Origin: Arcobacter acticola
Lineage (GTDB): Bacteria; Campylobacterota; Campylobacteria; Campylobacterales; Arcobacteraceae
NCBI RefSeq assembly: GCF_013177675.1
Contig: NZ_CP042652.1
Coordinates: 2,108,001 to 2,172,000, forward strand
DNA length: 64,000 bases
Direction: 5' to 3'
In this document: positions 1-64,000 of the stretch, piece after piece
Layout: every line of letters begins with the position of its first letter
Position numbering within the stretch: position 1 is the stretch's first letter
Notes under the pieces: model-generated
What the model was told of the DNA's origin: nothing
What the model saw: the letters and a program-made list of their open reading frames with translations, nothing else
Database searches by the model: none
Translations under genes and position numbers: made by a program

Positions 1-557
1 TTTTGATCATCTATGGTTGTTTGGAACTTTTTGCTATGTTGAAATTCTATCCTAAAGTCACTAAATATTTGCTTCCATAAAATCTTTTCCCCTAAGAGTT
101 TAAAATAACTTTCCAGTACATTATTTACATCAATTTTAATATCTAATTTACCAAAAGCCTCATCTACAGCTAATAAATTTAATCCAATTCCACAATATAT
201 CAAATCTTTAGATACTGTAGTAATTGTACCTCCGATTTTTTTATTGTCAATATAAAAATCATTTGGCCATTTTAACCAAATCTTTGAGCCTAAGTCTTTT
301 AATATTTTTTTTAGTATAAAAGATACATAAATAGAGACACTTTGTAATGGTAAATCACTAGGTAAAAACTCTTTTTTAATTACAAAAGAGAAAAATAAAT
401 TGCCTTTTTTCCCACTCCAAGAGTTTCCCCTACTTCCTAAACCATTTGTTTGATAATCTGTAAAAATACATAATGATTCTTCAAATCCATTTTTTAATAT
501 GTACTCTTTTAGATATGTATGTGTTGAGTTAACTTGTTCTAATCTTATAATTTTCAT
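1..557 (-). CDS. birA: biotin--[acetyl-CoA carboxylase] ligase, 3' end outside window
   Basis: This enzyme activates biotin as biotinyl-AMP and transfers it to the biotin carboxyl carrier protein. The reading frame opens with ATG at 557 and is still open at base 1, so about 185 N-terminal residues are seen. The biotin-loop sequence GLGSRGNSWSGKKGN and the motif LKWPND followed by KKIGG are diagnostic of the BirA/LplA catalytic fold. There is no N-terminal helix-turn-helix domain: the protein begins directly with the catalytic domain (MKIIRLEQVNSTH), so it is probably a ligase only and not a repressor. In other Campylobacterota birA directly follows fmt; here two genes lie between them. A biotin synthesis gene, bioA, is found 35 kb away. 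Confidence 0.9.
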   Translation of the reverse strand, partial: MKIIRLEQVNSTHTYLKEYILKNGFEESLCIFTDYQTNGLGSRGNSWSGKKGNLFFSFVIKKEFLPSDLPLQSVSIYVSFILKKILKDLGSKIWLKWPNDFYIDNKKIGGTITTVSKDLIYCGIGLNLLAVDEAFGKLDIKIDVNNVLESYFKLLGEKILWKQIFSDFRIEFQHSKKFQTTIDDQ

Positions 558-622
558 TTTTTGATTATACATAATATAAATAGAAGATTTTATTAAATAT
601 AATCTTTGTAAAAAAGGTTAAT

Positions 623-1516
623 ATGCTAGATCCTATTTTACCAATTGCAATTTATTTATTGTTGGGATATTTATTTAAAATAGTATTCCATGATAATTCA
701 AAACAACTAATTGAATTTATTATATATTTTTCTCTTCCTGCTATTGTATTTTCTAAAATCTATCCATTAATTCTAGATCAGAAAATTTTCGGATTAATTC
801 TTATGTTTATTTGTTTTATTTTATTAAATTTAATGCTTGCATATTTTATTGGTAGAATGATGAAATTAAACAAGTTGCTACTTGCTACTTTTATGATTAT
901 GGCAACTTTTGGGAATACCTCATTTATTGGTTTTTCATATATAGATGCATTTTATGGACAAGATTATATTGTTTATGGTTTGATTTATGATTTATTTGGT
1001 TCTTTTTTACTTTTAGTTTCAATTGGTATGTTTATCATCACTTGGGGAAGCGGAAGAAAAAATGATACTAAATCAATTTTTAAAAGCATTTTCTTATTTC
1101 CGCCTACTTTAATGTTTTTTGTAACTGTAATTGCAAAAAACTTTGAAGTTCCAAATTTTTTAATTTTAACATCACAAACACTTGGGTCTACACTTGTTCC
1201 TATTGCTATGATTGCAATTGGAATGAAACTTGAATTAAAACATATTTTTGTAAAGTTCCATATTGTTTCAATGGCTATGATTTTAAAAATGCTTGTTGTT
1301 CCAATTATTGTACTTATTGGGTTTAAATTTTTCTATGGTATTGATCAAACATGGGTTAAAGTAACAATTATCGAAGTTGCGATGCCTCCAATGACTATGG
1401 CTACAGTTTTAGCAATAAAAGGTGGATTAGATGAAAAAGTGGCTATTAATTCACTTGTATTAGGAGTATTACTAAGTTTATTTACAATTACAATGTATAC
1501 CACATATTTAGGGTAA
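623..1516 (+). CDS. AEC-family transporter (auxin efflux carrier/malate permease type)
   Basis: A 297-residue, very hydrophobic protein with about ten predicted membrane segments spread over its whole length and short loops. The layout of two five-helix halves, the broken helix region with a conserved Asn (near GNTSFIGF) and the C-terminal PPMTMATVLA segment fit the AEC family, which exports small organic anions or amino acids in bacteria. The substrate cannot be told from sequence. It is divergent from birA, with a 65-bp gap that must hold both promoters, and it converges on a histidine kinase gene. It interrupts the usual fmt-birA order, so it may have been inserted in this lineage. Confidence 0.75.
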   Translation: MLDPILPIAIYLLLGYLFKIVFHDNSKQLIEFIIYFSLPAIVFSKIYPLILDQKIFGLILMFICFILLNLMLAYFIGRMMKLNKLLLATFMIMATFGNTSFIGFSYIDAFYGQDYIVYGLIYDLFGSFLLLVSIGMFIITWGSGRKNDTKSIFKSIFLFPPTLMFFVTVIAKNFEVPNFLILTSQTLGSTLVPIAMIAIGMKLELKHIFVKFHIVSMAMILKMLVVPIIVLIGFKFFYGIDQTWVKVTIIEVAMPPMTMATVLAIKGGLDEKVAINSLVLGVLLSLFTITMYTTYLG

Positions 1517-1530
1517 ATTTTTTACTCTAA
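1508..1530. terminator. possible bidirectional terminator hairpin
   Basis: TTAGGGTAAA at 1508-1517 pairs with TTTACTCTAA at 1521-1530 around a TTT loop, with one G-U type mismatch. It spans both stop codons of the convergent transporter and kinase genes. The stem is AT-rich and weak, so function is uncertain. Confidence 0.4.
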
Positions 1531-2892
1531 TATGATTGTAAATTGCTCTCCTTTATAATCTTTTCCTTTATATGAGAACTCAACATTATCAAATGTAATA
1601 ACACCATTTGTATGTTTTTCTATTATAATTTTTGTCATATAAAGACCTGATTTAGAGTTGTTATTTATCTTTTCTAGGTGTAAATTTTCATTAATAATAT
1701 TCTTATTATTATCAAGTATTTTTTCACCTGAATTATTTTTGATAACTATATATTTTTTACCATCTTTTTGGAATAAGTCAATAAATATATATCTATTTTT
1801 ATCTAAACTAACTTTTTGAATTAAACTATCTTTTATACTTACTAATAAATTTAATAATGCTTGTGTAAATTCATTTCTTAATCCATACATAGAAATAGAG
1901 ATATCTAAATCTAAAATAAGTACTATGTTATTTTCATCAAATGTTACTTTTGCCAATTCTAAGCTTTTATAAATACTACTATTAATAAAAAAAGTTTCTT
2001 TTATTGTTTCAATATTATAAAAAGTTTCAAAATCGTCTATTGTTCCAGATAACTTATTCGTAATATCAAGCATTCGATCTAATTTAATTATAAATTCTGG
2101 AGAGTTAATATTCTCATATTCAACATCTAATTTTAATGAACTAGCATAAGCAGAAATTACGCCTAATGGCTCTTTCCATTCGTGTGCAATATTTCCTATA
2201 AGTTCGCCCATTGAAGACATCTTTGATTGATGAAAGATTATTGATGATTTATATTTATTATCTAAAACTTCTCTTTCTATTTTCTTTTCTAATCTTTTAT
2301 TTGCGTTCTCTAATTCTTCATTTAATCTTTGAAGTTTAACAACATCGTTTTGAGCTTTTGAAATTGATAATGCAATAAAAGAACTAAACATTGATAAAGA
2401 ATTTTTATCTTTTTCATTAAAATTTATATAATTGTCATTATCTTTTTTATTTAATAATTGAACAACACCTAAAACTTCATCTCGTATAGGATGAATTAAA
2501 GGAATTGTAATTATAGAGTGAGTTTTGTAATTTAATTTTTCATCAAATTCTTTAGTACCAGAATATTCATACTCTTTTGTATCATAAATATCATCAATCA
2601 TTATAATTTTTTTTGTTTTAAAAGAATCAACAGCAAGGAATTTATTTTCAATAAATAAAGGGAGTTTAGAATCTTTTATCGTATAAAAAAGTTTATATAT
2701 ATCTTCATAAGATAATTTATCATTTTGGAAAACATGAAATTTTAGATATTCATCTTCTTTTATATAAATAGTTCCTGCTTCTGCATTTATTAATTCACGA
2801 GTGTATTTGAGTATCTCATGTAATAATACATCTAAGTCATTTATATTGAATAAGTTTATATCATAAATATGTCTTAATTCTAAATCTTTCAT
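1522..2892 (-). CDS. cytoplasmic GAF-domain sensor histidine kinase
   Basis: A 456-residue protein with no signal peptide or membrane segment. Residues about 10-180 look like a GAF sensor domain (AEAGTIYIKED near the start, VVQLLNK near its end). A coiled coil follows at about 185-215, then the phospho-acceptor box MSSMGELIGNIAHEWKEPL with His at about residue 237. This matches the HQWRQPL type of kinase common in Campylobacterota. The ATP-binding part is divergent: the G1 box reads NNSGEK and the G2 region SKSGLYM, so catalytic strength is uncertain. No response regulator gene is adjacent. It lies 41 bp downstream of fmt on the same strand and converges with the AEC transporter. The signal sensed is unknown. 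Confidence 0.8.
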   Translation of the reverse strand: MKDLELRHIYDINLFNINDLDVLLHEILKYTRELINAEAGTIYIKEDEYLKFHVFQNDKLSYEDIYKLFYTIKDSKLPLFIENKFLAVDSFKTKKIIMIDDIYDTKEYEYSGTKEFDEKLNYKTHSIITIPLIHPIRDEVLGVVQLLNKKDNDNYINFNEKDKNSLSMFSSFIALSISKAQNDVVKLQRLNEELENANKRLEKKIEREVLDNKYKSSIIFHQSKMSSMGELIGNIAHEWKEPLGVISAYASSLKLDVEYENINSPEFIIKLDRMLDITNKLSGTIDDFETFYNIETIKETFFINSSIYKSLELAKVTFDENNIVLILDLDISISMYGLRNEFTQALLNLLVSIKDSLIQKVSLDKNRYIFIDLFQKDGKKYIVIKNNSGEKILDNNKNIINENLHLEKINNNSKSGLYMTKIIIEKHTNGVITFDNVEFSYKGKDYKGEQFTIILE

Positions 2893-2932
2893 GAGTAAAT
2901 TACTTTGTGTTAATTTTGAATTATTATAGCAC

Positions 2933-3853
2933 TTAAATTATTATATTTCCAACTTCAAGTCTTTGACCTCTTACAAAATCAACAGAACTAATAGCTTTTT
3001 TAGATGGAGCTTGCAGAGTTTTTATCTTTAAGCTTCCTTTTTCACAAGCTACTAAAATATAATCTTTTTTTATTTCTAAAATTTCACCAGGATTATTAAT
3101 CGATATTTCTTCATTTAGTTCAATATCTTTTAATTTTAATTCAGAAGATAGAAAAATTCCTGGCCAATAAGAATAGGCTTTATATTTTAAAATCAATCTT
3201 TTTGCATCTAAAAAATCAACTAAACCATCTTCTTTCTTTATTTTTTTACAAAAAGAAACTTCTGCTTCATTTTGTTTTAATGGTTTAATATTCTCAAAAT
3301 TATCTAAAGTAGTAATCGTAAGTTTTGCAGCAATTTGAGAAAGTTCTTCAAATGCAGCAGATACTTCCATAGTAGGAGTTACTTTTAAATATTGAAAAGC
3401 TAAAATATCTCCACTATCAAGTCCCTCTTCCATTAACATAGATGTTACTCCTGTATATGAATCGTCATTTAACAATGACTCTTGAATAGGACTTGCACCT
3501 CTATATTTTGGAAGTAATGAAGCATGTAAATTTATACAAGGAGCAATATCAAGTATTTCTTTTGGCAAGATTTGACCATAGGCTGCAACTATTATAAAAT
3601 CAGGATTTAAATTCTTTATTTGAGTAGTAGCTTCTTCATTTCCTCTTAATTTTAAAGGCTGAAAGATAGGTATATTTAAATTTAAATCTAAACAATACTG
3701 TTTAATATGAGGGGCAGTTAATATTTGTTTTCTGCCAACAGGTTTATCAGGCTGAGTAAATAATCCTATAATTTCATAATTACTTTGCAACAACTCGCTA
3801 AAAATAGTTGTTGCATAATCAGGAGTTCCCATAAATAAAATTCTTTTACTCAT
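2933..3853 (-). CDS. fmt: methionyl-tRNA formyltransferase
   Basis: Formylates Met-tRNA(fMet) with 10-formyltetrahydrofolate so that translation can start. The 306-residue length is normal. The formyltransferase fold is shown by FMGTPDYA at the start, the active-site region INLHASLLPKYRGASPIQ (Asn-His pair and SLLP loop) and the GLDSGDIL motif. A C-terminal OB-like domain follows from about residue 200. It is the third gene of the run obgE-proB-fmt, 12 bp downstream of proB, so probably cotranscribed. In related genomes birA would come next; here a histidine kinase does. Confidence 0.95.
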   Translation of the reverse strand: MSKRILFMGTPDYATTIFSELLQSNYEIIGLFTQPDKPVGRKQILTAPHIKQYCLDLNLNIPIFQPLKLRGNEEATTQIKNLNPDFIIVAAYGQILPKEILDIAPCINLHASLLPKYRGASPIQESLLNDDSYTGVTSMLMEEGLDSGDILAFQYLKVTPTMEVSAAFEELSQIAAKLTITTLDNFENIKPLKQNEAEVSFCKKIKKEDGLVDFLDAKRLILKYKAYSYWPGIFLSSELKLKDIELNEEISINNPGEILEIKKDYILVACEKGSLKIKTLQAPSKKAISSVDFVRGQRLEVGNIII

Positions 3854-3865
3854 TTGTTTATCCTT

Positions 3866-4636
3866 TTATTTCTTTGCTTTAAAAATTGTTCCACTTTTAT
3901 GATTTCCATCAACTAAAAAATCATAAGCATTTGTTAAATCAAAACCTGAAGTTAAATACATTGGAATATCATTTTTCATTAAAAAATCAGCAGCTTTTAG
4001 TTTTGTAACAATTCCACCTGTTGCAAATTCTGAATTTGCGGTATGTGTCATTTGTAATTCGCTAGGATCAATAAATGATACTTCTTTTTGCAAAACAGCA
4101 TCGTCAAATTCCCTTGGGTTTTTATTATAATATCCATCAATATCTGATAATATTGCCAGCATATCTGCTTTAAAATGAAATGCCACATGAGCTGCTAATT
4201 GGTCATTATCACCAAATAATAGTTCATAATTAGCAATTACATCATTTTCATTTATAATTGGAAGAATCTTATTTTCTAAAAGAATTTCCATTACGTCTTG
4301 AGCATTTTTAGTTCTTTTTCTTGAATCAAAATCATCTGCAATAAAAAGCATTTGAGCACAACTAATGTTATGCTCTTTAAATCTTTTTTTATAATGTTTT
4401 AACAATAAAGGTTGCCCAATAGCTGCAAGTGCTTGTTTATTTGCAATAATTTTTTTATCTAGTTTCAAAGTAGTATACCCAGCACCAACAGCACCTGATG
4501 ATACTAAAATTACTTCAAGTTTTTTTTCATTTTTTAATTTAGCTATTAAATCAACTAGATTTTCCATTCTTTCAATGGCTAGTTGACCGTCTTGTGTTAA
4601 AACGGCTGTTCCTACTTTAATAACTAATCTTTTCAT
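3866..4636 (-). CDS. proB: glutamate 5-kinase, short form without PUA domain
   Basis: Catalyses the first step of proline synthesis, phosphorylation of glutamate to glutamyl-5-phosphate. The amino acid kinase fold is shown by [10 protein letters not shown] at the N-terminus, [10 protein letters not shown], the [20 protein letters not shown] segment around residues 130-150 and the ATP-site region [14 protein letters not shown]. At 256 residues it lacks the C-terminal PUA domain of the enterobacterial enzyme (about 367 residues), as is usual in Campylobacterota. Its ATG overlaps the obgE stop codon by four bases (ATGA), indicating translational coupling. Confidence 0.93.
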
Positions 4637-5724
4637 TTATCTTGTTCCAATAAATTATATAATGCAAATCCAAGTGCTTTGATATTAAATTTTGTTAAAG
4701 ATGAAATTGGTAAAACAAAATATGGTTTTGTATCATCAAATCGTGAATAAATTAAATCTTGAACATAATATGGATATTCTGTTTCAAATTTGAATTCATT
4801 AGATTTAGTAATTTCTAATCCAATATCTTTAATGAAATTTTCTATATCACCATCTAAATCTTCACCCATATATCCATCAACTTTACTTAATACTATTGCA
4901 TAGTTTCTAGTTGATAATTCACTTGAGAATTTAGCAACTTCTTCTTTTAGAACATTGTATTGATCAATCATTGTTCTATAATTTGCAACATCAATAACAA
5001 ATAAAAGAGTTTTTGTTCTTTCAATATGTTTTAAAAACTCTAATCCTAAACCTCTTCCTTCACTTGCACCGTCGATTATTCCTGGAATATCTGCCATTAC
5101 AAATGAATTATAATCTCCAACTGTAACTACACCTAATTTTGGTGTTAATGTTGTAAATTCATAGTTTGCAATTTCAGGAGTTGCATTTGACGTAACTGAA
5201 ATTAAAGTTGATTTTCCAACATTTGGATATCCAACAAGTCCAACATCTGCAATTAGTTTTAATTCTAATCTAATTTTTCGCACTTGACCTGGAAGTCCTG
5301 GTTGGAAATATGTAGGTCTTTGATTTCTAGAGTTTTTAAAGTGAGTATTACCTAATCCTCCTTTTCCACCTTCTAAAAATAAAACCTTTTCTCCAAGTTC
5401 TAATAGGTCAAAGATTACTTCATTTGTTTCATCATCAATAACTTGAGTTCCTGGAGGAACAATTAAAACTAATGCTTCTCCTGACTTTCCAGTCATTCTT
5501 CCACCTAAACCTTGTGCTCCATTATCAGCTTTGAAGAATTTTCTTCCTTTATAGTTTGATAATGTATCAGTGTTATTGTCCACTAAGAAGTAAACATCTC
5601 CACCTTTTCCACCATCTCCACCATCTGGTCCACCTTTAACAACAAACTTTTCTCGTCTAAATGCTGCACATCCCTGTCCACCTTTTCCAGATGTAACTGA
5701 AAATCTAGCGCTATCTATAAACAT
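4633..5724 (-). CDS. obgE: Obg-family GTPase (ribosome assembly / stress)
   Basis: A conserved GTPase that binds the 50S subunit and takes part in ribosome maturation and stress control. The 363-residue protein begins with the glycine-rich Obg fold ([12 protein letters not shown] and related repeats, about residues 1-158). The G domain follows with G1 [10 protein letters not shown], a TTLTPKLG switch region, G3 DIPGIIDGA and a G4-type SKVDG. It lies downstream of the genes for L21 and L27, the standard neighbourhood, and is coupled to proB by a 4-bp overlap. A hairpin between rpmA and obgE could limit read-through from the ribosomal genes. Confidence 0.95.
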
Positions 5725-5818
5725 AATAAAACCCTTTTAATAATTAATTAAAAACTAAAAGCAAAATTATTATTTTCACTGTTAACTTTTAATTAGCTAC
5801 ATTAATTTTTAAATAAAA

Positions 5819-5849
5819 AAAGGGTGTAGGCAAAAGCCATACACCCTTT
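5819..5849 (-). terminator. rho-independent terminator downstream of rplU-rpmA
   Basis: AAAGGGTGTA-GGC and GCCATACACCCTTT form a stem with a single-base bulge and an AAAA loop. On the minus strand a run of Ts follows directly. It lies 24 bp past the rpmA stop codon, so it should end or attenuate transcription before obgE. Confidence 0.8.
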
Positions 5850-5872
5850 AAAGAAATCAATTTTATCCAGAA

Positions 5873-6127
5873 TTACGAAGCGTAAACTGAAACTTTTTTT
5901 CTTTTTTTATCTTTAATTTCAAATTTAACAACACCATCAATTAAAGAATAAATTGTATGATCTTTACCCATACCAACATTTTGACCTAAATGTACTTTTG
6001 TACCTCTTTGTCTAATTATGATGTTACCAGCTCTTACTACTTCACCACCATACTTTTTAACACCAAGTCTTCTACCAGCTGAATCTCTATTATTCTGTGT
6101 ACTACCCTGACCTTTTTTGTGAGCCAT
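5873..6127 (-). CDS. rpmA: 50S ribosomal protein L27
   Basis: An 84-residue basic protein of the large subunit near the peptidyl-transferase centre. The N-terminus [16 protein letters not shown] is the classic L27 start, with no cleavable extension of the Firmicutes type. [16 protein letters not shown] is also a family signature. It follows rplU by 27 bp and is followed by a strong terminator hairpin. Confidence 0.97.
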
Positions 6128-6154
6128 AGTTCTTCTCCTTAACTTTTGTTATGC

Positions 6155-6472
6155 TTATGCAGCGATTTTTGTAATTCTAATTTTAGTGAAGCTTTTTCTA
6201 AAACCTCTTTTTAACTTAGAATCTTTTCTTCTTCTTTTTTTGTAAATGATTACTTTTTTAGCTCTATTTACACCTGTTCCATCTAATACTACAACTGCTT
6301 CAACTTTTGCGTTTGCAACAGCATCACCAGTTTTTAATTCACCATTGTTTACAGCTAAAACATCAGTAATTTCTAAAGTTTCTTTAGCAGTTTGACCTGT
6401 ATAATCAACATCTAAGATATCACCCTCAGATACTTTATACTGTTTTCCACCACACTTGATAATTGCGTACAT
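6155..6472 (-). CDS. rplU: 50S ribosomal protein L21
   Basis: A 105-residue large-subunit protein that binds 23S rRNA. The N-terminus MYAIIKCGGKQYKVSEGD and the basic C-terminal segment YKKRRRKDSKLKRGF with TKIRITKI are typical of L21. It is the first gene of rplU-rpmA, with about 120 bp of leader separating it from ridA. No leader-binding structure was recognised there. Confidence 0.97.
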   Translation of the reverse strand: MYAIIKCGGKQYKVSEGDILDVDYTGQTAKETLEITDVLAVNNGELKTGDAVANAKVEAVVVLDGTGVNRAKKVIIYKKRRRKDSKLKRGFRKSFTKIRITKIAA

Positions 6473-6592
6473 CTTTACATCCTCTAATTCAATTCTATAT
6501 GCTAAGTAGTTGATATATTCTCATATAACTCTATTTTTCGAACCGGAATAGTATCTTATTTTAGTTTAAACTTTCTTTAAGGCCAATAGTTT

Positions 6593-6976
6593 TTATCTAT
6601 AATCGTTAGCTAATGCGATTGCTTCAACCATAATCATAGAATTTTTTGGCAGACCTTTTACTGAAACAGTACTTCTTGCTGGTTTATGATCTCCAAAAGC
6701 TTCTGCAAATAATACATTAACAATACCAAAATCTTCGATATTTTCTAAATACACAGATACTTTTACTACTTTTTCCATTCCGCTTTCTGCATCTTCCAAT
6801 AATGTTCGTAAATTAGACAATACTTGTCTAGTTTGAACTTTAATATCCCTTTCAACCATTGTTCCATCTAATGTTACTGGAACCTGTGCAGATGTATAAA
6901 TCATCCCATTTACCTTTACAGCAGGAGAGTAAGGTCCTATTGCTTGAGGTAAATTATCACTTGCAATAAATTTCAT
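6593..6976 (-). CDS. ridA: RidA/YjgF family deaminase
   Basis: RidA proteins hydrolyse reactive enamine/imine intermediates made by PLP enzymes such as threonine dehydratase. The 127-residue length, AIGPYSPAVKVNGMIYTS near the start, the PARSTV motif with the catalytic Arg at 101 and the IMVEAIAL end are all diagnostic. It lies between dnaG and rplU on the same strand, with gaps of about 77 and 120 bp, and has no clear functional partner nearby. Confidence 0.9.
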   Translation of the reverse strand: MKFIASDNLPQAIGPYSPAVKVNGMIYTSAQVPVTLDGTMVERDIKVQTRQVLSNLRTLLEDAESGMEKVVKVSVYLENIEDFGIVNVLFAEAFGDHKPARSTVSVKGLPKNSMIMVEAIALANDYR

Positions 6977-7053
6977 GCATAATCCTTAAGTTTATATAGC
7001 TGATGGAATTTTACATAAATTAAACTGCTAATTAAATAAATTATAAAAATTAA

Positions 7054-8691
7054 TTATAAATTATAACTTACAAGTTTACCTTGCTTCAACTGATAGATAT
7101 TATCTTTGATTTTTCTAATCAAATTTGCTTTTTGTCTAAAATCTAACTCTTTATCATAAGAAATTGCTGTTAATTTATTTGCATAGAACTTATATAATAA
7201 AGTAAGTAATTCTTGATTTAATCTTTCATCATCATAGTTTTCAAGTTTTTCATTTAAAACTATAGAATTTAATGATATGTTATTTATATCTGTTAAAACT
7301 AATTCAAATTCGTTTTTATGGGCTTCAAACATTGAAGCATCTACTATATCTAAAACAGCATCCAATCTTTGAGGTTTTTCTAAAATAGATTTAATAATAC
7401 ACAACTCTGCAATATCAATTTTAGATAAGCTTGGAGTGAAAGCTCTTTGTTTATTTGAACTTATTTGTATTAAATTTTCTCTAATATTTAATTTTTGAGC
7501 TAAATATCTTTTATACTCATCTTGATAAATTAATCCTAGAGATTTCAAATACTCATTTGATTCAATTAAAGCTTTTTGTTTTTGATTTGCATCATTTATA
7601 TCATATTTTGAAATAATGTAATCAATAGCATAAGGAGTAAAGGAAATCGGATTTGCAAAAATTTCATTTAATTCTTCTACTTTATTTTTATTAACCATAT
7701 CAGCAGGATCCATACCATCTGCAAAAATTATAACACCACCTTCAAATTCACTTTGAGATAACATTACAGATGCTTTAAAAGCAGCTGCTAATCCTGCTTT
7801 ATCACCATCATAGGCTAATATTACTTTTGGTTCACCTCGTCTTAGAAGTGGCAAATGATCAGCTGTAAGGGCAGTTCCAAGAGTTGCTACTGCTGTATTA
7901 AAACCTGCTTGATGAAGCATAATAACATCTAAATAACCTTCACAAACTATTATTTGATTTTTTTTATAAATATACTCTTTGGCTATTTGATATCCATATA
8001 AAAGTTTTGATTTATTAAAAAGTTTTGTTTGGGGTGAATTTACATATTTTGCATTATGTCCAGTGATTGTTCTACCGCCAAAGCCTACAAGTTTACCACT
8101 TATAGAATAAATTGGAAAAGTAATTCTTTCAATGAATCTTGAATATAATCCATTTGTTCCTGTATCAATAATCCCTAAATCAATTGCATCTGTTAAATTA
8201 TAATGATTTGATTTTAAAAAGTTTATTGTATCAGCAGAAATAGGAGCATACCCTATTTCAAATTTTTCAACAGAAAAATCTGAGATTCCTCTTTGATGAA
8301 TATAATCTTTTACCGCAGGATTTGAAACAAAAAGTTTTTGGTAAAATTTATTAACTTCTTCAATTACTCTTGTATCTTGTTTTTTTTCAGAACTATTTTC
8401 TTCATATTCTAAAATAAAATTATTCATAGAAGCTAATTTTTCTATTGTTTCTGGATATGTTAATTTTTCATATTCCATAACAAACTTTATAGAATCACCA
8501 CCTACTCCACATCCAAAACAATGATATATTTGCTTAGCAGGACTTACAACAAAAGAAGGTGTTGTCTCTCCATGGAAAGGACAACAAGCCTTAAAATTAG
8601 CTCCTGATTTTTTTAATTCTATATATTGTGAAATAATATCAACAACATCAAGATTATTTTTAAGATTTTCAATGGATTCTTTTTTTATCAT
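7054..8691 (-). CDS. dnaG: DNA primase
   Basis: Synthesises RNA primers for replication. The 545-residue protein has the N-terminal CHC2 zinc finger (C37-P-F-H40 and C58-x2-C61), followed by the core with EKFEIGYAP and the Toprim domain (VCEGYLDVIMLHQAGF, later LAYDGDKAG). The C-terminal part, expected to bind the DnaB helicase, is divergent, as is common. It is divergent from a TPR protein gene, with an 85-bp gap. Confidence 0.96.
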   Translation of the reverse strand: MIKKESIENLKNNLDVVDIISQYIELKKSGANFKACCPFHGETTPSFVVSPAKQIYHCFGCGVGGDSIKFVMEYEKLTYPETIEKLASMNNFILEYEENSSEKKQDTRVIEEVNKFYQKLFVSNPAVKDYIHQRGISDFSVEKFEIGYAPISADTINFLKSNHYNLTDAIDLGIIDTGTNGLYSRFIERITFPIYSISGKLVGFGGRTITGHNAKYVNSPQTKLFNKSKLLYGYQIAKEYIYKKNQIIVCEGYLDVIMLHQAGFNTAVATLGTALTADHLPLLRRGEPKVILAYDGDKAGLAAAFKASVMLSQSEFEGGVIIFADGMDPADMVNKNKVEELNEIFANPISFTPYAIDYIISKYDINDANQKQKALIESNEYLKSLGLIYQDEYKRYLAQKLNIRENLIQISSNKQRAFTPSLSKIDIAELCIIKSILEKPQRLDAVLDIVDASMFEAHKNEFELVLTDINNISLNSIVLNEKLENYDDERLNQELLTLLYKFYANKLTAISYDKELDFRQKANLIRKIKDNIYQLKQGKLVSYNL

Positions 8692-8776
8692 ATTTGGATT
8701 ATACTCTTTTATTATTTTATATGAACTTTTATGTTAAGATTTATCAACTTATAAGATATAAACATGAAGGTTTTAC

Positions 8777-9826
8777 TTGGGTAATATTGCTTTAGGATAT
8801 AGAGATCCACTTTTTGGAATTATACTAATTGTTGCACTAATTTTTTTGATATCATTTTTCACATATTATTATAGTATTTATAAAGAAAAAATTGCTAGAA
8901 AAGATTATAGAAAATTATCTAAAAGGTTCGAACTTGGTAAATTAAAAGAAGAAGATTATGTTCATTTATATAAAACATATAATCTACCTTTTGATTCTAT
9001 CCTACTTTTAGCTTCATCTTTTTTGCACAAAGGTGATCACAATAAAGCTATCTCTGTTTATCTTACTTTACTTGAGCATGTAAAAGATCGAGTAAAAAAA
9101 GAAGAATTACTTGAACTTTTAGGAACTACCTATTTCAAAGGTGGATTTTTACAAAGATCAAAAGAGATATTTTTAAGAATTTTAAAATTTTCTCCAAGAA
9201 ATAAAAATGCCTTATTACATCTTTTACTTGTAAATGAAAAACTAAAAGACTTTAAAAAAGCAAAAGAGATTACACTATGTTTAGAAGAACTAGACAAAGA
9301 TATGAGTACAGATAAAATCTACTTAGATTCTTTACTCATATTAAATGACTCTGTTTTATCATATGAAAGACGAACTGAACTTTTATATGACATTTTTAAA
9401 GAAAATAAAATCATTGAAAGAATTTTTGCAACATTTTTAATTCAATTTAATAAAGCATTTTTATGGGAACATATCTCTGAATTTGATTGTTCTAAATTTA
9501 TTGATGTTATGTGGTATATGCCTCTTAATGATATTAATTTAGAAAAAGCAATTGAAAATGATTTTTTAGCTGAACTTTATAATGCTAAAGGTTACTTAAA
9601 TAATTTGAAACATAGTAAAAATTTTGACTTTGATATTTTAATTTTAATAAATCAACATGAACATAAAATTAATGCTACTTTAGATTTTGAATATATATGT
9701 TCATCATGTAAACATTCTTTTCCTATTTTTGATACAAGATGCCCACATTGCCATCAAATTCTAACATTTAATGTTAAACATCACTTAACAAAAGCACTTT
9801 TTGATACAAATCAATCATTACAATAG
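8777..9826 (+). CDS. LapB-like membrane-anchored TPR protein with C-terminal zinc ribbon
   Basis: A 349-residue protein with one N-terminal membrane helix (about residues 11-32), a basic stretch, a helical TPR-like region with repeats around residues 65-200, and a C-terminal four-cysteine knuckle: C308-x2-C311 and C322-x2-C325. This order (membrane anchor, TPRs, rubredoxin-like Cys pairs) is that of LapB/YciM, which controls LPS synthesis in enterobacteria. Identity of function is inference only. The start is TTG at 8777, with AAGG about six bases upstream. An ATG at 8764 lies in another frame and stops after six codons. It is followed by rnc. Confidence 0.6.
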   Translation: MGNIALGYRDPLFGIILIVALIFLISFFTYYYSIYKEKIARKDYRKLSKRFELGKLKEEDYVHLYKTYNLPFDSILLLASSFLHKGDHNKAISVYLTLLEHVKDRVKKEELLELLGTTYFKGGFLQRSKEIFLRILKFSPRNKNALLHLLLVNEKLKDFKKAKEITLCLEELDKDMSTDKIYLDSLLILNDSVLSYERRTELLYDIFKENKIIERIFATFLIQFNKAFLWEHISEFDCSKFIDVMWYMPLNDINLEKAIENDFLAELYNAKGYLNNLKHSKNFDFDILILINQHEHKINATLDFEYICSSCKHSFPIFDTRCPHCHQILTFNVKHHLTKALFDTNQSLQ

Positions 9827-9912
9827 ATAATTTTTCTTCTTAAAAGCTATTATCAATTAACTAATAATAAAAGATGTGATATACTTCTAAAAAATTTTAC
9901 AGAAGGAAAGAT

Positions 9913-10587
9913 ATGAGTGATTATTCAAAACTAGAAAAGTGTTTGGATTATCAGTTTAAAAATAAAGATCTGATAATCGAAGCACTTACACACAAAAGTT
10001 ATAAAAAACCTTACAATAACGAAAGACTAGAATTTCTAGGAGATGCTGTTTTAAATTTAATTGTTGGCGAGTTTTTATTTACTAAATTCAATAAATCAAA
10101 TGAAGGTGAATTATCAAAAATAAGAGCCTCGCTTGTGAATGAAACTGGATTTACTAGACTTGCAAATGAGATAAAACTAGGTGATTATATTTATATTTCA
10201 ACTGCAGAAGAAAGAAATAAAGGAAGAACAAAAGCTTCTATTTTATCAGATGCTTTTGAAGCTATTATGGGAGCTATTTATTTAGAAGCTGGTCTTGAAA
10301 CATTAAAACCTATTATTTTAGATTTATTAGAAAGATCTTATGACAAAATAAATTTAGATGTTTTATTTAGTGATTATAAAACAGCACTGCAAGAAATAAC
10401 ACAAGCACAATTTGCTTCAATACCTGAATATAAAATAGAAGGTTCATATGGACCTGACCATAAAAAAGAGTTTGAAGTTTCAATTTGGATTGATGGCGAA
10501 AAATATGGAAGTGCAAATGGTAAAAGTAAAAAACTAGCTCAGCAAGCAGCAGCTAAAATCGCAATAGAAAAACTAAAAGGAGAGTAA
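9913..10587 (+). CDS. rnc: ribonuclease III
   Basis: Cuts double-stranded RNA, including rRNA precursors. In the 224-residue protein the catalytic signature [12 protein letters not shown] lies at residues 36-47 and the second acidic cluster is in [15 protein letters not shown] double-stranded RNA binding domain occupies about residues 150-222, ending in [28 protein letters not shown] lies just upstream of the ATG. The gene is two bases from aroC, so the two are translated from one message. Confidence 0.97.
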
Positions 10588-10589
10588 AT

Positions 10590-11663
10590 ATGAATACATT
10601 TGGTCACAGATTTAGATTTACAACTTTTGGTGAGTCACATGGAAAAGCTCTTGGATGTATTGTTGATGGAGTTCCAGCTGGAATTAAAATTGATGAAGAA
10701 TTTATTCAAAATGAAATGAATAGAAGAAAACCAGGGCAAAATAAATTTGCAACAGCAAGAAAAGAAGGTGATGTAGTAGAAATACTTTCAGGAGTATTTG
10801 AAGGAATTACTACAGGAACTCCTATATCTATGGTTATTTTTAATGAAAATCAAAAAAGTAGTGACTACTCAAATGTAAAAGACTTATTTAGGCCAGGTCA
10901 TGCTGACTTTACTTACTTTAATAAATATGGAACAAGAGATTATAGAGGTGGAGGAAGATCAAGTGCTAGAGAAACAGCGTGCAGAGTTGCAGCTGGATCT
11001 ATTGCAAAACTAATGCTTCTTGAGCTTGGAATAAAAGTTCAAAGTGGTATTTGTGAAATTGATGGAATAAAAGCAGAAAATTATGATTTCTCAAAAGTTA
11101 GTGAATCTGAAATTTTTGCTTTGGATAAAGAAGTAGAACAAGCACAAAAAAATGCTATTTTAGAAGCTAAAAACTCTCACAATAGTGTTGGAGGGGTTGC
11201 TTTAATAAATGTATCAAATGTTCCTATTGGTCTTGGTGAACCATTATATTTTAAACTTGATTCTCAAATAGCAAATGCAATGATGGGAATAAATGCAGTT
11301 AAAGCTGTAGAAATTGGTGATGGAATGCTATCATCAAAAGTAAAAGGTTATGACAATAATGACCAAATTAGAGCCAAGGGATTTAAAACAAATCATAGTG
11401 GTGGAATGTTAGGTGGAATTTCAAATGGTGATGATATAAATGTAAAAGTTTACTTTAAATCAACTCCATCAATTTTTATAGAACAAGAAACAGTTGATAT
11501 TTATAATAATGAAGTTGAGTGTAAATTAAAAGGAAGACACGATCCTTGTGTTGCAGTTAGAGGAAGTGTTGTTGCTGAATCTATGATGGCTTTAGTTCTA
11601 GCCGATATGGCACTACTTAATATGTCTTCAAAAATGGAAAATGTTAAAAAAGTTTATAGCTAG
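10590..11663 (+). CDS. aroC: chorismate synthase
   Basis: Last step of the shikimate pathway, converting EPSP to chorismate with reduced FMN. The 357 residues carry all three family signatures: [18 protein letters not shown] near the N-terminus, [12 protein letters not shown] in the middle and the C-terminal RGRHDPC-like segment ([12 protein letters not shown]). It sits two bases after rnc, and its 3' end overlaps the next gene by 23 bp. Confidence 0.97.
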
Positions 11664-12414
11664 TCTTTTATTAATTGTAAATCCTCAGAATATAGAACTT
11701 TTTGCAAGTAATCAAGATGAACAAAATCTTACAAAACTTGCAAAAGCCTACCCTACTTTTATAAAAACAACTTCAAATAATAAGCTAATTTTCACAGATA
11801 ATGATCAAATGAAATATAGTGATTTCATAGAAAATAAAACATATGAAGAGATACTGAATAATCCATCATTAAAAGATCAAATGAGTATGAAGTATATAAA
11901 AATAGATGAAAATCTAAATTATATACCTTCCCAAAATGAAGATGCAGGAAGAATTAGATATGAGCCATTTTTCAAAAAAATGTATGGTTCAAATCCCAAA
12001 GAAATAAAAAAAAATCTTACAAAAATAATCTGGCTTCCAAAAAGCTCTAAGAAAACTCTTTTAGTTACTACAATAAATGACGTAGATAAAAAACTTAAAG
12101 CCATATCAGATGAATTAGAGCTATTGCCAAAGGAACTTAAATCATATGTTAATAATCCAGCAGGAGCAACTAATTACAGAAAAATTAGTAATACAAACAG
12201 ATTAAGTGCCCATAGTTTTGGAATAGCAATTGATATAAATGTAAAAAATTCTGATTATTGGCAATGGCATAAGAAAAAGGATAATCTTAACTACAAAAAT
12301 AAAATACCTTTAGAAATAGTAAGAATATTTGAAAAACATGGATTTATTTGGGGAGGCAGATGGTATCACTATGATACCATGCATTTTGAATATAGACCTG
12401 AATTATTGAATTAA
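11641..12414 (+). CDS. M15-family peptidase (peptidoglycan D,D/L,D-peptidase type)
   Basis: A 257-residue exported peptidase likely to cut peptidoglycan stem peptides. A short hydrophobic signal segment lies at about residues 4-22. The C-terminal catalytic domain has the M15 zinc and catalytic motifs [13 protein letters not shown] (His191, Asp198) and [17 protein letters not shown] (His248). Residues 25-130 have no clear family. The start codon lies inside the aroC end (23-bp overlap), so translation is probably coupled. Exact specificity (carboxypeptidase or endopeptidase) cannot be told. Confidence 0.8.
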
Positions 12415-12452
12415 AGAATCATTTAAACTTATTTGTATATAATTACATCACT

Positions 12453-12484
12453 AAGCAACTCTTTGGTCAAGGGTTGCTTTTTTT
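12453..12484 (+). terminator. rho-independent terminator after rnc-aroC-peptidase operon
   Basis: AAGCAAC (12453-12459) pairs with GTTGCTT (12473-12479), with partial pairing inside, and is followed by a T run to 12484. It lies about 40 bp past the peptidase stop codon. Confidence 0.8.
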
Positions 12485-12616
12485 ATGCCTATGTTTTACC
12501 TAATCCTATATGCTTCTATTAAATTAATTTAAATATTAAAAGCATAAAGACTGAAATAACTTCAACAATATTAAAATCTTATGGAGAGAAAATCAAGAAA
12601 TAAGTATATAATGATT

Positions 12617-13417
12617 TTATCTCATTACTGCATTAAGCGCAATTTTAGCATTTGGCCATCTATTATTCACATTTAACATAACCATTAAAACATCTTTATT
12701 ATTACTCTTAGCACGTGCAATTAAACAAGCACCCGCTTCATTTGTATAACCTGTTTTAATACCTATGATATAAGGTTCATGGGCTAATAGTTTATTACTA
12801 GAATGAACTACGTATCTAGATTTTGTATTAATCGCATTAAAAGCATATTTTTCAAGCTTAACAATAGAATTAAAAGTTTTATTTTTTATTGCATATTCTG
12901 TTAATTTTAGTAAGTCACTAGCAGTACTTGCATGATTTCCAATATCAAAACCACAAGGATTTGTAAAATTAGTATTTTTCATTCCTAATTTTTTTGCTTT
13001 TACATTCATCATAGAAACAAATTTTTGTTTATTTCCATTTCCTAAATAAATAGCAATTGAATTAGCAGCATCATTTGCTGATTTAATCATTGCGGCATGA
13101 ACTAAATCTTTTAAGTAAAACTTTTCACCAACCTTGAAGTTTGAAATAGTTGGTTCTACTTTTTTCATTTCAGCAGTAATAGTTACAACATTATTCATCT
13201 TTCCACTTTCAATAGCAAGTATAGCTGTCATAATTTTTGTTAAACTAGCTGGTCTTAAAATTTGATTTTCATCTTTTGAAAAAATCAATTTTTTTTGCCC
13301 TAAATCTTTTACTATTATTGAATCAAAATCTTTTTGAATTTTTTGAAACACCTTTGTGTCACTAGTAAGTGCCAAAGCTGGCAAGATAAAAAGCATAAAT
13401 ACAAGAAAAATTCTCAT
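12617..13417 (-). CDS. D-alanyl-D-alanine carboxypeptidase (S11 family, low-molecular-mass PBP)
   Basis: Trims the terminal D-Ala from peptidoglycan pentapeptides in the periplasm. The 266-residue protein has a signal peptide (MRIFLVFMLFILPALALT) and the three penicillin-binding motifs: S58-L-T-K61, S113-A-N115 and K221-T-G223. It is shorter than DacA of E. coli and lacks the C-terminal beta domain and amphipathic membrane anchor, so it may be soluble in the periplasm. It is transcribed alone on the minus strand. Confidence 0.9.
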   Translation of the reverse strand: MRIFLVFMLFILPALALTSDTKVFQKIQKDFDSIIVKDLGQKKLIFSKDENQILRPASLTKIMTAILAIESGKMNNVVTITAEMKKVEPTISNFKVGEKFYLKDLVHAAMIKSANDAANSIAIYLGNGNKQKFVSMMNVKAKKLGMKNTNFTNPCGFDIGNHASTASDLLKLTEYAIKNKTFNSIVKLEKYAFNAINTKSRYVVHSSNKLLAHEPYIIGIKTGYTNEAGACLIARAKSNNKDVLMVMLNVNNRWPNAKIALNAVMR

Positions 13418-13522
13418 CAGGTCACCATTTAAAAAGTTATTTATAATACAAGTAAAACCAAAGGTATTTGTAATACATAGATATATTATATCTAATTCAT
13501 AAATTTTTTACCCTTAAATTTG

Positions 13523-14377
13523 TTATTTCAATTCATTTTTTAATTCTTCTAATCTTGCAATTCTATCTTCAGTTGTAGGATGTGTTCTAAATAAACTTCC
13601 TAAAGTTGATTTTAAACCAGAAAAAGGATTGATAATAAACATATGAGCAGTTTGTTCTGTTGCATTATGAATTTGATGTCCGCTTCTAGCATAATTTTCA
13701 AGTTTAACCAATGCACTTTGAAGACCTGCTGGATTTCCTGTCATTCGAGCAGCTCCTTCATCAGCCATATATTCACGGCTTCTGCTTACTGTCATTTGAA
13801 TAATTGAAGCTGCTAATGACAATAATATAGCCATTGCAATCATCATAATTGGATTTGAACCTTGTCTATTATTATTTCCACCAAACATTGCTCCAAACTG
13901 CATCATATTAGCTATCATTGCTATAGCTCCTGCAAACACAGCAGCTATGGTTCCCACTAAAATATCATAATGTTTGATATGTGATAATTCATGGGCAATT
14001 ACACCTTCAAGTTCTTTCTCATTTAACATTTCATATAAACCCATGGTAACAGCAACAGCTGCGTGTTGATGATTTCTTCCTGTTGCAAATGCATTTGGAG
14101 TATGATCAGGTATTAAATAAACTTTAGGCATAGGAAGTCCAGCTTTTTGAGTTAGTCTTTGTGTGATTTTATAAACTGGATGTCTTGAATCCTCAAGTGG
14201 TGTTGCATCATAATGTTTTAATACTTGTTGATCTGAGTAATAATATGCATAAAAATTCATACCACCCGCAAGTAAAAATGCTATTAGCATTCCTGAACTT
14301 CCACCAAATGAATAACCAATAAATACAAAAATAACTGTTAAAAATGTTAATAAAAATACTGTTTTTATTTGTTCCAT
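13523..14377 (-). CDS. htpX: membrane zinc metalloprotease HtpX
   Basis: An M48 protease of the inner membrane that degrades misfolded membrane proteins. The 284 residues have two N-terminal membrane helices, the zinc motif H129-E-L-S-H133 ([11 protein letters not shown]) and a downstream [11 protein letters not shown] segment giving the third zinc ligand. Two further hydrophobic segments lie between these motifs. A GGAGAATTTT ribosome binding region precedes the ATG. Confidence 0.93.
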
Positions 14378-14430
14378 AAAATTCTCCTAATTTTTCTAAT
14401 ACTAGCAAAAAAAAGTTAATAAAAATTAAA

Positions 14431-15345
14431 CTAAATATTATTTAAAATCGATTCTTTTTTATATGGCACCTTTGCGCTTGGAGTATTTTTAGAAGTACTT
14501 TCTAAATGTACATCTTGATCATCAAAGAAAATATCAGCTCCAAAAGCTTTTACAACTTCATACTTATCAACACCACCTAAGAAAAATGCTTCATCAAGTC
14601 TAACATTCCATTGAGAAAGTGTTCTAATCACTCTTTCATGAGCAGGTGAGTTTCTAGCTGTTATAAGTGCTGTTCTTATTGGTGTTTGCTCTTGTGGATA
14701 TTTTGCTTGGATATTTGATATAACACTTAATAACTGCGCAAATGGACCACTATTCATAGGATTTGTTGCATTTTGTTTTTCAAAGGCTAAAAAAGCTTCT
14801 AAGCCTTGTGTCTTATATACTATTTCTGACTCTTCTGAAAATAAAACAGCATCTCCATCAAAAGCAATTTTTACTTGATTTGTATACTCATCAGCTGATT
14901 CTTCATATGGTAAAATTCTAGCTGAGGCAATTCCTTCATTTATTGCATCTTGAACATCCTGTTCATTTGCTGATAAAAATAAATCAACTTTAAATGGTTT
15001 TAAATATTTAGAAATTTCACTTCCTCCACTCCAAGCAGATCGTTGAATATCTAAGTTATATTTTTCTATTGATTTTGTAATTCTTAAACTTGTTGCTGAA
15101 TTATTCCTTGACATAATTATTACTTCAACTTGTTTATCATTTGGAAAATCATCGTTAATTTTTAAAAGATTTTTAACTAATCTAAAAGCAGTACCTTTTT
15201 TTAATTGTGAATCTTCATTTTCAATTTGATATTTATAATATTCATCAAGACCTTTTTCTTCAAAAATTTTATTTTCATCTTCTAGATTAAATAAAGCTCT
15301 TGAAGAGATTGCTATTACTAATTTTTTATTTAAATCATATCCCAA
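14431..15345 (-). CDS. 5'-nucleotidase (cN-I-like, NT5C1 family)
   Basis: A 304-residue soluble protein resembling the cytosolic 5'-nucleotidase I family found in many proteobacteria, which dephosphorylates nucleoside monophosphates. Recognisable segments are LVIAISSRALFNLEDEN at the N-terminus, VEVIIMSRNNSATSLR, the HAD-type IAFDGDAVLFSEESE and the C-terminal FFDDQDVHLES. The HAD-like acidic residues lie in DGD and DDQD. It is 53 bp upstream of htpX on the same strand but probably independent; the divergent neighbour is a SixA-like phosphatase. Confidence 0.75.
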   Translation of the reverse strand: MGYDLNKKLVIAISSRALFNLEDENKIFEEKGLDEYYKYQIENEDSQLKKGTAFRLVKNLLKINDDFPNDKQVEVIIMSRNNSATSLRITKSIEKYNLDIQRSAWSGGSEISKYLKPFKVDLFLSANEQDVQDAINEGIASARILPYEESADEYTNQVKIAFDGDAVLFSEESEIVYKTQGLEAFLAFEKQNATNPMNSGPFAQLLSVISNIQAKYPQEQTPIRTALITARNSPAHERVIRTLSQWNVRLDEAFFLGGVDKYEVVKAFGADIFFDDQDVHLESTSKNTPSAKVPYKKESILNNI

Positions 15346-15491
15346 AATATTATCCTTTATTTTTTATATTATACAAAATCTAGCTATAAACTTACTATGG
15401 TACTAAATTTGAAAATTTGAAAATTTTTTTATAGAAAGAAAAGCCAAATTAATCTAAAATCAAATTATTATTTTTTAAATTAAGAGTCAAA

Positions 15492-15971
15492 ATGAAAAAA
15501 CTTTATATTGTAAGACATACACAAAAAGAAGAAGAATTTACTAAAGATGATTATGATAGAGATCTAAGCCCTGAAGGCTTAGAAAAAGCTAAGTTAATTG
15601 CAGAAAATTTTGCTAAAAAAAATATACCTATTGATTTAATTGTTGCAAGTCCTGCCATTAGAACAAAAAAAACTGCAGAGATATTTGCTGATGCACTAGA
15701 TTATAAAAAATCTATTATGTATAATGAAGTTTTATATATGGCTTTTGTAAATGAGTTATTTGAAACTATCTCTTATACTTTTGATACTGTTGATTCTATG
15801 TTATTAGTGGGACATAATCCATCTTTAACAGCACTTGCAATTACACTAGTTGGATTTAAAGAAAAGTTTGAACAAGGAGCAATTATGCAGATTATTTTTG
15901 ATTGTGATTCATGGATTGATATATCAGTAGAAAATGCAAAATTAGTTTCTTATGAGTTACCTAACATATAA
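15492..15971 (+). CDS. SixA-like histidine phosphatase
   Basis: A 159-residue protein of the histidine phosphatase superfamily. The N-terminal LYIVRHTQKEE carries the phospho-accepting His9 (RHT in place of the usual RHG), and LLVGHNPSLTALA carries the second catalytic His108. It resembles SixA, which removes phosphate from phosphohistidine in phosphorelay or phosphotransfer proteins, but the substrate is not known here. It is the only plus-strand gene in this stretch and ends in a bidirectional hairpin. Confidence 0.75.
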   Translation: MKKLYIVRHTQKEEEFTKDDYDRDLSPEGLEKAKLIAENFAKKNIPIDLIVASPAIRTKKTAEIFADALDYKKSIMYNEVLYMAFVNELFETISYTFDTVDSMLLVGHNPSLTALAITLVGFKEKFEQGAIMQIIFDCDSWIDISVENAKLVSYELPNI

Positions 15972-15995
15972 TAAAATCCTTTTGGATTTTATTAT
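15968..15995. terminator. bidirectional terminator between convergent genes
   Basis: A perfect 12-bp stem ATAATAAAATCC / GGATTTTATTAT with a TTTT loop. It overlaps the stop codon of the SixA-like gene and abuts the stop codon of the secreted-protein gene, and is symmetrical enough to act on both strands. Confidence 0.75.
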
Positions 15996-16418
15996 TTAGT
16001 CTAAGTTTTTATTTAAAAGAACTAGTGAAGCTAAAGATGTTAACTCTTTTATACTCTCTTTTGTAATTTCTGGATTATCACCTAAAACTAAAGAAAATAT
16101 ATCAGTGAAGTTTTGTCTAGCCCAAACTCTCAACTCATCACCTGTTAAGAATTTATCAGTACTTAGAATCTTTCCTTTTTTATTTGTAACTATAACTTTC
16201 GCAGTATCAGTTTTTTCAAAATTTCCTTTTACTCCATCATTATTTTTTATTTGATATGAAACATTTGCTTCATATAATTTACCTTTTACAACCGTTCCAT
16301 TATCAACAATTTTTCGAGGAAATCCTGTCGCTTTAAAAAAACCATCCCATTGATCTGCAAATAAACTTGTCATACCAAAACTTATTATTAATAAAAAAAA
16401 TAAAAAATATTTTTTCAT
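15996..16418 (-). CDS. secreted protein of unknown function
   Basis: A 140-residue protein with a clear Sec signal peptide (about residues 1-21, ending SLFAD). The mature part is mostly beta-strand-like (VKGKLYEANVSYQIK) and ends in a helical tail. I do not recognise the family. It is 31 bp downstream of mnmE on the same strand, so it may be the last gene of the rpmH-mnmE run. Confidence 0.65.
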   Translation of the reverse strand: MKKYFLFFLLIISFGMTSLFADQWDGFFKATGFPRKIVDNGTVVKGKLYEANVSYQIKNNDGVKGNFEKTDTAKVIVTNKKGKILSTDKFLTGDELRVWARQNFTDIFSLVLGDNPEITKESIKELTSLASLVLLNKNLD

Positions 16419-16449
16419 TTATTATTACCCTCTGTAATTATTATATATA

Positions 16450-17790
16450 TTATTTACCTAAGCAAAACTCACCAAACATAACATCTAACATTTGGTCATT
16501 TTCATAAGGTCTTGTAATTGCTGAAATGTGTTCTAACGCTTCACTTATATAATGGGCAAAAAATTCTAACTCTCCACTATTTAAAGGAGTTTTAGATAAA
16601 TCTATATTATAAAGTGTATTTTCAACAGAACTTATTTGTCGTTTAGAAATCAATGTCATTTCATCACTATGTGTATTTGAATCTAAAATATTTTCAACTT
16701 TTTTAATTAATGGACTTATATCCTCTTTTGTTGAAAGTTCAATAAAATCTTTTATATTTGACTTATCAAAATAGTTTTCTAAATCAGATTTATTTAATAC
16801 TTTTATAATCTCTTTATGAGAATTTTCATCTATTAACTCTATTATCTTTTTATCTTCATCATCACAAATTTTACTATTATCAAAAAGTGCAATTACAATA
16901 TCTGCTTCATTTATAGCTTGAATTGATTTTTCAATTCCTATTTTTTCAATCACATCACTTGCATTTCTAATACCTGCTGTGTCTACTATTTTAATAATAT
17001 GAGTTCCTATTTTCACAGATTCTTCAATAGTATCTCTAGTAGTTCCTGCTATATCAGAAATAATAGCTCTATCATAGTTTAGAAGCTTGTTTAAAAGCGA
17101 AGACTTACCAACATTTGGTTTTCCAATGATTGCTACTTTAAAGCCTTCAATCATTCCTTCTCGTCTTTTAGAAGCATCTAAAGTATTTGTTAATTTTACA
17201 ATGATTTTTTCCATTTTACTTTTAATTTGCTCAAAAATATCACTTGGTAAATCATCTTCTGCATAATCAATTGAAACTTCTGTATAAGCTAACATGAAAA
17301 GTAAATCTTCTCTAATATCATTTACAAAAGTTGTAAGCTCACCTTTTAATTGACGTGCTAATAATTTAACAGCATCTTCACTTCTTGCTTCAATTATTTT
17401 AGCAATTGCTTCTGCTTTTGTTAAATCTATCTTATTATTAAAAAATGCTCTTTTTGAAAATTCACCAGGATTAGCAAGTCTAGCACCTTGTTTTAAAACT
17501 TCATCAACAATCATATTTGCTATTGCAAATCCACCATGACATTGAAACTCTATTACATCTTCACCTGTAAATGAAAAAGGAGCTTTAAAGTATAAAACTA
17601 AAGCCTCATCAATAAGATTTTTATTTGTATCATACAAATAAGAAAGTGTAGCAAGTCTTGGTTGAAAAGCGTTTTTTTGAGATATTTTTGAAGCAATTTC
17701 ATGAGCCTTTGGCCCTGAAATTCTAACTATTGAGATAGACCCAATACCATTTGCTGTTGCTATTGCAACAATTGTAGCATCATCAAACAA
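16450..17790 (-). CDS. mnmE: tRNA uridine-5-carboxymethylaminomethyl modification GTPase
   Basis: With MnmG it modifies U34 of tRNAs that read two-box codons. The 446 residues have the N-terminal folate-binding domain (MFDDATIVAIATANGIGSIS), a helical domain split by the G domain (G1 IGKPNVGKSSLLN, DTAGIR as G3, NKSD as G4) and the functional C-terminal CLGK with Cys443. It follows jag by two bases, giving the widely conserved yidC-jag-mnmE order. Confidence 0.96.
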   Translation of the reverse strand: MFDDATIVAIATANGIGSISIVRISGPKAHEIASKISQKNAFQPRLATLSYLYDTNKNLIDEALVLYFKAPFSFTGEDVIEFQCHGGFAIANMIVDEVLKQGARLANPGEFSKRAFFNNKIDLTKAEAIAKIIEARSEDAVKLLARQLKGELTTFVNDIREDLLFMLAYTEVSIDYAEDDLPSDIFEQIKSKMEKIIVKLTNTLDASKRREGMIEGFKVAIIGKPNVGKSSLLNKLLNYDRAIISDIAGTTRDTIEESVKIGTHIIKIVDTAGIRNASDVIEKIGIEKSIQAINEADIVIALFDNSKICDDEDKKIIELIDENSHKEIIKVLNKSDLENYFDKSNIKDFIELSTKEDISPLIKKVENILDSNTHSDEMTLISKRQISSVENTLYNIDLSKTPLNSGELEFFAHYISEALEHISAITRPYENDQMLDVMFGEFCLGK

Positions 17791-17792
17791 GA

Positions 17793-18668
17793 TTATACTT
17801 CTCTTGCTCTGTACTCATTTACAAGTACGTATTTATCACCTCTAACATTTGTTTTTACAGCAACATATTTGTCTGGGAATTCATCTCTTAATTTTTTTAG
17901 TGCAATATGAACTAAAATTCCATCAAGTGGTTTAGTTTTAAAAGTACCTTTTTCTTTGATAATTTCGATTATTGGTTCAAGATAAGTATAAATTGCTTCT
18001 TCTTGGTTTTTCAAAAATTGTGCAACTTCAAGTCTTAACATTAAACCATATTTTTCATTTATCCAGTTGAATAAGATATATGATAAGGCTTTGTATCTAT
18101 ATCCTTCTTTACCAATAAGTAAAGCTGAATCTTCACCTAAAAACTCTACGTATAAAGTTTCTTCATCATAAAACTCTACATTTATTTGATCAATTTTATA
18201 ACAAGTGTCTTGAAATAATAAATTGATTCCAGCTTTTACTTCTTCTAAAATTTTTTCTTTATCTTTTTTAATGACAATTTTTGAAACTTCATTTTGAGAA
18301 GCTTCTTCATTGTAAAAATTATCAAAAATTTTATCTTTTGATTCAACTTTTGGAACTTTAATTAAAGGTTCTTTTTTTTCTTCTTTTCTTGAAAATTTTT
18401 CTTCTTCTGATTTATTTGAGTATTCAATTCTATCAGATACTTCTTCTATTCTAACATCTTTATTTTTGAAACTTTTAGTTTCTTGAACGTATTTCTTGCA
18501 GTTATCTTTGTAACATACTTCAATAATTGCATTTTTCTTTCCAAAACCAAGAAAGCCTTTACTTGGTTGTTGGATAACTTCAATTTCTAATTCTGTAATA
18601 GAACAGTTGAATTCTGCACTTGCTAATTCATATACTTTTTCTAAACAATCTGATTCAAACTTTTTCAT
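17793..18668 (-). CDS. jag: Jag/KhpB-type RNA-binding protein
   Basis: A 291-residue cytoplasmic protein with an N-terminal Jag_N domain (residues 1-55, with the KGFLGFGKKNAIIEV motif), a charged linker of about 90 residues rich in Lys and Glu, a KH-like domain around residues 150-215 (LLIGKEGYRYKALSYI) and a C-terminal R3H-like region (RDEFPDKYVAVKT). The family acts in RNA binding and links to membrane protein insertion. It sits between yidC and mnmE, as in many bacteria. Confidence 0.85.
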   Translation of the reverse strand: MKKFESDCLEKVYELASAEFNCSITELEIEVIQQPSKGFLGFGKKNAIIEVCYKDNCKKYVQETKSFKNKDVRIEEVSDRIEYSNKSEEEKFSRKEEKKEPLIKVPKVESKDKIFDNFYNEEASQNEVSKIVIKKDKEKILEEVKAGINLLFQDTCYKIDQINVEFYDEETLYVEFLGEDSALLIGKEGYRYKALSYILFNWINEKYGLMLRLEVAQFLKNQEEAIYTYLEPIIEIIKEKGTFKTKPLDGILVHIALKKLRDEFPDKYVAVKTNVRGDKYVLVNEYRAREV

Positions 18669-18677
18669 AATAAGTTC

Positions 18678-20297
18678 CTAATTTTTTTCAGCTCTTTTTC
18701 TTTCGAATACACTATTGATATAGTATTGTTGCCCAATTGTAAACAAGTTATTTATAAACCAATATAAAGTAAGACCTGCTGGGAACCATAAGAAGAAGAA
18801 TGTGAAAATAACCGGTAAGAACTGGAATATTTTCTTTTGCATTTCATCTTGCATAGTATTTGGTGTAATTTTTTGTTGAATATACATTGTTGCACCCATT
18901 AAAATAGGTAAAACAAAATACGGATCCATTTCTGCTAAATCGTGTATCCATAACATCCAAGGAGCACCTTTTAATTCAATTGCATTTAATAAAACTCTAT
19001 AGATTGCAAAGAATACAGGAATTTGTAAAATTAATGGTAAACATCCACCCATTGGGTTTGCACCATGTTTTTTATAAAGTTCCATCATATGCATAGATTG
19101 TTTTTGTTTATCATCTTTATATTTAGCTTGAATTTCTTTCATTTTAGGAGCTAAATCTTTTAGTTTTTGCATAGAAACCATTCCTTTGAATGATAAAGGG
19201 AAAAGAACTAATTTAATTAAAATTGTCAAAATAACAATTGTCCAACCCCAGTTTCCAACATAACCTTGAATAAACTGTAATAATAAGAACATTGGTTTTG
19301 CAATAAATGTAAACCAACCATAATCAATTACATCAATTAATTCAGGATTTAAAGCATCTAAATCTCTATGATTTTTTGGTCCAACAAAACCTGAAAAAGT
19401 AATATTACTTCCACCATGAATAAAAGCTTGAGGATTTGATTCTGAATCTGGCATTAAAGAAATACTTAATGATTTCTCAAAATTATAAATAACTGTTGCA
19501 TAATATCTATCAAAATTAGAGATAAATTTTACACCCGTAATATTTTCATTTTTATCTAAATCACCATCTTCGATAGTTTTTAAAGTATTGTCATTTAATT
19601 TTGATATAAATCCATGAACAGCATACATATCAGCTAAAACATTTGGTCTAAATCCATTTGTAATAAAAAATTGTTTATCATTTGTAGCGTTAACACTTAA
19701 GTCATAATGACCATCAGGATAAATAGTGAATTTTTTTGTTAAAACTGTTCCACTTAAAGTTTGAGTTAATACTAACTCTTGAGTACTTGTTGTTGCATCT
19801 ACATTTGATAAACTAGCAACTGCTGGAACTTTAAATGCTTCAGTATTTAAATTTATATCTGCAAATCTAACTTCTAAAGGTCTTAATTGATTTGCTTCAA
19901 ATAGTTTAATTTGACTTGCATTTTCATCTTTATATTTTTCTTCAAGTAATGTAACTTGAGCAATTCTACCTAAAGTATCTATTTCAATAATATTTTTTGC
20001 TGTTTTAATAACAGAAACAATTTGAGAACTAGCAATTGCTTTAGCAGATAAAGCATCAAGCGATTTTGACATATCAATTGGATTACCGTTAACATCTGTT
20101 GATACCATTTGCGTAGATGCATTTACATCAGGTGCTGCATTTTGTTTTTGCACTTGCTCTTGTTTTACAAGGGCTGCTTTAGCTTCTTGTTGCGGTTTTA
20201 AAACTAAAAACTCGTAAGCTATAAAAAATACAAAAACTACTAATGTCATTATTAACATTCGTTTTTGCATACCGTTATTTTGATTCATGTTGTTCAT
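18678..20297 (-). CDS. yidC: membrane protein insertase YidC
   Basis: Inserts and folds inner-membrane proteins alone or with SecYEG. The 539 residues include an N-terminal signal-anchor helix, a large periplasmic beta-rich domain (about residues 60-320) and the conserved five-helix core with GWGWTIVILTILIKLVLFPL and the GCLPLILQIPVFFAIYRVL segment. The Gram-negative architecture is complete. Its ATG lies inside the end of yidD (23-bp overlap). Confidence 0.96.
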   Translation of the reverse strand: MNNMNQNNGMQKRMLIMTLVVFVFFIAYEFLVLKPQQEAKAALVKQEQVQKQNAAPDVNASTQMVSTDVNGNPIDMSKSLDALSAKAIASSQIVSVIKTAKNIIEIDTLGRIAQVTLLEEKYKDENASQIKLFEANQLRPLEVRFADINLNTEAFKVPAVASLSNVDATTSTQELVLTQTLSGTVLTKKFTIYPDGHYDLSVNATNDKQFFITNGFRPNVLADMYAVHGFISKLNDNTLKTIEDGDLDKNENITGVKFISNFDRYYATVIYNFEKSLSISLMPDSESNPQAFIHGGSNITFSGFVGPKNHRDLDALNPELIDVIDYGWFTFIAKPMFLLLQFIQGYVGNWGWTIVILTILIKLVLFPLSFKGMVSMQKLKDLAPKMKEIQAKYKDDKQKQSMHMMELYKKHGANPMGGCLPLILQIPVFFAIYRVLLNAIELKGAPWMLWIHDLAEMDPYFVLPILMGATMYIQQKITPNTMQDEMQKKIFQFLPVIFTFFFLWFPAGLTLYWFINNLFTIGQQYYINSVFERKRAEKN

Positions 20298-20622
20298 TCT
20301 TCTCTTTCCACTCCCGATTCTTTACTACTAAATACTTTCCATTTTTCAATGGGATATACCAATATTTTATTTTGATTTTTGAAAAATTGATATTTTGATT
20401 TGCTCTCAATCTTATGATAGGATAGTCAAATCCACCAGCAAAAAGTTGATTACATTTTAATATGCGTGTTATTGTAAAATAAATCGCCTTAAAAAAAGTA
20501 TTGTTGTCCAATTGCCATAATGCATATTGGGAACAAGTTGGATAATATCTACACGATCCAAAAGCTAAAATAGTTAAATATCTTTGATAAAATCTTATCA
20601 AATATTTAAATATGGTTTTCAT
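20275..20622 (-). CDS. yidD: membrane protein insertion efficiency factor YidD
   Basis: A small protein (115 residues) that helps YidC-dependent insertion. The motif FGSCRYYPTCSQYALWQL, with its conserved cysteines, and ILKCNQLFAGGFDYP are diagnostic. The C-terminal extension after about residue 75 is basic and lineage-specific. The ATG overlaps the rnpA stop codon (ATGA) and the gene overlaps yidC by 23 bp. Confidence 0.92.
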   Translation of the reverse strand: MKTIFKYLIRFYQRYLTILAFGSCRYYPTCSQYALWQLDNNTFFKAIYFTITRILKCNQLFAGGFDYPIIRLRANQNINFSKIKIKYWYIPLKNGKYLVVKNREWKEKNEQHESK

Positions 20623-20954
20623 TTTAAAACTTCTAATCTCTTTAGTGCGAAATCAAAATCTTTTTTTAATTCTAAAAAATTTTTATCATGTAAGGTTACT
20701 TTTGCAACAAATATATAATTACCAATTACTAATTGTTGTTCATATGAAGCGAATAAAGCACGCATTCTTCTTCTTGCTTTATTTCTATATACTGCGTTCC
20801 CAACTTTTTTGGAAGTAACAAATGCAGCTTTTAATGTAGGATTAGAACTAAAAAAAGCGACAAAGCTGGTAGTATGCCATCTTTTGCCGCTTTTATATAG
20901 TCTATTAAAGTCTCTCGAACTATTAAGCCGATGTTCTTTATTTAAACAGCTAAT
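20619..20954 (-). CDS. rnpA: ribonuclease P protein component, apparent ATT start
   Basis: Protein subunit of RNase P, which matures tRNA 5' ends. The frame reads [20 protein letters not shown], then [20 protein letters not shown] (the conserved RNR-type basic helix) and ends RLEVLK at 20619. An in-frame stop (TAA, 20957-20955) directly precedes codon ATT at 20954, and no ATG, GTG or TTG occurs before the far side of the RNR helix, so ATT is the only accepted start codon that gives a full protein (111 residues). AAAGG lies nine bases upstream of the ATT. The start overlaps the end of rpmH by 13 bases, and the stop overlaps the yidD start. Confidence 0.85.
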
Positions 20955-21076
20955 TTATGTCTACCTTTAGCTCTTCTTCTGTTAATTACTCTTCTACCAT
21001 TTTTTGTAGCCATTCTTACTCTGAACCCATGAGTTCTTTTTCTTGGAGTATTATGCGGTTGATATGTTCTTTTCAT
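20942..21076 (-). CDS. rpmH: 50S ribosomal protein L34
   Basis: A 44-residue, strongly basic protein. It reads [19 protein letters not shown] at the start and ends GRHKLAV, which is textbook L34. It is the first gene of the rpmH-rnpA-yidD-yidC-jag-mnmE run. An AGAGGAAATC ribosome binding region precedes the ATG. Confidence 0.97.
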
Positions 21077-21112
21077 CTTAGATTTCCTCTATATTCACTA
21101 ATTAAGTTGGGG

Positions 21113-21118
21113 ATTATA
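21113..21118 (-). promoter_or_regulatory. probable -10 element for rpmH
   Basis: TATAAT on the minus strand, 36 bases upstream of the rpmH ATG, in the 65-bp gap after clpB. No good -35 hexamer is visible, which is normal for sigma-70 promoters in this phylum. Confidence 0.5.
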
Positions 21119-21141
21119 GTTAAATTCAGCTTAAATTTTCT

Positions 21142-23721
21142 TTAGTTTAAATTTACTTTTACTTTATTATCTACAACATCAAACTCAATAACACTTCCCT
21201 CACCTATTTTATCTTCTAAAATTAAATCAGCTAGTTTGTCCTCAACTATTTCATAAATAGCACGTTTCAAGGGTCTTGCACCATATACAGGGTCAAATCC
21301 AATTTTAGCAATATACTCTTTTGCATTTTGTGTTAAAGAAATTTTAATATCTTTTTCTTCAACTTTTTTCTTGATACTATTAAATAAAATTTCTACTATA
21401 TTTGTAATTGCGTTTAAATTTAATTGTTCAAAAATCACAATATCATCAAGTCTATTTAAAAATTCTGGTCTAAAATGAACTTTTAATTCATCTAAAACTG
21501 CTTTTCGTCTCTCTTCTTTATCAGATATTTCAATAATTCTTGCACTTCCAATATTTGAAGTTAAAATAATAATTGTATTTTTAAAATCAACTGTAACACC
21601 TTTGTTATCTGTTAATCTTCCATCATCTAAAACTTGTAATAAGATATTAAATACATCAGGATGTGCTTTTTCAACCTCATCGAAAAGTATTACACTATAA
21701 GGTTTTCTTCTAACAGCCTCTGTTAATTGACCACCTTCTTCATATCCCACATATCCAGGAGCAGCACCTACAAGCCTAGAAACTGCATGTTTTTCCATAT
21801 ATTCACTCATATCAAATCTAATAAGTGCTTTTGGATCATCAAATAAGAATTTTGCTAAAGTTTTTGCACTTTCAGTTTTACCAACTCCTGTTGGTCCTAA
21901 AAATAAGAAAGATCCAATTGGTCTAGAAGCTTCACTTAATCCTGCTTTATTTCTTTTAATTGCTCTGCTTATTGCTTTTAATGCTTCATCTTGTCCAATT
22001 ACATCTTTTCTTAATACATCTTCAACCATCAAAACTTTTTGTTTTTCACTATCCATCATTTTATTAACTGGAATTCCAGTCCATCTTGACACAATACTAG
22101 CAATTGCATCTTCATCAACAGAATTTCGCAGAAGCGTTCCTTCTTTTTGCATTCTGTCCCATTTTTCTGTGTTTTCTTTTATTTTTGCTTCAAGAGCTGG
22201 AATTTCTCCATACTCAATTTGAGCAGCTTTTTCGAAATTTGATTCACGTTTTGCTATATTTGCTCTTGTTTTAAGTTCATCAATTTTTACTTTTAATTCA
22301 CTTGTTGCATTAAATGTTTGTTTTTCATTATCAAATCTAGCTTCTAAATTTTGTTTTTCTTCATTTTTATTTGCTAACTCTTTATCTATTTGAGCTAATC
22401 TATCCTCATTCTTTTTAGTTTTTTCCATTTTAAGAGCTTCTTTTTCAACATTTAATGTTTGAATCTCTCTTTTAATAGTTGATAATAAAGTAGGCTCACT
22501 CTCAATTTGCATTTTAAGTTCTGCTGCTGCTTCATCTATTAAATCAATTGCTTTATCAGGTAAAAATCTATCTGTTATATATCTGTTTGATAATTTTGCA
22601 GCTGCAACTAATGCTGAATCATTAATAGTTACATTATGGTGAGTTTCAAGTTTCTCTTTTATACCTCTTAATATTTGTAAAGCTTCATTTACACTAGGCT
22701 CATTTACGTTTACAGGTTGAAATCTTCTTTGCATTGCTGTATCTTTTTCAAAATACTTTCTATACTCTTTTAATGTTGTTGCTCCAATAGTATGTAATTC
22801 ACCCCTTGCAAGACTTGGCTTTAAAATATTAGCTGCATCCATAGAACCTTCACTAGCACCTGCACCTATAATTGTATGAATTTCATCTATAAATAAAATT
22901 ATATTTCCAGCTTTTTTAACTTCATCAATTACAGATTTTAATCTATCTTCAAATTCCCCTCTATATTTCGCTCCTGCAATCATTGCACCCATATCAAGAG
23001 TAACAACTCTTTTATTTAGTAAACTTGTAGGAACATCTCTATTTACTATTCTTTGAGCTAAACCCTCTGCAATTGCTGTTTTACCAGTTCCTGGCTCTCC
23101 TAGAAGTATTGGATTGTTTTTTGTTTTTCTAATTAAAATTTGCATCATTCTATTGATTTGCTCATCTCTTCCAATTACAGGATCAAGTTCTCCATCAATA
23201 GCCTTTTTATTTAAATTAATTCCATATTTCCCAAGTGCTTCTAGATTTTCATCTCCACTTGCACTATCTATTGTATTTCCAGCTCTCATGGCTTCAAGCT
23301 CTTTTTTTGCTTCTCTTAAATCTATATATTTACCTAATACATCTTTTAATGTTTGCGAATCAAAGTTTGCTATTAAAAGTGTATCAACAGCTATATATTT
23401 ATCTCCATAACTTGTCATTAATCCTTCTGCTTTTTGCAAGCTTGAAAGAAGATTTCTCGATAATTTTATATTCTCTTTAGTTACACTTGAAACACTTGGC
23501 AATTTGTTTGCATATGATTTTGCTTCAAGCTCAATTGCTGCTTTATTAACATTCATTTTATTTAATAGTTGGTTTAGAACCGAATTTGTATTTGTTAACA
23601 AAGCCCAAAGTAGATGTATCATCTCTACTTCTTGATTTTTATTATGCATTGCAAGAGCAACACTTGAATCTATTGTCTCTGTTAGTTGATTTGTCATTTT
23701 CTCAAAAATATTATTACTCAT
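21142..23721 (-). CDS. clpB: ATP-dependent disaggregase ClpB
   Basis: Hexameric chaperone that with DnaK dissolves protein aggregates after heat stress. The 859 residues have the N domain (about 1-145), AAA-1 with Walker [14 protein letters not shown], the coiled-coil middle domain (about 400-520, rich in Lys/Glu) that separates ClpB from ClpA, and AAA-2 with [15 protein letters not shown] and the [16 protein letters not shown] segment. It is monocistronic. An inverted repeat resembling the HspR operator lies about 40 bp upstream of its start. Confidence 0.96.
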
Positions 23722-23762
23722 TTAGCACTCCTTAGTTTTAACTGCTAATAAAATTATAGCAC

Positions 23763-23783
23763 CTTGAGTGATTGTTTGTCAAG
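23763..23783. promoter_or_regulatory. HAIR-like inverted repeat upstream of clpB (HspR operator candidate)
   Basis: CTTGAGT, seven bases, then TGTCAAG. The HAIR consensus bound by HspR is CTTGAGT-N7-ACTCAAG; the left arm is perfect and the right arm matches five of seven. It lies 42-62 bases upstream of the clpB start, in the divergent gap with rnhB. Confidence 0.6.
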
Positions 23784-23887
23784 TTAAAATAATATAATTT
23801 TTAAAATTTTTTATAATATTTTCCTTATTCACTATAAAAAAAGAATTCCGATAAATGATATAATTCACTTTTTAAAAGGATTTAAAT

Positions 23888-24472
23888 ATGTTATGTGGAA
23901 TTGATGAAGCAGGACGAGGACCAATTGCAGGGCCTTTAGTAGTATCAGGTGTTGTATTATTGGAACAAATTGATGGATTAAATGATTCTAAAATATTAAG
24001 TGAAAAAAAGAGAGAAAAACTATTTGATGAAATAAAAGAAAAATCAAAATACCATATTGTATTTACATCAGCAAAAACAATAGATGAAATAGGATTAAGT
24101 GCATGCTTAAAAAATTCTATTTTAGAAATAATCGAAAAACTAAAACCCTATTGTGATGAATTCTTAATGGATGGAAATACAAGTTTTGGGATATCTTCTT
24201 TAAAATGGAAAATCAAAGCCGATGCTACTGTACCACAAGTTAGTGCTGCATCAATTCTTGCAAAAGTATCTCGAGATAGATATATGTACGGAATTAGTGA
24301 AAAGTATTCAAAATATAATTTTGAAAAGCATAAAGGATATGGAACAAAAGCTCATCTGGAAGCAATTAAAGAATTTGGTAGAAGTGATGAGCATAGATTT
24401 TCTTTTAAACTTAAAGCTTTAGATGAAAATATTGATAATAATTTGACTAGCCAAGCTATTATTGATTTTTAA
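23888..24472 (+). CDS. rnhB: ribonuclease HII
   Basis: Removes RNA, including single ribonucleotides, from RNA-DNA hybrids. The 194-residue protein opens with CGIDEAGRGPIAGPLV (catalytic Asp and Glu), and has LMDGNT and the SAASILAKVSRDR signature with the further acidic ligands. AAAGGATTT precedes the ATG. It diverges from clpB and is followed after 74 bp by a diguanylate cyclase gene. Confidence 0.95.
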   Translation: MLCGIDEAGRGPIAGPLVVSGVVLLEQIDGLNDSKILSEKKREKLFDEIKEKSKYHIVFTSAKTIDEIGLSACLKNSILEIIEKLKPYCDEFLMDGNTSFGISSLKWKIKADATVPQVSAASILAKVSRDRYMYGISEKYSKYNFEKHKGYGTKAHLEAIKEFGRSDEHRFSFKLKALDENIDNNLTSQAIIDF

Positions 24473-24546
24473 AGATTATTAAAATGTATTCTTTATTATA
24501 AGCTTAGTTAAAGTAGAATCATTATTTACTTAAATAAGGGACTTAG

Positions 24547-26388
24547 ATGGGAAAAAAGATAATTTATCAGTTTATTATAATCTCTTTTTTATTAATTTGT
24601 ATTGTTAGTGCCATAACAATGTACAGTACAAAAAATAATTCAATTAAAGCATCTATTCATAATGCAGAGCTAATTTCCAGAATTGTTAAAAACGATTTAA
24701 CTTCTTATATGGTAAATAATAATGTAAAACAAATAGATAGTTATATAAATTCTATGGCTAGTATAGATAATGTTAAGAATTTATGGCTAGTTAGAGCAGA
24801 TTCTGTAAGTAATCAATTTGGAATAAACAAAAATCAAGAACCAAAAGATGATATAGATAAGAAAGTTTTAAAAACAGGAGAAATAGAATATAAATTAAAT
24901 GAAAGTTTATTATATTCTAGTATGCGTATTACTGTTCCTTATAAAGCAACATTTGATAATGGAATTGACTGTTTAAGCTGTCATACTGCATCAGCTGGTG
25001 AGACACTAGGTGCTGTCTCTATGGAGTTAGATATTAGTGAATTAAAAAATATTGGATTAGAAGCTATTTATTTAATTCCTATAATTATGATTGTAGGTAT
25101 TTTACTAATATTTTTTATTTTTAAAAATAAATTAGAGCAAGATAACTTAATTTTTGATAGCATTTCAAAAAGTTTAAGCTCTTCATTAAATGGAAATCTA
25201 AGAAAAATATCTTATTCTAAAGGATTATCAAAAGATATGATACTTTTGATGGAAAAATTCAATAGATTAATGGTAACTTTTAAAGATACATCAACAGATA
25301 TTGATAAAAAATTAAAAGGTTTTATTGGAACTAAAACAAATAAATTTACAAATCCATTAGAAGACTCAAAAGAAATAGTTCAAAACTTATCAAATTTATA
25401 TCAATTTAAAAAAGAAATTGAACTTGATAACACTAAAGAAGAGATTTATAATAGATTATCTGAAATATTTACTAATCAATTTAAGATCACAAGTTTTACT
25501 TTTATTGAAATTGACTTATCAAAACGAAAAATGACTACAGTCAAAGAAATAGGAAATACTTTTTATTGTAAAGAAAATATAGAAAATGAACCTCATTTAT
25601 GTCGAGCAGCAAGAACTGAAAATGATGTAATTACAACAGAATATCATCATACTTGTCCTTATTTTGAAAAAGTTGATAAATTTCATTATTGTATTAGTAC
25701 AAGTATTAGCAAAAATATTAATTTGATTATAAATTTTGTATTTGATGATAAAGATAAATTAGAATACTTAAAAGAAAAAATTTCTTTTATTAAAAGCTAT
25801 ATTAATGAATCAGCTCCTTCAATAGAAGTTAAACTTCTAATAGAAGCTTTACAACAATCAGCATTTAGAGATGGATTAACAGGATTATATAATAGAAAAT
25901 TCCTTGAAGAACATACAAAAAAACTTATTCCTCAAGCATTAAGAGATAAATTTAATATTGGAGTATTATTATTAGATATGGATCATTTCAAAGCTGTAAA
26001 CGATGAATATGGTCATGATATTGGAGACAAGGTATTAAAAGAATTAGCAAGAATCTTAAATGAAACAACAAGAGAATCTGATATTATCATTAGATATGGT
26101 GGAGAAGAATTCATTGTTTTACTTGTAAATATAAAAACAGAAGAACAAGCTATTTCTGTTGCAAATAAAATAAGAATTAAAGTTAGTGAAAATGAAATAG
26201 ATGTATACGCAGGAAGTAAATTAAGAAAAACTGTTAGTATTGGATTATCAATGTTTCCTGAGGATTCAAGTTCATTAGAATCTGTAATAAAAAATGCAGA
26301 TATTGCACTTTATGAAGCAAAAAGTAAAGGTAGAAATCAAGTAGTTAGATTTCAATCTGAACAAACTTCTAGCATAGATTTATTTTAA
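24547..26388 (+). CDS. membrane diguanylate cyclase with periplasmic c-type haem motif and Cys-rich GAF-like domain
   Basis: A 613-residue protein predicted to make cyclic di-GMP. It has a membrane helix at about residues 5-25, a periplasmic domain at about 26-172 carrying C142-L-S-C145-H146 (a haem c attachment motif), and a second helix at about 173-193. A cytoplasmic region with a GAF-like domain (about 285-425) follows, holding Cys341, 352, 370 and 382. The GGDEF domain begins at DGLTGLYNRKFL (442), with active site GGEEF at 518-522 and the inhibitory RxxD site (RESD, 509-512) intact. It is transcribed alone and closed by a strong hairpin. The haem suggests redox or gas sensing; this is inference. 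Confidence 0.85.
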   Translation: MGKKIIYQFIIISFLLICIVSAITMYSTKNNSIKASIHNAELISRIVKNDLTSYMVNNNVKQIDSYINSMASIDNVKNLWLVRADSVSNQFGINKNQEPKDDIDKKVLKTGEIEYKLNESLLYSSMRITVPYKATFDNGIDCLSCHTASAGETLGAVSMELDISELKNIGLEAIYLIPIIMIVGILLIFFIFKNKLEQDNLIFDSISKSLSSSLNGNLRKISYSKGLSKDMILLMEKFNRLMVTFKDTSTDIDKKLKGFIGTKTNKFTNPLEDSKEIVQNLSNLYQFKKEIELDNTKEEIYNRLSEIFTNQFKITSFTFIEIDLSKRKMTTVKEIGNTFYCKENIENEPHLCRAARTENDVITTEYHHTCPYFEKVDKFHYCISTSISKNINLIINFVFDDKDKLEYLKEKISFIKSYINESAPSIEVKLLIEALQQSAFRDGLTGLYNRKFLEEHTKKLIPQALRDKFNIGVLLLDMDHFKAVNDEYGHDIGDKVLKELARILNETTRESDIIIRYGGEEFIVLLVNIKTEEQAISVANKIRIKVSENEIDVYAGSKLRKTVSIGLSMFPEDSSSLESVIKNADIALYEAKSKGRNQVVRFQSEQTSSIDLF

Positions 26389-26393
26389 AATTT

Positions 26394-26434
26394 AAAGAAC
26401 AGCCTATAAAATCATTAATTTTATAGGCTTCTTT
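26394..26434. terminator. bidirectional terminator between convergent genes
   Basis: AGCCTATAAAAT (26401-26412) pairs perfectly with ATTTTATAGGCT (26418-26429) around CATTA, and outer AAAGA/TCTTT extends the stem. It sits between the diguanylate cyclase and thiamine-binding-like genes. Confidence 0.85.
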
Positions 26435-26439
26435 GAAAA

Positions 26440-26754
26440 CTATTTTGATACTTCCCCTATATAACTTTCAACTGTAGCTATTTTATTTTTCAACCTATTC
26501 TCATGGCCTTTTCTAATATCAAATTTCAATGTAGCATAAACTCTGTTACAACCTAGCTCTTCTAATCTTGAATAACATTTTTCTGCTAAAGCAAATGCTT
26601 CTGCTATTGTATTTATTTCTATAATAGTAGCCATTGAGGTAAGTTGATAACTCATACCACTATCTCTTATAATTTTAATAACTTCAGAAACTTCTTTACT
26701 TTTACTTTCACTTTTATCTGTGGGGAACATTGACATTTCTAATAATACACTCAT
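26440..26754 (-). CDS. MTH1187/YkoF-like thiamine-binding family protein
   Basis: A 104-residue ferredoxin-like-fold protein of the MTH1187 family. VLLEMSMFPTDK at the start, the SYQLTSMATIIE segment in the middle and VYATLKFDIRKG are typical. Members bind thiamine or related compounds, but the role in bacteria of this group is not established. No TPP riboswitch is seen upstream. It is divergent from a small gene of unknown function. Confidence 0.8.
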   Translation of the reverse strand: MSVLLEMSMFPTDKSESKSKEVSEVIKIIRDSGMSYQLTSMATIIEINTIAEAFALAEKCYSRLEELGCNRVYATLKFDIRKGHENRLKNKIATVESYIGEVSK

Positions 26755-26913
26755 AAATTAACCTTTAAATCTATTTATTTAATAATACATAAACTATTAT
26801 AAAAAGTTTAATAAATAGACAGTAAAAGAGTGTACTGCTTTATTTTTTAATTGCTATTTAAAATTATTTTGATAACATATCTGTTAGTAAATATTAAAAC
26901 AAGAAGGATTAAA

Positions 26914-27252
26914 ATGCAACTAGATGTATCTGCAGAAGTAATATTATCTCAACTAGGATATTCAAAAAATGATGCTTCACTACAACAAGCTGAAAAAATA
27001 ATAAATTCAACAAGTAATTTTGATAAATTCTCAAAACATATTTTCACACTAAATGACCACTTAAAAAAAATGAATGCATATGTTGCACTATCAAATAAAT
27101 CTGATTATTTAAAAATCAAATGTGATGAAAATGATTCTAATGAAATCTTAGAAGAGTTTCATAATGAAGTTTCACATTGGGCAGATAAGTACAATGTAAA
27201 ACTTGAAAAATTAGATAGTAGACACATATACTATATTTTAGGTACTCACTAA
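26914..27252 (+). CDS. small protein of unknown function
   Basis: 112 residues, no signal peptide, mostly helical by composition, with an acidic central segment (KCDENDSNEILEEF). The ATG at 26914 is chosen because AGAAGGATT lies just upstream; an in-frame earlier start at 26851 would add a hydrophobic 21-residue stretch without a ribosome binding site. The family is not recognised. It converges with msrA, overlapping by four bases. Confidence 0.6.
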   Translation: MQLDVSAEVILSQLGYSKNDASLQQAEKIINSTSNFDKFSKHIFTLNDHLKKMNAYVALSNKSDYLKIKCDENDSNEILEEFHNEVSHWADKYNVKLEKLDSRHIYYILGTH

Positions 27253-27743
27253 AATATTTTTCTATAACTATGACAATAAGGCATCTTTTGATGTCTTTCA
27301 TAGTAATCTTGATGATAAGACTCTGCCTCATAAAACTTAACTAACGATCGTAAAGAAGTTGCGATTTTAAAACCTTTATTTTCTAACTCACAAATTAATT
27401 TTTCACATACTTTTTGTTGTTTTTCATCCACATAAAAAATTGCAGATAAATACTGACTTCCTATATCTGGACCTTGTCCATTAGTTTGAGTAAAATCATG
27501 GATTTCAAAAAATAGTTTTGTTAATGTTTCAAAAGAAACAATAGTTTCATCATAAGTAATCTCAACTACTTCTAAATGACCTGTTAACCCAGTACATACC
27601 ATTTCATAGGTAGGATTATCAATATGGCCTCCCATATAACCAGAAATTGCACTAAGCACACCTTCTAGCTTTTCAAAGTGATATTCAACTCCCCAAAAAC
27701 AACCCGCTGCGAAATATGCTTTTTTAATATTTTCATTATTCAT
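27249..27743 (-). CDS. msrA: peptide methionine-S-sulfoxide reductase
   Basis: Repairs the S form of methionine sulfoxide. In the 164-residue protein the active-site motif GCFWGVEYHFE has catalytic Cys15. SGYMGGHIDNPTYEMVCTG and ARTL-like family segments follow, and the tail has a YHQDYYERHQKMPYC segment with a likely resolving Cys. It shares one base with the end of msrB, so both are made from one message. There is no signal peptide, so it acts in the cytoplasm. Confidence 0.95.
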   Translation of the reverse strand: MNNENIKKAYFAAGCFWGVEYHFEKLEGVLSAISGYMGGHIDNPTYEMVCTGLTGHLEVVEITYDETIVSFETLTKLFFEIHDFTQTNGQGPDIGSQYLSAIFYVDEKQQKVCEKLICELENKGFKIATSLRSLVKFYEAESYHQDYYERHQKMPYCHSYRKIF

Positions 27744-28105
27744 TATTTTTCTTTCTTAAAATTTAAAGATATTGAATTTACGCAATGTCTTGTATTTTTT
27801 GAGGTAAGTTCTTCACCTTCAAAAACATGTCCTAGATGTCCACCACAAGATGCGCATACTATTTCTACTCTTCTTCCATCTGCATCTGGAACTCTTTTTA
27901 CAGCACCTTCTATCTCATCATCAAAGCTAGGCCATCCACATCCTGAAGAGAACTTATCTTTTGATGTATAAAGTTGAGCATCACATTTTTTACAAGTAAA
28001 AATACCCTCTTCATAAAAATCATTATATTTCCCAGAAAATGGATATTCTGTTCCTTTATTTTCTATTACTCTTTTTTCTTCATTTGTTAATTCATTGTAT
28101 TTCAT
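27743..28105 (-). CDS. msrB: peptide methionine-R-sulfoxide reductase
   Basis: Repairs the R form of methionine sulfoxide. The 120-residue protein has the zinc site C38-x2-C41 and C84-x2-C87, a GCGWPSF segment with Cys56, and catalytic Cys108 in [10 protein letters not shown]. It is the first gene of the msrB-msrA pair; together they cover both diastereomers. Confidence 0.95.
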
Positions 28106-28121
28106 ATTTATATTTCCTTAA

Positions 28122-29264
28122 TTATTTATCAAATCTAATAATATATTTTATACCATCATTTGTTTTTTCTATAGATATTAAACCAAAATTCTTCTCAATA
28201 AATACTTTTACTAAATAAAATCCTAAATCAAAATCATCTTGTAATAAAGAACTTGGAGTTAAAAAAAATCTATCTATTTGTATATTTTCATAAATTTTTG
28301 CATTGTCTTCATAGGTAATAAAGATTGATTCATTTATTTCTTCAAAAGATATATTAATAAACTTATTATTTAAACTGCTATTCTCTTTAAAGTTTATCAT
28401 TGATTTATTTAGTAATTTACTAAAAATATGTTTAATTTCATCAAATACAATATTTATTGATAACAAAATATCACCTTGAATATTTATATTTATATCTAAT
28501 TCTTTCATTTTATCTTTTAGTAAAAATAGTGCATTATCCAAAGAAACTTTTAAATTTACATTCTCTTTATTTTTATGATTATTAAAAGATTTATGAAAAT
28601 CATTCATTATCTCATCTAATTTATTTATTTCAAAAAGTGTATTTTTAAATGTTTCATCTGATTTTAAATCTTCAATATTTTCAATTTTTATATTTAATGA
28701 TTGTAAATAAAGTTTAATCTTATCAAGAGGTTTCTTCCATTGTATAGTTATTACATCAATTATAGAAGCCATTGCACTTATTTTAGATTGCTGAACTATT
28801 ATTTCATCTTTTTGTCTAATTTGTTCAACTTGCTCTTTTACTGTTTTATTTAAATTTGAGTTTACATGTTTAAGTTCACTCATAAGTCTAGCTATTTTTA
28901 AATGAACTTCAACCCTTTTTAGTAAAACTTCACTATAAAATGGTTTTGTTATATAGTCAACTGCTCCTAATTCGAAACCTTTTACAATATCTTGCTCATC
29001 ATCTTTTACTGTTAAAAAAACTATTGGTATATTTTTTGTTTTTTCATTTTCTTTAATTTTTGAACACACATTATAACCGTCCATCATAGGCATAACAACA
29101 TCAAGTAAAATTAAATCAAAATTATTTTTTTCCAATAATTCGAAAGCTTTTTCACCATTTTGTGCATAAATAACATTATAATTTTTTAATATATTCATAG
29201 CAACTTGTAAATTTTTTGTATCATCATCAACTAGTAAAATTTTATTATCATATTTTTTATACAT
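28122..29264 (-). CDS. receiver domain joined to a histidine-kinase-like region lacking the phospho-His
   Basis: About 380 residues. An N-terminal receiver domain has the acidic pocket VDDD, phospho-acceptor Asp55 (DLILLDVVMP) and the KPF lysine. A coiled coil follows, then a region aligned to the HQWRQPL kinase box: SKISAMASIIDVITIQWKKPL, where Ile174 replaces the phosphorylated His. The ATP lid is also degenerate (DNAKIY for DNAGG). It is probably a pseudokinase regulated by phosphorylation of its receiver. The ATG at 29264 is preferred over a TTG at 29276, because GGAG sits six bases upstream of it. The start overlaps the end of the upstream receiver gene. Confidence 0.75.
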   Translation of the reverse strand: MYKKYDNKILLVDDDTKNLQVAMNILKNYNVIYAQNGEKAFELLEKNNFDLILLDVVMPMMDGYNVCSKIKENEKTKNIPIVFLTVKDDEQDIVKGFELGAVDYITKPFYSEVLLKRVEVHLKIARLMSELKHVNSNLNKTVKEQVEQIRQKDEIIVQQSKISAMASIIDVITIQWKKPLDKIKLYLQSLNIKIENIEDLKSDETFKNTLFEINKLDEIMNDFHKSFNNHKNKENVNLKVSLDNALFLLKDKMKELDININIQGDILLSINIVFDEIKHIFSKLLNKSMINFKENSSLNNKFINISFEEINESIFITYEDNAKIYENIQIDRFFLTPSSLLQDDFDLGFYLVKVFIEKNFGLISIEKTNDGIKYIIRFDK

Positions 29265-29667
29265 AACTTGCTCCAAATCTATCTTCTAATCTTTTTAATC
29301 TTACATAAGAGTTTACTTTTGTAATTAACTCTATTGTAATAAATGGCTTTACAACATAATCTATTCCACCACTTTCATAAGCTTGTGAAATATCTTGAGA
29401 GGAATTTTTCCCTGATAAAAAAATTATAGGTATATCTTTTGTTTTATTATTGTTTTTTAACTCTATACAAACTTCAAATCCACTGATATCTGGCATCATT
29501 ATATCCAATAATATCAAATCGAAGCTATGTTCATCAACTAAATCAAGTGCCATTTGTCCACTCTTAGCATAAAACATTTTATAACCTTCATTTTTTAAAA
29601 TATTCATAGCCATCTGAATATTTTTTGGAATATCATCTACTATTAATATTTTGCTATTTGTTTCCAA
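29257..29667 (-). CDS. single-domain response regulator (receiver only)
   Basis: 136 residues made of one CheY-like receiver: acidic pair at 11-12, phospho-acceptor Asp55 (DLILLDIMMPD), Ser/Thr switch near FLSGK and Lys in DYVVKPF. No output domain is present. It is encoded between the hybrid kinase and the receiver-pseudokinase and overlaps both (14 bp and 8 bp), so it probably passes phosphate within this system. Confidence 0.88.
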   Translation of the reverse strand: METNSKILIVDDIPKNIQMAMNILKNEGYKMFYAKSGQMALDLVDEHSFDLILLDIMMPDISGFEVCIELKNNNKTKDIPIIFLSGKNSSQDISQAYESGGIDYVVKPFITIELITKVNSYVRLKRLEDRFGASYV

Positions 29668-32600
29668 TTTTTGCCTTTAAATTCTCAATTAGTTCTAAAT
29701 ATGTATTCATTAAATAATCTACTTTTTCTATATCAAAAGAGTTTATATTTTTTATTAACTCTTTAGAATAATTTTCCAATAAATGAATTTTTTCTTTTAC
29801 AGATAAATCATCTAATTTTTTTGCAAACTCTTCAATTAAAGAAAAATCTCCAGCGTCTTTTATATTTTTCCACTCTTCTTTTAGCTCATTTTCTAATTTA
29901 TCTAAAACAACTTTTAATCTTTGTGAATCAATAACACTAAAATCATCTATTTGAACTATCTCTTGATTTATAAAATGATATTTTAAGTATTTACCTAATT
30001 CTTCTATTAAATCATCTAATATTACAGGTTTACGTAAATATCCATCAAATCCAAACTTAGATACTTTTTCTAAATCTTTTCCCATTACAGAGGCTGTTAG
30101 AGCTATTATTGGAATATGTTTTAACTTTTCATTGCTTTTTATTATATTAGTAGCTTCATATCCATCCATAACAGGCATTCTTAAATCCATTAATATCAAG
30201 TCTACATTTATATTTCTTAATTTATCTATTGCTTCTTGGCCATTTTCTGCCATGATTAAATCTATATCAAAATCTTTGAGGCTAGCTTTTACTAATTTTC
30301 TATTTTCTTCAATATCATCAACCACTAATATTTGTGCTTTTTCAAAAACTATATTTGAAGCTAATAATTTTTGAGAGACAATCTCATCTTCAATTGAACT
30401 AATTGGAATATCTCTTAATAACACTGTAAAAGTCGAACCTATATTTTTTTTACTCTTTACTTTTATTTCACCATTCATCATATGAACTAATTTCGAACAA
30501 ATAGCAAGACCTAATCCAGTACCACCATATTTTGCAATATTTTGATTATCTGCTTGTTCGAAAGCATTAAAAATAGTTTCTAAATTATTTTCTTCAATTC
30601 CAATACCTGTGTCTTCAATGCTAAATATTAAATCTATTTTACTTTTTATATCATCTTTATAAATATTCTCAACTTTAAGTTTTATATAACCTTTTTCAGT
30701 AAATTTAATTGCATTTCCAATTAAATTAAAAAGAATTTGTCTTATTCTTACACCATCAATTATTATAAATTTTGGAATTGTTTTATCTATATCTACCATA
30801 AAAAGGATATTTTTACTTATTATTTTTGAATGGAAAATTGATTCAATTTCTAGAAATAAATTTTTGGGATTTAAAGATTCATTTTTAACTTCTAACTTTC
30901 CTGCTTCTATTTTTGAAAGATCCAAAATATCATTGATAATACGTAAGAGTGAATTTCCACCTTTTCTTATTGAACTAAGATACTCTTTATGTAAGGGATT
31001 TTTTATCTCTTTTTCTAATATTTCTGTAAATCCAATTACAGAGTTCATAGGAGTTCTTATTTCATGACTCATATTTGCTAAAAACTCACTTTTTTGTTTT
31101 GCTATATTTTCAGCAACATCTTTTGCTTTTTTTAACTCTACATTTAGTGATTTTATAAAGTTTCGTTCCTTTTCTAACTCTTTTTGTACTTTTTCTTTTT
31201 CAAGTATTTCTAATTTTAATTTTCTATTCCAATAAATTGTACCAATTAAAATAAATAATGCAAAGATAATTATTTTCCAAATTAAATCATAATCAATTTT
31301 TTCTTCATAATCTACTTGTATCCATTTTCTATAAATTTCATCTTTTTTTTGAATAGAGATATTATCTAGCAATTTATTTATTATTGAGTGTAAGTGAGTA
31401 TTATTTTTATCTATACCAAAACCATATTGGTAATTATATCCCGAAGGGCCTACTATTTTTAGATTACTTAAACTATAATTTTTACTATAATATTCAAAAG
31501 AAGGAATATCTAATATAAAATAATCAATCTGAGAATTCGATAACTCTTTTAATCCATCTAATGGATTATCAAACTCTATAATTTTTTTTATTTGAGGAAA
31601 ATCACGTTTTATCTCTTCAATTACTGAATAACCTTTTACAGTAGCTATTTTTCTGTGAGAAATTGTATTAAATGAATTTACATAATTATCATTTCTATTA
31701 TTTGCAATTATTACAATTTCAGCCCCAACATATTTATTTGAAAAATTTAAATATTCACTTCTTGTAGGAGAGTATGATATAGCATCTATTAAATCAATCT
31801 TTTTATTTTCCATTAAACTTATAGTATCAGCCCAAGAATCAGTTTTTACATACTCTAGTTTTATATTAATATTTTTAAATACCTCTTTTACTAAATCAGG
31901 AATAATACCAATATAATTGTTTTTATCATCATAAAAAGAGTAAGGAGGCCATAAAGGATCTCCTGAAATTTTAATTTTAGGATTTGCTTTTATCCAATCA
32001 AGTTCATCTTTAGTAAAAGATATTGAACTATTTTTTTCTTTTAGTTCAAAAATCCATTTTTTATTTATATTCTCTTTTTCTTTTCTAATAATAAAGGGCA
32101 TTGCTTTTTGAACAATATTAAACAGTGTTTCATTTTCTTTTAAAACAGCCATAGATAGATCTATTTTGTCAAAATCTGCTTTAAATTTAACCTCTATATT
32201 TGTATATAACTCTTTTTGAACAAAATATGAAAATACAGGCAAGTTCCCGATAAAAATATCAGCTTTACCATAAGAAACCATTTCAAAGGCTTCTTTATTT
32301 GATTTTGCAAAAATAAACTTCATATCAGGATACAACTTAAGTAGTTTTTCATGGACAAAATTACCCCTTTGAACAGCCACTACATAATCTTTTATTTCAT
32401 CAAATTTTTGAATTGGAAGCTCTTTTCTTGCAATTACCACAACATCAATATTTAAATATGGACTCGTATAGTTTAAATATTTTTCTCTATCAGTAGTTTT
32501 TGCAACGCAAGCTAGCATATCAAGTTCTTTTTCTTTTATTTTTGATATTACACTATACCAATCATTTGCTTGAACATTAAATTTCAAGCCTGTATAAAAA

Positions 32601-33532
32601 CTAAGTAAATCTAAATAATCAGAAGCAATTCCTTGGTATTTGCCATTTTCATCAAGATATTCAAAAGGTGGCCAATCAGAATCTGCACCTATATTTACTA
32701 TTGGATTTTTTTTAATCCAAAGAAGTTCATCTTCTGTAAAATTTATTTCATTATTTAATTTTTTTGATAAAACCCATTTCTTATTTATTTCATTTATTTG
32801 TTCTTCAGAAATGTTTGATAAAACTTTATTAAAAATTGTTTTTAATATATTTTTTTCTTTTATAACAGCAATTGATAATAAGGAAGGTTCAAAGTCAGCT
32901 TTTATTTTTATTTCAAGATTAGTCAATAAATCTTTTTCAATAAAATAAGAAATTGTTGGTAAATTATCTATATATAAATCTGCTTTTCCATATGATATAA
33001 GCTTTAAAGCTTCTTGATTTGATTCAACAAATACAAAATCCATATTAGGAAATTTTTTAACTAAAGAATCATAAATATAACCATTTTTTTGAACTACAAC
33101 TTTAAAATTATTTATATCTTCAAATGATTTTAAAACTAACTCTTTTTTAGCAACAACTACAATATCAAGTGTTAAATAGGGATTTGTAAAATCTAAATAT
33201 TCTTCTCTTTGGGGATTTTTAACAGCACAAGCTAATATATCTAGTTCTTTATTTTTTATCTTTTCAATGACATTTGACCAAACATCAGAATAAATATCAA
33301 ATCTTAAACCTGTTTTTTCTGATATTATTTTTAAATACTCAGATGATATTCCATTATGTACACCTAAAGCATAATAATCAAAAGGTGGCCAAGCTTTATC
33401 GACCCCTACTTTTATAACTGGATTATTTTTCATCCATTCTAATTCTTGAACCGTGAAAATTGAATTATTCTCTTTATTTATAGAAGAAAAGAGAGAAGTG
33501 AGAAATAGAATGATAAAAAAAAGGTATCTCAT
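29654..33532 (-). CDS. hybrid sensor kinase with three periplasmic substrate-binding domains (BvgS-like)
   Basis: 1292 residues. After a signal peptide (1-17) come three tandem SBP_bac_3-type domains (about 27-255, 268-495 and 508-745). Each starts with a W-(M/I)KxNPxIxxxxDxxWPPF-like segment; the first two are very alike. A membrane helix (about 755-775, IIIFALFILIGTIYW), coiled coil, HisKA domain with His823 (ANMSHEIRTPMN), an ATPase domain (GTGLGLAI present) and a receiver domain (DLILMDLRMPVMDG) follow. The last 90 residues are helical and contain no obvious Hpt histidine motif. Ligands are probably amino-acid-like solutes (inference). First gene of a three-gene operon. Confidence 0.9.
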   Translation of the reverse strand: MRYLFFIILFLTSLFSSINKENNSIFTVQELEWMKNNPVIKVGVDKAWPPFDYYALGVHNGISSEYLKIISEKTGLRFDIYSDVWSNVIEKIKNKELDILACAVKNPQREEYLDFTNPYLTLDIVVVAKKELVLKSFEDINNFKVVVQKNGYIYDSLVKKFPNMDFVFVESNQEALKLISYGKADLYIDNLPTISYFIEKDLLTNLEIKIKADFEPSLLSIAVIKEKNILKTIFNKVLSNISEEQINEINKKWVLSKKLNNEINFTEDELLWIKKNPIVNIGADSDWPPFEYLDENGKYQGIASDYLDLLSFYTGLKFNVQANDWYSVISKIKEKELDMLACVAKTTDREKYLNYTSPYLNIDVVVIARKELPIQKFDEIKDYVVAVQRGNFVHEKLLKLYPDMKFIFAKSNKEAFEMVSYGKADIFIGNLPVFSYFVQKELYTNIEVKFKADFDKIDLSMAVLKENETLFNIVQKAMPFIIRKEKENINKKWIFELKEKNSSISFTKDELDWIKANPKIKISGDPLWPPYSFYDDKNNYIGIIPDLVKEVFKNINIKLEYVKTDSWADTISLMENKKIDLIDAISYSPTRSEYLNFSNKYVGAEIVIIANNRNDNYVNSFNTISHRKIATVKGYSVIEEIKRDFPQIKKIIEFDNPLDGLKELSNSQIDYFILDIPSFEYYSKNYSLSNLKIVGPSGYNYQYGFGIDKNNTHLHSIINKLLDNISIQKKDEIYRKWIQVDYEEKIDYDLIWKIIIFALFILIGTIYWNRKLKLEILEKEKVQKELEKERNFIKSLNVELKKAKDVAENIAKQKSEFLANMSHEIRTPMNSVIGFTEILEKEIKNPLHKEYLSSIRKGGNSLLRIINDILDLSKIEAGKLEVKNESLNPKNLFLEIESIFHSKIISKNILFMVDIDKTIPKFIIIDGVRIRQILFNLIGNAIKFTEKGYIKLKVENIYKDDIKSKIDLIFSIEDTGIGIEENNLETIFNAFEQADNQNIAKYGGTGLGLAICSKLVHMMNGEIKVKSKKNIGSTFTVLLRDIPISSIEDEIVSQKLLASNIVFEKAQILVVDDIEENRKLVKASLKDFDIDLIMAENGQEAIDKLRNINVDLILMDLRMPVMDGYEATNIIKSNEKLKHIPIIALTASVMGKDLEKVSKFGFDGYLRKPVILDDLIEELGKYLKYHFINQEIVQIDDFSVIDSQRLKVVLDKLENELKEEWKNIKDAGDFSLIEEFAKKLDDLSVKEKIHLLENYSKELIKNINSFDIEKVDYLMNTYLELIENLKAKIGNK

Positions 33533-33584
33533 AAAAGTCCTTAAATTGATTAGAAAACCTATTATAACATAATAAAATTACTTA

Positions 33585-34199
33585 TTATAAAACTTTAAAA
33601 GATTCCTCTATTATTACTTTCTCATCAAATAATATTTTTCCTAAAAATACATCTCCTCTTTTAAAAGAACCAACTCCTGATGGTGTTCCACTCATTAAAA
33701 TATCACCATCTTCAAAACTTAGAAAACTATTTGCTTCTTTTATAATTTCTAATGGTTTATTTATCATCAATGAGTAATCACCTTTTTGTTTTAATTCACC
33801 ATTTATATAAAGTTCAATTCCAAGTTTTGAAATATCACCATCAAAATTTACAAATTTTGAGAAAACAGCTGCTCCATCAAAAGATTTCGCTCTTTCCCAC
33901 GGAAGTCCTTTTTCTTTTAATTTACTTTGAACTTCTCTTAATGTTAAATCAAGTCCAAAAGATACGGCACTTATTTTATTATCTTCAATTAAAAAAGATA
34001 TCTCAGCTTCATAATGACAAGAATTTTGATTTTTTGGAAAATCTAGTTTATTTGAAATTGCAGAATTTGGTTTTATAAAAAATACCATATCTTCAGGAAC
34101 TTCATTGTTTAATTCCTTTATATGTTCCATATAATTTCGTCCAATACACACAACTTTTGATGGAAATATCTCTTTATCTTCTAATACTATTTTATTCAT
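33585..34199 (-). CDS. fumarylacetoacetate hydrolase (FAH) family protein
   Basis: 204 residues of the FAH fold: FPSKVVCIGRNYMEHIKEL at the N-terminus, metal ligands in CHYEAEISFLIED and the closing DILMSGTPSGVG signature. Family members cleave or decarboxylate beta-dicarbonyl acids, for example oxaloacetate or acylpyruvates. The substrate here is not known. It is divergent from a DsrE-like gene. Confidence 0.85.
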   Translation of the reverse strand: MNKIVLEDKEIFPSKVVCIGRNYMEHIKELNNEVPEDMVFFIKPNSAISNKLDFPKNQNSCHYEAEISFLIEDNKISAVSFGLDLTLREVQSKLKEKGLPWERAKSFDGAAVFSKFVNFDGDISKLGIELYINGELKQKGDYSLMINKPLEIIKEANSFLSFEDGDILMSGTPSGVGSFKRGDVFLGKILFDEKVIIEESFKVL

Positions 34200-34259
34200 T
34201 TTTTACCTTTAAAATTTTTATTATATAATCATGGAAAATTATAACTAAAGGCCTTTTAA

Positions 34260-34601
34260 ATGAAAGATAATTTATTGATTGTTTGGACAAATGGTGATAT
34301 TGAAGTGGCTAATAAATTCCCACTTTTATATTCATCTGTAATTTTAGAGCGAGAATATTGGAAAACTGCACATTTAATGCTTTGGGGTCCATCAATTTTA
34401 CTTGCTAAAAATAATCCCCAAATTCAAGAACAGTTAAAAAAAATACAAAAAACAGGTGTAAAAATGAGTGCTTGTGTTGTTTGTGTTGAAGATTATGATG
34501 CAGTTAATATACTAAAAGAATTAAATATAGAAATAATACATACAGGAGAGCTTTTAACAAAAGCTCTAAAAAATGATACTTGGGCTGTGATGACTATCTA
34601 A
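34260..34601 (+). CDS. DsrE-like sulfur-carrier family protein
   Basis: A 113-residue small protein with a DsrE-like alpha/beta pattern (LLIVWTNGDIEVANKFPLLYS, then HLMLWGPS). Cys72 and Cys75 lie in KMSACVVCVED, at the place where DsrE/DsrF proteins carry their reactive cysteine. It might handle persulfide or sulfane sulfur, but no sulfur genes are adjacent. Its stop codon overlaps that of the convergent Nudix gene by four bases. Confidence 0.6.
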   Translation: MKDNLLIVWTNGDIEVANKFPLLYSSVILEREYWKTAHLMLWGPSILLAKNNPQIQEQLKKIQKTGVKMSACVVCVEDYDAVNILKELNIEIIHTGELLTKALKNDTWAVMTI

Positions 34602-35254
34602 TATCTTTCAATAACATCACGAATTAAAACTGAAGTAATTCCCCAGATTACTTCACCGTCATATTTATAAACCCAAATTTTATGTTGTTTATTTCCCCAA
34701 GGTTTTTTATAAGCAGCAGGAAGTCCTAACTCTTCAACTGGAAATAAAATCTCTTTTTGTCCATCTTTATTATATTTATAAGGTTGGATTTCATGGGATA
34801 AAGTATATTCTTCAGGCTCGTTATCTTTAAAAAATGAAATAGGAATAACAATAGTTTTTTCAACTTCATTCTCATCAATTTTCATATTTTTATATGCTTT
34901 TTTCTTTATTCTAGCAACAAAAGATTCAATTACTGTTCCAATTGGTGCAATATAAGTATCAAGTTGACCTAAAACCTTTATATCTTTAGCATCGATTCCT
35001 AGCTCTTCTTTTGTCTCTCTAAGAGCTGTATCTTTATAATCTTTATCTACACCTTTTTCGAATCCACCACCTGGGAAACAAATATCTCCACCTTGTCTTA
35101 TATGTGCTGCTCTTTTTTGAAATAATAGATGATATTCACCTTTTATTTTTACAAGCGGTATTAAAACTGCACTATTAAAAAGTCTATGTCGTCCCAAAAC
35201 ACTTGGATATTTTGGCAAGTTTGAAACTAATTGCTTTAAATTATTTTTTTTCAT
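34598..35254 (-). CDS. Nudix hydrolase, CoA pyrophosphatase-like
   Basis: A 218-residue protein with the Nudix box DTALRETKEELGI preceded by ICFPGGGFEKGVDKD. The segment LLFQKRAAHIRQGGD resembles the CoA-diphosphatase (NudL) signature, LxxR...LRxHxGxVxFPGG. Likely reaction: cleavage of CoA or related dinucleotides to AMP-type products. The start overlaps the bioA stop by 14 bp, so it is probably translated with bioA. Confidence 0.75.
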   Translation of the reverse strand: MKKNNLKQLVSNLPKYPSVLGRHRLFNSAVLIPLVKIKGEYHLLFQKRAAHIRQGGDICFPGGGFEKGVDKDYKDTALRETKEELGIDAKDIKVLGQLDTYIAPIGTVIESFVARIKKKAYKNMKIDENEVEKTIVIPISFFKDNEPEEYTLSHEIQPYKYNKDGQKEILFPVEELGLPAAYKKPWGNKQHKIWVYKYDGEVIWGITSVLIRDVIERY

Positions 35255-36521
35255 TTTCTATCTTTATTGATTTTATAGCATCAATCATTGTTTTTACTAT
35301 TTTTCTTAAATCTTCTTCTTTTATAGTATACGCAACAATTGAATAAATTAATTTTCCAAAAGGTCTAATCCATACTGCATTTTTAACACAATAATCTTGT
35401 ATTTCTTGGGCATAACAATCATCTTTTAATTCAATAACTCCAATAGCTCCAATATTTCTAACAGATTTTACAAGATTTAACTCTTTTGCAAACTCTAATT
35501 CTTGAGTAAAAATTGTTTCGATGTTTTTTACATTTTCTTGCCAAGAAGTATCTCTTAACAAATCAATACTTGCATTTGCAACACTACAAGCTAAAGGATT
35601 TGCCATAAAAGTTGGTCCATGCATTAAAACACCAATATCACTATTTGAAATAAGATCACTAACATTTTTAGAAGTAATCATGGCAGCCATAGTCATATAA
35701 CCACCTGTTAAACCTTTTCCTACTGTCATAATATCAGGTTTTATTTCAGCCCATTCACATGCGAACATACGTCCTGTATGTCCAAATCCGGTTGCTATTT
35801 CATCTGCAATTAATAAAATATCATATTTACTACAAAGTTCTCTTGCTTTTTTTAGGTAGTTTGGATTATATATTCTCATTCCACCTGCACCTTGAACAAT
35901 TGGCTCTAGAATAAAAGCTGCAATTTCTTCGTTGTGTTTTTTTAATATCTTTTCTAGCTCTATTATTGAATCACTGCAATCACTTTGGAAACCTAGTTCT
36001 GGAGCTTTTGTAAAGATATGTTCACTTAGATATGTTCCATAAATACTGTGCATAGAATTATTTGGATCGCATACGCTCATAGCTCCCAATGTATCACCAT
36101 GATAAGCATTTTCTAAGGCTAAAAATTTATATTTTTTTAAACCCTTTGCTTTTTGATAAAGTATTGCAGTTTTTAAAGCAACTTCAACTGAAACCGAACC
36201 ACTATCACATAAAAAAACACTATTAAGTCCTGTTAAATCTATCAGTTTTTTAGACAAAATAGATGATTGTTCATGGGCCAAGCCCCCAAACATAATATGA
36301 GGCATAATATCAACTTGTTTTTTTAATGCTTCATTTAATTTTGGATGATTATAACCGTGAATTGCACTCCACCATGAACTCATACCATCTATGAGTTCTT
36401 TTCCATCTTCTAAAAAAATTGATGTTTTATTTGTGCTTTTAACAGGAAGTATTTTTGTTTTTGAAGGTAGAGCATTATAAGGATGCCAAACGTGAGCTTT
36501 ATCTATATCTAACCAATTCAA
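35241..36521 (-). CDS. bioA: adenosylmethionine--8-amino-7-oxononanoate aminotransferase
   Basis: PLP enzyme of biotin synthesis that makes 7,8-diaminopelargonate with SAM as amino donor. The 426 residues start with the BioA-specific AHVWHPY, and have SSWWSAIHGYNHP, the PLP region ADEIATGFGHTGRMFACE and the lysine in MTVGKGLTGGYMTM. MHGPTFMANPLACSVANAS matches BioA. No other bio genes are adjacent; the ligase birA is elsewhere in the window. Confidence 0.94.
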   Translation of the reverse strand: MNWLDIDKAHVWHPYNALPSKTKILPVKSTNKTSIFLEDGKELIDGMSSWWSAIHGYNHPKLNEALKKQVDIMPHIMFGGLAHEQSSILSKKLIDLTGLNSVFLCDSGSVSVEVALKTAILYQKAKGLKKYKFLALENAYHGDTLGAMSVCDPNNSMHSIYGTYLSEHIFTKAPELGFQSDCSDSIIELEKILKKHNEEIAAFILEPIVQGAGGMRIYNPNYLKKARELCSKYDILLIADEIATGFGHTGRMFACEWAEIKPDIMTVGKGLTGGYMTMAAMITSKNVSDLISNSDIGVLMHGPTFMANPLACSVANASIDLLRDTSWQENVKNIETIFTQELEFAKELNLVKSVRNIGAIGVIELKDDCYAQEIQDYCVKNAVWIRPFGKLIYSIVAYTIKEEDLRKIVKTMIDAIKSIKIENEKK

Positions 36522-36587
36522 GAGCTTTCCTAATGTATATATTGTTTAAATTATAGCCAAAGATTATTACAAAATTAATAAATCATT

Positions 36588-37880
36588 TTATTTAACTACA
36601 TCCAGAACAATAACAGCTAAAGTTCCTTTATGAATTTTCTCATTATATTTAAATTGAGTATTTGTAATATCAATATGACCATTCATATGTTTAGTAACAA
36701 TTTCTTGGCACATATAAAGTCCTATTCCTGTACCTTGAGCTTGATGTTTAGTTGTAAAATACGGTTCAAAAACTTTATCTAAGATATCCTCATCAATTCC
36801 ACCCGCATTATCTTTTATTTTAATAATTGCTTTATTGTTTTTTCTAAGAATATCAATAAAAATCAATTTCTCATCTTCTTTAGATTCTAAAGCATCTTTT
36901 GAATTATTTAAAAGATTAATTAAAACTTGAATTAATTCTGTTTCATATCCATTTATTTTTACATCATCAATTGTACAAATTACTTTTATATTTTTTTCTA
37001 AAAAGTTTGCCTCTAGTAAATCTATAGTTCTATTGCAACAATTTTCTAAATAAAAATCTTCTTTTTCCCTTTGCGGTTTAAAGAAATATCTAAAATCATC
37101 AATTGTACTAGATAAGTATTGAGAGGTATTCATTACAGAATCAAGAGTTTTGTTAAAAAACTCATCATCCAAATCACCTAACATTTTTTTTATTTTTAAA
37201 CCACTAACACTCGTAGTTATCAAAGAAAGTGGTTGACGCCATTGATGAGCAATGTTTTCTATCATTTGGCCCATAGAAATCATTTTTTGTTGTTGAGACA
37301 AAAGTCTATCTTTTTTTAAATTTTCATCTACTTCTTTTTTTATTTTTTCTTCTAGTTGATTATTTATTTCTCTTAGTTTTTTTGTTTTTTGGTGAACTTT
37401 TTCTATTAGTGTTTCATTCAATCTTTTTAATAATTTTTGTCTATAAAGAATGGCCATAAATATAAGAATTAGAAAAATAGAAATTTTCCAAATTATAGAA
37501 TAATCAAATTCCTTTTGATATTCAGTAAAAGTCCATTTATTTAATATCTCATTTTTATTATATTCATCAATACTCAAAACAGCTTTTTGGAAAATACCAT
37601 ATAGTACATCATCAGGAACAGTAGCTATAGAAATATCAATATTTTCATCAAGCTTCGATGAGATTGAGATTTTAGTTAAATATTTACTTTGAATCTTATA
37701 CCATGAAGTAGAAATAGTATCAATATGCCCAAACACTTCACCATTCAGAGTTTTTTTAATACCTTCATCTATATCTTTGACTTCTATAAACTCTATGTCT
37801 TTATATTTATTTCTTAAGGTATTAATTATAGAATAACTTTCTACTACTGATATTTTTTTATTTTTCAAAGAACTTATATT
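36588..37880 (-). pseudogene. 3' part of a sensor histidine kinase gene split by an IS element
   Basis: This part encodes the end of a second periplasmic SBP_bac_3 domain, a membrane helix (IIWKISIFLILIFMAILY), a coiled coil, the HisKA box ENIAHQWRQPL and an ATPase domain (KDNAGGID, GTGIGLYM). The frame runs open into the IS, where a GTG at 37925 could serve as a chance start, but the signal peptide and the sensor front are missing. Joined to the piece at 39366-40680 and dropping the IS plus one target copy, the frame is restored as a single 866-residue protein. There is no receiver domain. Confidence 0.85.
37874..37880. repeat. target site duplication, left copy
   Basis: TTATATT directly before the left inverted repeat of the IS; the same seven bases follow the right end at 39366-39372. 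Confidence 0.85.
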
Positions 37881-37897
37881 CTCAACTTTCGCACATA
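37881..37897. repeat. IS left inverted repeat
   Basis: CTCAACTTTCGCACATA, the reverse complement of 39349-39365. The last codons and the stop of the transposase gene (TGA at 37884-37882) lie inside it. Confidence 0.9.
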
Positions 37898-39246
37898 AAA
37901 CCAAGTTCTTTTTTAGTGTAAGCACTTAACACAGCGATAATGTTGAGTAAATCTTTATTATCCTTGACAACATTTTGAATTTCACTAATTTTTGTCAATA
38001 TTTGAATAAACAGTTGCATTGAAATTGCCAGTGTTTCAAGTTCACACTCTAAATCTCTAAAAAGTTCTCCTAGTGTTTGTGGCTCATGCTTTATGCGATT
38101 GATATAGCTTACAATATTGTAGGTAAACATTGAAAGAGTTATTTTCGCAATAAGTGCTTCATAGATTCGATTCTCTTCTTTTCCTAAACCAAAAAGGTTT
38201 CGTAAATCTTTATAACCTTGTTCAATATTCCATCTCTTTTTGTAAGTAGCTATTATCTCTTTACCTGCGATAGTTATATCAGTTGAGATAAAAACTAACA
38301 AGTCTTTGCCTGTGTGCAAAAATACGAGTTTAATCTTACCTAAAACTGCATGCTCTATAATTGCATCAAAGTATTTGTAAGATATTTTGCCATGCTGTCC
38401 GCCGCTTTTATGACGAGAGTTTTTTAAACTCTCATAGATTGCATTCATTGTTTTATGTTTGCCTTTAAAGTTCCAAATGAGTTTATTATTTGGAAGTCTT
38501 GAAATTACAGGCATACCGAGCTCATTAGCTTTTTCTATAAAGTTTGGTTTAGCGTACCAACTGTCAACCAATAGATAATCTGCTTCAACTCCGTTATTCA
38601 AGGCTCTTTCAAGCATCTCTATAGCAAGTGTGTTTTTACTTTTTATTATCTCACTTTTTCTTTGATATGAATTACTTCTATGATGGAGTTTACTTGTAAA
38701 TTCTGATATCTCTTTTCTTTTACTATCATTCATCTTTATAGAAAAATCAACTTGAAAAGTTGAGTGTGAGTCTGCATAATTTAAAGATACAATGTTTAAT
38801 GCATTGATACTTTTATGCTCTTTATTACTCCAAACATATTTACAACTTCCTTCAATGAATTTCCCTCTTTTGGGTTCTACTGTATCGTCAATAATAAGCA
38901 AGCGGTGTTCACCATTTTTATGTAATAGTTTTATTCTTTGCAAAAGTGCAGCAGCACTTAGTATCAAAAACTTTCGCCAGTTATAACGACTCTCTTTAAT
39001 GAATCTGTAATAGGCGTCTTTACCAAATGCATTCTCACTGTTTTTTATAAAAGCTGATTGTCTTTTATTCATAATTAGCATATAAACAAAATGTAAGATA
39101 ATTTGAAAAGGAGGATAACCAACTTCTCTTTTTACAAAGTTACTTTGTTTAAGTATTTTTGTAATTTTTATTTCTGATAATACTTCAAGAATTGGGTTTT
39201 TTAATATGCTTCTCATAGCAGTTTGAATATAATTGTCAAGTCCCAT
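37882..39246 (-). CDS. IS4-type DDE transposase
   Basis: A 454-residue transposase. The DDE residues are seen in LLIIDDTVEPKRGK (Asp120/121), YLLVDSWYAKP (Asp228) and YKKRWNIEQGYKDLR (Glu342). The last resembles the YREK signature of the IS4 family (Y-x2-R-x3-E), with Arg where the final Lys is usual. AAAGGTGTTTTT precedes the ATG. The frame is intact and the terminal repeats are perfect, so the element may still be mobile. The subgroup within IS4 cannot be fixed by eye. Confidence 0.9.
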   Translation of the reverse strand: MGLDNYIQTAMRSILKNPILEVLSEIKITKILKQSNFVKREVGYPPFQIILHFVYMLIMNKRQSAFIKNSENAFGKDAYYRFIKESRYNWRKFLILSAAALLQRIKLLHKNGEHRLLIIDDTVEPKRGKFIEGSCKYVWSNKEHKSINALNIVSLNYADSHSTFQVDFSIKMNDSKRKEISEFTSKLHHRSNSYQRKSEIIKSKNTLAIEMLERALNNGVEADYLLVDSWYAKPNFIEKANELGMPVISRLPNNKLIWNFKGKHKTMNAIYESLKNSRHKSGGQHGKISYKYFDAIIEHAVLGKIKLVFLHTGKDLLVFISTDITIAGKEIIATYKKRWNIEQGYKDLRNLFGLGKEENRIYEALIAKITLSMFTYNIVSYINRIKHEPQTLGELFRDLECELETLAISMQLFIQILTKISEIQNVVKDNKDLLNIIAVLSAYTKKELGFMCES

Positions 39247-39348
39247 AAAAACACCTTTGTATAGTTGATTGTCGTTATGAAATTATACTAAAAAGTGCCT
39301 ATTTATGGGCTTTATTATTCAACTCTGGTTCATTTATTTACTGGAATC

Positions 39349-39365
39349 TATGTGCGAAAGTTGAG
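39349..39365. repeat. IS right inverted repeat
   Basis: TATGTGCGAAAGTTGAG, the exact reverse complement of the left end at 37881-37897. Confidence 0.9.
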
Positions 39366-39372
39366 TTATATT
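39366..39372. repeat. target site duplication, right copy
   Basis: TTATATT directly after the right inverted repeat; matches 37874-37880. Confidence 0.85.
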
Positions 39373-40680
39373 ATTAATAAAAGAAGTATCACTTTTTGTT
39401 AAAAGAACAAATGGAATATTTAAGTATGGTTTTGTAAAGCTAAATATATCATCTCTCTCTTCTGTCCAAACAGCAGATGGCAAAATATCACATTTTCTAT
39501 CAGCTGCAAATTTCAAAGATTCAGCCCAACTTTGTGTAGGAATTAATTTGATTGGTTTTTTTATTTTTTCTTCTATTAAATGCATATAATCAGCTACAAA
39601 TCCTACAAATTCATCATTTTTTATATCACTATAAGGCATTGCATTAGGAATAACACACATACTTAAAGTGTCTTTTTTTTCTAAATATTTAAGTTCAGAT
39701 TCTGAGAAAGTTAAATTTTTTAAATTATTCAAATCAAAAACAAATTTTTCTAAATCAATAGGAGTATCAATAAGACCCATAAGATTGTATAAATCATAAA
39801 TTCTTTGAATTTTATCTTTTTTAATTTCTCCTAAGTTTGCAGTTTTAAAGTATGAAAGTTTTTTTAACTCTCTTCCTTCATATATTAATTCAGCTTTTGT
39901 TAGTTTTTCAGAATTATATTTTTTATATATTAAATCAGCACTTTCTTGGATATTTGAGTATGCATATTCCCATCCTTTTAATGAAGCTTTTTTAAACAAT
40001 AACACTGCATTTAAATCACGATTTATAAGATTCTCACTTGTATATAACATATCACTATACATATCAAATCCGAAATGTTTTGGATCAAAAATATTATATT
40101 CTACAGATTTTTGATTAAGTTGGAATGGAGCTTTCGATATGTATGCAGAAATAACATCTGTATTTTTATTTAATAAATCATTAATATTATGAGTATGTTT
40201 TAAAAAATTTAAATCTTCAACTTTAACTTTATTTGAAATAATCATTGCTTTTAAAGATACTTCACTTGAATCATCAATTGTTGTCATTATCTTTTTATTT
40301 GAAAAATCATTTATTGTATTTATTCCTGATTCTTTTGTGCTTATTAAAATCAATGGAGTTGCTTGAAAAAGTGCATATAAAGCAACAATATTTCTATTTT
40401 TTGTTCTCTCTAAAATTAAAGTTTCACGTCCTACTGCAAAGTCTATTTTCCCATCACTAACTTCTTTTGGAATATCAATACCAAACTCAAAGGGTTTTAT
40501 CTCTACATCAAGACCTAATTCTTTATAAAAACCTTTCTCTTTTGCCATATAATATCCAGCAAATTGGAACTGGTCAAACCATGATAATTGAATAGTTATT
40601 TTTTTAAGATTTTCGCTGTATAAAGAAGTAGTGAATATAAAAAATAAAAATAAAGATTTGATAAGTTTTGAAAAATTCAA
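39366..40680 (-). pseudogene. 5' part of the same sensor kinase gene: NMT1/THI5-like plus SBP_bac_3 sensor
   Basis: Encodes a signal peptide (MNFSKLIKSLFLFFIFTTSLYS), an NMT1/THI5-like binding domain (about residues 25-300, starting ITIQLSWFDQFQFAGYYMAK) and the first half of an SBP_bac_3 domain (TLSMCVIPNAMPYSD to LLTKSDTSFINNI). The IS cuts the second domain. The current frame reads 14 further codons into the IS (ITQLSHIDSSK at its end) and stops at 39334. The product would be an exported, membrane-free sensor fragment of 448 residues. NMT1 domains bind thiamine precursors or other small molecules; the ligand here is unknown. Confidence 0.85.
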
Positions 40681-40797
40681 TACGAACCCCTAAATAAAAG
40701 TGAAAGAGTATATCAAAAAATAATTAAAAAAAAAGAAGATTAAAAAGAAAATAATATCAAAAGCTAAAAGCTAGTGATATTATTTATATGATTGTTT

Positions 40798-42330
40798 CTA
40801 ATGTAAGAAGTGTCTAATTCCAGAGAAATATAAAGCCATTTCATATTCATTTGCAGCATCTATAATTTCATCATCTCTAATACTTCCACCTGGTTCAATT
40901 ACACATTTAACTCCAGCCTCAGCAGCCGCATCAATAGAATCTCTAAATGGAAAAAATGCTTCAGATGCTAAAACAGCACCTTTTACATCAATTCCCATGT
41001 CTTCAGCTTTTCTTAAAGCAGCTTTTGAAGCGTCAACCCTAGAAGTCATACCCATACCAACAGCTACCATTGCAGAATTTTTAACATAAACTACACAGTT
41101 TGATTTTGTTAATGAAGCTATTTTATATGCAATTTCCATATCTTTTACTTCTTGCTCAGTTGCAATTCTAGTTGATTTTAGCTCAGAATTTCTAACTTCA
41201 TCCTCTTTAACTTTATCAGCATCTTGGAATACAAATCCACCATCAACTCTTTTAAAGTCAATTGCATCATTTGCAAGTTCTAAATATTGTGTACCTTGCT
41301 CAAATAATTTAATTCTTTTTTTAGATTCAAATACTGCAACTGCTTCAGGTGTAAAAGAAGCTGCAAATACAACTTCTAAAAAGATTTCATTCATTTTTTC
41401 TGCTAATTCTTTATCAACTGTTCCGTTAACTGCAACAACTCCACCAAATGCAGAAACTGGATCACATTTAAGTGCTTCAACATAAGATTCTAATAATGTA
41501 TCTTTAATTGCAAATCCACAAGGATTTCCATGTTTTACAATACAAACAGCCTTATCTTTTCCAAAAGCAGCGGCAATCCTTGCAGCTCCTGAAATATCAC
41601 CCATATTATTAAATGATGCTTCACCTTTTACAGTTTTAAATTTATTTGAAAATTGCTCATCAAATTCGTATAATGCACCTTTTTGATGTGGATTTTCACC
41701 ATATCTTGTATCAAATACCTTAGACCCAACAATAAATTGTTTAGCTCCCATTCCACCATTAAATCTTTTATTCATATAATTAGCAATCATTGAATCATAA
41801 GCAGCTGTATGCTCATAAGCTTTAATCATCATATCACGTCTAAATTCAACAGTGTTAGTGTCATTTTTAAGATTATTTAATACTAAATCATAATCAATAA
41901 CATCTGTAACAATAATAACAGAATCAAAGTTTTTAGCAGCACTTCTAACCATTGCAGGTCCACCAATATCAATGTTTTCAATAATCTCTTCAAAATCATC
42001 TGTTTTTTCAATAGTTGCTTTAAAAGGATATAAATTTACACATACTAAATCAATACCTTCAACACCAAGTTCTTTCGCTTGATCTAAGTGAGATTGTTTA
42101 TCTCGTCTGTGTAAAATCCCACCATGAATATATGGGTTTAAAGTTTTAACTCTACCTTCAAAACACTCAGGAAATTTTGTAACTTCATTTGCTTCAATTA
42201 CTGCAATTCCTGCATCTTTAAGTTTATTATATGTTCCACCAGTACTGATGATTTCATAACCTAATGCTACTAACTCTTTGGCAAAGTTTTCAACACCACT
42301 TTTATCACTAACGCTAATTAATGCTCTCAT
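40798..42330 (-). CDS. purH: bifunctional AICAR transformylase / IMP cyclohydrolase
   Basis: Last two steps of IMP synthesis. The 510-residue protein starts [20 protein letters not shown] and has the IMP cyclohydrolase (MGS-like) domain to about residue 195, then the transformylase with [21 protein letters not shown] and the closing [12 protein letters not shown]-like end ([12 protein letters not shown]). The ATG at 42330 is chosen; an in-frame upstream start at 42363 would add eleven residues outside the conserved N-terminus. It is divergent from nosY. Confidence 0.95.
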
Positions 42331-42445
42331 ATATGCATACCCTTTGATAATATATTTAATCACTGTGAAGCAATTTCTTTTATTTTAATAAGTGGGATTA
42401 TATAAAAGTATTAGTTAGGGATAGCTTTCATAATAAAATAGTCTA

Positions 42446-42459
42446 TTGATATACATCAA
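42446..42459. promoter_or_regulatory. FNR-type box upstream of nosY
   Basis: TTGATATACATCAA, a perfect match to TTGAT-N4-ATCAA. A possible -10, TATGAT, lies at 42478-42483, placing the box near -38 to -41 from the expected start of transcription, as for class II activation. Confidence 0.8.
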
Positions 42460-42512
42460 TCATATGACCTATTGTTATATGATAAAATGCCCAAATAATA
42501 AGGTAGGTGTAT

Positions 42513-43340
42513 ATGAAAAATTTATTACTAATTGCATATTTAGATTTAAAAGAATCCATAAGAGCTAAGTGGTTTTTGGTTTATTCTTTGGTTTTTGGAG
42601 GAATGATAGCACTATTTTTTATAGCTGGTGTTACTCAATCTCAAGTTATGGGATTTTCTGGATTAAGCAGGTTGTTACTTATGTATATTCAAATTACAAT
42701 AGTAATTTTACCAATATTTATTTTAGTAACAACCGTTCGTTCAATTTCTGGAGATAGGGATAATCATATTTTAGAATATATGTTATCTTTTCCTATTTCA
42801 TTAAAACAATATTATTGGGGGAAAATACTAGGTAGATTTATAACTGTATTTTTGCCAGTATTTTTTGCAATGATTTTAGCAGTTATTTATGGTGTAAGTA
42901 TTGGAGCATCTGTTCCTTGGGATATTTTATTTTTATATTCTGGATTATTATTTGCACTATCATCTGCATTTTTAGGAATTGCATTTTTTATCTCTTCATT
43001 TGTAAAATCAAGTGAAGTAGCCCTTGGAATATCATTTTTTGTATGGATTTTTTTATTAGCCTTTATAGATATTGCATTAATATCTTTAATGATGCAAAAT
43101 AGATATGAAGAATCAATGATTATTGCAATTGCTCTTATAAATCCTATGGAGATATTTAGAGTTGCTGCAATTTCATTATTTGATCCAGAATTAACCGTTA
43201 TGGGACCTGTTGCATTTTATATTTTAGATACATTCAATCAATGGGCATTTGTATTGTTTTCAATTTTATATCCAGTTTTATTAGGACTTGTATTTGCAGT
43301 ATTTGGATATAAAATATTCTCAAAAAAAGATTTAGTATAA
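42513..43340 (+). CDS. nosY: NosY-type ABC transporter permease
   Basis: A 275-residue membrane protein with six predicted helices, opening KNLLLIAYLDLKESIRAKWFLVYS as in NosY. The segment RSISGDRDNHILEYMLSFPIS is typical of ABC-2 permeases. With NosF (ATPase) and NosD it is thought to supply a sulfur species for the CuZ centre of NosZ. The ATG at 42513 is preferred to GTG at 42507. The gene lies ahead of nosZ, whereas the Wolinella cluster has nosY next to nosF at the other end. Confidence 0.85.
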   Translation: MKNLLLIAYLDLKESIRAKWFLVYSLVFGGMIALFFIAGVTQSQVMGFSGLSRLLLMYIQITIVILPIFILVTTVRSISGDRDNHILEYMLSFPISLKQYYWGKILGRFITVFLPVFFAMILAVIYGVSIGASVPWDILFLYSGLLFALSSAFLGIAFFISSFVKSSEVALGISFFVWIFLLAFIDIALISLMMQNRYEESMIIAIALINPMEIFRVAAISLFDPELTVMGPVAFYILDTFNQWAFVLFSILYPVLLGLVFAVFGYKIFSKKDLV

Positions 43341-43349
43341 GGATTAAGT

Positions 43350-43847
43350 ATGAAAAAAAGTTTAGTAGGCATTTTATTTTTAGTTTTTGGTTTATTTTTA
43401 GTTTCAGCTTTTGCTGATGATATTAAGTATGATATGAATTTTACAAAAGAAACTTCTTGTGAAATAAGAAAAGTTAAAATATATGAAAATCCAGCATGGG
43501 CTAGTAAAATTGATTTTACGAATGGCAAAAGTGCATTTTTCTGTTCACCAAAATCAATGTTTGAATTTTATTATAATATGGAAAAATGGGAAACTTTTGA
43601 TGCAAAAGAGTTAGCTGATTTTAAAAATATACTTGTAACAGATTATAATACTTTAAAAATAATTGATGCAAGAAAAGCATTCTTTGTATATGGTTCACAT
43701 GATATTTCTCCTGCTGGTGATGATTTAGTGGCATTTGAATCAAAAGAAGAAGCACAAAAATTCCTTGAAAAAAATAATGGAAAAAGAATTTTTGATTTTG
43801 ATTCGGTTCTAAACTCATTAATTAGACTTCTAAATGGCAGAATTTAA
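43350..43847 (+). CDS. NosL-like periplasmic protein
   Basis: A 165-residue protein with a Sec signal peptide (MKKSLVGILFLVFGLFLVSAFAD). The mature part has NGKSAFFCSPKSMFEFYY and the NosL-like end SHDISPAGDDLVAFESKEEA. NosL delivers copper to apo-NosZ. This copy lacks the lipobox and the MCxxC motif of the second NosL at 52186. It lies nine bases after nosY. It may be a paralogue with a separate copper or assembly role. Confidence 0.75.
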   Translation: MKKSLVGILFLVFGLFLVSAFADDIKYDMNFTKETSCEIRKVKIYENPAWASKIDFTNGKSAFFCSPKSMFEFYYNMEKWETFDAKELADFKNILVTDYNTLKIIDARKAFFVYGSHDISPAGDDLVAFESKEEAQKFLEKNNGKRIFDFDSVLNSLIRLLNGRI

Positions 43848-43909
43848 AAATTTAAAAAATTTAAAATATTAAGAATTTATTAATTAATTAACAAATAATT
43901 AACAAAATC

Positions 43910-43923
43910 TTGATATGTATCAT
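43910..43923. promoter_or_regulatory. FNR-type box upstream of nosZ
   Basis: TTGATATGTATCAT, nine of ten consensus bases. A -10 candidate TAGAAT is at 43946-43951, which puts the box centre about 41.5 bases before the likely transcription start. Confidence 0.75.
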
Positions 43924-44012
43924 TTTTCTTAACTTTCCTTAGTGTTAGAATGTTATTGATATTTAATAACTTAAGTATTAAAAAATCTAATACATTAAGG
44001 AAAGGAATTTAA

Positions 44013-46610
44013 ATGAAACCTGTACTTGGTAAAATCTCATCTTTACTTTTAGGAACAACGCTTATTACATCAGCTCTGGCTGCTACTGATGGAGAATTAG
44101 CAAAAGTAATGAAAGATAGAGGCTTATCTGAAATCGATGTAGTTCGTGCTGCGAAAACGTACAATCCTACTGGGGTTAAAGATAAATATGTAGTTTTCTC
44201 ATCGGGTGGACAAAGTGGACAAATGCTTGTTTATGGCGTTCCATCTATGAGACTTTTAAAATATATTGCTGTATTTACACCTGAACCTTGGCAAGGATAC
44301 GGTTACGACAAAGACTCACTTGAAATTCTAAGACAAGGAAATATAAGAGGAAGAGAGATAAATTGGGGAGATACTCATCACCCTGCACTTTCTGAAACTG
44401 ACGGAAAATATGATGGTAAATGGTTAGTTATAAATGATAAAGCTAATCCAAGAATTGCTGTTATTGACTTAGAAGACTTTGAAACAAAACAAATTGTTCC
44501 AAATCCAGTATTTAAATCTGAACATGGAGGAGCATTTTTTACTCCGAATTCTGATCATATTCTAGAAGCAGCTCAATATGCAGCTCCATTTGATAATGAA
44601 TACCATCCTATAGAAGATTATAAAGAAACTTATAGAGGTGGAGTTACTGTTTGGAAATTTGATTCAAAAATTGGACGAATTATTCCAAAAGATTCATTTA
44701 CTCTTGAATTACCTCCATATATGCAAGATTTATCAGATTCTGGTAAAGGTATCTCTGATGGTTGGGGATTTACAAACTCATTTAATACAGAAATGTACAC
44801 AGGTGGAATTGAAGTGGGAATGCCACCAAATGAAGCAGGTATGAGTAGAAATGACACTGACTTTTTACATGTATATAACTGGAAAAAATTATATGAATTA
44901 TCAAAAGATCCTAAAAATGTAAAAATTGTAAATGATCATAAAATAATTCCAATTGAAATTGCAGTTAAAAATGATGCACTATTTTTAATTCCTGAACCAA
45001 AATCACCTCATGGTGTTGATGTTGATCCAACAGGACAATACTTAGTTGTTTGTGGAAAATTAGATACTCATGCTTCAGTTTATGATTTTAAAAAAATCCA
45101 AAAACTAATTAGTAATAAAGAATATGCAGGGAAAGATCCTTTTGGTATTCCAATTTTGGATATGAAAAAATCTTTACATGGACAATTAGAATTAGGACTT
45201 GGGCCACTTCATAATCAATATTCACCTGTTGATGGAGAAATTTATACTTCATTATATGTTGATTCACAAGTTGTAAAATGGAACTTTAAAGAATTAAAAG
45301 TTCTTGATAAAGAAAATGTTCACTATAACATTGGTCACTTAGCTGGAATGGAAGGGAAATCTGCAGATCCACAAGGTGAGTATATTATTGCACTTAACAA
45401 ATTATCAATAGATAGATTCCAAAATGTTGGTCCTTTACATCCACAAAATCATCAGTTAATTGATATTTCTGGGAAAACAATGGATTTATTAGTTGATATG
45501 CCTTTACCTTTAGGTGAACCACATCAAGCTGTTGCAATTAGAGCAGAAAAACTACATCCTCATGTTAGATATGAGATGGGTACAAATACTAAAACAGGTG
45601 AACAACATATTGGAAAAACTCTTGCAGGACAAGAAAGAATTGAGAGAAATGGTAACCATGTAACTGTATATGCTACATTAGTTAGATCTCATATTAATCC
45701 TGAAAGAATTACTGTAAATAAAGGTGATAAAGTAACTATTCACATGACTAATCTTGAAAGAGCACAAGATGAAACACATGGATTTACTGTTGACAACTTT
45801 GACGTACACGCATCATTAGAACCAGGAGAAACTTCAACAATTGAATTTAATGCAGATATTGAAGGTGTGTTTCCATACTATTGTACAGAATTTTGTTCAG
45901 CACTTCACTTAGAAATGATGGGTTATTTAATGGTTAAAGACCCAAATAAAAAATATGAAAGTGCTCAAAAAATCAAAATGCAAACAATGACACCTGAGCA
46001 GTTAAAAGCTGAATATGATAAAACAGTAGCAGTTAATGCAGCAACTGATTCAGTTATTCAAAGTGTTGTTAAATTCTTAAAAGATAATAAATTTGGTGAT
46101 CATAAAGTTGTAGCTGATTTAGTTACAGATGCACTTGATCAATATGGGAAAATTCCTGAACAGAAAAAATTATCTGATGAAGCTGTTAAAGCTGGAGATA
46201 TGGAAAAAGCTATTTTATTTGAAAATATGATTTGGCAACTTATGGTTAAAACAGCAGACGTAGGGATCAGAGCAAAAGACACTTTAGTAAGACTAATTGC
46301 TACTAAACAATCAGATGCAGCAGCGCGTGGAGAAAAAACATTCGCAGAAGGTGGATGTAATGGTTGTCACGTTATTGGTAAAGTATCTTCAGGACCTGAT
46401 TTAACAGGAGTTTTACAAAGACATGAAAATGGTGAAAAATGGGTTGCAGACTTTATTTTAGATCCAGAAAAAATGTATGGTGAACCTTATGTAAAAGGTA
46501 TGATAGATTACTTTAATCTAAAAATGCCAAACCAACATATGAGTCAAGAAGAAACTAAAGATATTATTGAATATCTAAAATGGATTGATGAAAATGCAAA
46601 CCTTTTCTAA
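44013..46610 (+). CDS. nosZ: nitrous oxide reductase, clade II (Sec-exported, with C-terminal cytochrome c domain)
   Basis: Reduces N2O to N2 in the periplasm. The 865 residues start with a Sec signal peptide (no twin arginine), which marks clade II. The seven-bladed propeller carries the CuZ histidines (DTHH at the start, EHGGAFF, later HNQYSP and HLAGME regions). The CuA domain has C624-xxx-C628-xxx-H632-xx-M635. A C-terminal haem domain, seen in Wolinella cNosZ, has C782-N-G-C785-H786 with a Met ligand probably near the end. AAGGAAAGGAAT precedes the ATG. A strong terminator follows. Confidence 0.97.
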   Translation: MKPVLGKISSLLLGTTLITSALAATDGELAKVMKDRGLSEIDVVRAAKTYNPTGVKDKYVVFSSGGQSGQMLVYGVPSMRLLKYIAVFTPEPWQGYGYDKDSLEILRQGNIRGREINWGDTHHPALSETDGKYDGKWLVINDKANPRIAVIDLEDFETKQIVPNPVFKSEHGGAFFTPNSDHILEAAQYAAPFDNEYHPIEDYKETYRGGVTVWKFDSKIGRIIPKDSFTLELPPYMQDLSDSGKGISDGWGFTNSFNTEMYTGGIEVGMPPNEAGMSRNDTDFLHVYNWKKLYELSKDPKNVKIVNDHKIIPIEIAVKNDALFLIPEPKSPHGVDVDPTGQYLVVCGKLDTHASVYDFKKIQKLISNKEYAGKDPFGIPILDMKKSLHGQLELGLGPLHNQYSPVDGEIYTSLYVDSQVVKWNFKELKVLDKENVHYNIGHLAGMEGKSADPQGEYIIALNKLSIDRFQNVGPLHPQNHQLIDISGKTMDLLVDMPLPLGEPHQAVAIRAEKLHPHVRYEMGTNTKTGEQHIGKTLAGQERIERNGNHVTVYATLVRSHINPERITVNKGDKVTIHMTNLERAQDETHGFTVDNFDVHASLEPGETSTIEFNADIEGVFPYYCTEFCSALHLEMMGYLMVKDPNKKYESAQKIKMQTMTPEQLKAEYDKTVAVNAATDSVIQSVVKFLKDNKFGDHKVVADLVTDALDQYGKIPEQKKLSDEAVKAGDMEKAILFENMIWQLMVKTADVGIRAKDTLVRLIATKQSDAAARGEKTFAEGGCNGCHVIGKVSSGPDLTGVLQRHENGEKWVADFILDPEKMYGEPYVKGMIDYFNLKMPNQHMSQEETKDIIEYLKWIDENANLF

Positions 46611-46628
46611 AATCATTTAGATGAGAAT

Positions 46629-46662
46629 AAAAAAGGAAGAATATAACATTCTTCCTTTTTTT
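46629..46662 (+). terminator. rho-independent terminator of nosZ
   Basis: AAAAAAGGAAGAAT (46629-46642) pairs perfectly with ATTCTTCCTTTTTT (46648-46661) around ATAAC. It ends two bases before the next FNR-type box, so nosZ has its own transcription unit. Confidence 0.88.
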
Positions 46663-46663
46663 A

Positions 46664-46677
46664 TTGATGAGTATCAA
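46664..46677. promoter_or_regulatory. FNR-type box upstream of nosB
   Basis: TTGATGAGTATCAA, a perfect consensus match, about 105 bp before the nosB ATG. A -10 candidate (GATAAT, 46698-46703) gives a class II-like distance of about 40 bases to the box centre. Confidence 0.78.
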
Positions 46678-46782
46678 CATTTAAAATTTTTATTTATGAT
46701 AATCTAACATTATAATAAGTTTTGAACTATAAATTATAATTATAACTTATAATTCAAAGCTTTTAAAGAAAGGAATTTTTCT

Positions 46783-47571
46783 ATGCATCCTAGTTTTCTA
46801 AAATCTAAAATATTTGCATTACTGGCTCTTGTGATTATGAGTGTCTCTTTTACTTTTCCAATGATTGCATTTCATGGAACATTAAATAAAATCCATGAAG
46901 ACAAAAGTGATGAAATATCATCACTTGCAATTAACACATGGAATTTATACAACCAAGGTAAATACAAAAGTACTACTACTCCAAAAGAAGCACATAATGA
47001 TCTTGAGAAAATGATTAAAACATCTTCTGAAATTGGTGTTGCATCTCTTCCTATTTGGTCATGTTCACTAGAAGCTCCAAACTATCCAAAAGTAGCTTTT
47101 CCAGAAGGAATCCCTGTATTTTTCCACTTTGATGGATTTTCAGGTGAAGTTCATGAAATGAATACAATTAATCACTATGTGGGAATGGATCCTATGTGGA
47201 GAGGTGGACAACTTGAGCGAGAGATTGGTATTTATGCTCTTTTAGGACTATCTTTATTTATGATTTATTTTATTTTATTTAATAAAAAAATCCTAACTTA
47301 TATAATGATTATTCCAGCATCTCTTCCTTTATTATTTATAGCTGATTACTCATATTGGTTGTATTGGTTTGGACACAACCTTCATGACTGGGGAGCTTTT
47401 AAAATAAAACCATTTATGCCTACAGTTTTTGGTGATGGGAAAATTGCACAATTTACAACTCACTCTTATCCAACAATTGGTTTTTATATGTTACTTGCAA
47501 TTGGAATTCTTAGTTTATTAGCAATTTTAGCTAGAAGTAAAGCAATAAAAGAAAGTGGATTAGAGGATTAA
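46783..47571 (+). CDS. nosB: NosB-type membrane protein
   Basis: A 262-residue protein placed directly after nosZ, as NosB is in Wolinella succinogenes. It has an N-terminal membrane helix (about 10-32), a periplasmic segment of about 110 residues, and then three or four helices (IYALLGLSLFMIYFIL, YIMIIPASLPLLFIADYSYW, TIGFYMLLAIGILSLLAIL). Several conserved His lie near helix ends (FGHNLHDWG, TTHSYP). Its role in N2O respiration is not settled. It is the first gene of the second nos operon, with GAAAGGAATTT as ribosome binding site. Confidence 0.8.
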   Translation: MHPSFLKSKIFALLALVIMSVSFTFPMIAFHGTLNKIHEDKSDEISSLAINTWNLYNQGKYKSTTTPKEAHNDLEKMIKTSSEIGVASLPIWSCSLEAPNYPKVAFPEGIPVFFHFDGFSGEVHEMNTINHYVGMDPMWRGGQLEREIGIYALLGLSLFMIYFILFNKKILTYIMIIPASLPLLFIADYSYWLYWFGHNLHDWGAFKIKPFMPTVFGDGKIAQFTTHSYPTIGFYMLLAIGILSLLAILARSKAIKESGLED

Positions 47572-47574
47572 AAA

Positions 47575-48786
47575 ATGTTAAAAATTATATTTACATCATT
47601 TTTCTTTCTTATTACTTTTTTAAATGCAAATTTATTACAAGAAGCTATTGATAATGCAAAAGAAGGATCTATATTAAAACTTCCAAAAGGAGTTTATAAA
47701 GGTTCTATTGTAATAAATAAACCAATATCAATTATTGGAAAAGAAGATGGTGTAATAATTGATGGAGAGCAACAAGGAACGGTTATTCAAATAACTAGTC
47801 CATTTGTAACTATCAAAAATTTAACAATAACAGGAAGTGGTGATAGACACGATACATTAGATTCTGCCATTAAAATTACCAATTCTAATCAATCTGAAAT
47901 TTCTGGAAACATTATAAAAGATTCATTATTTGGTATTGATGTTTCAATGACAAATAATTCAATAATCTCAAATAACTATATAACTTCAAAAGATTTAGAT
48001 TTGGGATTAAGAGGTGATGGGCTTAGACTTTGGTACTCAAATGATAATATTGTAACAAAAAATAAACTTATCAAATCAAGAGATATGGTAATTTGGTATT
48101 CACATGGAAATGAGATTTCAGAAAACTATGGTGAACACAATAGATATTCACTTCATTTTATGTATGCAGGTAAAAATCTAGTTAAAAATAATACTTATAA
48201 ATATAATTCTGTTGGAATATTTTTTATGTATAGTCAAGATACAACTGCTATTGGAAATACTATTCAAAGTTCATTAGGTGCAACAGGAATGGGAATAGGA
48301 TTAAAAGATGTATCAAACTTCACATTAAAAGATAATACAATTATTTATTGTGCGCAAGGTTTATATATAGATAGATCACCATTTGAACCAGATACTAAAA
48401 ACTGGATTGAAGATAATAAAATCTTATACAATTCAGAAGCTTTACATTTTCATTCTATAAGTGAAAACAATGTAATTAAATCAAATAAAATTCTAGGAAA
48501 TATCGAAGATATTATAAATGATAGTAGAGGTGCTAAAACAGATTTAAATGAAATAGTAAATAATTATTGGGATAACTACGAAGGTTTTGATAAGGATGGA
48601 GATAATATTGGAGATACACCACATAAAGTTTTCCAATATGCTGATCAGTTATGGGTTTATGATCAAGATGTAAAATTTTTCTATGGTTCTCCTGTTATTG
48701 CATTATTAAATTTTCTAGCAAAATTAGCACCATTTACTCAACCAATTTTTCTTATGGCTGATGATAAACCTAAGTTAAAAATGTAA
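47575..48786 (+). CDS. nosD: NosD, periplasmic beta-helix protein for CuZ maturation
   Basis: A 403-residue exported protein (signal peptide to about residue 19). Repeated short units such as NSIISNNYI, DNIVTKNKL and NVIKSNKIL form a right-handed parallel beta helix (PbH1/NosD repeats) over residues 40-330. NosD works with NosF and NosY in building the CuZ cluster. It starts three bases after nosB. Confidence 0.92.
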   Translation: MLKIIFTSFFFLITFLNANLLQEAIDNAKEGSILKLPKGVYKGSIVINKPISIIGKEDGVIIDGEQQGTVIQITSPFVTIKNLTITGSGDRHDTLDSAIKITNSNQSEISGNIIKDSLFGIDVSMTNNSIISNNYITSKDLDLGLRGDGLRLWYSNDNIVTKNKLIKSRDMVIWYSHGNEISENYGEHNRYSLHFMYAGKNLVKNNTYKYNSVGIFFMYSQDTTAIGNTIQSSLGATGMGIGLKDVSNFTLKDNTIIYCAQGLYIDRSPFEPDTKNWIEDNKILYNSEALHFHSISENNVIKSNKILGNIEDIINDSRGAKTDLNEIVNNYWDNYEGFDKDGDNIGDTPHKVFQYADQLWVYDQDVKFFYGSPVIALLNFLAKLAPFTQPIFLMADDKPKLKM

Positions 48787-48795
48787 GGACTTAAA

Positions 48796-49527
48796 ATGAA
48801 AGAATTACAAAAAGATAGAAGAGATTTTATAAAATTCTCAACATTAGGAATTTTAGGATTAACACTAGGAGCAGGAGTTGTTATTTCACCACTTGCTCTT
48901 CAAGCTCAAATGAAATTAAGACCACCAGGTGCAGTTAGTGAAAAAGAGTTCTTAGCTTTATGTATTAAATGTGGTCAATGCTTACAAGTATGCCCTTATC
49001 ACTCTATAAAATTAGCAGATATGGCAAAAGGCCATGGAATTGGAACTCCTTATATTGATGCAAGAGAACGTGGTTGTTATGCTTGTAGTGCAGTTCCTTG
49101 TGTACTTGCTTGTCCAAGTGGAGCTTTAGATCATGCTTGTGAAAAACCTGAAGATATAAAAATGGGAATTGCTGTTTTAGAATTCCCAAACAAATGTATT
49201 GCAATGACAAATGAACTTGTCACAAAAGAACAAATAGCAAGAATTCATACTCATCCAAATAGTAGACAACTTGAACAAGATATCTTAGATAAGCTAGATA
49301 AGTTTGAAGGAAAACCTTGCACAATATGTGCAGATATGTGTCCAATTCCAAATGCAAGTAGTGCTATCTCAATGATACAAAGTGGAAATGGAATGAAACC
49401 TGAAATTTATGATGGATGCGTTGGTTGTGGAGCTTGTGAGGAATTATGTCCAGCTTTTGAAGCAGCTATAGTCATAAAACCTAGATTAACTTATGAAGAT
49501 TATTATATTAAAGGAATTAGATCATGA
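48796..49527 (+). CDS. nosG: NosG, NapG-like polyferredoxin
   Basis: A 243-residue periplasmic iron-sulfur protein. The N-terminus has a twin-arginine signal (DRRDFIKFS). Four [4Fe-4S] motifs are seen: CIKCGQCLQVCP, CYACSAVPCVLACP, CTICADMCPIP and CVGCGACEELCP. With NosH it is proposed to form a menaquinol dehydrogenase that feeds electrons to NosC1/C2 and NosZ, by analogy with NapGH. It overlaps nosC1 by four bases. Confidence 0.92.
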   Translation: MKELQKDRRDFIKFSTLGILGLTLGAGVVISPLALQAQMKLRPPGAVSEKEFLALCIKCGQCLQVCPYHSIKLADMAKGHGIGTPYIDARERGCYACSAVPCVLACPSGALDHACEKPEDIKMGIAVLEFPNKCIAMTNELVTKEQIARIHTHPNSRQLEQDILDKLDKFEGKPCTICADMCPIPNASSAISMIQSGNGMKPEIYDGCVGCGACEELCPAFEAAIVIKPRLTYEDYYIKGIRS

Positions 49528-50126
49528 TAAAACAAATTATATTAAGTGCTGCATTAATTTTATTAATAAGTGGATGTGGAGACAATAAAAAAACTGAAGA
49601 GACTAAAGAAATCATAAAAGTAGAAAATACTCAAACTCCTTTAAAAATAGAAGTAGAAGAAAATTCAAATGCAAATGAAATAAAAGTTACTCCAAAAATA
49701 AAAGATGGTTCAAAAAATGAATCATATTATTATGATTATAATGTAAAAAGTGAATATGATCCAAATGCAAAACCAGCCAATGAAGATGCAGCAGTAAGAG
49801 AAAAACCAAGAACTACAATTGATGCAAACTTAAATGTAAGAAGTCCTTATCAAAAAGTTCAAATTTCATTACTTGTAAAAGGTTTGAGTAAAGAGTTTAT
49901 AGTCAAATGTTCTGCTTGTCATAATGATTATGCAAATGGAATAATTGGACCTTCATTATTAGATAAAGATGCAACATTTATTTTTAATCAAATTAAAAAA
50001 TTTAAAGAAGATAAAAATGCAAATGTACTAATGAGTGATTTAGTAAAACAAATGTCTGATGAAAATATACAAAAATTAGCTGACGAAATTTTTGCATTTA
50101 ATAAAGAGATTAAGGAAATGAAATGA
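49524..50126 (+). CDS. nosC1: NosC1, monohaem cytochrome c lipoprotein
   Basis: A 200-residue protein with a lipoprotein signal (LILLISGC, lipid on Cys18), a long polar linker rich in Lys/Glu/Asn (about 20-110) and one haem c motif C129-S-A-C132-H133 in the C-terminal part. The axial Met may be in LMSDLVKQM. It is a likely electron carrier between NosGH and NosZ. It overlaps nosG and nosC2 by four bases each. Confidence 0.88.
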   Translation: MIKQIILSAALILLISGCGDNKKTEETKEIIKVENTQTPLKIEVEENSNANEIKVTPKIKDGSKNESYYYDYNVKSEYDPNAKPANEDAAVREKPRTTIDANLNVRSPYQKVQISLLVKGLSKEFIVKCSACHNDYANGIIGPSLLDKDATFIFNQIKKFKEDKNANVLMSDLVKQMSDENIQKLADEIFAFNKEIKEMK

Positions 50127-50620
50127 AAAATATAATTGCAATTGTTTCAACAGTATTTATAATAGGTCTGATGGTATATACTTTTTCAAATGGTAGAGCA
50201 TTTCAAGGTGGGGAAGCTGGGAATATTATTGAGGATATGAAATATATCGATACTCCAAAAACAGTAGAAACAGTAGAAACAAAAGAACAAAAAAATGAAG
50301 ATGAAGAAAAATTAAAAGCCTTAAGAGATAAAGCTGGGAATTCTGGAACATTTGAAGTTTCAAATGCATACAAAAGTAAATGTGCATCTTGCCATGGTGT
50401 TGATGGTTCAGGAGAACAAAATGGTAAAAAACTAATGGGTCCTAAATTAATTGGACAAGAAGAAGCAGTTTTATATAAAGATTTAGTTGATTTTAAAGCA
50501 GGTAGAAAAGAAAATCTTATTATGAAAGGTTTATTAATCAACCTTGAAGATGAAGATTTAAAAAACTTCGCAAAAGAAATAGCTGGATTTAAAGCAAAAC
50601 AAGAAGCCTTAAATCAATAG
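50123..50620 (+). CDS. nosC2: NosC2, membrane-anchored monohaem cytochrome c
   Basis: 165 residues with an N-terminal membrane anchor (IIAIVSTVFIIGLMVYTF), a charged linker and a haem c motif C87-A-S-C90-H91 followed by GVDGSGEQNGKKLMGPKL, typical of small class I cytochromes. It partners nosC1 as electron carrier to NosZ. It lies 16 bases before nosH. Confidence 0.88.
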   Translation: MKNIIAIVSTVFIIGLMVYTFSNGRAFQGGEAGNIIEDMKYIDTPKTVETVETKEQKNEDEEKLKALRDKAGNSGTFEVSNAYKSKCASCHGVDGSGEQNGKKLMGPKLIGQEEAVLYKDLVDFKAGRKENLIMKGLLINLEDEDLKNFAKEIAGFKAKQEALNQ

Positions 50621-50636
50621 TTAAAAGGAGAATAAA

Positions 50637-51542
50637 ATGGATAAATGGAATACAAGAGCAACCATAAAAAACACAACTTTTATGTCTACTTTTTTTGATA
50701 AAACAAAAGATGGAAAAACAAAATTTTCTTATAGAATGAAAAGATGGATTGTAGTTATTTCTATTCATTTATTATTCTTTTTATCATTTCATATTGATAT
50801 ACAAACACTAGAAGGAACATTAAATGGTTCAAGATTTTTAGGTTTTCATTTAATTGACCCATTTACAACTATTCAAATGTTTTTAGCAACTTATCATATG
50901 CCAATTAATATGATTATAGGAACTGTAACTATTTTACTTTTTTATCTATTTATTGGTGGAAGAACTTATTGTTCATGGGTTTGTCCATATGGAATTATAA
51001 GTGAAATAGGAGAAAAACTTCATAATATTTTACTTACAAAAAAAATCATAAAAGAGCGAAAATTTGATCATAGAGTAAGACATATTTTTTGGTTTATATT
51101 TTTAATTTTAGCATTTACAAGTGGTTATTTAGTTTTTGAAACATTTAATGTTGTAGGAATTTTAAGTAGATTTATAACTTATGGTTGGAGTTTAGCTGTT
51201 GTTTGGGTTCTTGCAGTATTTTTAATTGAAGTATTTTTTTCAAGACGTGCTTGGTGTACATATCTTTGTCCAATTGGAACAACTTATGGATATGTTGGAA
51301 AAGTAAGTGCTCTTAGAATTCAATGGAATGATAATTGTGACCATTGTATGGTTTGTCATGATGTTTGTTTTGAAAATCAAGTATTAGATTTAACAAAAGC
51401 AAAATATGATAAAGAAAGACAAGAAAAAGGAATCAAAACTCAATATGTAACAGGCGCTGATTGTACACTTTGTGGAAGATGTATTGATGTTTGTCATTCA
51501 GATGCATTAAAATTTGATTTTAGATTAAAAGGCTTAGTATGA
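50637..51542 (+). CDS. nosH: NosH, NapH-like membrane polyferredoxin
   Basis: A 301-residue inner-membrane protein with about four helices. Two CxxxCP motifs near the membrane (CSWVCPYG, CTYLCPIG) and two C-terminal [4Fe-4S] motifs (CDHCMVCHDVC, CTLCGRCIDVC) match the NapH/NosR C-terminal type. It probably oxidises menaquinol and passes electrons to NosG. The nosF ATG overlaps its stop codon (ATGA). No nosR is present, as expected for this cluster type. Confidence 0.9.
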   Translation: MDKWNTRATIKNTTFMSTFFDKTKDGKTKFSYRMKRWIVVISIHLLFFLSFHIDIQTLEGTLNGSRFLGFHLIDPFTTIQMFLATYHMPINMIIGTVTILLFYLFIGGRTYCSWVCPYGIISEIGEKLHNILLTKKIIKERKFDHRVRHIFWFIFLILAFTSGYLVFETFNVVGILSRFITYGWSLAVVWVLAVFLIEVFFSRRAWCTYLCPIGTTYGYVGKVSALRIQWNDNCDHCMVCHDVCFENQVLDLTKAKYDKERQEKGIKTQYVTGADCTLCGRCIDVCHSDALKFDFRLKGLV

Positions 51543-52186
51543 TTCAAGTTAAAAATTTAACAAAAAAATTCTCTTCACATATATCTTTAGATAATGTAAA
51601 TATAGAATTTAATAAAAACGAATATATAGCTTTGATGGGACCAAATGGTGCTGGAAAAACTACACTTATTCGTTCTATTTTAGGATATTATCACCCAAAT
51701 AGTGGGGAAGTATTAATAAATGGACTTGATCCAATTAAACAAAGAGAAGATGTATTAGAGCATATTTCTTTTGTACCACAACTTCCACCCCCTATAAAAT
51801 TAAGTTTAAATGAGTTAATGCAATATATAGAAGCTAGTTCAAACGTTGATAAAGATTTAATTATGCATTATGCAAATGAAATGAAACTAGATATTAAAGA
51901 AAATCTAAATAAATCATTTTTTAAACTAAGTGGTGGGATGAAACAAAAAATGCTTATAGCAATTTCATTAGCTAAAAAAAGTAATATTATCATTTATGAT
52001 GAACCAACTGCAAATCTTGATCCAAAAGCAAGGGATGATTTCTATAGATTATTAAAACAAAATGAAGATGATAAAATCCTACTTTTTGTAACCCATAGAT
52101 TAGATGAAGTAAAAGATATAGTTAATCGTCAAGTTTATATGGACTTAGGAAAAATAATTTCAGATGAAAAAGTTAAGGAAAAATAA
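51539..52186 (+). CDS. nosF: NosF, ABC transporter ATPase
   Basis: 215 residues with Walker A GPNGAGKTT, signature LSGGMKQKM, Walker B IIIYDEPTANLDP and the switch His in LFVTHR. It is the ATPase partner of NosY, which here is encoded 9 kb upstream in a separate unit. It is translationally coupled to nosH and shares a base with the start of nosL. Confidence 0.92.
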   Translation: MIQVKNLTKKFSSHISLDNVNIEFNKNEYIALMGPNGAGKTTLIRSILGYYHPNSGEVLINGLDPIKQREDVLEHISFVPQLPPPIKLSLNELMQYIEASSNVDKDLIMHYANEMKLDIKENLNKSFFKLSGGMKQKMLIAISLAKKSNIIIYDEPTANLDPKARDDFYRLLKQNEDDKILLFVTHRLDEVKDIVNRQVYMDLGKIISDEKVKEK

Positions 52187-52644
52187 TGATTTCATTAAAA
52201 AGAAGAAAATTCATACAAAACACAGCAGCTTTAGCACTTATTCCAATATTTTCTGCTTGCGAGAAAAAGATTTCAACTGAAGTGCATGAAATCCATTGGG
52301 ATAGAGATATGTGTGCAAGATGTGTAATGGTTGTTAGCGATAGAAATCAAACAGTTCAAGCAATAAATCCAAAAAATGGTAAAGTACATGTATTTGATGA
52401 TATTGGATGTTTAATATTATGGTTTAGGGATCAAGATATTAAATGGGAAAATGAAGCAGTTATCTGGATAAATGATATAAAAACTTCAAAATGGATAAAC
52501 GCTAGAACTGCATATTATGATACTATGAATATTACGCCTATGGCTTATGGATTTGGAGCTCATGAAGCAAAAGAAGATATTCAAGAAGGATTAGAAATTA
52601 TTGATTTTAATGAAGTTAAAAAAAGAGTTCTAGAATCTGAGTAA
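52186..52644 (+). CDS. nosL: NosL, copper-chaperone lipoprotein
   Basis: A 152-residue protein with both a twin-arginine-like segment (KRRKFIQN) and a lipobox (IPIFSAC, Cys25). The motif DMCARCVMVVSD is the copper-binding region of NosL, followed by GKVHVFDDIGCLILWF. NosL brings copper to NosZ. It is the last gene of the nosB-led operon and ends at a bidirectional terminator. Confidence 0.88.
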   Translation: MISLKRRKFIQNTAALALIPIFSACEKKISTEVHEIHWDRDMCARCVMVVSDRNQTVQAINPKNGKVHVFDDIGCLILWFRDQDIKWENEAVIWINDIKTSKWINARTAYYDTMNITPMAYGFGAHEAKEDIQEGLEIIDFNEVKKRVLESE

Positions 52645-52672
52645 TAATAAAAAGGCGATGCCTTTTTATTAT
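52644..52672. terminator. bidirectional terminator between nosL and purL
   Basis: ATAATAAAAAGGC and GCCTTTTTATTAT form a perfect 13-bp stem with a GAT loop, overlapping the stop codons of both convergent genes. Confidence 0.85.
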
Positions 52673-54882
52673 AAATCTTGCTCAATTACTTCTTTAAATC
52701 TATTGAAATAAATATAAGATACTTTATCTAAATCTTTGTAAATATCATTTATAGAGATTTTATCTCCTGTTACTTGACCTATTTTTGAATATTCAATATT
52801 AAACGAACTTGCAACTTTTTCAAATTCTGCACAGTTTTCAGGCCTAACTTCAACAATAGCTCTACTTAATGATTCTGAGAAAATATCTTTTGAATCATTT
52901 AATGAAATTGAAATCTCAATTCCAATATTACCCACAACAGCCATTTTAGCAGCACTTACTGCAATACCACCAACATTTACATCTTTTGCAGATTTTAATA
53001 AACCTTTTTTATTTGCTTCAATAACCGTATTCCATAATGCTAATTCTTTTGTAAAATCAACTTCAGGGTGAGTACCAGCTACTTTTCCATACATTTTTTT
53101 CATGTATAAAGAAGCACCAAATTCAGATTTTGTTTCACCTAAAAGATATAAAATATTTCCATTTTCTTGAACACAAGAAGGTAATACTTTATTTGCATCT
53201 TCATTAACTCCAACCATAGCAATTGAAGGTGTTGGGAAAACCCCTATTCCATTTGTTTCATTATATAAAGATACATTTCCACCAATTACAGGTGTATTTA
53301 ATTCTCTACAAGCTTTTTTAATACCTTCGCAAGACGCCGCAAATTGCCACATAACTTCAGGATTTGTAGGATTCCCAAAATTTAAACAATCTGTAATTGC
53401 TTTTGGAACAGCACCTGTCATTGCAACATTTCTTCCAGATTCCATAACAGCAGCTGCTGCTCCTAATTCTGGATTAATATAACAAAGTCTTGTATTACAA
53501 TCAGCACTCATTGATAAAGCTTTCCCTGTCTCTTTGATTCTAATAGATGAACCATCAAGTTTACCTGGACCTTTGATTGTATTTGTTTGAACCATTGAAT
53601 CATATTGAGAATAAACCCAAGATTTATCAACAACTTCCATATCAGAAAATAAATCATCAAATGCAGCTTGATTTGAAATTTCTTTATCTAAAGTAATATC
53701 TTCAATACCATCTAAATATGCAGGTCTAGCTGTTGGTCTATCAAGAACTGGAGCTTGTTCAGATACTGGTTGAACAGGAACTTCAGCACATTTTTCACCA
53801 TGCCAGAATAATTCCATATTTCCAGTATTTGTAACTTCACCAATAACTGCAACATCTAATTCCCATTTTTCAAAGATATCAATAACACCTTGTTCACAAC
53901 CTTTTTTAGCACAAATAAGCATTCTTTCTTGTGACTCTGAAAGCATGAAATCATAAGGAGTCATACCCTCTTCCCTTGCTGGAACTTTATCTAAATGCAT
54001 AATCATTCCAGATCCAGATCTTCCTGCCATTTCAAATGAAGAAGAAGTAAGTCCAGCAGCACCCATATCTTGAATACCAATAATTAAATCAGCTTTAAAT
54101 AGTTCTAAACAAGCTTCTAAAAGTAATTTTTCAGTAAATGGATCTCCAACTTGAACAGTTGGTCTTTTTGATTCAGAATCTTCTGTAAATGCAGCACTTG
54201 ACATAACTGCTCCACCTAATCCATCACGTCCAGTTTTAGACCCAACATACATTACAGGATTTCCTAAACCTTCTGCTTTTCCTAAGAAAATTTCATCAGA
54301 TTTTGCAAGTCCAACTGTAAATGCATTAACAAGATTGTTTCCAGCATAACACTCTTCAAAAGTAGTTTCTCCACCAATAGTAGGAACTCCCATACAGTTA
54401 CCGTATCCACCAATACCAGCAACTACACCTCTTAATAAAAATCTATGTTTTTTAGCAGTTTCACTATTTCCTTCAATTGAAGCAAATCTAATAGAATTCA
54501 TATTAGCAATTGGTCGTGCACCCATTGTAAATACGTCTCTTAAAATACCGCCAACACCTGTTGCTGCACCTTGGTAAGGTTCAATAAAACTTGGGTGATT
54601 GTGTGATTCCATTTTAAATACAGCAGCATATCCATCACCAATGTCAATAACACCAGCATTTTCACCTGGCCCTTGGATAACCCATGGTGCTTTTGTAGGA
54701 AAACCACTTAAATATTTTTTACTTGATTTATATGAGCAGTGTTCGCTCCACATAGCAGAGAAGATACCAATTTCTACATAGTTTGGTTCTCTTCCTAAAA
54801 TTTCTTTAATATTTTCAAATTCTTCAAGTGTTAGAGAGTGAGCAAGTGCTATCTCTTGAAGGTTCATCTCTTGTTTTTGCAT
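52669..54882 (-). CDS. purL: phosphoribosylformylglycinamidine synthase subunit PurL
   Basis: ATP-dependent conversion of FGAR to FGAM in purine synthesis. At 737 residues it is the short PurL, which needs separate PurQ and PurS subunits (not in this window). Seen are [19 protein letters not shown] near the N-terminus, [20 protein letters not shown] (active-site region), GVGGYGN-like [17 protein letters not shown] and the [10 protein letters not shown] segment of the second half. Confidence 0.96.
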
Positions 54883-54946
54883 CTTTAGCCTTAAAATATG
54901 GTTGTTATTTTAAGGCGATTATATCTAAAAAGAGTTAAATATACTT

Positions 54947-55906
54947 TTAATCCTCAGATAGAATTTTTACTTCATTATCTATTATTTCAATAAATAGCTC
55001 TTTATTTCCAATAAATTTAATTGTCGGACTTAAATATTCTTCATCCATAAAAATTCTAAACATATTTTTACCAAGTGAGTTTGGATAGGGAGAAATATCA
55101 ATGTTTGTAAAGTTTATAGTTTTCTTTTCATCTTTAGCAAAAATTCTCTCTTTATACTCTTTAAACTCTGTAAAACCTGATTTATCATCTTTTTTAAACT
55201 CAGTTGAATAAAATGATATATAGTCATTAAATTGTGAATACTTCCATGCATCTTTCCATTTAAAAATAGAAGATAAAATAAGTGCCATTTCATCTTTTGT
55301 AGCTTTTTTAAATTGGTTTTGAGTTGTGATTAAAATAGTTTTCTTTAAATCTAAATTTTTTTCTAAATTTTCTAATTCATTATTATCTAAAGCAATACAA
55401 CCTTTTGTAACACTTTCTCTTTCTCCGCTAAAAGGCTTACCATGAATCCAAATACCATAACCATTTTTGTTAAGACTTTGATCAAAAACATTAGGGTAAG
55501 AAGTAACTAAAGCAAAAGGACCATAAAATTGATCCAAGCCAGTTTTCTTTTCAATTAAATCATAAGAACCTTCAGGAGTTTTTTTATCACCTTCTGTATA
55601 TTTATCACCTTGATTTTCACCTGTGATTACATTGTTTCTTAGAACAAGTTTGAAATCATTATCTTTAACTTCAAAAAGTGAAATTTCTGATTGATCTTTT
55701 TGAGTTAAAAGTACATATTTTTTATACTCATAATAACCATAGTCAACATTTTTATCTTTTAAATATTCTTTCCAGTAATCCTGATTTTTTAAAGTTTTTT
55801 CTATTTCCATTTCTACTGAATTTAAACCCTGCATTCTATATATATTAACTAAATCACTAGCATATCCATTTAATATTATCATCAAAAAAATTACAACTCT
55901 AAACAA
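54947..55906 (-). CDS. Csd6/Pgp2-like L,D-carboxypeptidase (YkuD fold)
   Basis: A 319-residue exported protein (signal peptide to about residue 16). The YkuD catalytic domain (about 85-200) has His155 in IWIHGKPF and Cys170 in SVTKGCIALD, the HxnSxxC-type motif with Lys in place of the usual His before GC. A C-terminal NTF2-like domain (about 210-319) follows. This combination is that of Csd6 of Helicobacter pylori and Pgp2 of Campylobacter jejuni, which trim peptidoglycan tripeptides and set helical shape. It is divergent from a Csd3-like gene. Confidence 0.8.
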   Translation of the reverse strand: MFRVVIFLMIILNGYASDLVNIYRMQGLNSVEMEIEKTLKNQDYWKEYLKDKNVDYGYYEYKKYVLLTQKDQSEISLFEVKDNDFKLVLRNNVITGENQGDKYTEGDKKTPEGSYDLIEKKTGLDQFYGPFALVTSYPNVFDQSLNKNGYGIWIHGKPFSGERESVTKGCIALDNNELENLEKNLDLKKTILITTQNQFKKATKDEMALILSSIFKWKDAWKYSQFNDYISFYSTEFKKDDKSGFTEFKEYKERIFAKDEKKTINFTNIDISPYPNSLGKNMFRIFMDEEYLSPTIKFIGNKELFIEIIDNEVKILSED

Positions 55907-55942
55907 TTCTTACTCCATATTTATCTTTAAGTTGCGCCATTG

Positions 55943-55948
55943 TATAAT
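55943..55948 (+). promoter_or_regulatory. probable -10 element for the M23 peptidase gene
   Basis: TATAAT, 37 bases upstream of the ATG at 55986, inside the 79-bp divergent gap with the Csd6-like gene. No clear -35. Confidence 0.45.
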
Positions 55949-55985
55949 ACTTGACCTAATTATTTAATAAAAAAGCGACACACTA

Positions 55986-57173
55986 ATGAAGAAAATCATC
56001 CTATCAATTATTATGTTATTTAATATATTATACTCTGCACAAGTAGAAGAATTACCTTGGCCAAAAGGAGAGAGTTTTTTAACTTTCTTGGATAAATATT
56101 CAATATCACAAAAGCTATATTTTGACTTAGAAAAAGAAGATAAAGAGTTATGTTCAGAAATAGAAGCTGACAAAACATATTACTTATATACAGAAGATGA
56201 TGGTTCTTTAAATCAGGTATTAATTCCAGTATCAGATGATATTCAAATCCATGTTTATAAAGATATAAATAATGAATTCAAATTCCAAACTTTACCTATT
56301 AATTATACAGAATATACAGAAACTGTTGCAATAGAAATTACAGAATCTGTTTCACATGATATATTAAAAGCCACAGGGGATGTTACTTTAGCAGCAGTTA
56401 TAAAGTCTCTTTTTAAAGATAGTGTAAACTTTAGGAAAATGCAAAAAGGTGATTTTATTGCATTAAAATATTCAAGAAAAGCATACTTAGGTAAACCATT
56501 AGGTCTTCCCGATTTAATGGCAGCAATGGTAGAAATTTCAGGGAAACCTTACTATAGATTTAAACATGATAAAGATGATAAATATTATGATGAAAAAGGT
56601 ATTGGCTTTACAAAATCATATTTTTTTCAAATTCCTTTGAAATATCAAAGAATTTCAAGTATCTTCACAAAAAAAAGATGGCATCCTGTTTTAAAAAGAT
56701 ATAGAGCTCACTTAGGTACAGACTTCGCAGCACCTAAAGGAAGAACTATTTATGCAGCAGGAGATGGAAGAATTGAATTTGCAGGAACTAAAGGTGGTTA
56801 TGGAAAAACTATTATTATAAATCATGGTAATGGATATAAAACATTATATGCACATCAAAATGGTTTTGCAAAAGGAATTAGACAAGGTATGGGTATCAAA
56901 AAAGGTGAACTAATTGGTTATGTAGGAAATACAGGGCTTAGTTCTGGACCTCATTTGCATTTAGGTTTATACAAAAATGGTACTGCAATTGATGCAATGA
57001 CTGTCTTAACAAAACCTAAAGTTGATGGATTAGAAGCAAAAGAAAGAGCTACGTTCTTAGCAAATACAAAAGTGATTCAAAAAATATTTGATGATGAAAT
57101 AAAAAATGACAAAAGAACAATTCCAACAAGATTAGATAGAGTTACAGATAAAAGTGAAATAAATATTTTATAA
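55986..57173 (+). CDS. Csd3/Pgp3-like M23 peptidoglycan endopeptidase
   Basis: A 395-residue exported zinc peptidase (signal peptide to about residue 18). Residues 20-215 form the Csd3-type regulatory region (DFIALKYSRKAYLGKP). The M23 domain has zinc ligands His242 and Asp246 (RAHLGTDFAAP) and the catalytic pair in GPHLHLGLY (His323, His325). Csd3/Pgp3 enzymes cut cross-links (D,D-endopeptidase and carboxypeptidase) and are needed for helical shape. It is divergent from the Csd6-like gene and 17 bp upstream of a MerR-type gene. Confidence 0.85.
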   Translation: MKKIILSIIMLFNILYSAQVEELPWPKGESFLTFLDKYSISQKLYFDLEKEDKELCSEIEADKTYYLYTEDDGSLNQVLIPVSDDIQIHVYKDINNEFKFQTLPINYTEYTETVAIEITESVSHDILKATGDVTLAAVIKSLFKDSVNFRKMQKGDFIALKYSRKAYLGKPLGLPDLMAAMVEISGKPYYRFKHDKDDKYYDEKGIGFTKSYFFQIPLKYQRISSIFTKKRWHPVLKRYRAHLGTDFAAPKGRTIYAAGDGRIEFAGTKGGYGKTIIINHGNGYKTLYAHQNGFAKGIRQGMGIKKGELIGYVGNTGLSSGPHLHLGLYKNGTAIDAMTVLTKPKVDGLEAKERATFLANTKVIQKIFDDEIKNDKRTIPTRLDRVTDKSEINIL

Positions 57174-57190
57174 AAGAAACAAGGATAGAA

Positions 57191-57532
57191 ATGGCTTTAC
57201 TAAATAATGACAAAGATGTTCTACCTTTAAGTAGTATTTCAGAGCTTTTAAATGCAAAAATTCGTACATTAAAGATGTATGAAGATAAAAAACTATTCCC
57301 ACTAAAAAACAATAAGCTTAAAAAGCTTTACTCTATAAATGATATAAAAATTATAGCTTTTGTTCACTATCTTGCTAATATAAAAAAAATTAATGCAAAT
57401 GGAATAAGTTATATCTTAACAATGATTGAAAATAATATGGATGAAAAAAATAGAAATGATTTTTTAGATATGATAGAAAATAAACTTGAAAATATCTCTC
57501 AAAGTGATATTCAAGATCTAGAATCTTTTTAA
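57191..57532 (+). CDS. MerR-type transcriptional regulator
   Basis: 113 residues with an N-terminal winged helix of MerR type: PLSSISELLNAKIRTLKMYE, then KKLYSINDIKIIAFVHYL. A short C-terminal helix (about 80-113) replaces any ligand domain, and there are no cysteines, so metal sensing is unlikely. The helix INANGISYILTMIE recalls HspR-like members but this is weak. It follows the Csd3-like gene by 17 bp and is probably cotranscribed. Confidence 0.75.
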   Translation: MALLNNDKDVLPLSSISELLNAKIRTLKMYEDKKLFPLKNNKLKKLYSINDIKIIAFVHYLANIKKINANGISYILTMIENNMDEKNRNDFLDMIENKLENISQSDIQDLESF

Positions 57533-57554
57533 AGAAGTAATTAAATAGACAATA

Positions 57555-57581
57555 AAATCAATAGAAAATTTCTATTGATTT
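57555..57581. terminator. bidirectional terminator between merR-type gene and folE
   Basis: AAATCAATAGA (57555-57565) pairs with TCTATTGATTT (57571-57581) around AAATT. It sits between the convergent genes and its end touches the folE stop codon. Confidence 0.7.
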
Positions 57582-58152
57582 ATTTACGTAAAGAGTTAGA
57601 AACTATTGATAAAAACTCATCTTTAGTTTTCTTATTTGATTTAAAAAGCCCTCTTAATGCTGAAGTTACTGTTGTTGAACAAATCTTTTCAACCCCTCTC
57701 ATTTCCATACACATATGCCGTGCATCAATCATAACAGCTACACCTTTTGGTTTTAAATGCTCATTTAAAGCATCACAAATCTGCTCTGTTAATTGCTCTT
57801 GAATTTGTAATCTTCTTGCAAAAACATCTACAACTCTTGGTATTTTTGATAATCCAATAACTTTTCCATTTGGAATGTAAGCCACATGTGCTTTTCCAAT
57901 AATTGGTAACATATGATGTTCACATTGAGAATAAAACTCTATATCTTTTACCACAACCATTTCATCATTTGTTGATGTAAAAAGAGCTTTTTGAATAATC
58001 TCTTTTGGATCTTGTTTATATCCACTACACATAAACTCATAGGCTTTTCTAACACGACTTGGAGTATCTTGTAATCCTTCTCGGTTTACATCTTCACCAA
58101 CATGTTCAAGCATTTTTTTAATTGCATTTTCAAACTCTATATCACTACTCAT
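57580..58152 (-). CDS. folE: GTP cyclohydrolase I
   Basis: Converts GTP to dihydroneopterin triphosphate, the first step of folate synthesis. The 190 residues have the zinc ligands Cys77 and His80 ([20 protein letters not shown]) and Cys148 ([10 protein letters not shown]), and the [19 protein letters not shown] segment. It is closed by a hairpin and is separated from corA by 52 bp. Confidence 0.96.
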
Positions 58153-58204
58153 TAAACGTTTCCTTTAAATTTATATTTTTATTTATTTAGATTTAGTAAG
58201 TTTA

Positions 58205-59158
58205 CTAAATCCAACCTTTCTTTTTAAATATTACAATTGGTGTGATTGCTGCAATTATCATAAAAGTAATTGAAAACGCATAACCATATTCCCAATGCAA
58301 CTCAGGTATAAAATCAAAGTTCATCCCATAAATACTAGCTATTAATGTGGGTGGTAAAAACATTACATTTACAATTGTAAATATTTTCATAACTTTATTT
58401 TGTTCAATACTTAAAATACCAATAAATATATTTTGGAGATAATCTAATCTTTCAAAATTAAAATTTGTATGGTCAATTAGAGATTTAATATCTTTTAACA
58501 TAATTGGTAAATCATTCTTTTCATCAGTAAATTTCTGAGATTTTAAAAGTGAAGTTAAAATTCTTTGTTTATCTGTTAAATTTTCTCTAATAATCATATT
58601 TAAATCTTCAAATGTAGAAATTTTTTCCAATATTTCTTGGTCGTCATTTGAATAATCTGTAAAAACATGTTTTCTGATTTTTGTTATCTCTTTAGATAAA
58701 TTCTCAATAGTATCAGCATCAGCATCAATTCTAATATCAATAATCTTACAAAAAATAGAATAGCCATTTTTAAATTCTCTTGGTAACAACATAAGTTTTT
58801 CTATAAAAATATTAAAACTTTCAAGTTTTTTATATCTAACAGAAATCAATAAAGAACCTAGTAAAATAAATGACACTGTTTCATTGTATGCTGATTTAGC
58901 ATCATCAACTAAGAAATAACTATTTATTTCTATTTTATTTTTTTCTTCTCTATATCTTGAACTTAGCTCAATCTCTTCACTTTCTTGTTTTGTAGAAAAT
59001 TTCATATCAAATAAATTTTCAATAGCTTTAACTTCATCAAGAGTAGGAAGAAGCATATCAATCCAAATCACATCATTTTTATTTTCAATATTATCTAAAG
59101 AGTCAACACCTTCAACTACAAAAAGCTTATTTCCTTTTTTTATATAACAGTTAATCAA
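58205..59158 (-). CDS. CorA-type divalent cation transporter
   Basis: A 317-residue protein with a long cytoplasmic N-terminal part and two C-terminal membrane helices. The pore signature is YGMNFDFIPELHWEYGYAF, with the conserved GMN, and the end is KKKGWI. The substrate is probably Mg2+, with Co2+ or Ni2+ possible. It begins 12 bases after the gspF-like gene, so it may be read from the pilus-type operon. Confidence 0.88.
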   Translation of the reverse strand: MINCYIKKGNKLFVVEGVDSLDNIENKNDVIWIDMLLPTLDEVKAIENLFDMKFSTKQESEEIELSSRYREEKNKIEINSYFLVDDAKSAYNETVSFILLGSLLISVRYKKLESFNIFIEKLMLLPREFKNGYSIFCKIIDIRIDADADTIENLSKEITKIRKHVFTDYSNDDQEILEKISTFEDLNMIIRENLTDKQRILTSLLKSQKFTDEKNDLPIMLKDIKSLIDHTNFNFERLDYLQNIFIGILSIEQNKVMKIFTIVNVMFLPPTLIASIYGMNFDFIPELHWEYGYAFSITFMIIAAITPIVIFKKKGWI

Positions 59159-59170
59159 AGATACTCCTTT

Positions 59171-60361
59171 TCAAGCGTTTATCATGGTTCCCATATTCCA
59201 AATAGGCATAAATATTGCCAATACAATCCAAAGTATTAAAGCCATAATCACAATCAAAAATATAGGTTGTATTAAAGACGTTAGCAAATTCATTTTATCA
59301 TAAAATCTATTTTTATAAATCTTTCTTATTTCACCTATTGTAATACCCAAAGAGTTTGAAATCTCTCCTGTATTTATAAGATTTAAAACTATATCATCAA
59401 ATATATTTGTTTTTAAAAAAGAGTCATTGATACTTTTTCCATTTTGTAATAAATTATCAATTAGTGCTATTTTATCTAACAAATATTTGTTTTTTAATAA
59501 AATTTTTGATGAAATAAAGGCTTTGTGAAATTCATAATTTGATTTTAGCATTATATCTATTACTAAAAACAATTTATAAAGTTGCATATTTAAATAAACA
59601 TCTTTAACTAAGAATATTTTTTCAATCAAAAGCTTATGAATCACGTATTCGAAATTTTTATTATATTTATAAAAAAATATAAGCCCAAAAGAAAATACCA
59701 GTAGAAATAAAAAAATCAAGTAAGAATAGTTTTCTAAAATATGCTGTGTTTCCAATAATATTTCAGTTGCAAGGGGTAATTGATTTTGGCTTTGTTCAAA
59801 AATCATTTTAAATTTTGGAATAACAAAAGTAAAAATCGATATTAATGAAATAAAAAAACTTATGATTAAAATTATGGGATATGATATTGCTTTTATAAAA
59901 CTCTTTTTAATTTCCGAATCTTCTGTTAACAACTGACTCAATGCTTTCATATTTGAAGCTAAGTTTCCATATTTTTGAGATATTTCTAAAAAAGATAAAA
60001 CTATATGATTAATCTGAAAATTATCCAAGTTTTCACTTATTGATTTTCCATTTGATAAACTATATTTAATAGCTTTTAAAAATTCTAAGATATTTTTATC
60101 TTTTTTATTTTTTATCAAAATTTCAAGGGCATCATTTATGTTTATATTTGCTTGTAACATCAAATTTAATTCATAAAAAAGTAGATTTAACTTTTTGTCA
60201 TTTATTCTTTTTTTATTAAAATAGTTTAAATCAAATGTTTTTTTGTACTCTTCAATACTAATTATATTTTTAGGAAGTTTTTCATTTGTGATATTACTAC
60301 TTTCAAGTGTAATTTCTTTTATAAAACTTGCATCTTGATATTTTATTTTATACTTTTTCAT
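59171..60361 (-). CDS. type II secretion / type IV pilus inner-membrane platform protein (GspF/PilC family)
   Basis: A 396-residue protein with two repeated cytoplasmic T2SSF domains (about 55-185 and 260-385) and three membrane helices (near 160-185, 210-230 and 365-388). Segments LLFYELNLMLQANININDALEIL and LVIDIMLKSNYEFHKAF are the paired F-domain starts. It partners the ATPase encoded just upstream and shares one base with it. Confidence 0.85.
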   Translation of the reverse strand: MKKYKIKYQDASFIKEITLESSNITNEKLPKNIISIEEYKKTFDLNYFNKKRINDKKLNLLFYELNLMLQANININDALEILIKNKKDKNILEFLKAIKYSLSNGKSISENLDNFQINHIVLSFLEISQKYGNLASNMKALSQLLTEDSEIKKSFIKAISYPIILIISFFISLISIFTFVIPKFKMIFEQSQNQLPLATEILLETQHILENYSYLIFLFLLVFSFGLIFFYKYNKNFEYVIHKLLIEKIFLVKDVYLNMQLYKLFLVIDIMLKSNYEFHKAFISSKILLKNKYLLDKIALIDNLLQNGKSINDSFLKTNIFDDIVLNLINTGEISNSLGITIGEIRKIYKNRFYDKMNLLTSLIQPIFLIVIMALILWIVLAIFMPIWNMGTMINA

Positions 60362-61722
60362 CAGTATGAAATCACTTTATAAACTTCATCTAAAGAAGTA
60401 ATATTTTCTTCAACTTTTTGTTTTCCATCATCTAACATAGTTTTAAATTTTATAGTTTTAAGATACTCTTTTATTTCATTTATATCTGATTTTTTAAATA
60501 TAAAAGAAGATATCTTTTCATCAATTCTTAAAATCTCAGCAATATTTGATCTATCATAATACTTTGTAAAATTACATTTCTCACACCCTTTTGCTTTACA
60601 AAAATTACAATAGTTCAAAACTAATCTTTGTGCCATAATAAGTTTTAATGTACTAGAAATCAAAAATGGATCTGCATCTAAATCTACAAGTCTAGAAATA
60701 GTCTCAACGGCATTATTAGCATGAATACTAGCAATCACTAAGTGTCCAGTAAGAGACGCTTGTAGGGCAATATCCAAAGAAAATTTATCTCTGACTTCTC
60801 CAATAAAAATCACATCTGGATCTTGTCTTAAAATATTTTTTAATACAAGTTCAAAACTAAGTCCAATTTTATTGTTTATTGCAACTTGACAAATTGAATC
60901 TATTTTATATTCAATTGGATCTTCAACTGTAATAATCTTTTTTTCTTCACTATCTAACTCTTTTAAAATAGAGTATAAAGTTGTAGTTTTACCACTTCCC
61001 GTTGGTCCGGAAATCAATATCAAACCTTGAGTTAATTTTAGTGATTCATTTAAAATTTCAAGTAAATTCGAAGATAATCCTAAAGTTCTTAGATTTTTAT
61101 TTATATTTTTATTATCTAAAACCCTTAAAACAATTGATTCTGAATCAATTGTAGGCATAGTTGAAACTCTAAAATCAAAATTCTTCTCATTTATAAGTAA
61201 AGAGAATCTTCCATCAAGTGGAATTCTAACTTGAGTAATATCTAAGTTAGAAATTAATTTAATATAAGAAGAAATATATTTAAAAAAATCATATTCAAAG
61301 GCAAAAAATGTTTTTAATCTTCCATCAACTCTAAATTTAAATAAAATCAAATCCATATATCTTTCAATATGTATATCACTAGCTCGTAATTCAACAGAGA
61401 AAAGCAATACTTCTTCTAGAAAATCACTTATATATTTTTCAAAACTATTCTGAAAAATCGACTTAGAAGCTAAATTAAATAAAGCTATTTTTTTATCAAG
61501 ATTACTTAAAATAAATAAAAGCTCAAGCTCATTAATCTCTTGATAACTAATCAATTTATCAAAATCATCTTTTACTGTTAGAAGATTTGAGTTAGAACAA
61601 ACTGCAATTTTTAGATATATATTATCCTCATAAATAGGAATTATTTTATTATTGATAAAATATTCTTTCCCATACTTTTCAAATAACGAATAATCAATAA
61701 ATGTTTTTAAGATACTCTTCAT
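60361..61722 (-). CDS. type II secretion / type IV pilus assembly ATPase (GspE/PilB family)
   Basis: 453 residues. The N-terminal domain is short. The core has a DIHIE motif (RASDIHIERY), Walker A ISGPTGSGKTTTLYS, the Asp box VEDPIEY, Walker B DPDVIFIGEVRD and the His box LTGHLVIASIHANNA. A tetracysteine zinc element C-x2-C-x4-C-x2-C (CNFCKAKGCEKC) marks it as an assembly ATPase (GspE/PilB), not a PilT retraction ATPase. It overlaps the upstream gene by 29 bp. Confidence 0.9.
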   Translation of the reverse strand: MKSILKTFIDYSLFEKYGKEYFINNKIIPIYEDNIYLKIAVCSNSNLLTVKDDFDKLISYQEINELELLFILSNLDKKIALFNLASKSIFQNSFEKYISDFLEEVLLFSVELRASDIHIERYMDLILFKFRVDGRLKTFFAFEYDFFKYISSYIKLISNLDITQVRIPLDGRFSLLINEKNFDFRVSTMPTIDSESIVLRVLDNKNINKNLRTLGLSSNLLEILNESLKLTQGLILISGPTGSGKTTTLYSILKELDSEEKKIITVEDPIEYKIDSICQVAINNKIGLSFELVLKNILRQDPDVIFIGEVRDKFSLDIALQASLTGHLVIASIHANNAVETISRLVDLDADPFLISSTLKLIMAQRLVLNYCNFCKAKGCEKCNFTKYYDRSNIAEILRIDEKISSFIFKKSDINEIKEYLKTIKFKTMLDDGKQKVEENITSLDEVYKVISY

Positions 61723-62410
61723 CTGCTAACTCCAATCTTATTTTTTTATTTTTATTTTCTAAAACAATAGAATTTCTGTTAATTTCATTAACTTTAAATC
61801 CATCAATTATCTCACCTTCTTTTAACCAAATATCATTTATTAAAATATATTCAGCAATTATCGCTTTTAGTTCATAATTATTTTGTGGAATTGGTATTTT
61901 AGTGATTTTAATTTCCTTAGCTATTTCAGATTTCTTTTTAACTATAGGTTTTATTTTCTCAAATTTTTTTATATAAAATTTATTTAGATCAATTTTTAAA
62001 TCAAAAAAATGTGCATTTAAATCTTTTTTATCAGACATAGTAATTAAATTTATTTTTGTAAAACTATTTATATTTTCAATCTCTTTTATAAATAAAGGAA
62101 GTTGTTCTATTTTTGCTTCTATTTTTAAATCTACAATATTCTTTTTATTATTTAAAGAAAGAATTTCTATATTATTTTCCTTTGCCCTATTTTCAAGATT
62201 TGAGAAAAATTCTAAAAAAGAACTTTGAAATTTCTTATTTTCATACTCTTTAAAATTTATTTTGTTTTTTATGGCAATTGGTTCTTCTAAAACAAAAAAA
62301 GAACTTGAGAAATAATACAAAAGATATAAAAGCAAAAGAGGCAAAAGATATAGTTCAATTTTAGTTTTTAATGAAGCATTGGCAAATTTATTATTTATAT
62401 AAGTTAACAT
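61694..62410 (-). CDS. membrane protein resembling a PilO-PilP (GspM-GspC) fusion
   Basis: A 238-residue protein with one membrane helix near residues 20-42, a coiled/ferredoxin-like periplasmic part (about 55-150) as in PilO or GspM, a Lys/Ile/Pro linker, and a C-terminal domain ELKAIIAEYILINDIWLKEG...VNEINRNSIVLENKNKKIRL. The last pattern is that of the small beta domain of PilP, MshK and GspC. The assignment is from pattern and context only. It overlaps both neighbours (29 and 20 bp). Confidence 0.6.
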   Translation of the reverse strand: MLTYINNKFANASLKTKIELYLLPLLLLYLLYYFSSSFFVLEEPIAIKNKINFKEYENKKFQSSFLEFFSNLENRAKENNIEILSLNNKKNIVDLKIEAKIEQLPLFIKEIENINSFTKINLITMSDKKDLNAHFFDLKIDLNKFYIKKFEKIKPIVKKKSEIAKEIKITKIPIPQNNYELKAIIAEYILINDIWLKEGEIIDGFKVNEINRNSIVLENKNKKIRLELADEEYLKNIY

Positions 62411-63284
62411 AAGCTGTCACCTCATAGAGTTCCTTTTTTTCATCAAAATATATTGATGAAGAAATCAAACTTTTTTTATACTCTTTTAAAAATAGATATA
62501 AGTTATCTTTAATTTGGGAATTTAGAACAATTTTTATTTTTGGTTTTTTATATTCAAAAGATATTATTTGTAAACTATATTTATTTAGGTTTTCTAAAAT
62601 TCCATTAAAATCATTTTCAAGGCTTACAAAAGTATGCTCTTTTTTGAATTCTTCGTAATTTAAACTTTGAGTATTTGTTGTTGGATTTTCAATTTTTTGT
62701 GAACTATTTTGTTCTATATAATAAATGCAAATATATACTAATATAAAAAGGTAAATCAAATAAAAAATGAAACTATTATTTTTTCTCTTATTTATATTTT
62801 TTAAATTGCTTTTTTTATTTCTTTGAAAATATTTATCTTTTAGTTCTTTTAGTTCATCTGCTTTTATTTTTTTATAGTTATTTACTTTTGTATTAAATTT
62901 TTTATTTATAAAATCAAGAAATTCTTCAATAGTTAAAGAAAATTCAATAGCTTGATAGTAATAAAAAACACCATTTTTATATAAACAAAAAAACTTATCT
63001 GTAAGATATAAATCTAATCCTTCACTAATATCATCATAAAAAAGCTCAAAAACTTGAAATTCTGCATTTGTGAATTTATTATCTATAAGAATAATTTGAT
63101 ACTGTTTTAGTTCTTGAAGATATGTAGTATAAATCAAATCATTACTTGAGTATTCTTTATTATTTAAATTCAAAGATGTCGTAACAAAATTTTTTAAACT
63201 ATTATTATCTATTTCTTCTGAAACATCTAGTTCAAGTGAAAAGATTTGTTCTGTTGAAATATAATTTATCATAAAGCAATCCAT
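62391..63284 (-). CDS. membrane protein resembling a PilM-PilN (GspL-like) fusion
   Basis: 297 residues: an N-terminal cytoplasmic part (about 1-150), a basic linker, one membrane helix (about 173-190, FIFYLIYLFILVYICIYYIE) and a periplasmic C-terminal domain (about 215-297) with beta-alpha pattern like PilN/GspL. This cytoplasm-helix-periplasm layout is that of GspL, equal to PilM plus PilN. The actin-like motifs of PilM are not clear. A second ATG at 63272, with GGA seven bases upstream, may be the true start. First gene of the operon. Confidence 0.55.
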   Translation of the reverse strand: MDCFMINYISTEQIFSLELDVSEEIDNNSLKNFVTTSLNLNNKEYSSNDLIYTTYLQELKQYQIILIDNKFTNAEFQVFELFYDDISEGLDLYLTDKFFCLYKNGVFYYYQAIEFSLTIEEFLDFINKKFNTKVNNYKKIKADELKELKDKYFQRNKKSNLKNINKRKNNSFIFYLIYLFILVYICIYYIEQNSSQKIENPTTNTQSLNYEEFKKEHTFVSLENDFNGILENLNKYSLQIISFEYKKPKIKIVLNSQIKDNLYLFLKEYKKSLISSSIYFDEKKELYEVTAYVNLYK

Positions 63285-63411
63285 ATATAATTTTTTTAGT
63301 TATTAAAAATTATACAATAAAGAGCTTAAGGCAAGATATAAAATAATATTTTTATTTATTTAATAAGTGGATTGTTTAGTGTAATATAAAGAAGAGGTAG
63401 TTCCTCTTCTT

Positions 63412-64000
63412 TTAGAAAGTTACGTCGTAACCTAAGTCTTTAAGTCCTTGTCTGTCTTTTGTCCAACCTTTTTTAATTGAAACAAATAGCTCTAAATAGC
63501 ACTTTTTACCTGTTAGTTTTTCTATTTTTTCTCTTGCATCTTTTCCAATTCTTTTAATTGCAACTGCATTTTTTCCAATAATCATACCTTTTTGAGTAGA
63601 TTTTTGAACAATAATAGTAGCTTTTACAACATCTACATTATCTTTTTCTTCAACTTTATTGATTAGAACATCTGTTTCATATGGAATTTCATCTGAAATA
63701 TTTTCAAAAATTGATTCTCTAATAAACTCTTTAAATAAATCTCTCATATTTTCAGTAGTCATAATTTCTGGATCAAATAAATATGGATGAACTGGTAAAT
63801 GTTTTACAACATCATTTAAAATATCAGCTTTTGTAGTTTGTTTTTTTATAGAAATTGGAATTACAGCTTCGTATCTATCACTGTATTTTTCATATTCTTT
63901 GATTTTTTCTAAAACTTCAGCATTTGATACAAAATCAATTTTTGTAAGAAGTAAGATGTGTTTTACATTTTTCTTATTTTTTACTAAAAAATCTTCATAA
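63412..64000 (-). CDS. era: GTPase Era, 5' end outside window
   Basis: Era binds 16S rRNA and acts in 30S maturation. The frame is open from 64000 to the stop at 63412, giving the last 196 residues. The G4 motif ILLLTKIDF is seen near the start, then VIPISIKKQTTKADIL (G5-like SI), HPYLFDPEIMTTENMRDLF and the C-terminal KH domain with QKGMIIGKNAVAIKRIG and ELFVSIKKGWTKD. The internal Met at 63762 is not a start. It is 127 bp upstream of the pilus-type operon. Confidence 0.94.
   Translation of the reverse strand, partial: YEDFLVKNKKNVKHILLLTKIDFVSNAEVLEKIKEYEKYSDRYEAVIPISIKKQTTKADILNDVVKHLPVHPYLFDPEIMTTENMRDLFKEFIRESIFENISDEIPYETDVLINKVEEKDNVDVVKATIIVQKSTQKGMIIGKNAVAIKRIGKDAREKIEKLTGKKCYLELFVSIKKGWTKDRQGLKDLGYDVTF

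Follow-up and report, generated by a model that had tools for sequence, protein, structure and literature searches.

The window analysed here is a 64,000-nucleotide stretch of the Arcobacter acticola genome (NZ_CP042652.1, positions 2,108,001 to 2,172,000). At 24547..26388 on the + strand, the window carries an open reading frame with an ATG start, which encodes a protein of 613 amino acids; all features of this protein described below lie on the same strand. Two transmembrane helices were predicted at residues 5-23 (24559..24615; hydropathy 2.70) and residues 174-192 (25066..25122; hydropathy 3.08). Since K3K4 precede the first helix and K193 and K195 follow the second, the positive-inside rule places residues 24-173 (24616..25065) in the periplasm. 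This region contains the motif CLSCH at residues 142-146 (24970..24984). Residues 193-260 (25123..25326) form a linker in which a helix-loop-helix was predicted (helices 164-214 and 229-260). Because no Pfam HAMP match was found after the second transmembrane helix, we call this linker only HAMP-like. An unnamed domain at residues 272-432 (25360..25842) sits between the membrane and the GGDEF catalytic domain, which occupies residues 439-598 (25861..26340; PF00990, E 5.5e-49).

In the GGDEF domain, the active site GGEEF (residues 518-522; 26098..26112) and the product-inhibition site RESD (residues 509-512; 26071..26082) are both intact, and RESD is located five residues upstream of GGEEF, the canonical I-site spacing. 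The protein thus carries the signature of a diguanylate cyclase, a GG(D/E)EF active site together with an RxxD I-site, and is a membrane enzyme predicted to make cyclic di-GMP. An earlier sequence-only reading of this DNA had placed CLSCH between two membrane helices, facing the periplasm, and had described an intact active site and inhibitory site; our analysis agrees with it on these points. However, it missed the predicted distal haem ligand, Met55 (24709..24711; translation YMV at 24706-24714), and the whole cytoplasmic domain at residues 272-432, in which four conserved cysteines are found. Besides these four, the only cysteines of the protein are Cys18 in helix 1 and the pair in CLSCH.

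A full-length homologue of the cyclase was found in 29 of the 31 genomes of the genus, and in a search of plasmids no locus matched most of its length. Methionine sulfoxide reductase genes, read as MsrA- and MsrB-like, lie nearby at 27249-28105 on the - strand. A 1292-amino-acid histidine kinase with three solute-binding family 3 stretches and a fused receiver domain is encoded at 29654-33532, also on the - strand. The gene neighbourhood was considered as a hint to function and was rejected: rnhB and the downstream genes (thiamine-binding protein, msrA/msrB-like) stand beside the homologue in the closest genomes only (L061-L063 and L073), and the neighbours are not found beside other homologues.

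To characterize the periplasmic region, its sequence and its predicted fold were compared with known structures. A single-sequence phmmer search matched the haem c sensor domain of GSU0935 (PDB 3b42), weakly, with E 1.1e-3, and a profile of the sensor domain searched against the PDB scored 3b42 less well than the single sequence did (E 0.015). With an AlphaFold2 model of residues 1-433, Foldseek matched 3b42 with E 4.4e-5 and also CitA (1p0z). The predicted order of elements is a long first helix, strands 76-83, 114-119 and 124-133, the CxxCH segment, and a strand at 153-162. The model therefore has a Cache fold with CxxCH inserted ahead of the last strand. This is the arrangement of the sCache_heme family, which is described in a 2026 preprint as a Cache domain into which a cytochrome-derived fragment with CxxCH has been inserted, and which was widened there by PSI-BLAST and includes GSU0935 (PMC12889525). 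The canonical CxxCH is present in the window cyclase and in most of its homologues. Like GSU0935 and GSU0582 (3b42, 3b47), the cyclase has a periplasmic single-Cache domain with CxxCH before the last strand, fused to a signalling output.

The Pfam profiles gave a different picture. The window protein was not matched by PF11845 (DUF3365/Tll0287) at E up to 1, and the Pfam Tll0287-like and Mcp40H-20 models both stayed under their cut-offs. When 14 relatives were searched with PF11845, five matched weakly, the best with E 0.056. By sequence, this result argues against filing the window protein under the Pfam profile as drawn. Thus, the cyclase differs from the described sCache_heme members in being too diverged for the Pfam cut-off, and also in that they have no cysteine-GAF domain on the way to the output.

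GSU0935 is the closest solved relative and carries a covalent haem, with Met60 as its distal ligand (PMC8396549). The alignment to 3b42 begins with a stretch free of gaps; numbered there from the known Cys140 of GSU0935, Met60 coincides with Met55 of the window cyclase. Therefore, a methionine is present at the distal-ligand position in the first helix, as in GSU0935, and its ligation of the haem is predicted. We consider Met55 very likely to be the distal ligand.

Conservation of these residues was analyzed in 112 different homologues, nearly all from Campylobacterota, which were gathered by genome searches, related-locus searches and direct fetches. The haem motif (Cys142 and His146) was found in 101 of them, and CxxCH is present in all 29 full-length homologues of the genus. 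Met55 is present in 100 of the 101 homologues with the haem motif; the exception, L103, has Val at this position together with CxxCH. The remaining Met, Lys and His residues of the sensor domain, leaving out His146, are conserved at 74% or less; of all the Met, His, Cys, Lys and Tyr positions checked, Tyr132 alone (98%) comes close. A chance occurrence of CxxCH was ruled out by this near-total conservation and by shuffling of residues 24-173, in which the motif arose about once in 9,000 shuffles (p 1.2e-4); as sequence evidence, the conservation is the stronger of the two.

In two sister sequences, L068 (5878-7737) and L072 (5959-7839), both Met55 and His146 are lost, whereas the two cysteines are kept (CISCN and CINCI). 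Since their sister L067 is intact on the tree, the loss is recent. The joint loss fits the prediction of a ligand pair and is suggestive; it is one event and not a statistical result. The cysteines that remain in L068 and L072 could have a disulfide role in that branch, as would be expected if the CxxCH cysteines formed a disulfide, no haem were bound, and the domain accepted a small ligand, as other Cache domains do. For the window cyclase, this explanation is very improbable, because His146 and Met55 hardly vary among the remaining motif-bearing members, GSU0935 has a covalent haem (PMC8396549), and the attachment machinery is encoded in the cell. This machinery is a CcsBA-type haem lyase-like protein of 925 amino acids in the same genome, in which ResB and Cytochrom_C_asm are fused in one frame, and it bears out the earlier statement that the cell can mature haem c. 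The fold and sequence match to GSU0935, Met55 and the motif conservation likewise support the haem c attachment that had been read from CLSCH. On the sequence and the model, a covalent haem is very probably attached to the periplasmic domain.

Next, we considered the signal that this domain may receive. In GSU0935 and GSU0582, oxidation releases Met60 from the iron, and both NO and CO can displace it (PMC8396549). A signalling-type sCache_heme protein binds NO tightly without forming a stable O2 complex, and neither sCache_heme protein tested, one stand-alone and one HAMP-only, formed a stable O2 complex (PMC12889525). Because of this, we rank NO and redox potential ahead of O2. By analogy, the periplasmic signal is probably NO or redox. 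Redox state, NO and O2 had all been proposed as inputs to cyclic di-GMP; the first two are retained, and O2 becomes the least likely ligand. NosZ, with a C-terminal cytochrome c domain, is encoded in the window at 44013-46610, and NosL is also in the window, as expected from the N2O respiration noted earlier. The genome further encodes a cd1 nitrite reductase-like protein (587-codon frame). Since cd1 nitrite reductases are periplasmic enzymes, the cell likely has a source of NO in this compartment.

Haem c attachment to a cyclase is an already known kind of thing. At least four further membrane sensor proteins with CxxCH were found in the same genome: a GGDEF-EAL protein (859-codon frame, CISCH; L096, G000:C1:2056783-2058429), a GGDEF protein (444-codon frame, CLECH; L099, 997795-998850), a PAS-histidine kinase (1002-codon frame, CLNCH; L100, 623926-624405) and an MCP (737-codon frame, CLMCH; L097, 962300-962716). 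The idea that the window cyclase is unusual within its own genome was therefore rejected, as these four proteins, two of them with GGDEF domains, accompany it. GGDEF/EAL fusions are also reported among sCache_heme proteins, which occur in more than half of Campylobacterota genomes (PMC12889525). Thus, the sequence-only reading was mistaken in regarding haem c on a cyclase as uncommon.

Other proteins of the same or a related build were observed. A genus-wide paralogue (for example, L006-L030) is about 37% identical and has the same haem and cysteine-GAF architecture; unlike the window protein, its GGDEF domain is mostly without the RxxD site. In L106, L108 and L109, a divergent neighbour in opposite orientation is a second haem and cysteine-GAF protein with a degenerate GGDEF domain (no GGEEF), possibly a regulatory or heterodimer partner. 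In L046, L064, L069 and L070, a GGDEF protein of about 320 amino acids without the GAF cysteines adjoins the homologue on the same strand.

The cytoplasmic domain at residues 272-432 was not matched by any Pfam or NCBIfam profile, GAF profiles included, at E up to 1. The NCBIfam model LIC_11090 gave 14.7 bits on the cysteine stretch against a cut-off of 75 and was not accepted, and a PDB sequence search with the domain found nothing credible. In contrast to these sequence searches, structure comparison gave a clear GAF fold. Modelled alone, the domain reached pLDDT 87 and pTM 0.81; Foldseek matched 5w10 with E 1.1e-4, and VIA gave Z 11-14 to many GAF structures. The conserved cysteines 341, 352, 370 and 382 (25567..25692) fall, in the model, in a long loop region between GAF strands, and this loop was poorly modelled in the longer model (pLDDT below 50 at residues 366-372). 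Cys352, Cys370 and Cys382 are present in 111 of the 112 homologues and Cys341 in 103. The trio is therefore conserved better than the haem motif (111 versus 101 of 112).

Profile searches detected the domain in 76 of 298 genomes and 31 of 58 genera of the window's phylum. In the phylum to which L094, a Desulfobacterales MAG, belongs, they detected it in 24 of 198 genomes. Among the Desulfobacterota proteins that were read, the trio was found in 15 of 15 and an upstream CxxCH in none. In L094, a dCache_3 sensor takes the place of the haem domain. L094 and L143-L156 carry the cysteine-GAF and GGDEF domains behind other N-terminal regions, and their unnamed cysteine-GAF domain would merit a Pfam entry. 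Ten sequences keep the trio and have no haem motif (L068, L072, L094, L116, L125, L130, L132, L134, L136 and L137); an eleventh without the motif, L052, is a contig-end fragment. On the tree, the loss of the haem motif in L068 and L072 is clearly apart from the other losses. Conversely, L142 retains the haem motif and lacks all four GAF cysteines, which shows, at the level of sequence, that the cysteine site is not essential in every member. Since the haem and cysteine sites are lost separately, the cysteine-GAF domain is a sensor module in its own right and not a haem accessory.

This separate loss bears on the possibility that the periplasmic haem c domain is the sole sensor, the GAF cysteines merely binding a structural zinc that holds the loop, so that the protein would be an ordinary sCache_heme cyclase. 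The haem ligands are indeed well conserved, and a structural zinc is plausible in a long loop region between GAF strands. However, the trio persists both in homologues that have lost the haem motif and in Desulfobacterota proteins that have no CxxCH ahead of it; the module is thus useful alone. In addition, the fourth cysteine is absent in nine homologues, which is unusual for a four-Cys zinc site. We regard this explanation as unlikely.

Control of the cyclase by a metal-free thiol switch was also weighed. GAF-fold free-methionine-R-sulfoxide reductases (fRMsr) have their catalytic cysteines in this region of the fold as well, and fRMsr structures (1vhm, 3mmh, 3ksf and 3rfb; Z 12.7-13.7) are among the closest folds to the domain. 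The cysteines could accordingly form disulfides or react with oxidants as in fRMsr. However, many cysteine-free GAF domains are equally close (tied Z). The likeness to fRMsr was assessed at the level of the fold, and a thiol switch, too, seems rather improbable, if slightly less so than a purely structural zinc. From their conservation, the GAF cysteines are likely to be a redox or metal site; that they hold an Fe-S centre specifically is a tentative proposal, which falls a little short of an even chance.

On balance, we favour with some reserve the reading that the window protein is a transmembrane diguanylate cyclase in which both the haem and the cysteine-GAF modules sense redox or NO. The modules, motifs, conservation and fold assignments are read from the sequence, and from them we infer a dimeric cyclase with one sensor module outside the membrane and one inside. 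On the periplasmic side, a single-Cache domain would bear haem c covalently on Cys142 and Cys145, with His146 as the proximal and Met55 as the distal ligand. The reduced haem would likely be low-spin His/Met, and oxidation of the iron or binding of NO would displace Met55. The shift would travel along the continuous second helix (164-214) and the HAMP-like linker to the GAF domain and the GGDEF dimer. Inside, the GAF cysteines, three invariant and the fourth near-invariant, would hold a redox-active centre, most likely Fe-S and less likely zinc or a thiol switch, which would act as a gate on the one signal helix driving the GGDEF dimer. The enzyme would produce cyclic di-GMP, with product inhibition at RESD as a brake. 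Haem occupancy, ligation by Met55, the kind of centre at the cysteines, the signal and the direction in which it shifts cyclase activity likewise belong to the inferred part of this model. Cyclic di-GMP would in this way track respiratory conditions in both compartments at once, those of the cytoplasm and those of the periplasm, where the cue would be redox or, in denitrifying cells, NO.

Several known proteins share parts of this architecture. GSU2622 of Geobacter sulfurreducens combines a haem c motif, a GAF domain and a cyclic di-GMP-related output in one protein (PMC8396549); compared by description, it differs in being a HAMP/GAF/HD-GYP protein of the phosphodiesterase type without GGDEF. 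DcrA of Desulfovibrio vulgaris is likewise a membrane receptor whose periplasmic sensor carries haem c, but its output is that of a chemoreceptor, and it has a cofactor-free cytoplasmic PAS domain instead of a cysteine-GAF (PMC8396549). A precedent for an Fe-S centre in such a domain is the GAF domain of chloroplast sensor kinase (CSK)/Hik2, which holds a [3Fe-4S] cluster, for which only one cysteine was found as ligand (PMC6949291). CSK/Hik2 thus resembles the window cyclase in using a GAF domain with a conserved cysteine as the redox sensor of a signalling protein. It differs in its one-cysteine ligand, its histidine kinase output and its lack of a haem domain, whereas the window GAF domain has three to four conserved cysteines, known from sequence. 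In searches of the open-licence literature (Arcobacter haem cyclases; Fe-S GAF cyclases; GAF/Fe-S/NO/c-di-GMP), the architecture of the window cyclase was not described.

We therefore put forward, as a possibility that we hold more tentatively than its parts, that a widespread and undescribed class of GAF sensors with three to four conserved cysteines, probably binding Fe-S, governs diguanylate cyclases in both Campylobacterota and Desulfobacterota. Its Campylobacterota members would sit beneath a periplasmic haem c sensor, and a single enzyme would thereby combine NO or redox input from the periplasm with redox, O2 or NO input from the cytoplasm. The family supplies a cyclase readout for haem c Cache sensors, which were recently shown to behave as NO sensors. 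It also offers natural variants in which the haem ligands alone (L068 and L072) or the GAF cysteines alone (L142) are lost. The unnamed cysteine-GAF module, conserved in two phyla, is likely to act as a redox switch on cyclic di-GMP in the cytoplasm and, if both modules sense, one protein could read redox or NO signals on both sides of the membrane.
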